DNA of 64,000 nucleotides from Metaphire vulgaris (Eukaryota; Annelida; Clitellata; Crassiclitellata; Megascolecidae), in contig CM030835.1 of NCBI GenBank assembly GCA_018105865.1, forward strand, positions 10,739,416 to 10,803,415. The letters are read 5' to 3'. The position numbers were made by a program, and so were the translations under genes. Of the stretch, positions 1-64,000 are shown one piece after another. Position 1 is the first letter of the stretch; each line of letters opens with the position of its first letter. The notes under the pieces were generated by a model. It saw only the letters and a list, made by a program, of their open reading frames with translations, made no database searches and had not been told where the DNA came from.

Positions 1-830
1 GCATTAGGCCTATCTCAAAGCTTCAGAATCAAGAAAGGAGTTAGACAAGAATGCGTTCTCTCACCCTACTTATTAAACATCTTGGCAGAAATAATATTGC
101 GACGCGAGATACCTTAGACTCGCTTAGAGGGGTTCAGTGGTGGTATCCAAATAGGAGGAAGAAGAATCACAAATCTGAGATATGCTGACGATATTGCGCT
201 GTTGGCTTCGACTGAAGCAGAACTGCAAATGCTGCTGAACCGAACAGACGCGGTTGCGAGAATACAAGGGTTATTCGTCGACTCCGACAAAACTCACACC
301 ATGTCAACAGATGGAACAAAACGGAACATTTTCCAGTAATGAAATTCGTTAAGACAAGCCGATGCCTTCACGTACCTGGGCGCCATTATTACAAGTGATG
401 TCAGGTGCGAGAAGGAAGCGCAGCTGTAAAATCACGTTTGACAAAAGTCCGTGCAGCAAATGCCTTCTTGACCAAAATATGGAAAAATCACGGAATCTCA
501 CTCACAGTGAAAATTCGACTGTGGAAAGCCTTATCAACATATGGCTGGGCATGGGCAAAAAGTCACAACTTGCATAAAGGCTTTCGAGATGAAATGATTA
601 AGAATAAGTAGAGTGCCTTTGCTTGCAAAGAGGACCAACGAATGGGTAATAAAAAAAGCCAAATATAAGAAAATCCTAGCGATTAACGTTAACAGAAGAA
701 AGCTGACATATTTTGGCACATGGTAAGAAAGCAAAGGGATTGTCTCGAGAAAGAGAAAAGAGATCGTACAAGGTACATATCCAGGACGGGACTTACAACA
801 TACCAAACCATAATGTCAACTAACAATATA
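1..830 (+). pseudogene. Decayed non-LTR retrotransposon, reverse transcriptase and C-terminal part
   Basis: The window opens inside a degraded reverse transcriptase gene. Translation near bases 30-300 shows a V-R-Q-E-C-V-L-S-P-Y motif followed, after stops, by R-Y-A-D-D-I-A-L-L, the catalytic YADD box. Around 360-610 there is the downstream Y-L-G-A-I-I-T-S-D type segment typical of the LINE C-terminus, and near 700-790 a decayed F-W-H-M-V-R-K region. Several stops and frameshifts break it, so it cannot make protein. The organisation resembles RTE/Nimb-type LINEs of invertebrates, but the clade is not certain. The 5' part lies outside the window and no clear tail is visible. Confidence 0.75.
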
Positions 831-845
831 GGCATAGGCAGCAAT

Positions 846-1258
846 GGGGCTGTCCATTAATTATGTCAACAATTTTTGGACAATTTTTGACCACCTCTCT
901 CTTGTCAACAACTGTCAACTTTCAGTGACCCCCTATAATTATGTCAAAAACTTTTGACCCCACACTAAGACCAGTGACAGGCCCCTAAAAAGTTTAGAAG
1001 GTTATTATTTTTGCAGCGATGAGACATTTTCCCCTTTCTTTTGCTAATCAAGTGTCATAATGTGGTGGTGATTACCTTTTTTGCTTGCCAGGCTTTTTCC
1101 GTTGTAATAAATAGTATTCCATCAAATTTCCTATATTTTGTCATTTGTAAAAAAATTAAATTGTTGACGTCAACTTCTCTTGACCCCTCCCCTGTCAACA
1201 AATGTCAAACTTTTTCAAAACCCCTCCCCTAATTTTGACGTAACTAGTGGACAGCCCC
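846..1258. mobile_element. Miniature inverted-repeat element, GGGGCTGTCC ends
   Basis: The two ends form an imperfect 24-bp terminal inverted repeat (21 of 24 match) starting GGGGCTGTCCA and running into a TA-rich stretch ending GTCAA. The trinucleotide AAT lies directly outside both ends (843-845 and 1259-1261), a likely 3-bp target duplication. No coding capacity is visible. The interior is rich in TGTCAA-type words and carries one copy of the CCTTTTTTGCTTG motif at about 1075 that recurs in other elements here. A 3-bp duplication would fit a PIF/Harbinger-like or ISL2EU-like source; this is uncertain. Confidence 0.7.
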
Positions 1259-1261
1259 AAT

Positions 1262-2590
1262 GTAAAGGGATAGTCCATAGTGTGACCAACCCTCGCAGCG
1301 TGGAAGATTTAAAAAAAGAAGAAAGCTTTAATACAAATAAATATATCGATTCTGATGGACAATCGGTGTCAATCGTCCTGCTCTTTCTTCCCACAAAAAG
1401 TTCTCGTCGGTTAGACGATACGCAAATCTCACGACGGATCGTGCCGGAATAGGGACAGCCCCCGTGGCCCTTCGTGACTATGATAATAGACCTACGCTCT
1501 TAATGTAAATTTGATTCTAAAAAACAGTAAAAGCTCAGCACAATTCCGTCCGATACACTGTACAGTGTCTAATTAATCGCGTAAGTAAGCACAGTCTCTC
1601 GATTCCCGCTCTTCGGTATCGTCTGCCAATCGATTGATTATCAATTAGTTTCAAGCCAAACGCTGTGATAATACTCGTCGAGTCCTCTCGTCTGCTGGTT
1701 CTTTTGTTACAAGCACAGCGTTGTTGTATTTTATAACAGAATAGCTGACAGCATTTATGCCACGATCATTCTCATGTATATGCTTTGTTTATTGCCGTCC
1801 ATGATGTCAGTCAAGTGCGCCACTGAAATAACCGCCACAGGTGTTTTCGCGTTTCCATAGCAACCTGCCTAATCGAACAGGTGCTTCAACGCTCGAGCAC
1901 TGAATTGCATTAATCGCTTGACATCTTCAATCCAGAATCGTAAAGCGCCCTCTGGTAGCTGATTTCACGTCTGCTATTAACTTCACTTGCTTGCATGTGA
2001 TTTAGAGGTATAGGCCTATGACGCTTCTGTGCATTACGAAGTGGCACTATAGAAGTTTAAGATGAGATTATATGTTATCGTTAACCTCAAAACCCACGTT
2101 GTGGCCAGTGGCGCAACAACAACAATATGGCCGACATGGTTCAGAGCTACAGGTCCTGCGAGTCTAAAGGGCCCCGCTTGACTGGGTCTGAAATTTTTCT
2201 AGTGAAATCATCAGTGTGTGGCTGTACAAGATATCCTACGATTAAACCTGCTTTTTTCAGTTTATGGTGCACGTGTAACTATAATAATTATTACTTAACT
2301 AGGTGTTTACCCGTCAAAAATGACGGGGGAGATTGGCTGTTTTACCACCCAATTTTGTGCAAATGCAATAGGATTTTGCGCAATTAATTTCCCTAACTCG
2401 CCGCCTGTTCCTTCAACCGAGTTAACGCCCATTCGCGTGAATTTTCTGAAACTTGATAGTCAACGTTAGTGTAATGATTTGGCAGTGTCGAACGACATGC
2501 AGTGCTTGCTTTTCCTGTTTGCTGTGCTGCTTTTTCACTCCGACCAATAATAGTCTGCTCCTCATTCACACTTTATTGTCGCAAACCTCG
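1262..2590. other. Intergenic, no gene seen
   Basis: No convincing coding region, RNA gene or intact element is visible. Short open frames near 1180-1450 and 2127-2387 show no recognisable domain or composition. One TAGGCCTA palindrome lies at about 2010. Confidence 0.5.
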
Positions 2591-2591
2591 T

Positions 2592-3215
2592 GAACTCTAG
2601 ACTTTTTTTGTTTTGCACGGACGGTTAGAAAGAGGAATAAAAAGGCTAAACAACGATGCAAACTTCATCTTCTTAGCTCTTATATAGCATGAGATATAGC
2701 AAATTCAAAAAAGTAGGAAACTAAAATTAAAATATTTAATGGAACAGAAATCGATTTAGGAATTCAGTCATGATCCAGCAATAGCATCAATGGGAATGGA
2801 CATAATGCCTTCGCTGGATCATGTAATTTTGATCAGAATTCTCAGAATTCAAAACTTTCGCGAAATTCACCGATAATAATTATGTTCAAACATTGGGGTC
2901 ATCGGGTTAGAATTGATAGATCTTTACCAAATGTCAACCGATTTTCAAACTTTTTGGTTTATTTTGTTCCTCTGACATTCCTTTATAACTTTGCCGCTGA
3001 CCAAAGTGGGGTTACCGCTGAAAATATTTTGCTAGGGGGCTATAAAAATATTTTTTGAAGAGAGGGTGATATTTTAGGCCGTAAAGTGGACTCTGCCCTA
3101 AAAGTTTTTTGTTTTGCACGGACGGTTAGAAAGAGGAATAAACAATCTAAACAATGGTGCAAACCTCATCTTTTTAGCTCCTATATAGCCTGAGATATAG
3201 CAAATTTAAAACGTT
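2592..3215. repeat. Direct repeat pair about 115 bp long, 500 bp apart
   Basis: Two similar copies lie at about 2592-2710 and 3098-3215. Both contain TTTTGCACGGACGGTTAGAA and, after about 60 bases, TGAGATATAGCAAATT. They differ by scattered substitutions. The intervening 390 bases show no coding potential. This could be an ancient tandem duplication or a very small LTR-type element; no target duplication was found. Confidence 0.6.
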
Positions 3216-3336
3216 ACAGCAATCATTTCTGAAGAACGCTTTTCCAAAAATTAAATCCCCAGTACGGTGACGACGTCTTAAAATTTAATCCCCACTTGAG
3301 GGATTAAATATAAAAAATAGGTATTGAGGCTAGGAA

Positions 3337-3340
<4 letters not shown>

Positions 3341-3391
<51 letters not shown>
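3341..3391. repeat. (AT)n microsatellite
   Basis: An uninterrupted run of alternating T and A directly precedes the G-rich minisatellite. Confidence 0.95.
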
Positions 3392-3392
<1 letters not shown>

Positions 3393-3393
<1 letters not shown>

Positions 3394-4062
3394 GGGGCAG
3401 GGCATTGGGGAGGGAAGGGAGGTTTGGGAGGAGGAAGGTGGGTTGTACGGGTTTTCGGAGCAGCGTTGTGTAGGTTTGGAAACAGGGTTTGGGGCCGGTG
3501 GGGTAGGGCGGAGCGCTGATGGGTTGGGGCCTGGGCGATTGGGAGAGAGATGGGTAGTTGGAAGGGGATAGGGAGAGGGAAGGGGAACGGGGGTTTAGGG
3601 CCGGGGCGGGAATGGGTTGAGGCTGGAATGGGTTGGGCCCGGGCGATTGGGAGAGGGATGGGGAGAGGGAAAAGGGATGGGGAGAGGGAAGGGAACGGGG
3701 TTTGGGGCCGGGGCCGGAATGTGTTGGGGACGGGGTGATTGGGAGAGGGATGAGGGAGGGAAAAGAGATCGGAGGAAGGAACGGGGTTTGTGGCCTGGGC
3801 CGGAATGGGTTGGAGCCGGGGCGATTGGGAGAGGGATGGAGAGAGGGAAAAGGGTTGAGGAGACGAAAGGGGAACGGGGGTTTGGGGGGCGATTTGGAGA
3901 GGGATGGGGAGAGGGAAAAGGGTTGGAGATGGAGGGATGGGGAGAGGGAAGGAGATGGGGATAGGGAAGGAAAAGGGGGTTTGGGGCCGGGGCGGGAATG
4001 GGTTGGGGCCTGGGCGATTGGGAGAGGGATTGGGGTGAGGGAAGGGGGACGGGGGTTTAAGC
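3393..4062. repeat. G-rich minisatellite, strongly strand-asymmetric
   Basis: Imperfect tandem units of roughly 70-107 bp each contain a GGGTTTGGGGCCGGG-type core, then GGAATGGGTTGG, GCGATTGGGAGAGGGATGGGGAGAGGGAA. The cores begin near 3484, 3591, 3697, 3783, 3877, 3978 and 4049. The plus strand is almost free of C outside GCC/GCG words, so long open frames on both strands here (proline-rich or glycine-rich) are products of composition and not genes. Many runs of three to five G make it a strong G-quadruplex candidate. Confidence 0.85.
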
Positions 4063-4157
4063 TGCAATTAAGACGCTTCGTTAAACGCTCCGGTTTGATT
4101 AAACAATATTTGGTTGTCAATGACAACAGCGTCTTGCAATACCCGCCGTGTTGCGGA

Positions 4158-4198
4158 CGGACAGACGCGACAGACGCGACAGACGCGACAGACGGACA
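4158..4198. repeat. Short tandem repeat, unit ACAGACGCG
   Basis: About four near-identical 9-bp units, ending in a diverged GACAGACGG copy. Confidence 0.8.
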
Positions 4199-4441
4199 TC
4201 GAGAATTATATAATAAGATTAAGAGGAACAGCTGGTAAGTAACGAAAAATGGAAAACTAAGCAAAAATGGCAATTAAATGTCTGCACAGAAAAGAGACGG
4301 CGTTCCCATCGGTCCACACTCAGTTCATATCCCCGGATGATGGAGTAGACGGTGTTTGTTTACATTACATGCTGTAGGACGATGTTACATTGTTACGGCG
4401 GCGTCTGTTGTGAAGCGCATTAGCGAATTGAATTCTGACAT

Positions 4442-4443
<2 letters not shown>

Positions 4444-4495
<52 letters not shown>
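4444..4495. repeat. (AT)n microsatellite
   Basis: An uninterrupted alternating AT run of about 52 bases. Confidence 0.95.
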
Positions 4496-4498
<3 letters not shown>

Positions 4499-4499
4499 C

Positions 4500-7275
4500 G
4501 GTATATGCCCATCTGTCAACCAGCAAAAATCGAGAGCCTGCGTGTTGTTAATAATAGCCAATCAACGCTTAACGAACAAATCGCTTGAACATGCAACAAA
4601 AGGGGGCAATATGGATATTATGGGGTCATAGGTTCTCTCACTCCTATTATCCCTCCCCTCTCTCCTTCTCTGTGAAACTGAATATCATCTCATGCAATCG
4701 GTACATAAATTACTTTAGGAGATTACACTGTAGGCGTCCATTATCGAGAAACGCGGGATTCAAAGCGAATGATCAATGATATAAATGCTATTCGGTGACT
4801 TTCATCACCACGCAAAAGAGTGGACCTCATTATCTCTTACGCCACCTAAATGCAAAATATTAACACGAACTTTTTCCCACAAGACTCATCCAATGGACCT
4901 GAAAATCCCAAAAGCAGATCGGCTATGAACCAAAATCGAATAAACTCTGATAATGACAGTTTCGTTTTTTATCAGACTATCAGTTAACCCTTTGCGTTCC
5001 GCTATGTTAGAATTCTAGGTGAATCTAAACTGCACATTTCTCACTTTTCCTGTCGTTACGCCTCCAATGGGTTAGCTTAGAATGAAACTCGATGCCAGCG
5101 ACGCCATCCAGCGACCAAGTGGAGAGCGCCATCTGTGGTCCAATCGTCACGGAAAAATCGACAATCATTGCAATGCTGCAGTTCCGGTGTGTGTCGTGGA
5201 GGGGGGAAGTGATGACGCAAACAGGATGGAGAGAGGAGGGAGAGTGACAGACATGCTCGTTACGTAATTGAAATTTTGGACAACAGGTAAAAATACGGTC
5301 GCGATTTCAATAATTATTGTCAACCTTGTTCGAAACGCGTGCTGCACGGAATTTGAGGGAAAGGTTAGAAATTCCAGCGAACAATTATTGCAATCAGAGA
5401 AGATTTTTGCTTCAAAACTGTAAATGAAAATTGTAGGTAACGCGGGGTTGTGGTAGGATTGGGGTGGAGTCGAGTGCCAAGTTAAAAGACTCGTGATTTT
5501 CAGTTTTCGAATAAACTAGGATTCAAATACAGTATACAGTATTGTCGACGTTGTCTGGATTTGAAATGCGCTGAGAAACGTTTGCACAAAAAGCAGAATA
5601 AAAGGTCGCTGAGACTTTAGAGGAAGATTAGCTTTCGCGTTGATGAGTTCGCAGAATGTCACTGATAACAGCCTTTGTTTTAAAAGCGAAATGCTTGAAT
5701 GCAATCTAAGCAAACAATCGACTGAACTCGGTCAATCTCATATCATCTGAAAGCATTGCGTTGCGGTGCTGCATTGAGCAGCATTAGGCAATGGAGAATT
5801 TGTGGCGAAATTGTTTGAAAATACCCATCGTAGACGATTCGCAGTTTTTCAACCATCGAATTGCCGAGTATCTTCAAAAACAAAGGAAGAAAGGTTGACC
5901 AAAATATTTCTGTATGCAATAATTCTCACTTACAACGACGTCCATTTTGTTTAAGGCCATTCCTCTCCCCCCTCCCCCGAGAAATGCAATAAAAAGTCTT
6001 TCAAGGTTGTCAATGCTCGGGAACTGAATGAAAAATACCTCTTCGCGTTCGACATATTGACACTCCCCCCCAACCGCACTGAACTTACGATGCAACAGCG
6101 AGGTACTTATGTCTTAGCACCGTGGCTTATGCCTTATACACATTCATATCCATAGATCGATAGAATTAATTTCAGCAAACGGTGAGTGTCGAGGTACGCA
6201 TCTCACTTGATGAGACACAATATCGATCTTCACGCAAAATCCTTTGAGTGCCATTCTACTAAAGCAGGGCAAATACATATCGGCCGTGACGGATCCTGTT
6301 AGTTATTAATTTTATGAAAATCGAGGCGTTTATATTGAAGCTCTTACTCTATATATTTGTTTATTTACACGAATACAGAGAGAACACACATTCATCACTG
6401 GGAATTGTTTAAAAATCTTGCAAAAAAAGTCGAGACTGAGAAGATAGCAAAAGGTTCTGAATGTTTCGATATTCCGACGTAGGCCTATGCATGCAGCCCT
6501 AGGTGATGACTCGAGAACCTCTTATGCGGAGGAAATTAGTGACGGGGTGAATGGAAGGAGGATTAGGGGCCTAACCTAAGAGCAGAAACCTATTACGGGA
6601 GGAAATGAGAGTAAAGAAAACCACGATCGATGGGATCATAGTCAAAGCAAAGGAGAACAACGATGGATTATTTATAAGTATCCGTAGTACTCTTCTGAAT
6701 GTACAGTGTACAGTGTACTGCAGCTGCAGCTGCATTGTCGTTGCAGTTTAATGAGTCCACGCGAAAACGCTCAGAAAAATGAATATGAACAATAAACAAA
6801 CAGACGGACATGTAGACGCAGACAGACAGACAGACCGTAAAGGAGGAGAGAAAAAGAGGCAGATAGAATGAGAGAAAGACGGAGAAAGGAGATGACAGAC
6901 AGACACACAGAAGACAAACGCGTAGACTTACTGAGTGCTGAGTTGGTTTCATGGTTTGCAAAGTTTTACCGCCGTGTAATAAAAATTAATTGTTTGAAAT
7001 GAAACAACAGCAAAGAGCCAAATACTCTTCGAATGAAAATGTATTTGCAGTTGAGCAAAATTATTGCTCGTTGACTCTAAACTGAAGAAAAAACTTCGCT
7101 CATGAAACTTCGTTAAGAAGACAAGCTTCAGTTAAGACCAAGATAAATTAATTGCAAAAGGCCATCAAAACACAAATGCTTCGTGTCCAATAGGTTTATT
7201 ATTTATAAACATTGAACGAACGTCTAAGCCTCTTGACCCTTCTACCATATCAGTTATGCCTTAATTTTTCAGAAT
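4500..7275. other. Intergenic, no gene seen
   Basis: No recognisable coding sequence. A TTAACCCTTTGCG word at 4984 resembles the end of a piggyBac-type miniature element but no partner end is clear. A (GACA)-rich patch lies at about 6818-6905 and a TAGGCCTA palindrome at about 6480. Confidence 0.45.
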
Positions 7276-7276
7276 A

Positions 7277-7277
<1 letters not shown>

Positions 7278-7325
<48 letters not shown>
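7278..7325. repeat. (AT)n microsatellite
   Basis: An AT run that ends immediately before the target duplication of the SPIN-like element. Confidence 0.95.
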
Positions 7326-7327
<2 letters not shown>

Positions 7328-7334
7328 CCTATAC

Positions 7335-7674
7335 CAGCGGTTCTCAACCTGTGGGTCGCGACCCCCATGGGGGTCGAATGACGATTTGCCAGGGGTCGCC
7401 CGAGACCATCAGAAATATGCGGTTGTCTATTTTCTTGTTATTGTGCAAAATTTCCTCAGTGTTAGTTACGACGTACTAGTTGTTTTACTATAAGTGTCAT
7501 TCGAGGATAGACATGGAGACAATTAAATAATAACGATTTCGAACATTTTGATTGTCGTAGCATTATTTTTGGCAGATTAGATTGTGAACGAAAATAATTT
7601 TACCGTTGGGGGGTCGCCACATCATGGGGATTGAATTAAAAGGGTCGCGGCACTACAAAGGTTGAGAACCGCTG
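7335..7674. mobile_element. hAT miniature element, SPIN-like, with perfect 8-bp target duplication
   Basis: The ends are inverted repeats: left CAGCGGTTCTCAACCT, right AGGTTGAGAACCGCTG, continuing inward with GGGTCGCGACCCCC-like words. The 8-bp word GCCTATAC flanks both sides exactly (7327-7334 and 7675-7682), which proves insertion. The element is 340 bp long and has no coding frame. Both the end sequence and the subterminal GGTCGCGACCCC / GGGGTCGAA / AGACCATC words match what I remember of the SPIN/OposCharlie group of hAT transposons, known for horizontal spread among animals; that match needs a database check. Confidence 0.9.
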
Positions 7675-7682
7675 GCCTATAC

Positions 7683-8529
7683 GAATTACAGACATGGCGC
7701 GTTGGGACTTTGTTTGGGAGATCGCAACTTCCCTCATTTAACCGCACAGGCGCATACTCTGGTGTTTATGACCTGTAACGCTTTTAAGGCCTTTGGTCGA
7801 TTTTCGAAAAAAATACCTTTGGAGGTCCGGACAACTCCCACTTCATGATTTTCGAACTCTAGCGGGGTTCCGATGCATATAAATCAAACTTATCGACCCC
7901 TTTGGGGGAGGTCTTGCTCAAGCGGCGAGGGAGTCGAACCCCCAGTTCCCACCCTCGACAAATAGAACCCGAATTTTGAAGACTTTTTCCTGTTTCTGCA
8001 TTCGTCTTTTCGTGTCGTATTATGGAAGGTCTAGCGGCAGAACCGCGTTTCCGATGCGCAGTGAGTCAAAATGGCTGACGACAGAAGTCGTAAAAAATTC
8101 AAAAGTCAAACATCGAAATGGGCAAAATACATCGAATATTAACGCTCCGTAAACAATGTCCGTTCGTAGCGTGGGAGTTAATGGACGCTGAGTTACAGGG
8201 CCAAAGAGATAATCGTTAAAGCTGAGAGTCTCTGTGGACCCGGGTTCGAGTCGATTTCGATTCTAGAAGGTCATTTTTCTGTTCTCTTCTTTTTAAAAAC
8301 ATTTATGATCACATGATCACAACCATTTCAACTGCTGTGCTGTGCAGGACCTCTGAATAAGGAAAACTCAGCAGTTATAAGCCGGGTTTTATCGGATTTT
8401 TTATTTGACCTGATGGTAAGGGTTAGACCATTTTAAAAATAAGATTAAATGGACACTGTTGACTATTTCTAACGGACAATGTTGTCGCAGAACTGAGAAT
8501 TGCACATGTTCTACAATATGCTCGGATAC
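7683..8529. other. Intergenic, no gene seen
   Basis: Neither frames nor repeats could be assigned here. Confidence 0.45.
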
Positions 8530-8537
8530 CTGTATCT

Positions 8538-8920
8538 CAGTGGCGGCTCTAGGATTTGGCAAGTGGGAGGCCGTTGGGGTGGCAACTTCTAATCATGGGG
8601 GCCAACCATTTGTTGTTTAATGTATGTAGCATTAAGTATAGGGTCCAAACTGGGGGGACACTGGGGGGCATGCATTAAATAGGGGGCACGGGCAGTGGCG
8701 GCTCTAGGACTTGGCAAGTGGGGGGGGGCCGTTGGGGTGGCAACTTCTAATCATGGGGGCCAACCAGTTGTTGTTTAATGTATGTAGCATTAAGTATAGG
8801 GTCCCAACTGGGGGGCCACTGGGGGGGCAGGCTCTCAATAGGGGCACGGTCCCCCCTGGCCCCCCCGGTGGAGCCGCCACTGGGCACGGGCCTCCTGGCT
8901 CCCCGGTGGAGCCGCCACTG
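8538..8920. mobile_element. hAT-type miniature element, CAGTGGCGGCTC family, host of a nested copy
   Basis: The ends are CAGTGGCGGCTCTAGGATTT on the left and GGTGGAGCCGCCACTG on the right. The perfect 8-bp duplication CTGTATCT lies at 8530-8537 and 8921-8928. The element is interrupted by a second member of the same family (8693-8882). It has no coding capacity. The shared interior includes GTGGCAACTTCTAATCATGG and GTTGTTTAATGTATGTAGC. Confidence 0.92.
8693..8882. mobile_element. hAT-type miniature element nested in a copy of its own family
   Basis: This 190-bp element again has CAGTGGCGGCTCTAGGA and GGAGCCGCCACTG ends. It is bounded by a perfect 8-bp duplication GGCACGGG (8685-8692 and 8883-8890) made from host-element sequence. 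It therefore inserted after the outer copy. It lies in the same orientation as its host. Confidence 0.92.
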
Positions 8921-9262
8921 CTGTATCTGTAACTCAACATACATTACATAGAACATATTAGACGCGGGGTTGTGGGGTTGGGTGGAACATCGAACGTCTG
9001 TGTCTCAAAATAGAAAGAATTTTAGTGGAAATAATTTGCACGATTTCTTCCTGTCTTGTCTTCTACAGTTTTTCTCTTTTTAGCTTGATTTAGTCAACGT
9101 CCCTTTTAAACGTCCGGGAATATTTAGGAACTATTGCGAACCCATGATTAGAATTGAAATGATCGCATTCAATGAATTTTTTTCTTATACATGTTACTTT
9201 TCAAATCCTGCTATAACAGCACCCTAGAGAATTGTTTTGTTGGGTGTACACGAGTGTGTATT

Positions 9263-9268
9263 TGTGTT

Positions 9269-9355
<87 letters not shown>

Positions 9356-9368
9356 TAGACACACACAC
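9263..9368. repeat. Compound microsatellite (GT)n-(GA)n-(GACA)n
   Basis: Successive runs of GT, GA and GACA units. Similar compound arrays occur near 18300, 18856 and 43671. Confidence 0.95.
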
Positions 9369-9555
9369 ATGCATAAACTCAGAGGAATAGAAGCATCACA
9401 CCAGTTGAACGTGAAATTGTTTCTATTTTGTCCCCTATTTTTCGGTATTCGTCGAAATCGCTAACAATGGAAGCGGTGAAAGAAGTTCACAGCTGCAGCA
9501 GTCAGCAGACGCATAGCCATTGGCTACACCGATGCAGACGACGAATACGAACGCA

Positions 9556-9615
9556 GGAGGAGGAGGAGGAGGAGGAGGAGGAGGAGGAGACGGAGAGGGA
9601 GAAGACGAAGAAGTA
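9556..9615. repeat. (GGA)n-rich tract
   Basis: About 30 bases of GAG/GGA triplets within a purine-rich stretch. Open frames here (poly-Glu or poly-Ser) reflect the repeat. Confidence 0.8.
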
Positions 9616-9619
9616 ACAG

Positions 9620-10031
9620 GAGTCGGAACATGACATCAGCTGCGATTCACCGACAGTCACGAAATACACGAGAGCATGACGCGTGTGGACCATTATATCT
9701 TAGCAGACGGTGGGATATGGAGGAGTTTATATGCAACGAACATAGAATACGGCATATGGGTGTCGTGACGATGATCAAGGCTAAATTATAGAACCTAAAG
9801 CGATATGATTAATTTTCTAAAAGAAGTTATTCAGACTCACTATAGACTAAAGACTTTCATGCACGCCGACTGCATGATGTGTGCTTAGGTTGACTACCAC
9901 CTGCGTGACGCTATATAAATTAAATTAGTGACATCGTTCATAATTGAGGCGGAAACGATCCTTCTGACATCGTGAATTTGGTTGCCAGGTAAGACACCAT
10001 GTTATAGAGCGATGTTTAAGTCTGAGAACCG
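9620..10031. other. Intergenic, no gene seen
   Basis: No feature recognised. Confidence 0.45.
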
Positions 10032-10039
10032 TCAAGTTA

Positions 10040-10396
10040 CAGGCCCGTCGAAACGAATTTTCAGCAGTGAGTGCAGATTTTCTCCAGGTAAAGGCAGTAG
10101 CGTCATTTCACACTTTTCTTGGGGGCGAAATAATTTTTGGAAAACTTTTGGCAATTTTGGGGCCAGTTTTAGCAATTTTTGGCCAATTTTAGCAAATTTT
10201 TGGCGATTTGTTTGCAAATTTTTTGCAAATTCTGGCAATTTTTGGGCCGGTTTTATCAAATTTTGGCAATTTTTGGGGCAAATTTTAGCTGGAAGGGGGC
10301 GCAAAGGGGGTGCAACCCATCTTCTTTCCAGAGTGTGCACTGCACCCCTACATTTTTCCAGGGGGTGCAGCTGCACCTCCACTTCGTACGGGCCTG
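10040..10396. mobile_element. hAT-type miniature element, CAGGCCCGT ends
   Basis: The left end CAGGCCCGTCGAAACG pairs with the right end CACTTCGTACGGGCCTG. The perfect 8-bp duplication TCAAGTTA lies at 10032-10039 and 10397-10404. From about 10095 the interior resembles the left half of the element at 60097 (AGTGGCGTCATTTCACACTT-like word, then many GCAAATTTTTGGC units). It may contain a truncated copy of that family, or share subterminal repeats with it. The long open frames here are repeat artefacts. Confidence 0.88.
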
Positions 10397-10502
10397 TCAA
10401 GTTATGTATGCCGTCTTTGCGTACTGTAACTGGTGCTGACTTATGAAATAGTTTCCCACGTGTCGATTAACTGCTGACCGTGATATTGGCTGAACTTTGA
10501 AA

Positions 10503-10702
10503 CAGTGACGGCTCTTTTTGGTAAGCGGTAAGTGGAGGGGGCGTTAGGGTGGAAACATCTAGACAATGGGGGCCAACTATATCTTATAAACCTGGACTAG
10601 TCTAGTTGCTTATAATGCGTGCACTAAAGTAGGAAGCCACTGGGGACAGACATTCAATCGGGGGTGGGGATGGGGTACGGGTCCTCTGTCGATCCGCCTC
10701 TG
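10503..10702. mobile_element. hAT-type miniature element, diverged CAGTGGCGGCTC family copy
   Basis: The left end is CAGTGACGGCTC and the right end is GATCCGCCTCTG. The flanks CTTTGAAA (10495-10502) and GTTTGAAA (10703-10710) match at 7 of 8. Interior words such as GGGGGCCAACTATATCTTATA and GGGGACAGACATTCAATCGG match family members. Confidence 0.75.
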
Positions 10703-10864
10703 GTTTGAAAGAGGACATTTCTCGGAAGTTCTAGGCTTAAACGAAGGTCGGGAAGTTTACATATATGTTGATTGATTGATTGGGATGTTAGATCTTAATA
10801 TATTTTTGCCATCAACACGTGACAATACGTCTGGAAATGTGGATAAACTGTCAGGCGTTGCAGA

Positions 10865-10990
10865 GTAAGTAAGTAAAATCTCGTGAATTCACATAGCGCT
10901 TTGAAAGTGATTTAGAAGTGTTCAATGGCCACAAATATTTGATAAAATTGGGAAAAGGATTTCGGACATACATAAGCGTACTGACGGCCC
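10865..10990 (-). mobile_element. 3' end fragment of a CR1/L2-like LINE, minus strand
   Basis: Read on the minus strand, the sequence ends AAAGCGCTATGTGAATTC-like, ACGAGATTTTACTTACTTACT. This is the LINE 3' end word plus a short tandem tail. The same ending occurs at 54026 in a fragment that also shows reverse-transcriptase coding. How far this fragment extends is uncertain. Confidence 0.55.
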
Positions 10991-11251
10991 TACCAACAGA
11001 CTCACATGAAATCAGTGTTGAGTTGTTGGGGTTTGACCCCAGCTAACTTTGCAGTCCTCACAAAAATCGCATATCGGGTACATTCAGTCTCTGTCATTCA
11101 TTGAATTTCAGTCTTCAATCCCCAGCTCAAATTCCGCAACTACAACACTGAATGAAATTGCGTTTCGAATAAACAAGGTTGTTGTTATCTGGGCTGAACC
11201 GGATCGGGAACTGAGCTGTTGGTAGGCGCCCGGAACCTAGGCAGGAATGAT

Positions 11252-11744
11252 CAGTGTTGTAATAAATACTTCACTGAAAGTATTTAAATACTTTCACAAA
11301 TACTTGGTTCTCAGGTAGTATTTAAATAGTATTTAAATACCAGGGTAAGTATTTAAATACTGGCAAATAAGGTTTATATACTTTTTTAAATACTTGATAA
11401 TGTATTTGACACGACTCGCCACAACCGTATTTTTGTGTAAAGAAATGTTAGTTAAAATTATTTCTAACAATGTCAATGTAAACCTACTTAACTGTTCAAC
11501 TGTCTAAAACCATCAGTAAAGAAAATGTAAAATTGAACAGTTTATAAGAAACGTTATAATTATGTGAAAATTGCAATAAATCCAAAATATTTAAATTTCT
11601 TAAATACATCTAAATACTCTATGGTATTTAAATACTATTTAAATACTTAATTTTGGATGAGTATTTAAATACTTTCTTAAATACTGGACAAAGTATTTAA
11701 ATAGTATTTAAATACTGAAAGTATTTAAATACTTTACAACACTG
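11252..11744. mobile_element. hAT-type miniature element with TATTTAAATAC subterminal repeats
   Basis: The ends are CAGTGTTGTAA on the left and TTTACAACACTG on the right. The perfect 8-bp duplication GGAATGAT lies at 11244-11251 and 11745-11752. Both arms carry many copies of the near-palindrome GTATTTAAATAC, about five to seven per arm, which may be transposase binding sites. The element is 493 bp long and has no coding frame. Confidence 0.9.
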
Positions 11745-11752
11745 GGAATGAT

Positions 11753-12304
11753 ACCCCCCCCCACCCACTCTCCATCTCTCGTTTCACCTAGTAGTGTTCT
11801 ATGAGGCTATGCAGTATTCTTACATTTAAGTAACGCTTGGTATCTTGGCTTTGAGCAAGTAAGCCTGTTTCGCTAAGCTAGGCTGCAATTGCTATCGATG
11901 TGCTGCTACTATACTGCAGACCTAGAGCTATTTCTGATAATTCTGGAACGCAGAACTAACTATGCAGTTTGGATCAGAAACGTTGTTTTAAGGCAGAGCT
12001 ATTGCTACGGACGTTCAGTAACTTCAGTTGCGAATAGTCAGCGCTGTGGTCAATTCCCCAGCCAACTGACTAGCTTCAATGTCTCATACTTTTCGTTCAA
12101 TAAATGTGTAAAACGAAATTGCCAAAGTCAATAAGAAGACTAGGCAACTCATCAACAGTCATTGCTTCCAAACATCATCTCAAGAAGGCAGCCGCCTTAA
12201 AGTAGTACCGCGATTGCTGCATATTCTTAGGCGCTTATTCTAGATTTGAAATGCTATAGCCAGAAGACGGTCATTTTATCCAAAGGGTCATCATGGTTGG
12301 GAAA

Positions 12305-12307
<3 letters not shown>
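11753..12307. other. Intergenic, no gene seen
   Basis: An unrecognised 81-residue frame at 11889-12134 shows no domain. Confidence 0.4.

Positions 12308-12361
<54 letters not shown>
12308..12361. repeat. (AAT)n microsatellite
   Basis: About 18 AAT units, just upstream of the LINE. Confidence 0.95.
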
Positions 12362-12427
12362 TGTATTTAAGTGGTTTATGTAAAATCTCTAGCTAGTTTT
12401 AGAAATTTCGATATTTAAAGAGATGAC

Positions 12428-14977
12428 TTGTATCTACTACAGTGTTATCCAAAGTTTGCTGTCGTTTATCGCCCCGGATCGTCGGTCGTTACTCCACTGT
12501 TTTTTCAAGAACTGATGACCCTTCTCGGTGGCTTAGCGTCGTTATGTGATCCTGTATATATCGTAGGCGATTTTAATGTGCGTTTTGATAGGGACAATGA
12601 TCCTGCTTGTCACCGGTTGCAAGATCTCTTCGTGTCCCACAATTTTGAGCGTTGTGTGACTGGACCAACACATCAGAATGGAGGTGTGCTTGATGTTCTC
12701 GCTTCTAGTCGTACTGTTTCCACTCCCTGTGTAGCAGTTCATGATGTGGGTCTGTCCGATCACCATCTGCTGAGGTGGAATGTCTCGCTCTCCCGACCGT
12801 GCCCTATCTATGCTACCGTTAGTCGACGTGTGTGGGGCAAACTAGACCCTTTGGCCTTTCGTATGGGGTTGCAACTCTCCTCACTCGCGGATGCCACGTC
12901 CTGGTCTGGCCTAGATGCCGAGTCTATGGCTCAGCTCTATGACAGTGAGATTACTCGACTGCTTGATGAGTTTATACCGGTCAAGACCGTAAGCTTTCGA
13001 AAGCGATCGTCCGATCCGTGGTTTGACGACGAATGCCGTACCGCTAAGATGATGCTTCGTAAGGCTGAGCGCCGGGCTCGGCGTGCCTCCCCTGCTGACG
13101 CCGTGTCGTCTACGGCTGAGTGGACCAAATATCGCAGAGCATACCGACGACTGATAAGTCGGAAGAGAGAGGTCTTCTGGTGTCGTAAGGTAGAGCGGGA
13201 GCGTACTTCACCGCGTCGGCTTTGGCAATCGATTGATGCGCTCATGGGGCGTGGGCGCGCGCCTTTACCTGATAGACTCACGGCTGGTGATTTTTCTGCT
13301 TTCTTCAGCAAAAAAGTGTCCGCTGTATTGACGGCTACCTCGGAACATGAGCCCCCTTGTTTTACTTCGGCTCCGCCCGGGTGTTCCTTAGGCGGTTTTC
13401 GCGCTCTTTCTGTGGAAGAAGTAACCGCAGAGCTAGGCGCCTTGCCTGACAAGTGCTGCGCCAGTGATCCTTTTCCGACTCGCCTCCTTCGTGAGTGTTC
13501 CGATATCCTGGCGCCGTTTGTTACCGAGCTCATGAATCGTTCACTACAACTGGGTGAGGTCCCAAAGTCGTTTAAGGCCGCTTTCGTGACACCGCGGATC
13601 AAGAAACCTGGTCTCGATGCCTCTGATGTTGGCTCTTACAGACCGATCTCCAATTTGTCTGTTCTATCGAAGCTGCTCGAGCGCTTCGTCTCTAGGCAGC
13701 TCATGGACCATCTCGCGGTTTCTGGTCTCCTTCCCGAGCTACAGTCTGCCTATCGTGTTTTTCACTCTACTGAAACGGCTGTTCTTAAGATCACTTCCGA
13801 TATACTTCGTGAACTTGATCAGGGAAAGTTTGCCCTCCTCGTCCTTCTCGACCTCACGGCCGCATTTGATACCGTAGACCACTCCATCCTACTGCGTCGT
13901 CTTAACATCTCCTATGGTATCAGTCACGTGGCTTTGAGATGGTTTTCCTCCTATCTTGACCACCGTACGCAATTCGTCCGCTGTCCTCACTCCAGGACCC
14001 TTCCATCTCGGGTGACTTGCGGCGTACCGCAGGGCTCGGTCCTTGGTCCCATCTTATTTACCTTGTACGTGGCCGACCTTATACGTATCATTCTTAAACA
14101 TGGGCTTTATGGACATCTTTACGCGGATGACACTCAGATCTATGGTGGCTGCTGGCCGTCTGAAACGCATCTGCTTCTTGAGCGTCTCACCCGGTGCTTG
14201 GATGAGTTGTCAGCCTGGCTTAAGTCTAATAGGCTCCAGCTTAACGTCTCTAAGTCGGAAGTGCTCTGGCTAGCCACCGAGAGGCAACAGCACCTGTTGC
14301 CGCATGACTGTGTCAAGATCCACGATCTTGAGCTCCACCCGGCTGCCTCAGTGCGTAACTTGGGAATCTACCTTGATAGTGCAGCGACCCTTAAGCTGCA
14401 TGTATCCAAGACTGTCGCCAGCTGTTTCTCTTCACTTCGTTTGATTAGGAGTCTGCGTCGGTCTGTTTCTCAAGCCGTCCTTAAGACATTGGTTGTCGCT
14501 CTGGTACTGACTAGGCTCGACTATGGCAATGCTGTTCTTGCGTGGTCACCTGCCTATTCTTTCGACCGGTTGCAGTCTGTTTTGAACTGTGCCGCTCGTC
14601 TTATCTATCGTTCGGCCCGATGTGATCATGTCACCCCGCTTCTTGTTGATCTTCATTGGCTGTCAGTGCCTGAGCGCATCATGTTCAAGTTATCAACTCT
14701 TGTATATCGCTGCCTTCACGGGATGGGTCCGAATTATCTTGCATCCGAGTTTCGTAGTGTTTCTGACCTCGCGGGCCGCAGACGACTTAGATCGTCCGCG
14801 ACTTCGGTGCTTATGGTTCCAAGAACGCGTCTTGTCACCGTCGGAGATCGTGCCTTCCCTGTGGCTGCTGCGCGTACTTGGAACTCGCTTCCTGCTGACA
14901 TACGGGAGTCATCGTCGCTAGATATTTTCAGGAATCGACTGAAGTCATGGCTTTTTAAGACTAGCTACTTAGTTTAA
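12428..14977 (+). CDS. CR1/L2-type LINE ORF2: partial endonuclease and complete reverse transcriptase
   Basis: This 849-residue open frame encodes the replication protein of a non-LTR retrotransposon, not a host gene. Residues 10-115 are the C-terminal half of an APE-type endonuclease, with VGDFN near 46-50 and SDHHLL near 110. The reverse transcriptase follows, with SYRPISNLS at 403-411, LTAAFDTVDH near 475-485, GVPQGSVLGP near 530-540 and the catalytic YADD at 565-568. The C-terminal region ends with the family's GDRAFPVAAARTWNSLP and FRNRLKSWLF motifs. The missing N-terminal endonuclease half shows that the copy is 5'-truncated. The first residues before FAVVYRP probably derive from the insertion site, so the annotated ATG is not the native start. 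No internal stop or frameshift exists over 2.5 kb, which implies a recent insertion. GC content is higher than in the AT-rich flanks. Confidence 0.93.
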   Translation: MYLLQCYPKFAVVYRPGSSVVTPLFFQELMTLLGGLASLCDPVYIVGDFNVRFDRDNDPACHRLQDLFVSHNFERCVTGPTHQNGGVLDVLASSRTVSTPCVAVHDVGLSDHHLLRWNVSLSRPCPIYATVSRRVWGKLDPLAFRMGLQLSSLADATSWSGLDAESMAQLYDSEITRLLDEFIPVKTVSFRKRSSDPWFDDECRTAKMMLRKAERRARRASPADAVSSTAEWTKYRRAYRRLISRKREVFWCRKVERERTSPRRLWQSIDALMGRGRAPLPDRLTAGDFSAFFSKKVSAVLTATSEHEPPCFTSAPPGCSLGGFRALSVEEVTAELGALPDKCCASDPFPTRLLRECSDILAPFVTELMNRSLQLGEVPKSFKAAFVTPRIKKPGLDASDVGSYRPISNLSVLSKLLERFVSRQLMDHLAVSGLLPELQSAYRVFHSTETAVLKITSDILRELDQGKFALLVLLDLTAAFDTVDHSILLRRLNISYGISHVALRWFSSYLDHRTQFVRCPHSRTLPSRVTCGVPQGSVLGPILFTLYVADLIRIILKHGLYGHLYADDTQIYGGCWPSETHLLLERLTRCLDELSAWLKSNRLQLNVSKSEVLWLATERQQHLLPHDCVKIHDLELHPAASVRNLGIYLDSAATLKLHVSKTVASCFSSLRLIRSLRRSVSQAVLKTLVVALVLTRLDYGNAVLAWSPAYSFDRLQSVLNCAARLIYRSARCDHVTPLLVDLHWLSVPERIMFKLSTLVYRCLHGMGPNYLASEFRSVSDLAGRRRLRSSATSVLMVPRTRLVTVGDRAFPVAAARTWNSLPADIRESSSLDIFRNRLKSWLFKTSYLV

Positions 14978-15060
14978 TTTTGTTTAAAGTGTTCGCGCAG
15001 TCTTTAAGACAAGTTACCACTATAATCATGACGTTCTCTACTTACTTACTTACTTACTTG
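12440..15060 (+). mobile_element. 5'-truncated CR1/L2-like LINE with (CTTA)n tail
   Basis: The element carries the open frame above, an approximately 60-base 3' untranslated region, and ends in about five tandem CTTA units at 15041-15060. Short tandem tails in place of poly(A) are characteristic of CR1/L2-clade LINEs. The 5' boundary is approximate and no target duplication was identified. Confidence 0.85.
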
Positions 15061-15127
15061 CTAGTCCACGGAAGTTAAGTAACCCTGGAAAAATAATTTC
15101 ATCGCAGCGGAATCCCATCCCTCCCTA

Positions 15128-15346
15128 CAGTGGCGGCTCCACCGGGGGCATGGGGGCCCGTGCCCCTGCCACCCGCGGTGGGTCAGGGGGCCTGTGCCCC
15201 TATTGAGTGCCTGGCCCCTCCAGTGGCCCCCCAGTTGGGACCATATACTTAATGCTACATACATTAAACAACAAATGGTTGGCCCCATGATTAGAAGTTG
15301 CCACCCCAACGCCCCCTCCACTTGCCAAATTCTAGAGCCGCCACTG
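15128..15346. mobile_element. hAT-type miniature element, CAGTGGCGGCTC family
   Basis: The ends CAGTGGCGGCTCCACCGGG and TCTAGAGCCGCCACTG surround the family interior in the opposite orientation to the 8538 copy. The perfect 8-bp duplication CCTCCCTA lies at 15120-15127 and 15347-15354. It sits 67 bp beyond the LINE tail. Confidence 0.92.
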
Positions 15347-15359
15347 CCTCCCTAGAGTG

Positions 15360-16131
15360 AAAACATTGTTGAATACAATAAGTAATATTTATTCAGGTAT
15401 ACAGTAGTAGAATGTACATTTTTAAGGCTTCCGTCCTAACTTCATAAGTCTTAATAAGCTACTTGAAAATGATATATAGAAATATCTAAACATGATTTAG
15501 GCTTAGTTGATTGTTAAAGAATTGTTTTATGAGTAGAATGTTAGCTTTTAAAGACCCTAGCAATTTTAAATATTTACAAACTATTTATACGGAACCCTTG
15601 CAGTTTCTCGCGGAGCCTCTGAGTTCCGCGGAACACACTTTGGACAACACGGATCTACTGTAAGAAGCTTGTATAGAATGAAATATTATAGACCTTCTAA
15701 GTTCTAGCCTAATAGGCCTACACCAACACTGTAATGGGGATTTAGAATTGCATACGTCATGATACATGTATCAGCATTGGGTAAATGAATGAATTTATTG
15801 CATGACACTTGTTCGCCCTATAGACATCACGACATCGATTTATGGCGTCCAGAATCAGAGTCAAGTGACGTCATATATCACAGGCGGTGGATCAAAGATG
15901 GCTTCCTTGAGCTGTGACGAGATAACAGCAGAGATCAAAAAGAGTTGGTAAATTATCGCGAGAAAGGATGGCGGATGGTCAGAAACTGGCGATAAAATAT
16001 ACACAGAAAATGGCACCGGAGCCTGTAAGATAAAACATCATGGCAAGTTCGTTTCCGATTAGAACGACGCTTTATTTTCGTTTTCGTTGTCGTTGCCAGT
16101 GATAGATCTATATTTAGGATAGATATATATC
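15360..16131. other. Upstream region of the kinase gene
   Basis: No gene is seen. It may contain the promoter and 5' untranslated region of the kinase gene. One TAGGCCTA palindrome lies at about 15712. Confidence 0.4.
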
Positions 16132-17574
16132 ATGATACTATTCGCAATGTCTTTCGTTCTGCGATTGCTTGCCTCTTGCTGGCAGAAGTTTCTGCGGATA
16201 TTTGGCTGCGGACGGCTTCGCATTGACAGACTATCATCCGTCCATTTGGGGTTAGGACTCATTGCGTTCGGTAACCTCTGTCTGATCCAGTACGCTCTCC
16301 ATACCGGATCAGTTCCTATGGGATCCACCTTCTCTTATTCCAGTGGAACACCCGCTGTCAAACAATCTTCGCTCTCCATCCACGTTGAAAACAAACAGAT
16401 CCGAATGGACGAGCAACATTCGGATATCTTATCCAGAAATGGATTGGATGTTCAAGGGTCTGTTGCCAAGGGAAACGGGGGATTCCTTGGCGGGGGCACG
16501 CGCCACTTCCGGTACGGCTGCCCGGACCTCGGAGGTATAGTCTTAAAGCGGAAGTTGGGACACGGCGTGTCGAAACAGGTCTACCTGGGCGTGTCCGGAG
16601 GGGCGGAGAAGGTGGCCGTCAAGATGGTGACCAGGAACCTGGTCGACGTCACGAGCTGTCTCAAGCGAATGGCCGACATGATGACGTCACAGATGCTGAC
16701 GGATGTGGACAGGTGGTCGATCGAGAAGCGGAAATTCCAGTGTTACCTGCTGCCGAACATGAAGCTGATGAAGGAGATCCTGCTGCTGAACCAGCTGGAA
16801 CACCCGAACCTGCTTCGGCTGCTCGGCTACTGCGTCCGCAGCGAGGAGACTGAGTCGACGTCCCTGCTCGAACACGGGGTGGTAGCCGTTTACGAGTACG
16901 GACAGCGCTTCTACACGTTCAGCCTGTCTCGATGGCCGTTTGACGTCCGACTCGGCACCGCCCTGGAGCTGGCCAGCCTCCTGGACTACCTCGACCGTAG
17001 CCCCCTCGGCTCGTTGCGCATCTCAGACTTCAAGGAGGCACATTTTCTGCTGACCGCCGACCGTAGGATCAAACTCACGGACCTCGACGACATGAACAGC
17101 CTAGAACCAGAGTGCCGCGGCGGCGGCGAGAATTATTATTCCAGCAGCATTCCGCCGCAACAGGGAACCGGCGACGCAGCGGCGGCGACGTCGTGCGGCT
17201 ACGGACTACGATGCCTAGGGGGACAGTGTCTCGGGTACAACGCCAAGTACAACATGGACAGGATGAACCGACTGTTCTTTCGCAATCTTCTCGTCGCTCC
17301 GGATTACGAAGAATCGACCGATCCGGATCCATTTCCGGCTTCCGATGGAGGAGGCGGAGGAGGAGGAGGAGAGCCGGAAACAAAGAGGATCGACCGATTG
17401 AATTTCGTCGGAGATAATCGGATTTTCCGACGATTGAAAGGAAATTACGCGGCACAACTCTCCGATCTCCGTCGAAGACTCGATTCCGTCGAATTGTCCG
17501 CAGCGGAACTGATGGACTCGATCCGGCGCATCTCGGATTCCATCCGTCAACTGCATTCACTCGATCACAGTTAA
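16132..17574 (+). CDS. Divergent secretory-pathway protein kinase, PKDCC/VLK-like, single exon
   Basis: The 480-residue frame is intact and intronless. Residues 37-58 form a hydrophobic segment after a short basic N-terminus, as in a type II Golgi/secretory signal anchor. The kinase-like domain runs from about 128 to 390. It has a nucleotide-loop-like LGHGVSKQVYLG at 142-153, the ATP-binding lysine in VAVK at 161-164, a helix-C-like KEILLL at 214-219, then HPNLLRLLGYC at 224-234. The region SPLGSLRISDF at 290-300 supplies the presumed catalytic Asp299, and LTDLDD at 315-320 replaces DFG. After it, a cysteine-bearing segment CGYGLRCLGGQCLGYN leads to NMDRMNRLFFRNLL. The order HPN-LxLxGYC, SPLGS, TDLDD and C-x-G-x-N-x-x-x-N is what I know from PKDCC (vertebrate lonesome kinase), an extracellular tyrosine kinase of secreted proteins. 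Residues 405-413 are a glycine run and 440-476 look helical. The lack of introns could reflect retroposition or ancestral gene structure. DIPK/FAM69 kinases are the main alternative. Confidence 0.8.
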   Translation: MILFAMSFVLRLLASCWQKFLRIFGCGRLRIDRLSSVHLGLGLIAFGNLCLIQYALHTGSVPMGSTFSYSSGTPAVKQSSLSIHVENKQIRMDEQHSDILSRNGLDVQGSVAKGNGGFLGGGTRHFRYGCPDLGGIVLKRKLGHGVSKQVYLGVSGGAEKVAVKMVTRNLVDVTSCLKRMADMMTSQMLTDVDRWSIEKRKFQCYLLPNMKLMKEILLLNQLEHPNLLRLLGYCVRSEETESTSLLEHGVVAVYEYGQRFYTFSLSRWPFDVRLGTALELASLLDYLDRSPLGSLRISDFKEAHFLLTADRRIKLTDLDDMNSLEPECRGGGENYYSSSIPPQQGTGDAAAATSCGYGLRCLGGQCLGYNAKYNMDRMNRLFFRNLLVAPDYEESTDPDPFPASDGGGGGGGGEPETKRIDRLNFVGDNRIFRRLKGNYAAQLSDLRRRLDSVELSAAELMDSIRRISDSIRQLHSLDHS

Positions 17575-17649
17575 TTATAGAAATCCCAGCTTTATCAATT
17601 TCGTCCTCACTGACCGTTTGCTTACATGTGTCTATCTCCATTTTTGTCT

Positions 17650-17712
17650 GCCAGTGCCAGCCTACCTCTCTGTATGTCTATCTGTCCGTCTGTCTGTCCG
17701 TCTGTCTGTCAC
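17650..17712. repeat. (TCTG)n-rich patch downstream of the kinase gene
   Basis: Interrupted TGTC/TCTG units, probably in the 3' untranslated region. Confidence 0.6.
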
Positions 17713-17942
17713 CCATAGGTGTAGATTAATATATTGCACCAGAAAGATAAACTGATAGATTATATCTGAATAGTTCTCGTTCGATATCCTGCTTTGCTTC
17801 CTTTCTTTTCTCGGTTTCGATATAGCCTACTGTACTGTATTTGAAAGCTACCTCATTTGCCGTCCATAAGCTTTATTTTTAAAACTGGCTTTAGTGTTAG
17901 CTTGTAGGCCTAGTGTTTATGGTGTGTTTTGGCGATTGTTAG

Positions 17943-18159
17943 CAGATGAGGCTCCATGGGGAGGGGTAGCCTACGTGGCCCCTTTTAAATGCCAGTCCTT
18001 CCCAGTGGCCCCACATTTTAGCGCACTCATTCTAAGCAACTGTAGATCAGTAACTAGATCAGCTCAGGTTTATTAAAATATAGTTGGCGCTATGCGTTGA
18101 AATTGCTACCCCAGTAACCCCAACGATCCCACACTTGCCAAATCCTGGAGCCGCCACTG
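17943..18159. mobile_element. Degraded hAT-type miniature element, CAGTGGCGGCTC family
   Basis: The right end AATCCTGGAGCCGCCACTG is clear. The left end is eroded to CAGATGAGGCTCCATGGGG. Interior words resemble family members. No clean target duplication remains, so this is an old copy. Confidence 0.65.
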
Positions 18160-18293
18160 TTAGGTTATAGAACTTGTCATGATTTACCGTCATATCTGTA
18201 AAGCCAGGTTCTACAAATTGAATAGGCCTATAATCGATAAAAAACTATTCAGCTTGCTGGTCAGATGAGAAAGGCATTAGATTTTAACTCTCT

Positions 18294-18314
18294 ATCTGTC
18301 TGTCTGTCTGTCTG

Positions 18315-18371
<57 letters not shown>
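18294..18371. repeat. Compound microsatellite (CTGT)n-(CT)n
   Basis: Short CTGT units followed by about 54 bases of CT. Confidence 0.95.
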
Positions 18372-18372
<1 letters not shown>

Positions 18373-18855
18373 GAGACCCTCTACGTGGGTTGCAACCGAT
18401 GATTTCTATCCCAATAGTGACGTCTTGAATGTTTTTGCCATGGCGATTATAACCCGAAACTTGACATTTTTAGTATTTACTGACATACTGTCAGCAGCAG
18501 TCAAGCAAACACAGGATCGACATTGCTGTGGAAAAGAAATCCATGCTGTCACCTCAACTTCAGTTCATGAAGGAACAAAGAGAAGATGATGACTGACACA
18601 CACCTAACTAACTTGGGGACGGGTAGGCGGCGTTTCAGGGGACGTGGGGCCCAAATCTGGCGGCTGGCGCAGCTGTTGTCCATCCTGTCCTCCGGTGGTT
18701 GGACCTATTCCCCAAATATCAAACCCGGAGGACTGAAAGAAGAGAGGACGAAATGCAGAACTAATCATCTGTCGCCGCAAAAGGACAGCCGAAGACAGGT
18801 AAAGAAGAGAAATTAGCGAAGTAACGAAATTAAGTCAGGAGACGAGTGAGCGATA

Positions 18856-18862
18856 GAGAGAG

Positions 18863-18903
<41 letters not shown>

Positions 18904-18958
18904 CAGACAGACAGACAGACAGACAGACAGAGACAGAGACAGAGAGAGACAAAGAGAG
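18856..18958. repeat. Compound microsatellite (GA)n-(GACA)n
   Basis: GA run followed by GACA units. It is the reverse complement type of the array at 18294, about 500 bp away. Confidence 0.95.
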
Positions 18959-18959
18959 A

Positions 18960-19632
18960 GTTAGTCGATTGCACTCGACTCAAATGTGACAGTGCATTCG
19001 GAGTCACGTACGACTCGACCGAGTCTCGAGCGAGATCTCGAACGAACAAAATCTCGAGATTTGCCCCCGAGAGCAATTCCGAGAGCTGTCCGATTACGAG
19101 ACACGGCGGCTGCAGCGGCAACACGCATTGCTCTTCCAATCGCTTAAAACAGAAATGGAATTACTGGTCTCATGCTCCTTCACTCCTCCGCCACCGCTTC
19201 CCCAGCCTAAACCCCTCCTCCGATGGCGGAAAGTGGATGGAATTGAGCGGCCACGGCGGTGGAAGACGGTACCCGGAAGGAAGGGGGGGAGGGAAGTTTG
19301 ATGGCAGAAGTTATTAGAAGTGACAGGTAGGTTCGTCGTTGTTGTCCCTTTGGGTCTACGGCAGAGATCGTGGAACACGCAATAGTATTTAAGGCTTAAG
19401 CAATGCACCAACACGTCGACGCTTAGAGAACAATTACTTCGCTTCGATCGATTGCAAACGCCTTGTTTTACGGCGAAACTGGAAGACATACGAAAAGAAT
19501 AGATACTTCGGTCGACTGCCAGCTACAGTAGAACTTCGTTATAACATACTTAAGGGGTCTCTGAAATTTAGTACGCAATATCCGAGGTACGTTACATCCA
19601 ATGCCATCCAAAACGGTACATTGTGATACTTT
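18960..19632. other. Intergenic, with a fragment of a pogo-like end
   Basis: At 19523-19550 the word CTACAGTAGAACTTCGTTAT followed by AACATACTTA closely matches the right end of the pogo-like element at 30758. Here it seems to be a lone or decayed copy. No gene is seen in the rest. Confidence 0.5.
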
Positions 19633-20085
19633 GGGCTCGTCCACAAATGACGTAAGCTTAACCAGTGGCGGCTCCACCGGGGGGCCCGTGCCCCCCTATT
19701 GAGTGCCTGGCCCCAGTTGGGACCCTATACTTAATGCTACATACATTAAACAACAAATGGTTGCCCCCATGATTAGAAGTTGCCACCCCAACGGGCCCCC
19801 ACTTGCCAAATCCTAAAGCCGCCACTGGGCTTAACGCGCCTATGTGGGGGGGGGGGACGTGGACATTTGTTGACGGAACGCAACACAAAATTTTCAAGTG
19901 ACGACCTTTTTTGGCTTGTCAGGGTATTTTTGGAGAGGGAAAATACAAGGATGACCTTTTTTGCTTGTCAGTATGTTTGGAGAGGGAACAATAGAAGGGT
20001 GAATTACCTTTTTTGCTTGTCAAGACTTTTCGGAAGACGAAAAGGGGGAGGGGAGGCCCGTTGTTACGTCATATTTTAGGTTAAT
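19633..20085. mobile_element. Possible GGGCTCGTCC-ended miniature element, interrupted by a hAT element
   Basis: GGGCTCGTCCACAAATGACG at 19633 resembles the ends of the element at 846-1258. A possible eroded partner, GTTACGTCATATTTT, lies near 20062-20080. The interior holds three tandem copies of a unit with GACCTTTTTTGCTTGTCAG at about 19899, 19951 and 20005. The limits are uncertain. Confidence 0.4.
19663..19827. mobile_element. hAT-type miniature element, CAGTGGCGGCTC family
   Basis: The ends are CAGTGGCGGCTCCACCGGG and TCCTAAAGCCGCCACTG. The flanks AGCTTAAC (19655-19662) and GGCTTAAC (19828-19835) match at 7 of 8. The element is 165 bp long. It sits inside the putative element at 19633-20085. 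Confidence 0.9.
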
Positions 20086-20835
20086 ATTTGATCTTATAAT
20101 ACTTGAATCAGTGTAAAGCATTATAATCTATAGCCGTCTACTGTTTAAAATCACAGAATTTTAATTGCTACCTTGTGACATTTTACAAGGTGCTAAATTT
20201 CCACAAAATATAACAATGCTGAGCTTTAAAATGTATTTAATGTAACAGCAGCAGGCTGTGTACAATACAGTAGTTTTGCAAGTAGCCTAATATATTAAAA
20301 TGACTAAAGAATAATAGAAAGCCAGGAAATAATTAGAGGCTTACTAACAGCAGCTACCAAGATTCAAAATTAATCAAGATCTACAGAAATGAAATCAGTA
20401 TTACCATCAACTTAAGGAAATGAAACTCCACAAGCTGCTAAAATAATGTGCATATTCAATTGAAATTTTCAACAACAAGCAAAGTTATAAACAGAACCAA
20501 TTTCAAATAATTTCAAAGTTTGATGTCACACACACCCGAAACCAAATATATACACACACACCTGTCAAATCAATCTGATGGGATAGTGAATAAAAATCAA
20601 TATTAATCAATAGTCTAAATATTTATGGTGCCGATTGTTATCGACACAATACAAAGTCATCTTTTTGCAGTTTAAGCACCAATTCCAATTATAAATAGCT
20701 ACTCAAAACGGCAAAAGAATCGCCAAATTTCTCCAAGAATAGTTTCTTGATATTGAGCAAAACTTGTCTCCAGAAAACTACGAGACAAATTCAAGAGGCA
20801 ACAGGTGTGAAGGTGAACTCAATCTATGGCAGACG
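20085..20835 (-). other. Probable 3' untranslated region and downstream flank of ERLEC1
   Basis: This AT-rich sequence directly follows the ERLEC1 stop codon on the minus strand. No other gene is visible. The polyadenylation point cannot be fixed. Confidence 0.4.
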
Positions 20836-36148
<15,313 letters not shown>

Positions 36149-36599
36149 AATTTCAACGCCAGTGAGAATCGCGCAACCACTAAACCTAATCACACAACAA
36201 CAACGACCATAAAAATTAATGATCGATAATTGGACAACAACGACGAAGCCATTGCTGTGTTGATACTTCGCCACATCACTTTAACAGAACACAGACGAAA
36301 TATCATCACGCGAGGAGATGAGGAGAACGATATTCGCCAGATGGCGACTAATTCCGACATCGGCTTCTTGAAATCGTGCGTTGCCTGCTATCACGAAATG
36401 AGTTTCTTGTGTTTTTAGGAAGTTTTAGCTCTTTTATACATATATTCAGCACTATTTTGATCTTTTCGATACATTGAAATTCGTTTCTAGAGTTGTTTAC
36501 ATGAGTGTCGCCAAGCGCATGGCTTGATATCTGTGGTTCTTTCAACAGGAAGAGGGCGGTTGTTGGGTGGTGTTTGGCTGGTGGCTGGTTGGCGGGAAA
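36149..36599. promoter_or_regulatory. Presumed bidirectional promoter between ERLEC1 and the kinesin-5-like gene
   Basis: The two start codons point away from each other and are 451 bp apart. No other gene or transposon lies between them. No TATA box is clearly placed. The role is inferred from the layout only. Confidence 0.5.
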
Positions 36600-39500
36600 A
36601 TGGCGACGCATATTGGCGAAGGAACGAGTGAAGGCGCCGAGGCACAGGAGCCAGGGAAAAAAGAGGAGAATCAGAATATTCAGGCCGTCGTTCCTTGCCG
36701 GTCAGTGTTTCTCGTTATTTTGTTTGTTTTGCTGAGGAAAGATTGATAGATTGGTATCAGTGCTTACTTTGAGGAGGGGTGGCGGGCTTATTACCTCTGG
36801 TTCAGTGGTTCTCAGAACCCTTTGCTGCAAGGCCGACATTTGAAATGCAGACATTTTTGCGGGTGTTATATGGCAGGACTCTATAGCCTCAAAACTAATT
36901 TCTTCAGAATCTCATACCAATAATATCTGTACTCTTGTTCCATAATTGCTAAGTTGTAATGTTGTTTGGTGACACGAGGTGTTAATGCCCTGGTTTACGT
37001 TTATGTTTTAGCCCAAGTGTCGCAGCTATGACCAAAGACCTTCAGTCGTATGATGAGCAGTACTCTCGAACTATCTCAGATAGTCACGAAGATATTGGTA
37101 TATGCCTATTTGGCTTATTTTCTAAAGTCCTGTTTCTAAACTAATTTTACACAGAGTAGGGCCTACTACTCTTGGATTTTGAGACGGGAAACTCTTAGTT
37201 CCTATTTTGTTATTATAATAAAACAGCGGAAAATGTAATCCATTATAGTAGGCTTGTATATTTCTTGTCTCGTGCCAAAAAATCCAGTCTGTCTAATACA
37301 TTCGGTGCTCGGACATATAATTATTATATACATCTCAAATATATGGCTATTCGCTGGACCTGGGACATAAATATATGTTCCAGGCCCAGCCCTATATGCT
37401 ATGGGCTGTAACATAGTGAATGGCCAGCAGTATGGCATAAATCGTGGCCGGACAAAATGTCACCGGACAAAATGTAAATGTCCGCGGACATTTTGTCCCT
37501 GTGACATTTTGTCCCCGTGACATTTTCTCCCCGTGACATTTTGTCCGTGACATTTTGCCTGTGACATTTTGTCCTAGCACCGCATGAATGTATGTTGAGG
37601 TAACATGTGGCAAGTGTTTGAGACTTTCAACGCGGACCACTAATCTTGACAGAGGGAGAGAAGGATGACCCAGGGCAGTGCTAGTTGCTGTCTACTCTAA
37701 CCCTAATCCTGACTCTAACCCTAGCCCTAGATTTTCTCATTTGTCATGCTGTTAGTATGTTACTGTCTTCTGTTTATAGTTTTTAAAGCAAAACTACCTA
37801 TGAAACAGGGCCTGTTTTAATGTGCAGTGATACACAAAATGTGCAGTGATAAAATGAAAATGTGCAATGGCAAAATGCAATTTTCTGTGCTTTTTGTGGT
37901 GATAAATTTTCTGGACGGCCTTTTTTGCTTGTTTTTTGCACGGATGTCCACAAATTTTCTGAGTTTAGTGCAGTGATAACTTTTTCTTAAAGCAGGCCCT
38001 GCTATGAAAGCGTTTCTCAGCAGAAGAAGCAGTAGCGGGCAGAGGGGGGCGGTGGCCCCAGGCGCATACCAGAGGGGGGCGTAAAAATTGACTCGACAAT
38101 TTTTTTTGCTTGTCAACACTTTTTTACTACATTTTACTACTGCTGCCGTACCATCTAAAATTTCGCTTTTATACTCAAATATTAAGATCTACACAAACAA
38201 AATTTTAACATAATAGGATCTGTCTATAGATTTATGATTGAGAGCTGACCACAAAGGATTCTTTATTTGTGTAGGTTTGCTGTTGAAATCAAGCTCTGCT
38301 AAGGTGAGAGACTTGTTGGACAGCATGCCACATGTGAGTGACGTTATAAACAAGGGTCTGAACGATATGCATCTTGCTCTTGAGCATCATGTTCATGGCA
38401 TCAATGAGGGGCTTGACAAGTTCATTGCTGAAAGCAAAGAAGTTCGTGTAAGTGTTAGTCAAAATGGCAGAGTTGTTCTTTTTATTGGATATAGATATGT
38501 TCAGAAATTTAAAGTATTTGCTCAGACATGTGTTGTCAATATACTCAGTACTCAGAATACTTGGGTTGGAGTGCAGTCAATGTTGTTTAAATGAAAGTTC
38601 TGCATAAAATGGTCACTTTCGTCTTTGTTGCCTATGTTGAACTTTAGATTTTTATGGCATTGTTTTAGGATTCTGAAGTTATGAGAATCGTTGACTTTAA
38701 TCAGCGAACTGTTGCTGAGCAGATGAGCAGCGTTGTTGGTGCTCTGAATGCCGTGGCTGCTGACTTGGAAGGCCTCAGAGTTGCTCTTAATGACCAGGTG
38801 AGATGCTTTCAGGTGGCCTATGTTAGAGCAATATCTGTTGAATATAAGGACTGACCAGCTGAAGCTAAATGGCAATTTTACTTTAATTGAAATCAAGAAG
38901 TTTTGCATCAAGTGTTGCTAATACTATTATGTTCAGCAAAATGCAGGCTATTTCAAACTAAATGACATTTATGTGAGTTGTGTGCATGCTAATAACTACC
39001 CACATGCATTGCCACAGTTGATATGGTTTAGTTTATGAAAAGCATAAACTTGATGGTCTATGTGGATAAATGCAGTAGTGAAATCATTATAAGACTTGTA
39101 TTACATCATCATCATCATTAGCGGCAATAGATAGACACAAAATATTTCCAAGAAGTTCGATTTTCTGTTATTCGTCTTCCTTCTATGATTGAAATTCCTT
39201 TCTTATATTTAATGTGCTGCAAAGTCAGCTTTTCCCCTCTTATTATTTTTAATGGCTTGACTGCTCTAAGCACTGTAGGATTTGAGACTATAAAGATGTT
39301 TGTATGTGATTAGGAAGTTGTCATTCTCATTTGAATTCTCTATGGGATTACGTTACTTGTAATGGAAGATTTGTAATTTATTCTTTTCTTTTGCTTTGAT
39401 ATTCATAAACATGGATTTACTTTTTCAAATTAATCTGTTTTATGTATGATCTTAATGTGCAAATTGCTGCAATTGCTTTTCTATTCACTCTTGCTGAAAA

Positions 39501-41268
39501 ACCTTTATGTAGGGGACTGTTCAGCAACGCATGGTTACAGATTTTGTGAAAAACCAGTTGATTCAACTTTCCACTTACCAGGAAATGATGGAGTCTTATT
39601 GTATTCAGCAAACCACGGCCATAGAAAGTCTAATTAAGAATGAACAGGTATTTAATAAAGAGTACTCAAGGCTGATCAAGGTTATGTGCTGTTACTAATA
39701 ATTAGATGTAGTAAGTAAAGCTGTGCATAATTTATGCCTTTGGATTGGCCGATAATTAACTTAATTTCAGAAACGCGTGTAATTTATTTTTTTCTTTCTA
39801 GTTTTCTTTTCATCATTTGGGATCAGATTGTGGATAAGTCTTGTTGATTTTGCATGTTCACTTGGTCCAGGGTTGTTTCCAGGAGTTCACAGATTTGATT
39901 AACAGAACTGATCAGAAAATAAGAGAAGCGGTAAGGGGGGAAAGATTGTCAGATTTTTCTCAGGTACAACATGTATGTCATCAGTTTTGTTTTAAAAAAT
40001 TTAATATTTAGTTCCTTTACAGTATTCTTTGTTTTAAGATTTGGTTGAAATGTAATAGTCTTTGTTTAAAACATGGTGTTTTTAATTTGTAAACTACGGG
40101 GACCGCGGCCCCACCCCCCAGTTGTTTTCTTGGCCCGCAGTAATTATGGCGGTCCGCCTTTCATATAATGGCCCCCTAGAGGTTATTCCGATTCATGACC
40201 GTAGTAACTTTTGCGCATTGCCATCATACCTGACTGTCAGCACTTTTCATCCGATATTAGAAAATTTATTCTACTATCATTGTGGCTGATTTGTCAGTAG
40301 TCGGGCAGAATAAACTAAAATCGGGAAGTACCAAAATTAGTTTTCATCTGGAATTAATGAAGGTTTCATTGCTCCCCCACCTAGTAATTTTTCCTTAAAA
40401 ACATCTTGGTTTAAAATGGTGTGTGCATGTGCTTAGCCTGCTTGGCATTGTGAGATTAGGTTCCATAGAACAATGAAGATAGGCAGCATTGAACATGGCT
40501 TAATGCTTGGACAGGTCCGAGATGGGTGTCCAGTGGTCAAACCAACCATCATTGTCTCAGTTTTCAGTATAGGACTTTGCCTTTATTATTTGCAGCTTTA
40601 TTAGCTAAGGACACATTCATGGTTAATGTGTGTTGTAACTAGCATATCTGTGTTCCAGACATCTGATGAATTTCTAAAGATTCAAAACGATACAGAAGAC
40701 TTCCAGAATGGCGCTTCTGGGTAAGCATTGTTCACTTTTTCAATATGCAGCATTCTTTCAATTTTTCATATAATAGTGGCTTTTGCAGACTCAGAACTGT
40801 ATCGTACATCTGCACTTTTTATACTAAATTAACATTTTCTGTGTTTGTTTAATTGCATTGTCATCAAAAGAGTTTTAAAATGGCCTCTTTACCGATGCTT
40901 CACTTTGTGCGACTGGTGCTAGTACCGGTATTAGTTTTCTGGACGAAATGACTCTGAAATCAGCTTGAAGTTGATAAGTATCAGTTTTATTGAGTGATAT
41001 GGTTATGCTTTAGAATTCTTATTTTTTATGCCACTTGGCAGGCACATGCAGCTAACCCTGAATTTTTAAAAATTTCAGTGCCATTGAGCAATTGGCTGAA
41101 GTTTCACAGAATGGGTGTCATGAACTTGTGGAACAGTCTCAGGCATGTGTTGGTAAAAATGAACAAATGATTGGGAATGTTGTCACTTCAATAGAAACTG
41201 GTCATGATACTGCACATGTGCATAAAACAAAAGAAAGCTCAGAAAAATTCTGTAAAGATTCAGAAATG
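36600..41268 (+). CDS. Kinesin-5 (KIF11/Eg5)-like protein without a visible motor domain; partial at 3' end
   Basis: Eight exons join in phase: 36600-36700, 37012-37097, 38275-38447, 38669-38797, 39513-39647, 39871-39930, 40659-40720, 41079-41268, giving about 312 residues. All borders are GT-AG. Exon 1 starts MATHIGEG and contains GKKEENQNIQAVVPCRP across the first junction. This matches the segment just before the motor of kinesin-5 proteins (KKEE..NIQVVVRCRP as I recall). In kinesin-5 about 350 motor residues follow. Here exon 2 continues with PSVAAMTKDLQSYDEQYSRT and the rest is helical stalk/tail-like sequence (LLDSMPHVSDVINKGLNDMH; VAEQMSSVVGALNAVAADLE), ending SSEKFCKDSEM, which resembles a tail motif of KIF11. 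Arg of the VRCRP motif is Pro. Kinesin-5 normally cross-links and slides spindle microtubules; without a motor this protein could not do so. Options are a headless paralogue, alternative exons outside the window, or an assembly deletion. The last exon is not identified; read-through of exon 8 would stop at 41307. Confidence 0.65.
37441..37577. repeat. Minisatellite, unit about GTGACATTTTGTCC
   Basis: Two units read GGACAAAATGTC (37450 and 37467) and then at least six read in the opposite sense as GACATTTTGTCC with small spacer changes. The array is therefore an inverted-repeat arrangement, possibly the remains of an element with subterminal repeats. It lies in the kinesin-like gene's second intron. 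Confidence 0.75.
37806..38001. mobile_element. hAT-type miniature element, CAGGGCCTGTTTTAA ends
   Basis: The ends CAGGGCCTGTTTTAATG and CTTAAAGCAGGCCCTG are inverted repeats. The perfect 8-bp duplication CTATGAAA lies at 37798-37805 and 38002-38009. The interior contains repeated TGTGCAGTGATA words. It lies in intron 2 of the kinesin-like gene. Confidence 0.92.
39103..39330 (-). mobile_element. 3' end fragment of the (GAT)n-tailed LINE, minus strand
   Basis: Read on the minus strand the sequence ends TTTGTGTCTATCTATTGCCG, CTAATGATGATGATG. This parallels TTTGTGTCTAGCAATTGTCA and the (GAT)n tail of the copy at 31282-32295. It lies in an intron of the kinesin-like gene. Confidence 0.6.
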
Positions 41269-41559
41269 GTAATTATTTTTAAAAGTTTTAAAATAAATTT
41301 AGCTTGAATTGATCAAATTTGCTACCCAGGTCAGTTTTTACTGCTATACATGTGGGTTCTTAGAAGTGCCTGAAAAAGGCAGCATTTACAATCATCTCTA
41401 ATTAATGTAGTTTAGGCATTTCTGTTAAGTGCAGCAATGTCAAGTCTTCTTTGGAGTACCGGGTAATGCTACCCACCAGTGCGTTAGCTATATGCTTCTA
41501 ATAGAAATGAAAAGGAGGTAATCTGGTATTCTGTCCTGACATTGAGGACCCTCATGAAT

Positions 41560-41790
41560 GTCTTAGAAATCACTTATGACCCACAAGAATGGAAACTATT
41601 TTAGACTCTCTGAAACTGAGCCTAGCCTTCAGACAATGGAAATACGTCTTCCATCTATTCTAGTAGCGCACACTTTCCACATGAAAGAGATGTACCATAA
41701 CTTGAAGCAGCTATTAAATACCACAGAATATAACAAGTACAGCTGGCACCTCTATACTTTGCGATACCTATATGAAAAAGTCTAAACAGC
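41560..41790 (+). pseudogene. Fragment of a transposon-encoded protein
   Basis: The frame gives LPSILVAHTFHMKEMYHNLK and then LLNTTEYNKYSWHL. I recognise this pattern as a segment common in an unnamed transposon protein of cnidarians and other invertebrates, where it is followed by GDLK and WDSR motifs that are absent here. It is a short isolated relic. Confidence 0.5.
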
Positions 41791-42127
41791 TGTACGAGAG
41801 ACGGGCAGAGAAATTTGAGACAGATTTTATTTTTATATAGGCATTTTATTGCTATTGCCATACATTAGTGTAATACACAGTAATTGCAGATTACCAAAAA
41901 AGATCACATAAAATTTAATGAGAAATGACTAATTTCATTTCAGTGACTTGACTTGTTGCAGTCAATGCTTTGATGCTGTACATTAACTTGCACCAACCTC
42001 AACCATGAACTCTTCTAGAACTGTGTTGTTTGGAGGACTTTGATGAATTTTTTGAAGTTGTGAAAATTGATATTTGTTCAGTTTTGATTATACATGAAGA
42101 ATTTGTTGAAATGCATATTGTTATACT

Positions 42128-42301
42128 CAGGGTGCGATTTGTGACCTGGAGCAGTGGGGGGAGGATATGTCGAGCTTGGGGGCATGTAGTTGTTGGGAAA
42201 TGTAGCAGTGGGGTATGTAGTGGTGGTGGGATGTAGCAGTAGGGGGATGCAGTTGGGCAGTGGGGGAAGATTCCTCCTTTCCCCCTACAAATCGTGCCCT
42301 G
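42128..42301. mobile_element. hAT-type miniature element, CAGGGTGCGATTTGT ends
   Basis: The ends CAGGGTGCGATTTGTGACC and CTACAAATCGTGCCCTG are inverted repeats. The perfect 8-bp duplication GTTATACT lies at 42120-42127 and 42302-42309. The interior is a degenerate AGCAGTGGGG repeat. Confidence 0.92.
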
Positions 42302-43147
42302 GTTATACTGATGTTATATGAAAATTTATGTTAATATATAAGTTTTAGAAGATATTTGGCAAGAACTGCTTTATTTGATTTTTTGTGAGTTAAAGTGTTT
42401 TGATTTTTGTATTTTTTTGAGGCAGCAGATGCTGCAGATTTATTTATGTTCAAGGACTCCATTTTTCAATAGTTAATTTGTAAGAACTGTTTTTTATTTG
42501 AATTTTTGCTAGTTAAAGCGTTTTGATGATCGTATTTTTTACGACAAAGCAGAAGCTAAATATTTATGTTCAAGAACTCGTAGTTTTCAAGACATCACTT
42601 TCTTTGATGTTTAGTAATTAGGTTGGATATGGTTATTCAGTAACTTTCCATTGAGATATCTGAACACATTTTGACCTTGGCTTGATTATGCTTTACAAAC
42701 GAAGTTGAAAACTGATGATGTTGATACTCCTAAAAGTCAATTATAAGAATTTTGCTTTTCATTCTATTTAAAAGCATTTGAGAAAAGATTAACATTCAGT
42801 ACACGACTAGTGTTGTGTAGGTTACCACTGGGGAAAGTAATGGCAACTTACCCCAGATAAATGGCTTATACCACCTACGTCGCTGATTGCCTAGACCTGC
42901 ATGGGATAAGCGCCGGAACCCAATGCTCGAACTCGAGTACGGGACCTACCTTTAGGCCTACCTTACTATCACCAATTATCAGAATCTTGTAACCACAAGT
43001 GTGATGCTCCGAACCCGTCCGCAAATGATCTTATTGGACTTTGAGTCTTTGACTTACCTCTAAAATTCATCCGATGGTCCTATTGTTCTGCCATTTGAAG
43101 TACCATCAATTGACATCAGTATACATTAAAGAAAATGCTTTAAAATG

Positions 43148-43148
<1 letters not shown>
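42302..43148. repeat. Noncoding; dispersed repeat copy 2 at 42828-42975
   Basis: No gene is seen. At 42828-42975 lies the second copy of the repeat at 34316-34485, with GGGGAAAGTAATGGCAACTT, ACCCCAGATAAATGGCTTAT, ACCACCTACGTCGCTGATTG. About 42340-42610 holds two similar TTTTGATT...GTTCAAG stretches, an old tandem duplication. Confidence 0.5.

Positions 43149-43218
<70 letters not shown>
43149..43218. repeat. (ATT)n microsatellite
   Basis: About 23 ATT units. A poly-Ile frame here is an artefact. Confidence 0.97.
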
Positions 43219-43670
43219 GAGGAAGTAAAACATACGAGTCCGAGTCGCTGTTTTTGTTTTAGCATGACGTACAGACCCCAATGTTATTGGAATTTTTTTT
43301 TAAATGTGTGTGGACTGTGGAAGCAGTCAACCCCTCGCCCCCTCCCGCTGCTTTATTGAAACTCGACCACTGTTAGCACTAGGCAGATAGACGCCGTGAG
43401 AGTCGATGAATTATTAATAGACAGCGTAGAGCCGTCGAGACGTTTCATTCGACTCTTCGGAGGCAGTCCAATTTTCTGTTGATTCATTGACTGTTAAACC
43501 GGACTAACAGTCTAACAGTCGCTTTTTTGCAGGAGCTGCTTTCGCGAGAACATAACGAAGAGGTCGCTTTAATCTTCATCGATTATCTCCGTAATGTATT
43601 CTGTGTTTCCTCGAAGGCGAAAATTATAGACGCTCTGTTCAGAAGCACAAACCGTTTGACTTTTATTGCT

Positions 43671-43683
43671 CTCTGTCTGTGTC

Positions 43684-43775
<92 letters not shown>
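43671..43775. repeat. Compound microsatellite (GTCT)n-(CT)n
   Basis: About 14 GTCT units followed by about 38 bases of CT. Confidence 0.97.
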
Positions 43776-43778
<3 letters not shown>

Positions 43779-44013
43779 CCATTTCCATAAAGCCTTCACT
43801 TGCCTTGTTCTTCAACTCATTCTCTTGGTCTTTTCTTTTCAGAATCCGTTTTTCATCCTCTTAGGATCGAACTCTTCTGTTAGTTATCTGCGGGTGTTTT
43901 ATGTGGAATTTTCCAGTCCGAGGGTTCCTGCAATCCACAGGATTCGTTCTTTATCGACGACGTCTTATTCTGCTTCTTCCGCTTCGTACAACAATAATTA
44001 ATTACTTCGCAAC

Positions 44014-44046
44014 CATTGACATCTATAAATAGCCTAGACTGCTCAT
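44014..44046. repeat. 33-bp perfect inverted repeat, left copy
   Basis: CATTGACATCTATAAATAGC followed by 13 more bases ending GCTCAT is found exactly in inverted orientation at 49340-49372. The core contains a TATAAATA word. Confidence 0.9.
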
Positions 44047-44923
44047 AGGCCCGTTAATCTGAGGCCACGGTCCTCACCTAGCAAGATGGCTGCCGCCACC
44101 TAGTAAGTAAGCAAGTAAACACGAAACACCTAGCGAATGGATGCTCAACTATATTTTTGTTTGCCGCTACAACGACAGTCCAGTTAAAGAACACATTATT
44201 CTGAATTATTTGGTCTTTTTGAATACCATTCCCGTCTATAATGGTTCAAATAATTTATTAGTCTGATGAATTAATGTAATAATTTTACTTTATTGTATTT
44301 CGCCTTTGGTAATAAAAGCGCAGACTGTCTAAAGTAATTTATCATTTTTATAGCGCACGTTGAACACGCATGATAAAACTATCTGATCAGTATCTCTGTG
44401 GCGAACTATTTGCCGTTTATGTACATCACTATAGCGGCCTTCGTATAATCTTAGTAGACAGCTACGTAAGAATAATTGGATTATAATATAAACTTTACTA
44501 CTTTAGTTACTTAATTAATTTATATACGAGTTTTAATTTTGACTTCTCTAGTATAAGTTAGTTAAGCTTCTTGCGTCATTATGTATGTCTGTGTATGTTG
44601 CTGATCTTATGTTGCTGAATTGCTGAATAAATAAATTGCTGCTGCTGAATAAAAGTAAGAGTTCAGACTCAGTAGGATTTCTTCTGTGTTGAAAGTCACA
44701 TCCAAGTCCACTGTTTGACGTTATAACACACATCAGAGAGGCTATTTGACTTTCATTTAGTGTTTGAGCATTGTGGTAGGAATGGCAAAATTTATAGCTA
44801 TACTGTTTGCTGACTTGTCTACTCTTTAAATAGCCAATGGAATGGGAACTGGGAGGTGACAATCTCCCACAAAGACAAGGAGTCAGACTCCCCATGATGA
44901 GACTCTCAAATTATTATGTACAG

Positions 44924-45010
44924 CAGGGTTGTCCAACCCTTTCAAGCGAAGGGCCAAACCCCAAGTTTGAACCAGGTCCAGGGGGCCACTATAGAAGAAA
45001 TCGTAATGTA
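44924..45010. mobile_element. Transposon end, CAGGGTTGTCCAACC
   Basis: CAGGGTTGTCCAACCCTTTC followed by AGGGCC, GGTCCAGGGGGCCAC words resembles ends of hAT-type or related 8-bp-duplication elements. A similar end in inverted orientation lies at 48400-48489. They may be the two ends of the element carrying the THAP9-like transposase. Confidence 0.5.
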
Positions 45011-45443
45011 TTACATTACATCACAGAATAACAATTTTCAATTAATTGACTGTTTTTAGTTATATTGTTACACTGTTGCAGTCATACTCGTACAATATTA
45101 GGCAGCTAGTCAACTTAGTCTTACAGACTTGCATAGAAGAATTAAATGTTAGGTATGACATTGTTTTTTGTCGTCACAAATGCTCTATATTGGCGCCTTC
45201 TGCTGACGCAACAATTCTTATAATTCCATACAAGTGCTCACCCAGAAGAAGTGACCTCTGTTTAGTCTTAATGTTCTTCATTCATTTTAAACGAGGTTTT
45301 GAATCAGTTGGCCCTATCCTTTGGAATGCTCTGACACCAGTATGCGTGGCTTAGCAACTGCTAATTCTATGGCCCACTTTTTCATTTTAAAGTACCAAAA
45401 GGTAATGATGTTTCTACAGGGAGGTACCTAAGACTGTAGTAAG

Positions 45444-45447
<4 letters not shown>

Positions 45448-45509
<62 letters not shown>
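45448..45509. repeat. (AT)n microsatellite
   Basis: An alternating AT run of about 62 bases. Confidence 0.95.
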
Positions 45510-45510
<1 letters not shown>

Positions 45511-45679
45511 TTATTTTGCATTACAGTGATATTTTGCCTCAACCAATGCCAAAAATCTTGCATAAGCACTTATTTATACAGTTATTCAGCAAATTCATGT
45601 TAGCTTTACTAGTTGTGGTTATTTCAACAGCATGCATAAGGATTCGTAGACAAAACGACTTAAATAATTCAACAGTCAC

Positions 45680-45970
45680 CAGCTCAGAGTTTGATGCTTT
45701 TTTGAGGAAATTTGTGGGGGGGATGCAAAGTGAAGAGGAAAAAACAAAAGAAAAGAGACAAAAAGGTCATTGTTAGTGTTTTTCCCACTAAATGTTAATA
45801 AACCTTGCAAAAAAGGCTGACGAGCAAAAAAAGAGAAGGTAATTTGTAGTATTTTTCACTAAATTTTGTTAAAAACTCACCAGAAAATAGGCTGACAAGC
45901 AAAAGAGGTCATCCGTAACCCCAGTGGGGAGGATGCATCCCCAGTCATTAACATGGTGGAACTGCCACTG
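45680..45970. mobile_element. Degraded miniature element related to the one at 50745
   Basis: The right end GTGGAACTGCCACTG at 45956-45970 and interior words GGCTGACGAGCAAAAAAAG, GGCTGACAAGCAAAAG and GGTCATCC match the 50745-51048 family. The left end is not clear and no target duplication was found. Confidence 0.5.
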
Positions 45971-46271
45971 AACTCATATATATACACAGTACAAGGCAGA
46001 CGACAGCAAACCTCCCTGTCGAACCTCTGCGTGAATTACAAAGCATGTGGATAAAGCACTACAAGCATCTAACATCACTATCATACAAGCATCTAACAAC
46101 ACTATTACATTTACTAAAGCAATCTGAAATAATTGAAAATACACACCTTGGAAATTGGCGTTTCAATAATAAACACATTAAACCATAATGATTAACTCGA
46201 TCAAAAGCCTTCAAAATATCTAGAGCACAGAGAGAAACCGTAGAAATCTAACTGGCAATGATGAGTCACAG

Positions 46272-46301
46272 TAATAATAATAATAATAATAATAATAATT
46301 A
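46272..46301. repeat. (AAT)n microsatellite
   Basis: About ten AAT units. Confidence 0.9.
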
Positions 46302-48234
46302 TGCACTTCTATAGCACCATGCTTCATCTAAAAATGGATCCCACAGATGAAAATTTGAAGGCCTCAATGCGGCTTTAAACCCACGTGCAACAGGATTACG
46401 TGAATTTAGAACATCAAACAGGTGATCAATGAGTTTCAAAAATTTTACTGTAGGCTCAGATCCAGAAAACTGTGGTAAATGTAGATATGTGGCACAGAAC
46501 TCAATAGCTGATGATGTACTGGCACTCAACGTCTGTGCTGCTAAATTTACTTTCATCTTCTGTGTGTGAAAGTTAATGTGAGCTTTAGTTAATTTATTAG
46601 CCAGATGCATACCCTCATTTTGCTGCACCTGATGTAGGGCAACAACATACTCCCATTTAATTTTGTTACCATCAGCATCGACAAGTATTCCGCATTCAGC
46701 GAGAGTGTTTCAGTAGCTTCAACATATGGCAAACATCAAACACCACATGAACTTTCACACAAGCATTACTGGGGTGCACAAAAATGCCTGAAGATTCAAT
46801 GGATCTAAACCCGCACCCAACTCATTCATCATTTTGAAATGACAGTGGGGTCCATCACATGTCAAAGAAACAATTTTAACACCAATGTCATACAATTTTG
46901 ACAAACATTGCTTAACTAGATTAGCACGATCGGAGCCAGACAATCCTTTCACAAAGAAAATAACCTACTGGAATTTTCCAGTTTTCACACAAAAGATACT
47001 ACCATAAAAACTAGCACTTCAGTTGCAACAGGAGTTGAATCATCACAAATTCCACTGCCTAAATCAACACAACCACGAAACTTACTTCCATTCCACTCAA
47101 CATGCTGACGGTTTCAATCATTAATGAACATAAGAGTGGTTTGGTGTTGGCTGAAGCATGTTCAGCTCGTGCCTTCAATGCTGAAAGGGCTTCCTGTGTA
47201 AATCCAGGCTCACCATTAACACTTTGGTACCAGCGTCTAATAGCACTGAGACTTGGTAAAGCAAGATTGAAATGTTTGCGAACATAATTATAAGCTTTCG
47301 TGGAATAAAACTGGAGCGTTAGTGCAAATGCTCTCAATTCACTAGGATAAGATTTGCGTGTAACGTTTTTACCTGTTTGTTGCACAATTCGCTCCATTAA
47401 CTGCTTAGAAACACCAGAAAAAGTTTTCTCCAACATTTCAACACACTGCTCATTTACAAGATGCTGCTTTTGCAGATTTTCAACAATGATTTGCAGAGAA
47501 TTGACTCGTTTCCTCAAACGGGATGCTCTCTGTCGTTCCAGTTTCAATTTCTTTTCATTGCAGCACATCTGTCGTGGAAAGGTAGTCAACTTTCTTTTGA
47601 GTTGACGTGGACTCTCAATGGTGTAGTAGCAGTGGTGGCGACAACAGTTTCTACTTCAGATTTTGCCAGTCCACTTGGCTCTGGTTTGACTGTCTGCTCA
47701 TTCTGTGCATCTGATGGTACAACAGCTGTACGAATTACAGGCAGTTGTCTGGAATTCATTACCTGATCACAAGCAACAATATGTAATCAAATTGACTTTG
47801 CATATTAATCATTAAAAACTGATTATGGATCATTTCCTATTAAGATACAGTAAATCATATTGACACGTGACCACTGTCATTGTTCGACAGATTGTCATAA
47901 TACCGATATGGCCTACGTGTGTTAGAATTTCTTATTTTAAATGTGACGTTTACTTTTACACTATGTAAAAATGTCACTCAGGTACTGTAATTCACTACTA
48001 TTACTTTGTCACAAAACAGTAATGAATAGTGAAATTGTTATCAAACCTTTCTCAAATGTTTAGGAAACTTGAACAAAGTTGGAACTGCATTTTCTCTGAG
48101 TCTTGTTGTCTGGCCCGCTGATCAAAGCAGTTCTCAGTAAAGTGATCAGAACACAGACATGACCAAGTATTAGGAGTGAAATCGTCACGTCTCATGTTGT
48201 AAACCCACTGCATTGTCAAACATGAGTTCGACAA
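46299..48234 (-). pseudogene. P-element/THAP9-like transposase, broken
   Basis: On the minus strand, fragments lie in the order expected of a P-type transposase. 48234-48052 gives the second half of a THAP zinc finger (NMRRDDFTPNTWSCLCSDHF). 47589-47059 gives a coiled-coil linker and YPSELRAFALTLQFYSTKAY, then LSAIRRWYQSVNGEPGFT. Past a frameshift at about 47095-47110 comes HVEWNGSKFRGCVDLGSG. 46952-46755 gives the catalytic-type segment VSLTCDGPHCHFKMM. After a further frameshift comes FDVCHMLKL near 46730, then 46628-46299 gives NEGMHLANKLTKAHINFH and FDVLNSRNPVARGFK. At least three frameshifts or stops break it and the first half of the THAP finger is missing. An intact enzyme would cut and paste the element, leaving 8-bp duplications. 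The likely ends are at 44924 and 48489. Confidence 0.85.
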
Positions 48235-48399
48235 TGGAAAACTGAAAACAAATTATAAATCATGACAAATAAAATGTATGCAGGATGTTAGTAAGTTAGT
48301 AAATATTAAAAACATTATTTCAAGTTAACGATTAAGTGCCAAAGTGTAAATCCAATTTTAATGCTGAATTTTCCATTAAGGTGTTGTCAAATGTTTCAT

Positions 48400-48489
48400 A
48401 ATGTTTAGAGGGCCGCACATTAATGTAATTTATCTCGATGTGGGGGCCGCACAAAAGGGCCGAGGGCATCCGCACTTTGCCCATCCCTG
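48400..48489. mobile_element. Transposon end, CAGGGATGGGCAAAG in minus orientation
   Basis: Read on the minus strand the sequence begins CAGGGATGGGCAAAGTGCGG and contains GGCCCTTTTGTGCGGCCCCC. It partly matches the end at 44924. The flanking 8-mers ATGTACAG and AGCTACTG agree at only 5 of 8 positions. Confidence 0.5.
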
Positions 48490-48620
48490 AGCTACTGCAT
48501 AATATCAACGTAATAACTGATTGCAAATGTGAATTCAAATGGTGCCAACATGTAATTGCAAAGTAGCAAGTAGAGATAGCAGTTAAAAGTGGTAAGGTTG
48601 TGAATAACACCATTGATGAA

Positions 48621-48772
48621 CAGCGATGTATCCAAGATTTTAGGTTTGGGGCCAAAAATTACTCCCTCCTTCCCTTTCTTTTGAGTCCGCAACGCTATTT
48701 TGGGCTTGAATTCATTTGGGGCTAGCTTCAGGCTTGGGGCTTAAGCCCCCAAGCCTATTAGCTACGTCCCAG
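48621..48772. mobile_element. hAT-type miniature element, 152 bp
   Basis: The ends CAGCGATGTATCCAAG and TTAGCTACGTCCCAG are imperfect inverted repeats. The flanks TTGATGAA (48613-48620) and GTGATGAA (48773-48780) match at 7 of 8. Confidence 0.75.
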
Positions 48773-48780
48773 GTGATGAA

Positions 48781-49787
48781 GCCAGCTGCAGAAACATGTC
48801 CATTCTGGTAGCGCTGACTAGCCATGTGTGACCTCGGGTGTTCCACGTGTTTTGAAAATTGTCAGCGGCCTTTCCTGGTAGACAGCTACATTAATAGTAA
48901 TAATACTTCCTGGATTGAGAGTGGTAGTCTGTAAGATGCCCTGATAGAGATTGAGCGTTCGTGAAGAAGCTGGTGCAATGCGCCAAGCTTTCTGGCAGCG
49001 CTATAGAAATTTCGTGTTTACTTATTTGTCATGGTAACAATTCCGGACGGTGGCGCCGTGGCGGTCATAACGGGGAGCGGTCATAACGGGGGCTATCATA
49101 ACGGGGCGGTCATAACTGGGGCAACTACAAAGTGATACCATTTTATCAACGTCTTACCGGTGGAATGTCCGTCCAACAACCGCATACTTCTTTCCCGTTC
49201 TGTTTGTACAGCTAATCGCTGCGCATGATGGCATTTTTAACGAATTTACCACATTAAATCCTTAACGTGTAACAGACTTCTGATCCGAGCAAGATGGCGG
49301 CATTTTAGCCTCAGTGGTTGCAATGACAAGCTATAGGCCATGAGCAGTCTAGGCTATTTATAGATGTCAATGTTCGCAACGCATAGATATGCGAGAAGCC
49401 GAGAACGCCGATCGAAAAGCCATAGAGATATAATTAAGGGGAGCGATCGTTGAATTCAAGCGATAAGCCACTTAATTAATACGCGAACGGTTCCAACGCA
49501 GAATCTTTCAGCCGTTTTTCGAGATTGCCATTTCGCTGATCGCATCATGGGCGTAACCAGACGAGGACTGGACTCGCCCCGCCCCGCCCCAATCTAAGGC
49601 AGCGAACAATGAATTATATCTGTACAAAATCGGAATTTGATAGTAAAAGTAATTTAGTTATTTATCGTCTGTAGGTAGGCCTATTCTTAGTCGAAATTGA
49701 GTTTTCCGAACGCTTTTTGATATTCCTTTAGTGTGTCAGTTGGACAAAGGTCATGGGTCATTGTATGCACCACTTCCTCTCTATCCA

Positions 49788-49790
<3 letters not shown>
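48781..49790. other. Noncoding, with a short minisatellite
   Basis: At 49062-49125, four to five units of GCGGTCATAACGGGG are repeated with small changes. No gene is seen. The right copy of the 33-bp inverted repeat lies at 49340-49372. Confidence 0.6.
49340..49372. repeat. 33-bp perfect inverted repeat, right copy
   Basis: This is the exact reverse complement of 44014-44046. An AAGATGGCGGC word lies about 50 bp inward, and AAGATGGCTGCC lies at a similar distance inward from the left copy. Confidence 0.9.

Positions 49791-49858
<68 letters not shown>
49791..49858. repeat. (CT)n microsatellite
   Basis: An uninterrupted CT run of about 68 bases. Confidence 0.97.
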
Positions 49859-49859
<1 letters not shown>

Positions 49860-49863
<4 letters not shown>

Positions 49864-50744
49864 GAAATGTAATGTATAGTGCGACGTAATAGAATATTTG
49901 TATGGCGCCTCTCGTGAAGAATATCACTCGGAAATGCGATCATAACAGCGGTTTACAATAAACAACAGGCCATCTGCCGTTGCTTCTAGAAACGACAATA
50001 TAGACCATAGAGCCATTGATGATAAAAACAAAAATTCACCTGTAGAATTAATAGCTACACTTACGACCGAGTTCTATTCGTTTTTATAGTAGCACAGTCG
50101 TGACGTCAGACGCAACTGATTGCTATGCTAATAGCCGCAGTAAATAGCGCAATTCTATTCCAGCGAACATCCATGCATGCAGTTGAACCTATATAGAGGA
50201 CAATCCAACAGTGGGCCAGTCATTTGTTTGTGACTTTACATGTCAATTTCTACCCAGTACAAGAGAAGCCTACATCGGGGGGGGGGGTGCGCCAACGGAC
50301 ACGGATTTAGCTGTATAGACGGTCAGTTCGCTGTTGACGTCTGCATGACAACGCAAAATTAATATAGAACGTCACACAGCAGGATAGGATAGGCCGACAT
50401 TAATGCATGCGTATTATTCAACTATATAGGACGCAATGGCTCCATTGCAGTGCCCCTGCGCTGCTACAATCCATAGATTATTAGAATCCGTGCCTTATCG
50501 CAATTATCTGGATAAGGCGAAATGGTTGTACGCAGCGGGATGGGGGTGGGGTAGGAATGATTGAGTAACGAAGGTTTTATTTTGCGTTTCTGTTCGTGGA
50601 CGATTATGTAAATGCCGGAGTATCAGTCGGCTGCAGTTGATATCGATCGTATTCGTAGAAATTAATTATTGCCAAAAATAAACATTAATTGCTTCCCAGA
50701 GGAGCATCTGTCAAGCTGTGTGTGCTGGATTCTAGATTCACTGC
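49860..50744. other. Intergenic, no gene seen
   Basis: No recognisable coding sequence or element, apart from a run of ten G at about 50278-50287. Confidence 0.45.
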
Positions 50745-51048
50745 CATTGGCGGTTCCAAGATTTCTTGGTGGGGGCGATTAAATTAATTCATAGGAAGTT
50801 GGGGGAGGGTGAAAAGAGAAGGAAAAAACAATAAACTTTGCCGAAAAAGGCTGACAAATGGGAGTTATTCCCTAATTTTATTATGCTTTTACCGAAAAAT
50901 AGGTGTAGAAGCAAAAAAAGTCATCCGCAGTTTCTCCCCCGTAGTTTTACTGGACTTTTACCCTAAAATATGTTTCACAAGCGAAAGCAAGTCCGGAAGT
51001 CCGGTGGGGGATGGATACCCACTCATCCCCCACGTGGAACCGCCACTG
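50745..51048. mobile_element. hAT-type miniature element, CATTGGCGGTTCCA ends
   Basis: The ends CATTGGCGGTTCCAAG and CGTGGAACCGCCACTG are inverted repeats. The perfect 8-bp duplication TTCACTGC lies at 50737-50744 and 51049-51056. The interior has AAAGGCTGACAA and GAAGCAAAAAAAGTCATCCG words. Confidence 0.92.
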
Positions 51049-51360
51049 TTCACTGCTCCTGGTTATTCGCTTATCCGATGCTTCGATTGGACCGGATCGT
51101 TGCATATATGATATATCGGTGGATGGGATTTTAAATTCCGGACCTGCAGTCTTTCAGTTGTTATAAGCTTATATTTATTCTTGGGGTGTATGAAACAGAT
51201 TTCAGACTTTCGGGTTCAGATAGCTTGAGAGCTAATTCAGACAGGCACAATTGCTGAGCACAGCATTTTCGACTTAGGCCTAATTGACAAATCACAGCAA
51301 CATAAATTCCCGTGTAAAATCAAACTTATAGACCTATTTTTAAATGGCAAACTCGATTAA

Positions 51361-51637
51361 AGTGATTTTTGGTCCAAAATGAGTCGCTTCTTCTGGCCTT
51401 GCAAGGTCGACAGTGGACCTGGACAACAACAACAACAACCGCGAACCAAAAATAAAATGGGTGATCGTTCCTTTAGGGCAACAGGACCGACCAGTTGGAG
51501 CGCCCTTCCACCATCTCTACGGGACGACAAAACATCGCGAACCACCTTCCTTGCACGTTTGAAGACGTAGGCCTACTTTTATGAACGATCGGCTGCGGCG
51601 CATTTGTGAATGTTAAGTGCGCCATATAAATGAACTT

Positions 51638-51686
<49 letters not shown>
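51361..51686 (+). pseudogene. 3' end of a CR1/L2-like LINE with (ATCA)n tail
   Basis: A 63-codon frame (51379-51570) ends with MGDRSFRATGPTSWSALPPS and FLARLKT, the extreme C-terminus of a CR1/L2-type reverse transcriptase protein. It is followed by GTGCGCCATATAAATGAAC and about ten ATCA units at 51644-51685. The rest of the element is missing, a classic 5' truncation. Confidence 0.8.
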
Positions 51687-51689
51687 CCT

Positions 51690-52022
51690 ACCCGCCACGA
51701 AATTCCACCAAATATTAAATTAAACACACTGTGAAACAAATTTTCAAAAACCAGCAGATAACCGAGAACTTTCAGAGTCGCTACTGTTTCTACTGACTCA
51801 GTACAAGATACAATACAGTAGATACGGAGGTCGGATATGGACACCTCGTTTAGACGCGCGCAAAGTTTGCTATAAAACAATAATACAAGTATGTACAATT
51901 TTCAGTGTGACAGAACGAGGCGTCCTCATCCGTCTTCCGTGCGACGCAACGTCGTCGGTATTTGTCCTAATTCTAGGGAAGCAGCAGCAGCAGCGGAGTG
52001 TCTGGACTGTCGCCTGCTCGGG
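51690..52022 (-). other. Downstream flank of the TMEM200-like gene
   Basis: No separate gene is seen. On the minus strand this is probably the start of its 3' untranslated region. Confidence 0.4.
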
Positions 52023-52423
52023 CTAATCGTCCGACTGTCCGAGGGCTGACGACACCGGAAACGGAAACGAAAATCTTCGGCGGCGCTGGTCTGCGTTCAC
52101 GCCCCGCTCGTTCGACGGGAACACAGACGACGAAGCTCTTGTTCCCGGGTCTTGGTGAACGTGAGCTGCGTGGACGACGGTGCTCTGATCCACAAAATAC
52201 CCGGATGTGGAGAAGGAGAAGGAGGAGGAGAGGGATCTGCTGCTGCTGCTGCTGCTGGTGGTGGTGGTGGTTGGCACAGCGAGTGGGGAAATTGATGAGG
52301 CAGCGGGGGAGTCGTACAGAGGTAGGAAATGCGTAGAATGCGACTGAACACAGCACCTGTTCGATTCGTGGCCATCTTCCTCCATAATCGCCAAATTACC
52401 TGACAGAGTAGTTCCCTCCTCTC

Positions 52424-52463
<40 letters not shown>

Positions 52464-53550
52464 ATTGGTGGTTCCATCGCATTCGCTAGGTGGTGCCACT
52501 GCTCCGTGGGCGGCGCCGCAGTCGCCAGGTGGCGGCACCTGCGCTCGCAACGAGCAATTAATGGGAGCTGTGATGACCGACAGGAAGTGGTCCAACGAAG
52601 CGACAGACGACGCCGATGACGTCATCATCTCAGCCGATGACGTCATTCGCAGACGACGTTCGGTGTCTGCGTACGACCGACGACTAAAGGCGGGAACTCG
52701 GTCGAAGTCCGAAGGTCCCCCGGTCACTTCGGAGTCCCTCGATAGCGGCCCCCAATGACCTACGGTCGCCGATTGTCGGTGCAGAGGCGGGTCAAGGTCA
52801 AGTGAATGTCGAATCTTGCCCTCCTTCTCCTCCTCGGGCCCTAGTGGGAACGGGTGGGAGGCGACGACGGTCACCGGCGCCTTGTCTCGATCGCCGAAGG
52901 CGTCCGTGCTGGCGGCGGAGGGCGTGGGACCGACCCCCGACCGGAAGAAGTCGAATCTGAGGAGGGGTGCGGTCTTCTTGAACGCCGTTAGACTGGTTTC
53001 CCGCTTCCCGTCTTCTTCGCCGTCTTCGTCTTCCATGTCCTCGAGCAGTCTGTCTCGCGTCTCGCAGACGACGACGCACGAGAAGACGATGACGAAAGAC
53101 CCGCAGCTCATCAACACCGGCCCAAGATATACCATGCTCCTGAGGTAATTCGATTCTCCCTCGCCCCCACCCCCACCCCCACCATCCACTCCCTCAACTC
53201 CTCCCCCACCCCCTTTCGTTCCATCATCATCATCGTCGTCCTCCGTCGTCCCTCGGGCGTCGTCCTTGACGAGCGAAGGGCGCAGGGGACCGGGGTAGTG
53301 GGACGTGCCGTTGCCGTGACGACCGTTTCTCGGGGACGACGGCGACGACGGCAGCGGTATCCGGTCGGCATGGTAACCGACAACGCAGAAGCAGACGCCG
53401 ACGGCGATGACGACGCATCCGGCGCAGGTGGCCGTCAACGCCTGCCAGACAAAGGGAACGAAGCAGCGAAACCCCCTCCTCCTCCTCCGCCGCCGCTCCC
53501 TCTGCGGGACGAGGACCGAGCGACCGGCAGGTGGTCCACCCGGATGCGAG

Positions 53551-53581
<31 letters not shown>

Positions 53582-53618
53582 GGTTGACGTTCCGCAAGAT
53601 CCGACCGGCGTTGAACAT
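52023..53618 (-). CDS. TMEM200-like two-transmembrane protein, single long exon
   Basis: The 531-residue frame has a glycine run at 14-22 and an arginine-rich stretch (RERRRRRRR) at 40-48 directly before the first membrane helix (about 55-82, FVWQALTATCAGCVVIAVGV). A loop at 83-160 holds a possible glycosylation site (NGTS at 103) and acidic and glycine runs. A second helix at about 162-185 (YLGPVLMSCGSFVIVFSCVV) is followed by CETRDRLLEDM. The spacing of the two helices and the LGP...G.F...E.RD pattern at helix 2 match what I know of the TMEM200 family (TMEM200A/B/C), whose molecular role is poorly known. The rest is a low-complexity, Ser-rich cytoplasmic tail with a run of 14 Asn encoded by a (GTT)n array at 52430-52462. 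No intron is needed in this part; an upstream exon cannot be excluded. The coding sequence is GC-rich against its flanks. Confidence 0.65.
52430..52462. repeat. (GTT)n microsatellite inside the TMEM200-like coding region
   Basis: It encodes a poly-Asn run on the minus strand and is likely to vary in length between individuals. Confidence 0.9.
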
Positions 53619-54020
53619 CTAGAGTAGGGGAGGGGGGGTAAAGCCAATGGGTGAGTGGGTGGGGATGGAGAGAGGTAGAAGTTGAGCCTGAAAACCGTTA
53701 TATCGGATGTAGTAATGACGTCGCATATGACGTCATCGTCGTGCCTCTATGTGGGCGATGACGCGGAGAACCTGCAATGGCGAACAGATGACCCTCAGAT
53801 TTGAATTCGCCTTTAATCTGTGATGTCTAAAATCAGTCATTCACTAATGCATGCGAATTAAATAATGCTCTTTGACAAACATAGTAGAAAAGTTAAACAA
53901 CGACGACGACGACGATGGCAGCGCAAAAAGCCGTAGATGCTTAGTTTTGTGAGCGATACATGCATATGATACTTGTTCTTACAGAAAACAAGGTATAGGC
54001 CCACTGATGCGTTTCAATTG
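53619..54020. other. Upstream flank of the TMEM200-like gene
   Basis: It contains a CGA-repeat patch at about 53896-53915 and no other gene. It may hold the promoter or further 5' exon sequence. Confidence 0.4.
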
Positions 54021-54025
54021 ATTTT

Positions 54026-54520
54026 AAGTAAGTGAGTAAAATCTCGTGGATTTATATAGCGCTTTGGAAGTATAGTACGACAGTAGTTGTTTATTCTTAG
54101 GAGCTTGGCGTTTCTTAATAGTTATGGGAAAGGAGAATGATCAAAATATCCAAAGGCAGTCATGCTAAGTTTCCTCCGTAGCTCCATGGCTATGGAGAAA
54201 ACGATTTTTTTTGAAAAAGGAACGAATTAACAATTAAGCCTGGATCTGAAGACATGAGGAGATAATGCAGGAATTATGGGAAATGAGAATTCCGATTTCA
54301 TTATTTGACAGCGTCTAAGGCTGCGGAGGGAAGCTGGGATCGAGCTCCAATGTTTAGGTGCGGCGAATGAAAAGGAACGGTTGCAGATTTTCAGGGATGA
54401 CTGATTCAGCGGACGTGAAAAAGTGAGATGAGATGACGATGGTTTGGGTCGAGGAGGCTGAGGGGTTAATAGTGTTCTAAGGTGGTAGCAGGTTTTAAGG
54501 ACTGAACTGAGCTACAGTGA

Positions 54521-54577
<57 letters not shown>

Positions 54578-54905
54578 TGTTATTATCTTATATTGGATAC
54601 ATTCAGGTATTTTAAGCCAGTATATTGATTTTAGTGTGGGTGAAATATGGAAGAACCTGCGAGCCAGTGCATTTTGATTGTAATTTGTTGATGGAGGCTT
54701 TGGGAAGGTTATAGTAGAGGGAGTTACAGTAATCTAATTTAGAGTGGACTATTTAGGTGACTATTGTGGAATGTTGAGACAGTTTTGGTATCGAGACAAG
54801 GACGTAGGCGACGAAGGTCACGAATATGGGCATAGCAGGCTCTTGAAAGTTCAAAGATTTGCGATTCGAAGTTCAGAAAGGAATCAAATTTGAATACGAG
54901 AGTTT
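54026..54905 (-). pseudogene. Decayed CR1/L2-like LINE 3' half, minus strand
   Basis: Minus-strand translation near 54730-54640 reads DSCNSLYYNLPKASINKLQS, the conserved LDYCNSLLYNLP motif of CR1/L2 reverse transcriptases. Near 54360-54310 it keeps HLNIGARSQLPSAALDAVK-type remains of the WNSLP segment. It ends AAAGCGCTATATAAATCCAC, then ACTCACTTACTT. An AT microsatellite (54521-54575) has expanded inside it. Many stops break it. Confidence 0.7.
54521..54575. repeat. (AT)n microsatellite
   Basis: An alternating AT run inside the LINE relic. Confidence 0.95.
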
Positions 54906-55419
54906 TTGCAGTTGGAACGGGGTTATTATATTCAATATTAGGTAATTAACATCATTAGGCCAGTTTGAAAAAATTAAAGATAACAGTCCACTTTACTTTC
55001 CCTACCTGTTTTACCTGTGAACCATCCTGTAGGCTACCTGTATGCCTGTTTCTTTTATTACTCAGTGTTTTCGCAGAGGAAAAATGAAGGTGCTACAACG
55101 TCGGCGAAACGATAAAGTTCCATTAAAACCGATGCCGTATTTACTTATCTACTAGCATCCAATGAATAACGGATTAGTAATTAAATGGCGTTACAGCGCT
55201 CAAGACAGCAATTGGGAATGGACCAAGAGGCTCTTCAACGCTCCTCAAAAGCAGAAGAAAAACCGGTGTCCAGCGATCGATTATGATCTCTCGAATTACT
55301 CACAGGTTCACGAAAAACGGCGACATACAAGCGCTAAATAAACACTTCGGCGTATCCTACTGTAATAGCACTGAGACAAAAGACTGGAGATCGCTAGCAG
55401 CGCAGAAAAGCAGGATGTG

Positions 55420-55606
55420 CAGGGGCGTAGCCAGGAATATGATTTGGGAGGGTACACATGTTGGGTGGGGGTATAAACCTTCACTATAAACCATACAAAC
55501 TACATATAACCACATATAGCCACATATAAATCACATAAAAATATTATGGTAGACTGATTTTTTGAGGGGGTATATATACCGATACACCCCCGTCGCTACG
55601 CCCCTG
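55420..55606. mobile_element. hAT-type miniature element, CAGGGGCGTAGC ends
   Basis: The ends CAGGGGCGTAGCCAGG and GTCGCTACGCCCCTG are inverted repeats. The perfect 8-bp duplication AGGATGTG lies at 55412-55419 and 55607-55614. The element is 187 bp long, with a repeated ACCACATATA interior. Confidence 0.92.
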
Positions 55607-55714
55607 AGGATGTGCTCTTTTTTAAACCTCGGCGTTCAATAGCCATTAGGGCTTCAACGTAGATATCGTATATGAATGATTATAACATTTGTCCAGTATA
55701 GTAAACTATTTAAC

Positions 55715-55970
55715 CGAACTTGTTCATAGGACCATATACTAACAGAGCGGCTGTTCCTCCCCCGTCAAAGACGGCCAAATTGTGGAATCCTATTCTATGG
55801 AACTTGTTACCAGACGAAGTGACTAAAGAAACAAAGCCTGATTCGTTTGCAACGAGACTAAATACACAATTATTTAAGATCTCGTATAAGCGTAATGTGT
55901 AAAGCGCTTCGTTAAGCCTGCCTTTAAATAAGCGCTATATAAGTTGACATATTGACATATTGACGTAAAG
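55715..55970 (+). pseudogene. 3' end of another CR1/L2-like LINE with (TGACATAT)n tail
   Basis: The frame to 55902 reads KTAKLWNPILWNLLPDEVTK and FATRLNTQLFKISY, the reverse transcriptase C-terminus. It is followed by AAGCGCTATATAAGTTGACA and three TTGACATA-type units. The 5' part is missing. Confidence 0.75.
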
Positions 55971-55979
55971 TAATAAACG

Positions 55980-56332
55980 CTACGTATCGTTAAAGGTAAT
56001 GTAGCTCAAATGGCACAGACCTATACGAAGATTAGGCCTATTCTGTTCTATAAACCTCGCGTTTAGTATACGACATACGCGGTATTTGGCGCCCATGGTC
56101 GGGGGGAATGTCAGATAATTAAATTAGCAAGCTGACAAATCTTTAATTATTATTAACAAGTTATGACATTTTACTGGCACAATATAAACACTAGAAAATA
56201 TGCACTTTCTTTGCTTTTATTAATGCGACCTGGTGCCTATAATGATATGCACAAAGTCAGTTGTCTCAGATACTTTTCTTTCTACGTCGAGAACAAGTTC
56301 TGAACAACGCCCCTTTCAAGTGGAGCCAAAGG

Positions 56333-56363
<31 letters not shown>

Positions 56364-57171
56364 CAGCGATGAAAACTTTCAAATAAATTAATTGCTTACT
56401 TCTGATATAGGGTCTAGTCTCCATCATATCTAAGCGTGCCTTTTAAATATTAAATCTCACTTATATGCTGTCGTGCCTTTTAAATATTAAATCTCACTGA
56501 AATGCTGTTGCCCGCATTCTCCGTTAAATATGATGATAATAATTATTATGATACAAGGCGTTATCACATCCTAATGGGTGGACTCAGGCAAGCGTCAGCA
56601 CATTTTCATAGACGCAAAAAAGAATATCTGCATTTGATCTTTCTTATTGCCCTACTTTGAGTGCTCTAAATTCGAAACACAAGGTCAATATTAAAGCAGA
56701 AATATGAGCAGCTCTAATTGTAACATCGTCTGTCTGTCAGCCGAAAGTAAGCAAGCGCTAGATATTAGATAAGCATAGATATGACTTGTATTATACTTAG
56801 TCACGTCTTAGTGGATCTAACAGTAAGTTACAGGACATGTCACAGAAACGAAAATCGTTGCGAAAATTCACGAAGAATAGTAAGTTAAATATGCATTTTC
56901 AAGTTCCAACCTCCGTTCTCTTTGGAACTTTGGCAGCACAACTATGCTTAACTATGATTTCTATGATTTTCTTCTCTGACCACTAATTCTAAGCGATTAA
57001 TATCAGTATAAACTATAGGCGTTAAAGAGCATTATGTTTGTAGATAGATTCTACTAATGAAGCCTATGTATGTAATGTACACCCTTTTATTGTAGTTCTC
57101 ATATTTTTCACGAAGCAAATTATTCCTTAAAAATCTAGAAATAGTTTGAAAATCTAGATTTGCGTAGCACT
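55980..57171. other. Intergenic, no gene seen
   Basis: A GACA patch lies at 56333-56362, and a 35-bp tandem duplication of GTGCCTTTTAAATATTAAAT at 56438 and 56473. No gene is seen. Confidence 0.5.
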
Positions 57172-57179
57172 TAATAACA

Positions 57180-57295
57180 CAGTGGCGCGCAGAGAGTGGT
57201 GGGCACCTGGGGCCAAGCCGATTAAAAATTTGACGAGCAAAAAAGTCGCCGAGTCAATTCTGGCGCCCCCATCTTGTCGGCGCCCGGGACCACTG
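57180..57295. mobile_element. Probable hAT-type miniature element, ends diverged
   Basis: It starts CAGTGGCGCGCAGAGAGTGG and ends GGCGCCCGGGACCACTG. The interior holds TTGACGAGCAAAAAAGTCGC. The ends pair poorly and the flanks do not match, so the limits are tentative. Confidence 0.45.
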
Positions 57296-57312
57296 ACCTC
57301 TCTGTAGTCTGC

Positions 57313-57513
57313 TAGTGGCGTAGCGAGGCAAAGTGCCGCCCGGGGCGAAAAAATGCCGCCTTTTCTCGTTAAATTCTTGACAAGCAAAAAATACCGATCG
57401 CTACTTCCTAAAATAATTTTCATATGCAAAAAAGGGTTTTCTCGAAAATGCCGCCCCTAAAGCAAGTGCCGCCTGGTTCGGTTCGCCCCCACCGCCCCCT
57501 CGCTATGCCACTT
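57313..57513. mobile_element. hAT-type miniature element, TAGTGGCGTAGCGAGG ends
   Basis: The ends TAGTGGCGTAGCGAGG and CCCTCGCTATGCCACTT are inverted repeats. The flanks TAGTCTGC (57305-57312) and CAGTCTGC (57514-57521) match at 7 of 8. The interior contains TTGACAAGCAAAAAATACCG. Confidence 0.85.
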
Positions 57514-57732
57514 CAGTCTGCACGCTACTGAATTAACAGCACCAAACTCGATTTTGCTTAGTTTTAAGGCGTAAATTATATTGTTTACACAAAGAGGCGC
57601 TAAAAAAATAAGGAAGCTAATGACTAGAAACAGTACACAGTATTAGATATAAGCTTACTGCAGATGAGCATTCGCTCTCTAATTTGTCTCTTTCTTTCCT
57701 CTCCTGTAGCCTACAATGTGTGGATATAGTGT

Positions 57733-57735
<3 letters not shown>

Positions 57736-57809
<74 letters not shown>
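57736..57809. repeat. (AT)n microsatellite
   Basis: An alternating run of about 74 bases. Confidence 0.95.
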
Positions 57810-57810
<1 letters not shown>

Positions 57811-57812
<2 letters not shown>

Positions 57813-58580
57813 GCAGAGACTGTGGAGTAGTTTGCCATTGCTTTTTAGCCAATTAGCAGGAATCGTTCAATTTCTGCGGATGTTTTACATTTTCTTGGAG
57901 CGTCTGTGTAACCTTGAGGTTCGAAACATTGATCTAACAATCAGTTTGATTAGAGATGTCCAATGTCCATGGGTTGAGCTGATGTAATGATGGAAAGATT
58001 GTTGATGCCCGGTGGACCTTAACCCCCAGCCTCGATCTTTCGCAGCATTAGCTGTTGGTAGCGGTGACATGAAATCGTTGGTCGAGTGGTCTGGCCTTCG
58101 CTTCTTCGGGCGGGGGCGATGGATCCGTTTCTATTTCGCAATAACACCGTCCAGCTGGCTTTTCACAGTTTAATTTCGACGAAACAAATCACTCACAGTC
58201 GTTTCCAAACAGATGTTTAACAAATTTCTTTCTAAACCAGTTCTTGACTAAAAACCTCTTATTTCGATTTTAGTTCTTATCGTTTCTATGACTCCGTTCC
58301 GTCGCCTCGGTTTTCAGTTTTTCGTTCACGGCGTTTCCAAGGGGAGTGACGCATCACTCGTTCGGTCGCTTATATCTGCTACTGCTGTCTGTCAATCAGA
58401 TTCCGCACATTATGATTGGTTCTCTGATTCACAGATAGCTTCTAAATCTAAATGTCCGGTTTCTATATTTCTTGTGTTCAAACAAATAGCTATCTAATAA
58501 AGTCTGATACACTTATTATGCAATAAATTCAATTATAAAGTCTCATTCTTTGCTTTAAAATATATCTATCCGAGGGAAAC
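57811..58580. other. Intergenic, no gene seen
   Basis: No feature recognised. Confidence 0.4.
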
Positions 58581-58582
58581 AA

Positions 58583-59085
58583 TCATGGAGGGCTCCACAA
58601 GCCAAATATTGGGTAGGCCAACATGACCTGTTTGAAATTGGACAACGCTAGTGCTACAGTAGGCTATAGATATGCAAAAATTCAGAAGAGCGATGAAACG
58701 AATTAAAACCACATATTCTTGTGTCCCCATCTTTGCTGTGCCAAACCGTACTAGAATTGTCAATATATTCTGTCTCAATTTTTTCTAGATCTTTCGAAGT
58801 GCCACGAAAAATAATGAGCCCTTTGAAACGACACTATACAAAGTCTTTCAGAAATCTATTCTCTGTCAAATGTATAAAAAATCAATCGATAGATAAGATG
58901 GCGCTTAAGAGAGCTGGTTTCTTCTATTACAGGTTTTATAGACCACAAAAATATTATAAAATTGATACCCTGTTTGAAATTGGACAATGCTAGTGCTACA
59001 GTAGGCTGTAGATATGTAAAAATTCAGAAGAGTGATGAAACGAATTAAAACCATGGAGGGCGCCACAAGCCAAATATTGGGTGCC
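58583..59085. repeat. Duplicated sequence in circularly permuted order
   Basis: Block X (CATGGAGGGCTCCACAAGCC, AAATATTGGG) at 58583-58613 precedes block Y (CTGTTTGAAATTGGACAA through GAAACGAATTAAAACCA) at 58627-58711. At the other site block Y comes first (58970-59053) and block X follows (59053-59082). The X-Y and Y-X arrangement implies a former tandem array or circle. Confidence 0.75.
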
Positions 59086-59760
59086 AATATTTCAGAGTCA
59101 AGACAGCGCAGCGAGAAATTCTTGCCGTTACGATCAATCGATCATTGAAAAAGCACAGTTGCATGGTTATATAAATATAATCATTTTGAATGGTCTTCCA
59201 CATCTGTGACATCTCTTTTATATATTTGGCAATATTATGCCAATATATTGGGGATTTGGGGTTATTAGTTCCACAAAACATTGTAATTTGCCAATTGAAA
59301 TTGGGTGGGCCAAACACATTGTGGCCCATTGGGCCTAAATATTGGGTGGGCCATGGCCCTGTTGCGCCCGCGGCCCCCATGGAAAAATATGCTATAAAAG
59401 TACATGCTTCAGTCGCTTTATAAAATGGCCTGTCGCATAATGTCATTACAGCTGAGTTGGTTTGAATTGGGGCAGACTTTTCCATATTAATGGTGTGTTG
59501 GATTGGGTTGGGCCAGAAAACAAGTTGGTCTTGTGGTTTAGGAAATATTGTAATGTATTACGGTGGATTGTGTCGGGTCAAGTAACCATCTTACTGGCAT
59601 GAATTGGGTGGGAGATTTGATGGATTGGGCTGGATTGGATTGGATTATAAAGAATGGACCCATGGGCACCTCTGGTTTGACTCCTTTTCCGGGTTTAAAA
59701 ACCAAGAACTATAGGCTTAAATTCAAGGCCGTTTGTAGCTTCCCTGCAGCTGTTTTCTCT
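59086..59760. other. Noncoding, GGGTTGGGCC-type words
   Basis: Repeated ATTGGGTGGGCCA-like words occur at 59295-59360, and a TTGGATTGGGCTGGATTGGA patch near 59620. No gene is seen. Confidence 0.4.
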
Positions 59761-59777
59761 AGAAGTAGAATGGAGGA

Positions 59778-59848
59778 TGGCAGAGTGGGTTACGCGCCGT
59801 AGTGGTAGGATGACGGAGCGGGTTCAAGCCCCGTTAGCGCCCCTAGTG
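59778..59848 (+). repeat. tRNA-like sequence, possible SINE head
   Basis: GCCGTAGTGGTAGGATGACG resembles a polymerase III A box region. GAGCGGGTTCAAGCCCCGTT contains a B box (GGTTCAAGCC) within a stem GCGGG-loop-CCCGT. Together they look like a degenerate tRNA or a tRNA-derived SINE start. A full cloverleaf could not be drawn. Confidence 0.35.
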
Positions 59849-60096
59849 GCTTTCGTAAAGTAGATTTCTTCAGTAGAAATATCTTCAACGTCTCTGAGTT
59901 ATTTCTCCCCACGTAGTGGACCGGCTTACACAGTTCACTACACGACTATTTAGATTTGAAAGCACAACGATCGATGTCTTTCGTTTGATGCTTCAGAAAT
60001 TCAATGCAGTCCATAGTCCGATAACAAATAAAAACAGCAAATAAAATCTTTTCGGGAAATCCTACGGCGAAAACCTTATTCTACATCGTATAGGCC

Positions 60097-60387
60097 CAGT
60101 GGCGTCATTTCACACTTTTCTTAGGGGGGGCGAGAACAGTTTTTTTGCAAATTTTTGACAAATTTTTGGCAAATTTTGGCAAATTTTAGGCATTTTTGCA
60201 ATTGTTTTGCAAATTTTTTGTAAATTATGAGAAATTTTGGCAAATTTTCAGGCCAATGTTGGAAAATTTGCAAAATTTTATATTTTTTGGCAATTTTTGC
60301 AATTTTTGCACATTAATACATTATAAATTAATATTTTCATTTCCTGGGAGGGCACGGCCCCACCAGCCCCCCCAAATGACGCCTCTG
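60097..60387. mobile_element. hAT-type miniature element, CAGTGGCGTCATTT ends
   Basis: The ends CAGTGGCGTCATTTCAC and CCAAATGACGCCTCTG are inverted repeats. The perfect 8-bp duplication TATAGGCC lies at 60089-60096 and 60388-60395. The interior is a run of TTTTTGGCAAATTTT-like units. A related left half lies inside the element at 10040. Confidence 0.92.
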
Positions 60388-60607
60388 TATAGGCCTATAT
60401 ACTCGCCTCAAATCTCGTTATCGCCATTACCTACCTAGATATACAATCCTCTGACAACCATGACGCAAACTACGGATTACGGATTATGAATCCGACACGA
60501 ATTGAACGCTCGTAAATAGGCCTATATATATAATCCGGTGTACTGCGCCGAGCTTTCAGGTAGCGCCATAGAAATTTGGTCGACTTATTATTAAAATAGT
60601 TCTTTTG

Positions 60608-60669
60608 TTATTATTATTATTATTATTATTATTTTATTATTATTATTATTATTATTATTAATTTATTAT
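60608..60669. repeat. (ATT)n microsatellite, interrupted
   Basis: ATT units with two breaks. Confidence 0.9.
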
Positions 60670-61030
60670 TATCGCCTGCTGCAGCCGCCGTAACTGCTGC
60701 TGCAGCTGCTGCTATCAAGCATTCCACAATGCGCATTTCCATGTATTTTCGAGTGGCAGACTACAAAGCAGATCTCTCGACTCTGACAATTGATCTCACT
60801 TCTGTTTTGCATCTTTCTTCGGCCACTCAAACGGTACCGTTGTCAACAATGCTGAAAACTCAGATGAATACCAACAGAACGTCTCAAAAGCTCCACTTCC
60901 ACGTAGCCTCTTTCCTGAGTTTCCTCCCACAATTGATCAGGTATTTACTGTATGTCTTAATGTGCGTGTGTGCGTGTGCGCATTTGTCTTTACCATGCAT
61001 AGTTATGTACAAGTGTAACATATTCTACAT

Positions 61031-61137
<107 letters not shown>

Positions 61138-61383
61138 CACAGCATATAGATATTGGAATAACAGATATGTAACACGACAAAGATTATAAAGACTGCCGGC
61201 ATTGTTTTGTTACTGCATGCATAGGATTACATACTTGCTAGACCACTATCATATCAACATTTTAGCGAACCAAGATTTTCATTCTCTATTGCAGGTCCAC
61301 TGCTACTCGTGCACTGGAATAGAATAGGCCCGTATGTCAGAAAAATGGTATGTCAATTATGAATGCGTCTGTAACCCTTCACG

Positions 61384-61384
<1 letters not shown>

Positions 61385-61451
<67 letters not shown>
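61385..61451. repeat. (AG)n microsatellite
   Basis: An uninterrupted AG run of about 66 bases. Confidence 0.97.
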
Positions 61452-61454
<3 letters not shown>

Positions 61455-61490
61455 CACCTGCAGTAACCGGTAACAGCAGGTTGCTACAGG

Positions 61491-61710
61491 CAGGGCCGGA
61501 TTAAGGTCCGAGTGGGTCTGGGGCTGAGAAGTAAAAAAGGTCGTCGCTTCCATAATTTGAAAATTGTCTCTTGTAAAATTTCCCGTCGCCTTCACTGAAA
61601 ATCTTTGACAAGCAAAAAGGTCGTCGCTTGAAAAACGGTGGGCCTATTTTTATGGTGGGCCTGGGGCTTCAGCCCCGTCAGGCGTCAGCCTCCGCCTTAA
61701 TATGGCCCTG
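61491..61710. mobile_element. hAT-type miniature element, CAGGGCCGGATTAAGG ends
   Basis: The ends CAGGGCCGGATTAAGGTCC and CGCCTTAATATGGCCCTG are inverted repeats. The perfect 8-bp duplication GCTACAGG lies at 61483-61490 and 61711-61718. The interior holds TTGACAAGCAAAAAGGTCGT and, before it, a related AAAAGGTCGTCGCTTCC word. Confidence 0.92.
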
Positions 61711-61718
61711 GCTACAGG

Positions 61719-62156
61719 GTCACTTTCAATAATTGTAAAATGCATTTCTAGTAAGTAGTAGTAACACAACAACGCCGCGATGAGAAAAACAATGGAAAAC
61801 GCAAACTGTGAATACGGGACGCAGCCTGTCGAAAATGCTACACTTCACGATCAGCACAGGGCACAGAGGGCGGACATTTTTGGACGACAAATTAATTAAA
61901 GACGAAATCTTTTTATGATTTTGAAACGGAGCATCAGAATTCACAATGCCTCCGAAAGGACCAGCGTTTAACAGGGTGGATTTGGGTAAGCCTGGTGGGA
62001 AAAATTGCTTATTTACTTCCTACCCAACCCTAATTTATTATCTTCAGTCTACGAGATGCTAAAACGTCCTGTTATTCGGCGTGTTAAGACGAGTAAAAGG
62101 CAAAATCTCAAGAAAAGTTGGAAAGGCGCTTAAAGAAACGAATTAATTGTGAGGTC
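61719..62156. other. Intergenic, no gene seen
   Basis: No feature recognised. Confidence 0.4.
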
Positions 62157-62164
62157 CTTCTATC

Positions 62165-62332
62165 CAGGGTTTAATCTAGGCCGTTTCCGGGGGAAATTGC
62201 CCTTTCTCCTCCGGAAATTTTAAATTCCTCTCGGAAATTTTGGCATGCTGCATCAACTAGCAGCAGCCCACTAGATGACTTCCCCCCGGCCTTGTCAGTC
62301 CCCCCGGAGTCCAGAGTCTAGATTAAACACTG
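62165..62332. mobile_element. Miniature element, CAGGGTTTAATCTAGG ends
   Basis: The ends CAGGGTTTAATCTAGGCC and AGTCTAGATTAAACACTG are inverted repeats. The flanks CTTCTATC and TATCTATC match at 6 of 8. Confidence 0.7.
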
Positions 62333-62340
62333 TATCTATC

Positions 62341-62945
62341 TTTAGGCCTAAATAAGACTTCTCTGCATACCAGATGGCACCATTAGGCTACATAGGAAAC
62401 GTTTCCTCATACAGTAAGCTTATTAGATAGTTTCGACATATTGCTAATTGAAAGAGTAAGCGCCTAGTTGTATGCCCTCTTCGTTCCCGAAGAACTGCGA
62501 GGCTTAGCTTGCAATTAATTATTAGGCTACATATATTGGCGGTCTGTCAGACGAAGAAAGTAACGAACATGCAGCTTCCAGTATACTCACCAGTCGATGT
62601 GTTGTCCTCCGGGTTAAAAAAAAGCAAAAGCACACGTACAGTACAGGTATAGAAACTGTTTATGGACGTATTTTCATTCTGTCCTTTCGACAACCCGTAA
62701 AGGCTCATTCGCCGAATGTGAATTCCAGGCCTTACCGAGTCCACGCACGCACACACGCACCCGCACCCGCACGCACACAGCATCACAGACGAAACGGGAA
62801 TTCATCGAGAGCATGATTAAGACTCAGCGAGGACATCAGATAATGAGACTTATTTTTGCGGCTAAACGCAGAGGGACAGCGGCGAGATGAGCATAGATTT
62901 TATTTAACCCTAGATAGGGTCTACCGACGATTAATAGACAGCCGA
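62341..62945. other. Intergenic, no gene seen
   Basis: A CGCACACA-rich patch lies at 62745-62780. Nothing else is recognised. Confidence 0.4.
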
Positions 62946-62953
62946 CAGTTAAA

Positions 62954-63118
62954 CAGTGGCGGCTCCACATAGCCCCTTTTCAATGCCTGGCCCCCAGTTG
63001 TCCCCCCTGTTGGGATCCTAAACTTACTACTACATACCTATCAACAAAGGGTTGGCCCCATGCTTAGAAGTGACAATCCCCAACGGTCCCCACTTGCCAA
63101 ATCCTGGAGCCGCCACTG
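62954..63118. mobile_element. hAT-type miniature element, CAGTGGCGGCTC family
   Basis: The ends CAGTGGCGGCTCCACATAG and TCCTGGAGCCGCCACTG. The perfect 8-bp duplication CAGTTAAA lies at 62946-62953 and 63119-63126. The element is 165 bp long, the same length as the copy at 19663. Confidence 0.93.
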
Positions 63119-63234
63119 CAGTTAAAACAAGTTTTCCACCGCTTTACACGAAATGCTGGTATTGTAACCATTGTCGAGATGTCTAAACAGTAAGGGCATC
63201 ATTCACACGCACACACACACACACACACACACAC

Positions 63235-63423
63235 CAGTGGCGGCTCTAGGATTTGGCAAGTGGGAGGCCGTTGGGGTGGCAACTTCTAATCATGGGGGCC
63301 AACCATTTGTTGTTTAATGTGTGTAGCATTAGGTATAGGGTCCCAACAGGGAGGGGGTCCACTGAGGGGGCAGGCACTCAATAGGGGCACGGGCTCCCCT
63401 GCCCCCCGGTGGAGCCGCCACTG
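63235..63423. mobile_element. hAT-type miniature element, CAGTGGCGGCTC family, in a CA repeat
   Basis: The ends CAGTGGCGGCTCTAGGATT and GTGGAGCCGCCACTG. The flanks ACACACAC and ATACACAC match at 7 of 8, but lie in a CA microsatellite. It lies only 117 bp from the copy at 62954, in opposite orientation. Confidence 0.88.
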
Positions 63424-63431
63424 ATACACAC

Positions 63432-64000
63432 ATACACACACTGCATATAAAATGGTGGAAAACTGGCTTCACTCTTAGATGTCATAGACTCTACTCTAGT
63501 CTACTCTAGTGATAATTAAAGTCTACGGAGACGAGGATTGCTTGACGGAGCTCCAGTAGATCGCCGTCGCTGCGTTACTGTGACTACGGTCGTTGACAGG
63601 TTACCGCGAGACAGTACAGGTATTTGAAATCAACTTTTGTATACGATCTTTCCATCACACTGAATCCATTGGCCTCAATTTCTCTGCCTCCGGTCTGTAG
63701 AAGGAAAATCAGTCGCAGAAATCATGAGACAGGTCAAAAAAACTATTAACAAAACTTTCCCGTATTTGCCATGTTCTGATTTAGAATTGGACTCACAATT
63801 CCACCCTTTCGTGTGCTTAGAATAACGGTCAAACAAATTGTTTTATTCCCATAAATACTGAAGTACAAAGACTTTAAGACACTGTTGATTTTTAGGTCTA
63901 ACAATACCGCACCAGTCCTACCATACATGATACATGTATGCGCTTACTGTAGTTCCATGCGATACGATAGAATACGATAGAATACAGATTGTGGTTTTGC
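63432..64000. other. Intergenic, no gene seen
   Basis: Nothing recognised apart from short ACGATAGAAT duplications at the very end. Confidence 0.4.

Follow-up and report, generated by a model that had tools for sequence, protein, structure and literature searches.

Does a locus that opens like a kinesin-5 gene and continues with no motor sequence in sight still encode a protein, and if so, of which kind? The question is raised by positions 36600 to 41268 (forward strand) of a 64-kb stretch of Metaphire vulgaris DNA, analysed as a whole and referred to here as the window, where an initial annotation had proposed a headless kinesin-5 paralogue. The gene still reads as intact coding sequence for approximately 323–335 residues. 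The reading preferred here, held with slightly less than even confidence, is that of a kinesin-5 (KIF11/Eg5) gene copy that would have been duplicated and internally deleted, and would now encode a motorless rod resembling the tetramer-forming BASS domain.

The eight-exon gene model and its first exon

The model starts with an ATG at position 36600 and comprises eight exons which join into 969 nt, i.e., 323 codons devoid of any stop, whereas reading the joined exons in the two other forward frames gives 20 and 32 stops. All internal exon borders are of the GT/AG type and several of the splice sites have poor scores. The compatible phases and open frame announced by the initial annotation are thereby confirmed, and the three-base periodicity of the joined exons reaches 81.3, compared to 15.8 at most in 80 stretches taken elsewhere in the window. 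The spliced model also displays an amphipathic helix periodicity (z 7.9) close to that of the human KIF11 rod (z 8.9), and Rfam yields no match at gathering scores. If the donor of exon 8 is left unused, the reading frame may end within positions 41269 to 41307, after 12 further codons and a TGA, with an AATAAA at 41292.

Exon 1 (36600–36700, 101 nt) carries the initial ATG and the N-terminal sequence MATHIGEGTSEGAEAQEPGKKEENQNIQAVVPC(R), with a phase 2 donor splitting the Arg codon. Aligned with human KIF11, it scores 55, compared to no more than 49 for 1000 shuffled sequences, with two changes in the NIQVVVRCRP segment; a PDB search with exon 1 alone gave no match. The intron falls after the CG of the second Arg of this segment, as in kinesin-5, and the donor corresponds to the end of human KIF11 exon 1 (c.77+1; variant c.77+1G>A), the Arg codon being cut there at an identical nucleotide and in an identical phase. 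Taken together, the sequence and the identical intron position firmly support the identification of exon 1 as a kinesin-5 first exon.

The RxRP motif of kinesins is located at strand beta-1. In exon 1, its first Arg is replaced by Pro to give PxRP, a change already pointed out in the initial annotation and encountered in none of 83 KIF11 sequences, where the corresponding column contains Arg in 76, a gap in three and another residue in four. Such a broken motif fits a loss of motor constraint. Downstream, the 311-bp intron 1 (36701–37011) stands at the place where kinesin-5 possesses about 510 residues forming the motor, the neck and the motor-proximal coil, and the frame is rebuilt across it as NIQAVVPC-R-PS, exactly as previously described. 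The exons for these three regions would have been lost from the kinesin-5 copy, exon 1 being now spliced in frame, according to the model, onto central-rod exons that would begin near the BASS domain.

Origin of the putative rod-coding exons

The exon structure was compared with that of human KIF11 only. Exon 2 (37012–37097, 86 nt, phases 2 to 1) might, from its register alone, be read as the 3' part of human exon 13, close to the BASS start, but its own start matches no human exon start, exon 13 extending at least 208 nt further upstream. Exon 3 (38275–38447, 173 nt, phases 1 to 0), which begins with a split Gly codon, is identical to human exon 14 in both length and phases, and exon 4 (38669–38797, 129 nt, phases 0 to 0) differs from human exon 15 (126 nt) by a single codon. 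Exons 5 (39513–39647, 135 nt, phases 0 to 0), 6 (39871–39963, 93 nt, phases 0 to 0) and 7 (40659–40720, 62 nt, phases 0 to 2) together fit human exons 16–17, and exon 8 (41079–41268, 190 nt, phases 2 to 0) shares the phases of human exon 18 (280 nt). Exons 3–8 accordingly preserve, with one additional intron, the succession of phases (1,0,0,0,2,0) of human exons 14–18. In post hoc simulations, the chance of such agreement amounts to 0.079 for one exon alone, 0.00095 for an exon and the adjacent one, 0.017 for the succession of phases, and 2.3e-5 for this exon pair and the succession of phases jointly. These lengths and phases, though accompanied by no significant sequence match, support a kinesin-5 origin of exons 2–8.

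Sequence searches with the spliced protein gave no comparable signal. The best Pfam match (E 0.005) falls under the cut-off and is not a kinesin, NCBIfam returned no match, two protein database searches covering 1313 and 3151 candidates gave no match at E<=10, and the best PDB matches reached an E of 0.5–0.6 only. The search for KIF11 proteins gave 250 matches and, among the 120 listed, all those with an organism name are mammals, no relative from the same phylum having been obtained. With a KIF11 profile restricted to mammals, hhalign scored 21.2 (Prob 0.6), a value exceeded by three of 15 shuffles, and in a six-frame scan with a similarly restricted profile, the segment of exon 8 came first among all segments with a non-significant 3.8 bits. 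The initial annotation had named the failure of a sensitive profile search to link these exons to kinesin-5 as a refutation of its proposal. The search did fail; this outcome is not decisive, since the profile is exclusively mammalian and the human and Drosophila rods are themselves barely linkable by sequence over this stretch.

Pairwise comparisons differ according to the partner. Against human KIF11 the model scores 78, a value attained by one of 500 shuffles (8 of 300 with BLOSUM45), whereas the score of 73 against Xenopus kinesin-5 compares to 74 for the reversed model, and that of 59 against Drosophila kinesin-5 is equalled or bettered by 136 of 500 shuffles, the reversed model scoring 86. 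The free alignment with the human protein sits about 80–90 residues away from the intron-anchored register, and the FCKDSE motif of exon 8, which resembles human FCADSD, occurs at a position that conflicts with the intron mapping. In the intron-anchored register, hydropathy agrees weakly with that of kinesin-5, the correlation being 0.24 both for the KIF11 set (equalled or exceeded at 58 of 970 offsets) and for Drosophila (22 of 452), compared to 0.27 for a Drosophila versus KIF11 control; the correlation with Xenopus, in the first register tried, was only 0.03. The gapless score of exon 3 in the intron-anchored register ranks 68th of 613. A kinesin-5 origin is supported for exon 1 by both sequence and intron position, and for exons 2–8 by the exon structure, their sequence similarity being non-significant; a headless paralogue with a role of its own is still a hypothesis.

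Motor and tail sequences in the window

The claim that intron 1 leaves no room for a motor is extended to both strands of the window. Exon 1 itself (E 4.4) aside, the best motor-region match obtained by tblastn with human KIF11 has an E of 6.9, the KIF11 profile finds nothing above 3.8 bits in the six frames of the 64 kb, and a scan for motor motifs yields isolated short matches only. In the spliced protein, Pfam gives no significant match to the motor domain PF00225, with its P-loop and switch motifs. Neither tblastn nor the motif scan found the C-terminal BimC box in the 64-kb window (best E 3.2, upstream and on the reverse strand), a result also compatible with a far-off exon or strong divergence. 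No exon was detected 3' of 41268 with the initial thresholds; lowering these yielded six candidates, without any resemblance to a kinesin-5 tail. The "stalk/tail" character previously attributed to the exons is better described as "central rod", because the BimC box was not found.

Two other candidates were discarded. The best match of the tblastn search (E 0.45), a possible second copy at 61849–61896 (DQHRAQRADIFGRQIN, similar to human KIF11 524–539), runs immediately into a stop and has nothing exon-like nearby. A GKENDQNIQ-like reading near 54127 was left as a chance occurrence, as no DNA match to exon 1 was obtained when positions 36000–42000 were compared with the window (E<=1e-3).

An ordinary kinesin-5 gene, from which an assembly or haplotype fault had removed or displaced the motor exons and perhaps those of the tail, would account for a remaining exon structure that follows KIF11 in a region rich in repeats. 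It is an unlikely explanation, albeit one to be taken seriously: the 64-kb window contains no run of N that would mark a gap, the new join is in phase (a chance of about one in three), the Arg to Pro change is unexpected in the motor motif of a sole working copy, and the tail box was not found on the 3' side either, despite introns of just 0.2–1.2 kb. It is likewise rather improbable that the locus corresponds to a functionless partial duplicate, truncated at both ends, decaying and intact only through its youth. The motor and tail not found in the window and the broken RxRP would agree with such a fate, as would the lack of any relative found at E<=10, the nearest relative of a young copy being expected in the kinesin-5 of the species itself. 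The stop-free 969 nt, the regular GT/AG borders and the full codon periodicity are at variance with decay. Least probable of all, and quite improbable in itself, is an unrelated coiled-coil gene made of exons 2–8, which either captured exon 1 or lies nested in the first intron of a kinesin-5 gene whose motor is located beyond the 64 kb, for, although these exons lack a significant sequence link to kinesin-5 and an ATG within exon 2 could begin a separate protein, their lengths and phases match human exons 14–18, exon 1 joins exon 2 in phase, and PxRP is expected to impair any motor built with exon 1.

Comparison with known kinesins and possible role of the rod

The duplicated and internally deleted kinesin-5 copy thus preferred shares with kinesin-5 (KIF11/Eg5, Drosophila KLP61F) the NIQxVVxCRP N-terminus, the codon and phase of the first intron, the structure of human exons 14–18 and a helical rod. 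It differs by the broken RxRP, by a rod devoid of significant similarity, and by the lack of a detected motor, neck, motor-proximal coil and BimC box. Non-motor relatives of kinesins also occur in yeast as Vik1 and Cik1, which similarly belong to the kinesin world without motor activity; Vik1 retains a motor-like fold, whereas no motor sequence was found at the locus.

As described in PMC3978770, the kinesin-5 tetramer cross-links and slides microtubules to build bipolar spindles, and the BASS construct, made in the laboratory, covers residues 635–835 of KLP61F. PDB chains 4pxt and 7s5u correspond to this region. The retained part of the locus would start, in its presumed register, near the beginning of the BASS domain and comprises 289 residues compared to about 200; it differs from the laboratory construct in being a natural gene model, and its tetramer contacts are putative. 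In listings of open-licence papers, no natural kinesin-5 gene without a motor was found, the rod alone occurring as a laboratory construct.

If expressed, the locus would yield an assembly component lacking the motor, not a motor protein. The product would most likely consist of a helical rod forming antiparallel bundles, either on its own or together with full-length kinesin-5, and might titrate or cap the bipolar motor instead of moving. That the gene is retained and expressed with only its old N-terminal exon and the kinesin-5 assembly rod, and acts either as a naturally occurring dominant regulator or as a structural protein of filaments, is a doubtful but tenable proposal. A natural rod-only gene, if true, would make it easy to test whether assembly with a partner lacking the motor regulates kinesin-5, and would illustrate a route leading from a motor gene to a scaffold gene.

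Coding status of the exons and identity of exon 1

The kinesin-5-like gene located at 36600-41268 (+) consists of eight exons with GT/AG borders (36600-36700, 37012-37097, 38275-38447, 38669-38797, 39513-39647, 39871-39963, 40659-40720 and 41079-41268), which give a spliced sequence of 969 nt, i.e., 323 codons with 0 stops, the two remaining forward frames containing 20 and 32 stops. The codon-position base-use statistic of the spliced exons reaches 81.3, the maximum among 2000 shuffles being 25.7, and that among 80 overlapping equal-length stretches taken elsewhere in the window, transposase pieces included, 15.8. Since this base use lies far above chance, exons 1-8 are real coding exons, and the compatible phases and the absence of stops reported in the initial annotation are borne out. 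Some splice sites, especially the exon 5 acceptor and the exon 2 donor, are weak according to a rough consensus score. If the exon 8 donor is unused, the frame may stop at 41305-41307 (TGA), close to an AATAAA at 41292.

Exon 1, KKEENQNIQAVVPCRP, aligns to the human KIF11 (kinesin-5) segment KEEKGKNIQVVVRCRP with a score of 55, the best of 1000 shuffles scoring 49. According to the available text on the human splice variant c.77+1G>A (PMC6565546), KIF11 exon 1 ends within the VRC-R-P motif, after the CG of Arg26, and exon 1 of the window terminates after the CG of the corresponding Arg. Because the intron occurs at the same residue and in the same phase, exon 1 is that of a kinesin-5 gene. Pro replaces the first Arg of RxRP, a change previously noticed and now confirmed: at the matching column, 76 of 83 KIF11 sequences have Arg, 3 have a gap, 4 have Glu, Tyr or Ser, and none has Pro. 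A short reading at 54127-54171 (+), MGKENDQNIQRQSC, also resembles part of exon 1, with no DNA match to it in the self-comparison.

Exon structure and rod register of exons 2-8

As far as the available published text goes, human KIF11 exons 14 and 15 measure 173 and 126 nt, from amplicon-length differences (PMC11395040), with exon 14 ending at c.1875, exons 16 and 18 at c.2160 and c.2547 (PMC4464120), and exon 17 at c.2267 (PMC13115744). From these boundaries, human exons 14-18 are therefore 173, 126, 159, 107 and 280 nt long, with start phases 1, 0, 0, 0 and 2, and exons 3-8 of the window are 173, 129, 135, 93, 62 and 190 nt long, with start phases 1, 0, 0, 0, 0 and 2. An intron-split Gly codon opens both chains, in exon 3 and in human exon 14 (G568). 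In a simulation of 400,000 random seven-exon chains, a single exon exact in length and phase was obtained with a chance of 0.079, an exact exon with a neighbour differing by no more than 3 nt with 0.00095, the series of phases, allowing for one additional intron, with 0.0172, and the exact exon and neighbour jointly with the phase series with 0.000023, a post hoc value; the true figure is less extreme, since the criteria followed the match, the comparison covered human exons 14-18 alone and both genes were included in the length pool. Exon 2 (86 nt) has no corresponding human start, human exon 13 extending at least 208 nt upstream in the published boundaries available.

Searches with exons 2-8 gave nothing significant in Pfam (best E 0.005, under cut-off and non-kinesin), NCBIfam or PDB (best E 0.51), nor with a KIF11 profile (83 sequences, mammals where named), and 0 matches at E≤10 in a protein database with two length windows. 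In a six-frame scan with this profile, the exon 8 segment was the top score of the window, yet at only 3.8 bits. Profile alignment to kinesin-5 scored 21.2, with 3/15 shuffles higher and 16.5 for the reversed sequence. Pairwise, the spliced gene model scored 78 against the human rod (1/500 shuffles as good; reversed 60; with BLOSUM45, 8/300 shuffles reached the human score), 73 against Xenopus (7/500; reversed 74) and 59 against Drosophila (136/500; reversed 86); with rods only, 61, 62 and 50, for shuffle means of 42, 45 and 50. As controls, human and Xenopus rods scored 365, human and Drosophila rod regions 98 (1/300 shuffles as good), and Xenopus and Drosophila 87 (3/300). This part of the kinesin-5 rod thus diverges almost past recognition between phyla, so that, although the sensitive profile search called for in the initial annotation returned no significant link, this failure says little.

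With the split Gly as anchor, the hydropathy of exons 2-3 correlates at 0.24 with the KIF11 set (58/970 offsets as good or better), 0.24 with Drosophila (22/452) and 0.03 with Xenopus (196/454) in the register chosen initially, or 0.32 one residue away, in the register preferred by the Xenopus control. This weak agreement matches in size that between true relatives (Drosophila versus the KIF11 set, 0.27). The gapless score of exon 3 in the anchored register ranks 68/613, with 7/58 residues identical to human. The best free model-human alignment departs from the anchored register by some 80-90 residues, and FCKDSE in exon 8 resembles human FCADSD at a disagreeing position, both of which count against the intron-anchored mapping. 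The model shows strong helical periodicity, the z values being 7.9 for the model, 8.9, 9.1 and 3.6 for the human, Xenopus and Drosophila rods, and 2.0 for the human motor. The structure of BASS, the tetramer-forming rod domain, shows residues 640-796 of Drosophila KLP61F in the available text (PMC3978770). By the anchored register, from the KLP61F sequence and these published numbers, exon 2 would start around KLP61F 642 and the retained part near the BASS start.

Missing motor and possible origin

On both strands of the 64-kb window, no counterpart of human residues ~27-540 (motor, neck and motor-proximal coil) is detectable, in agreement with the earlier claim that the motor is absent after exon 1. 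The BimC box was not found in the window either, the best likeness (E 3.2) lying upstream on the - strand, even though the introns of the gene measure 0.2-1.2 kb and the window extends 22.7 kb past exon 8. The window contains no N, so that intron 1 (311 bp) is no obvious gap.

The simplest and most likely account is a kinesin-5 gene that was duplicated, the copy then losing its motor exons and now coding for a predicted rod protein. As for a decaying copy, the intact frame opposes long decay but is compatible with a young dead copy. The disrupted RxRP motif, together with the fact that both gene ends are apparently lost, argues against an assembly fault in the form of a simple drop-out, and the exon structure against an unrelated coiled-coil gene. 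If the product of the duplicated, motorless gene assembled like BASS, it might yield bundles devoid of motors, or tetramers in which it is mixed with the motor, and so putatively lower bipolar sliding. Among the open-licence papers listed on motor-less or duplicated kinesin-5, KIF11 and headless kinesins, a natural example of such a kinesin-5 gene is not evident.

Other features of the window

TTAGGG-like repeats in both orientations occur at 35702-35817, ~0.8 kb upstream of the gene. Its intron 2 harbours a 16-bp tandem array (37479-37574), with inverted matches within 37449-37574, and a dispersed repeat (38052-38116) with an inverted copy at 57230-57293 (78% identity over 65 bp). A long ORF at 12419-14974 (+), with an RVT_1 (reverse transcriptase) match at 2.9e-31 and endonuclease-type matches below cut-off, is probably a non-LTR retrotransposon remnant. 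P-element-type transposase pieces occur at 46302-46709 and 47062-47655 (-), with TNP-like GBD at 1.4e-41 and Tnp_P_element at 6.3e-25. The ORF at 16123-17571 (+), of 483 residues, shows weak protein-kinase/FAM69-type matches below curated cut-offs. A GC-rich ORF of 531 residues at 52026-53618 (-), with one hydrophobic segment and only a sub-cut-off Pfam match, may represent the initial exon of a gene for a membrane protein. A 158-bp repeat unit occupies 8538-8849, and the unit start recurs, by eye, around 63236.
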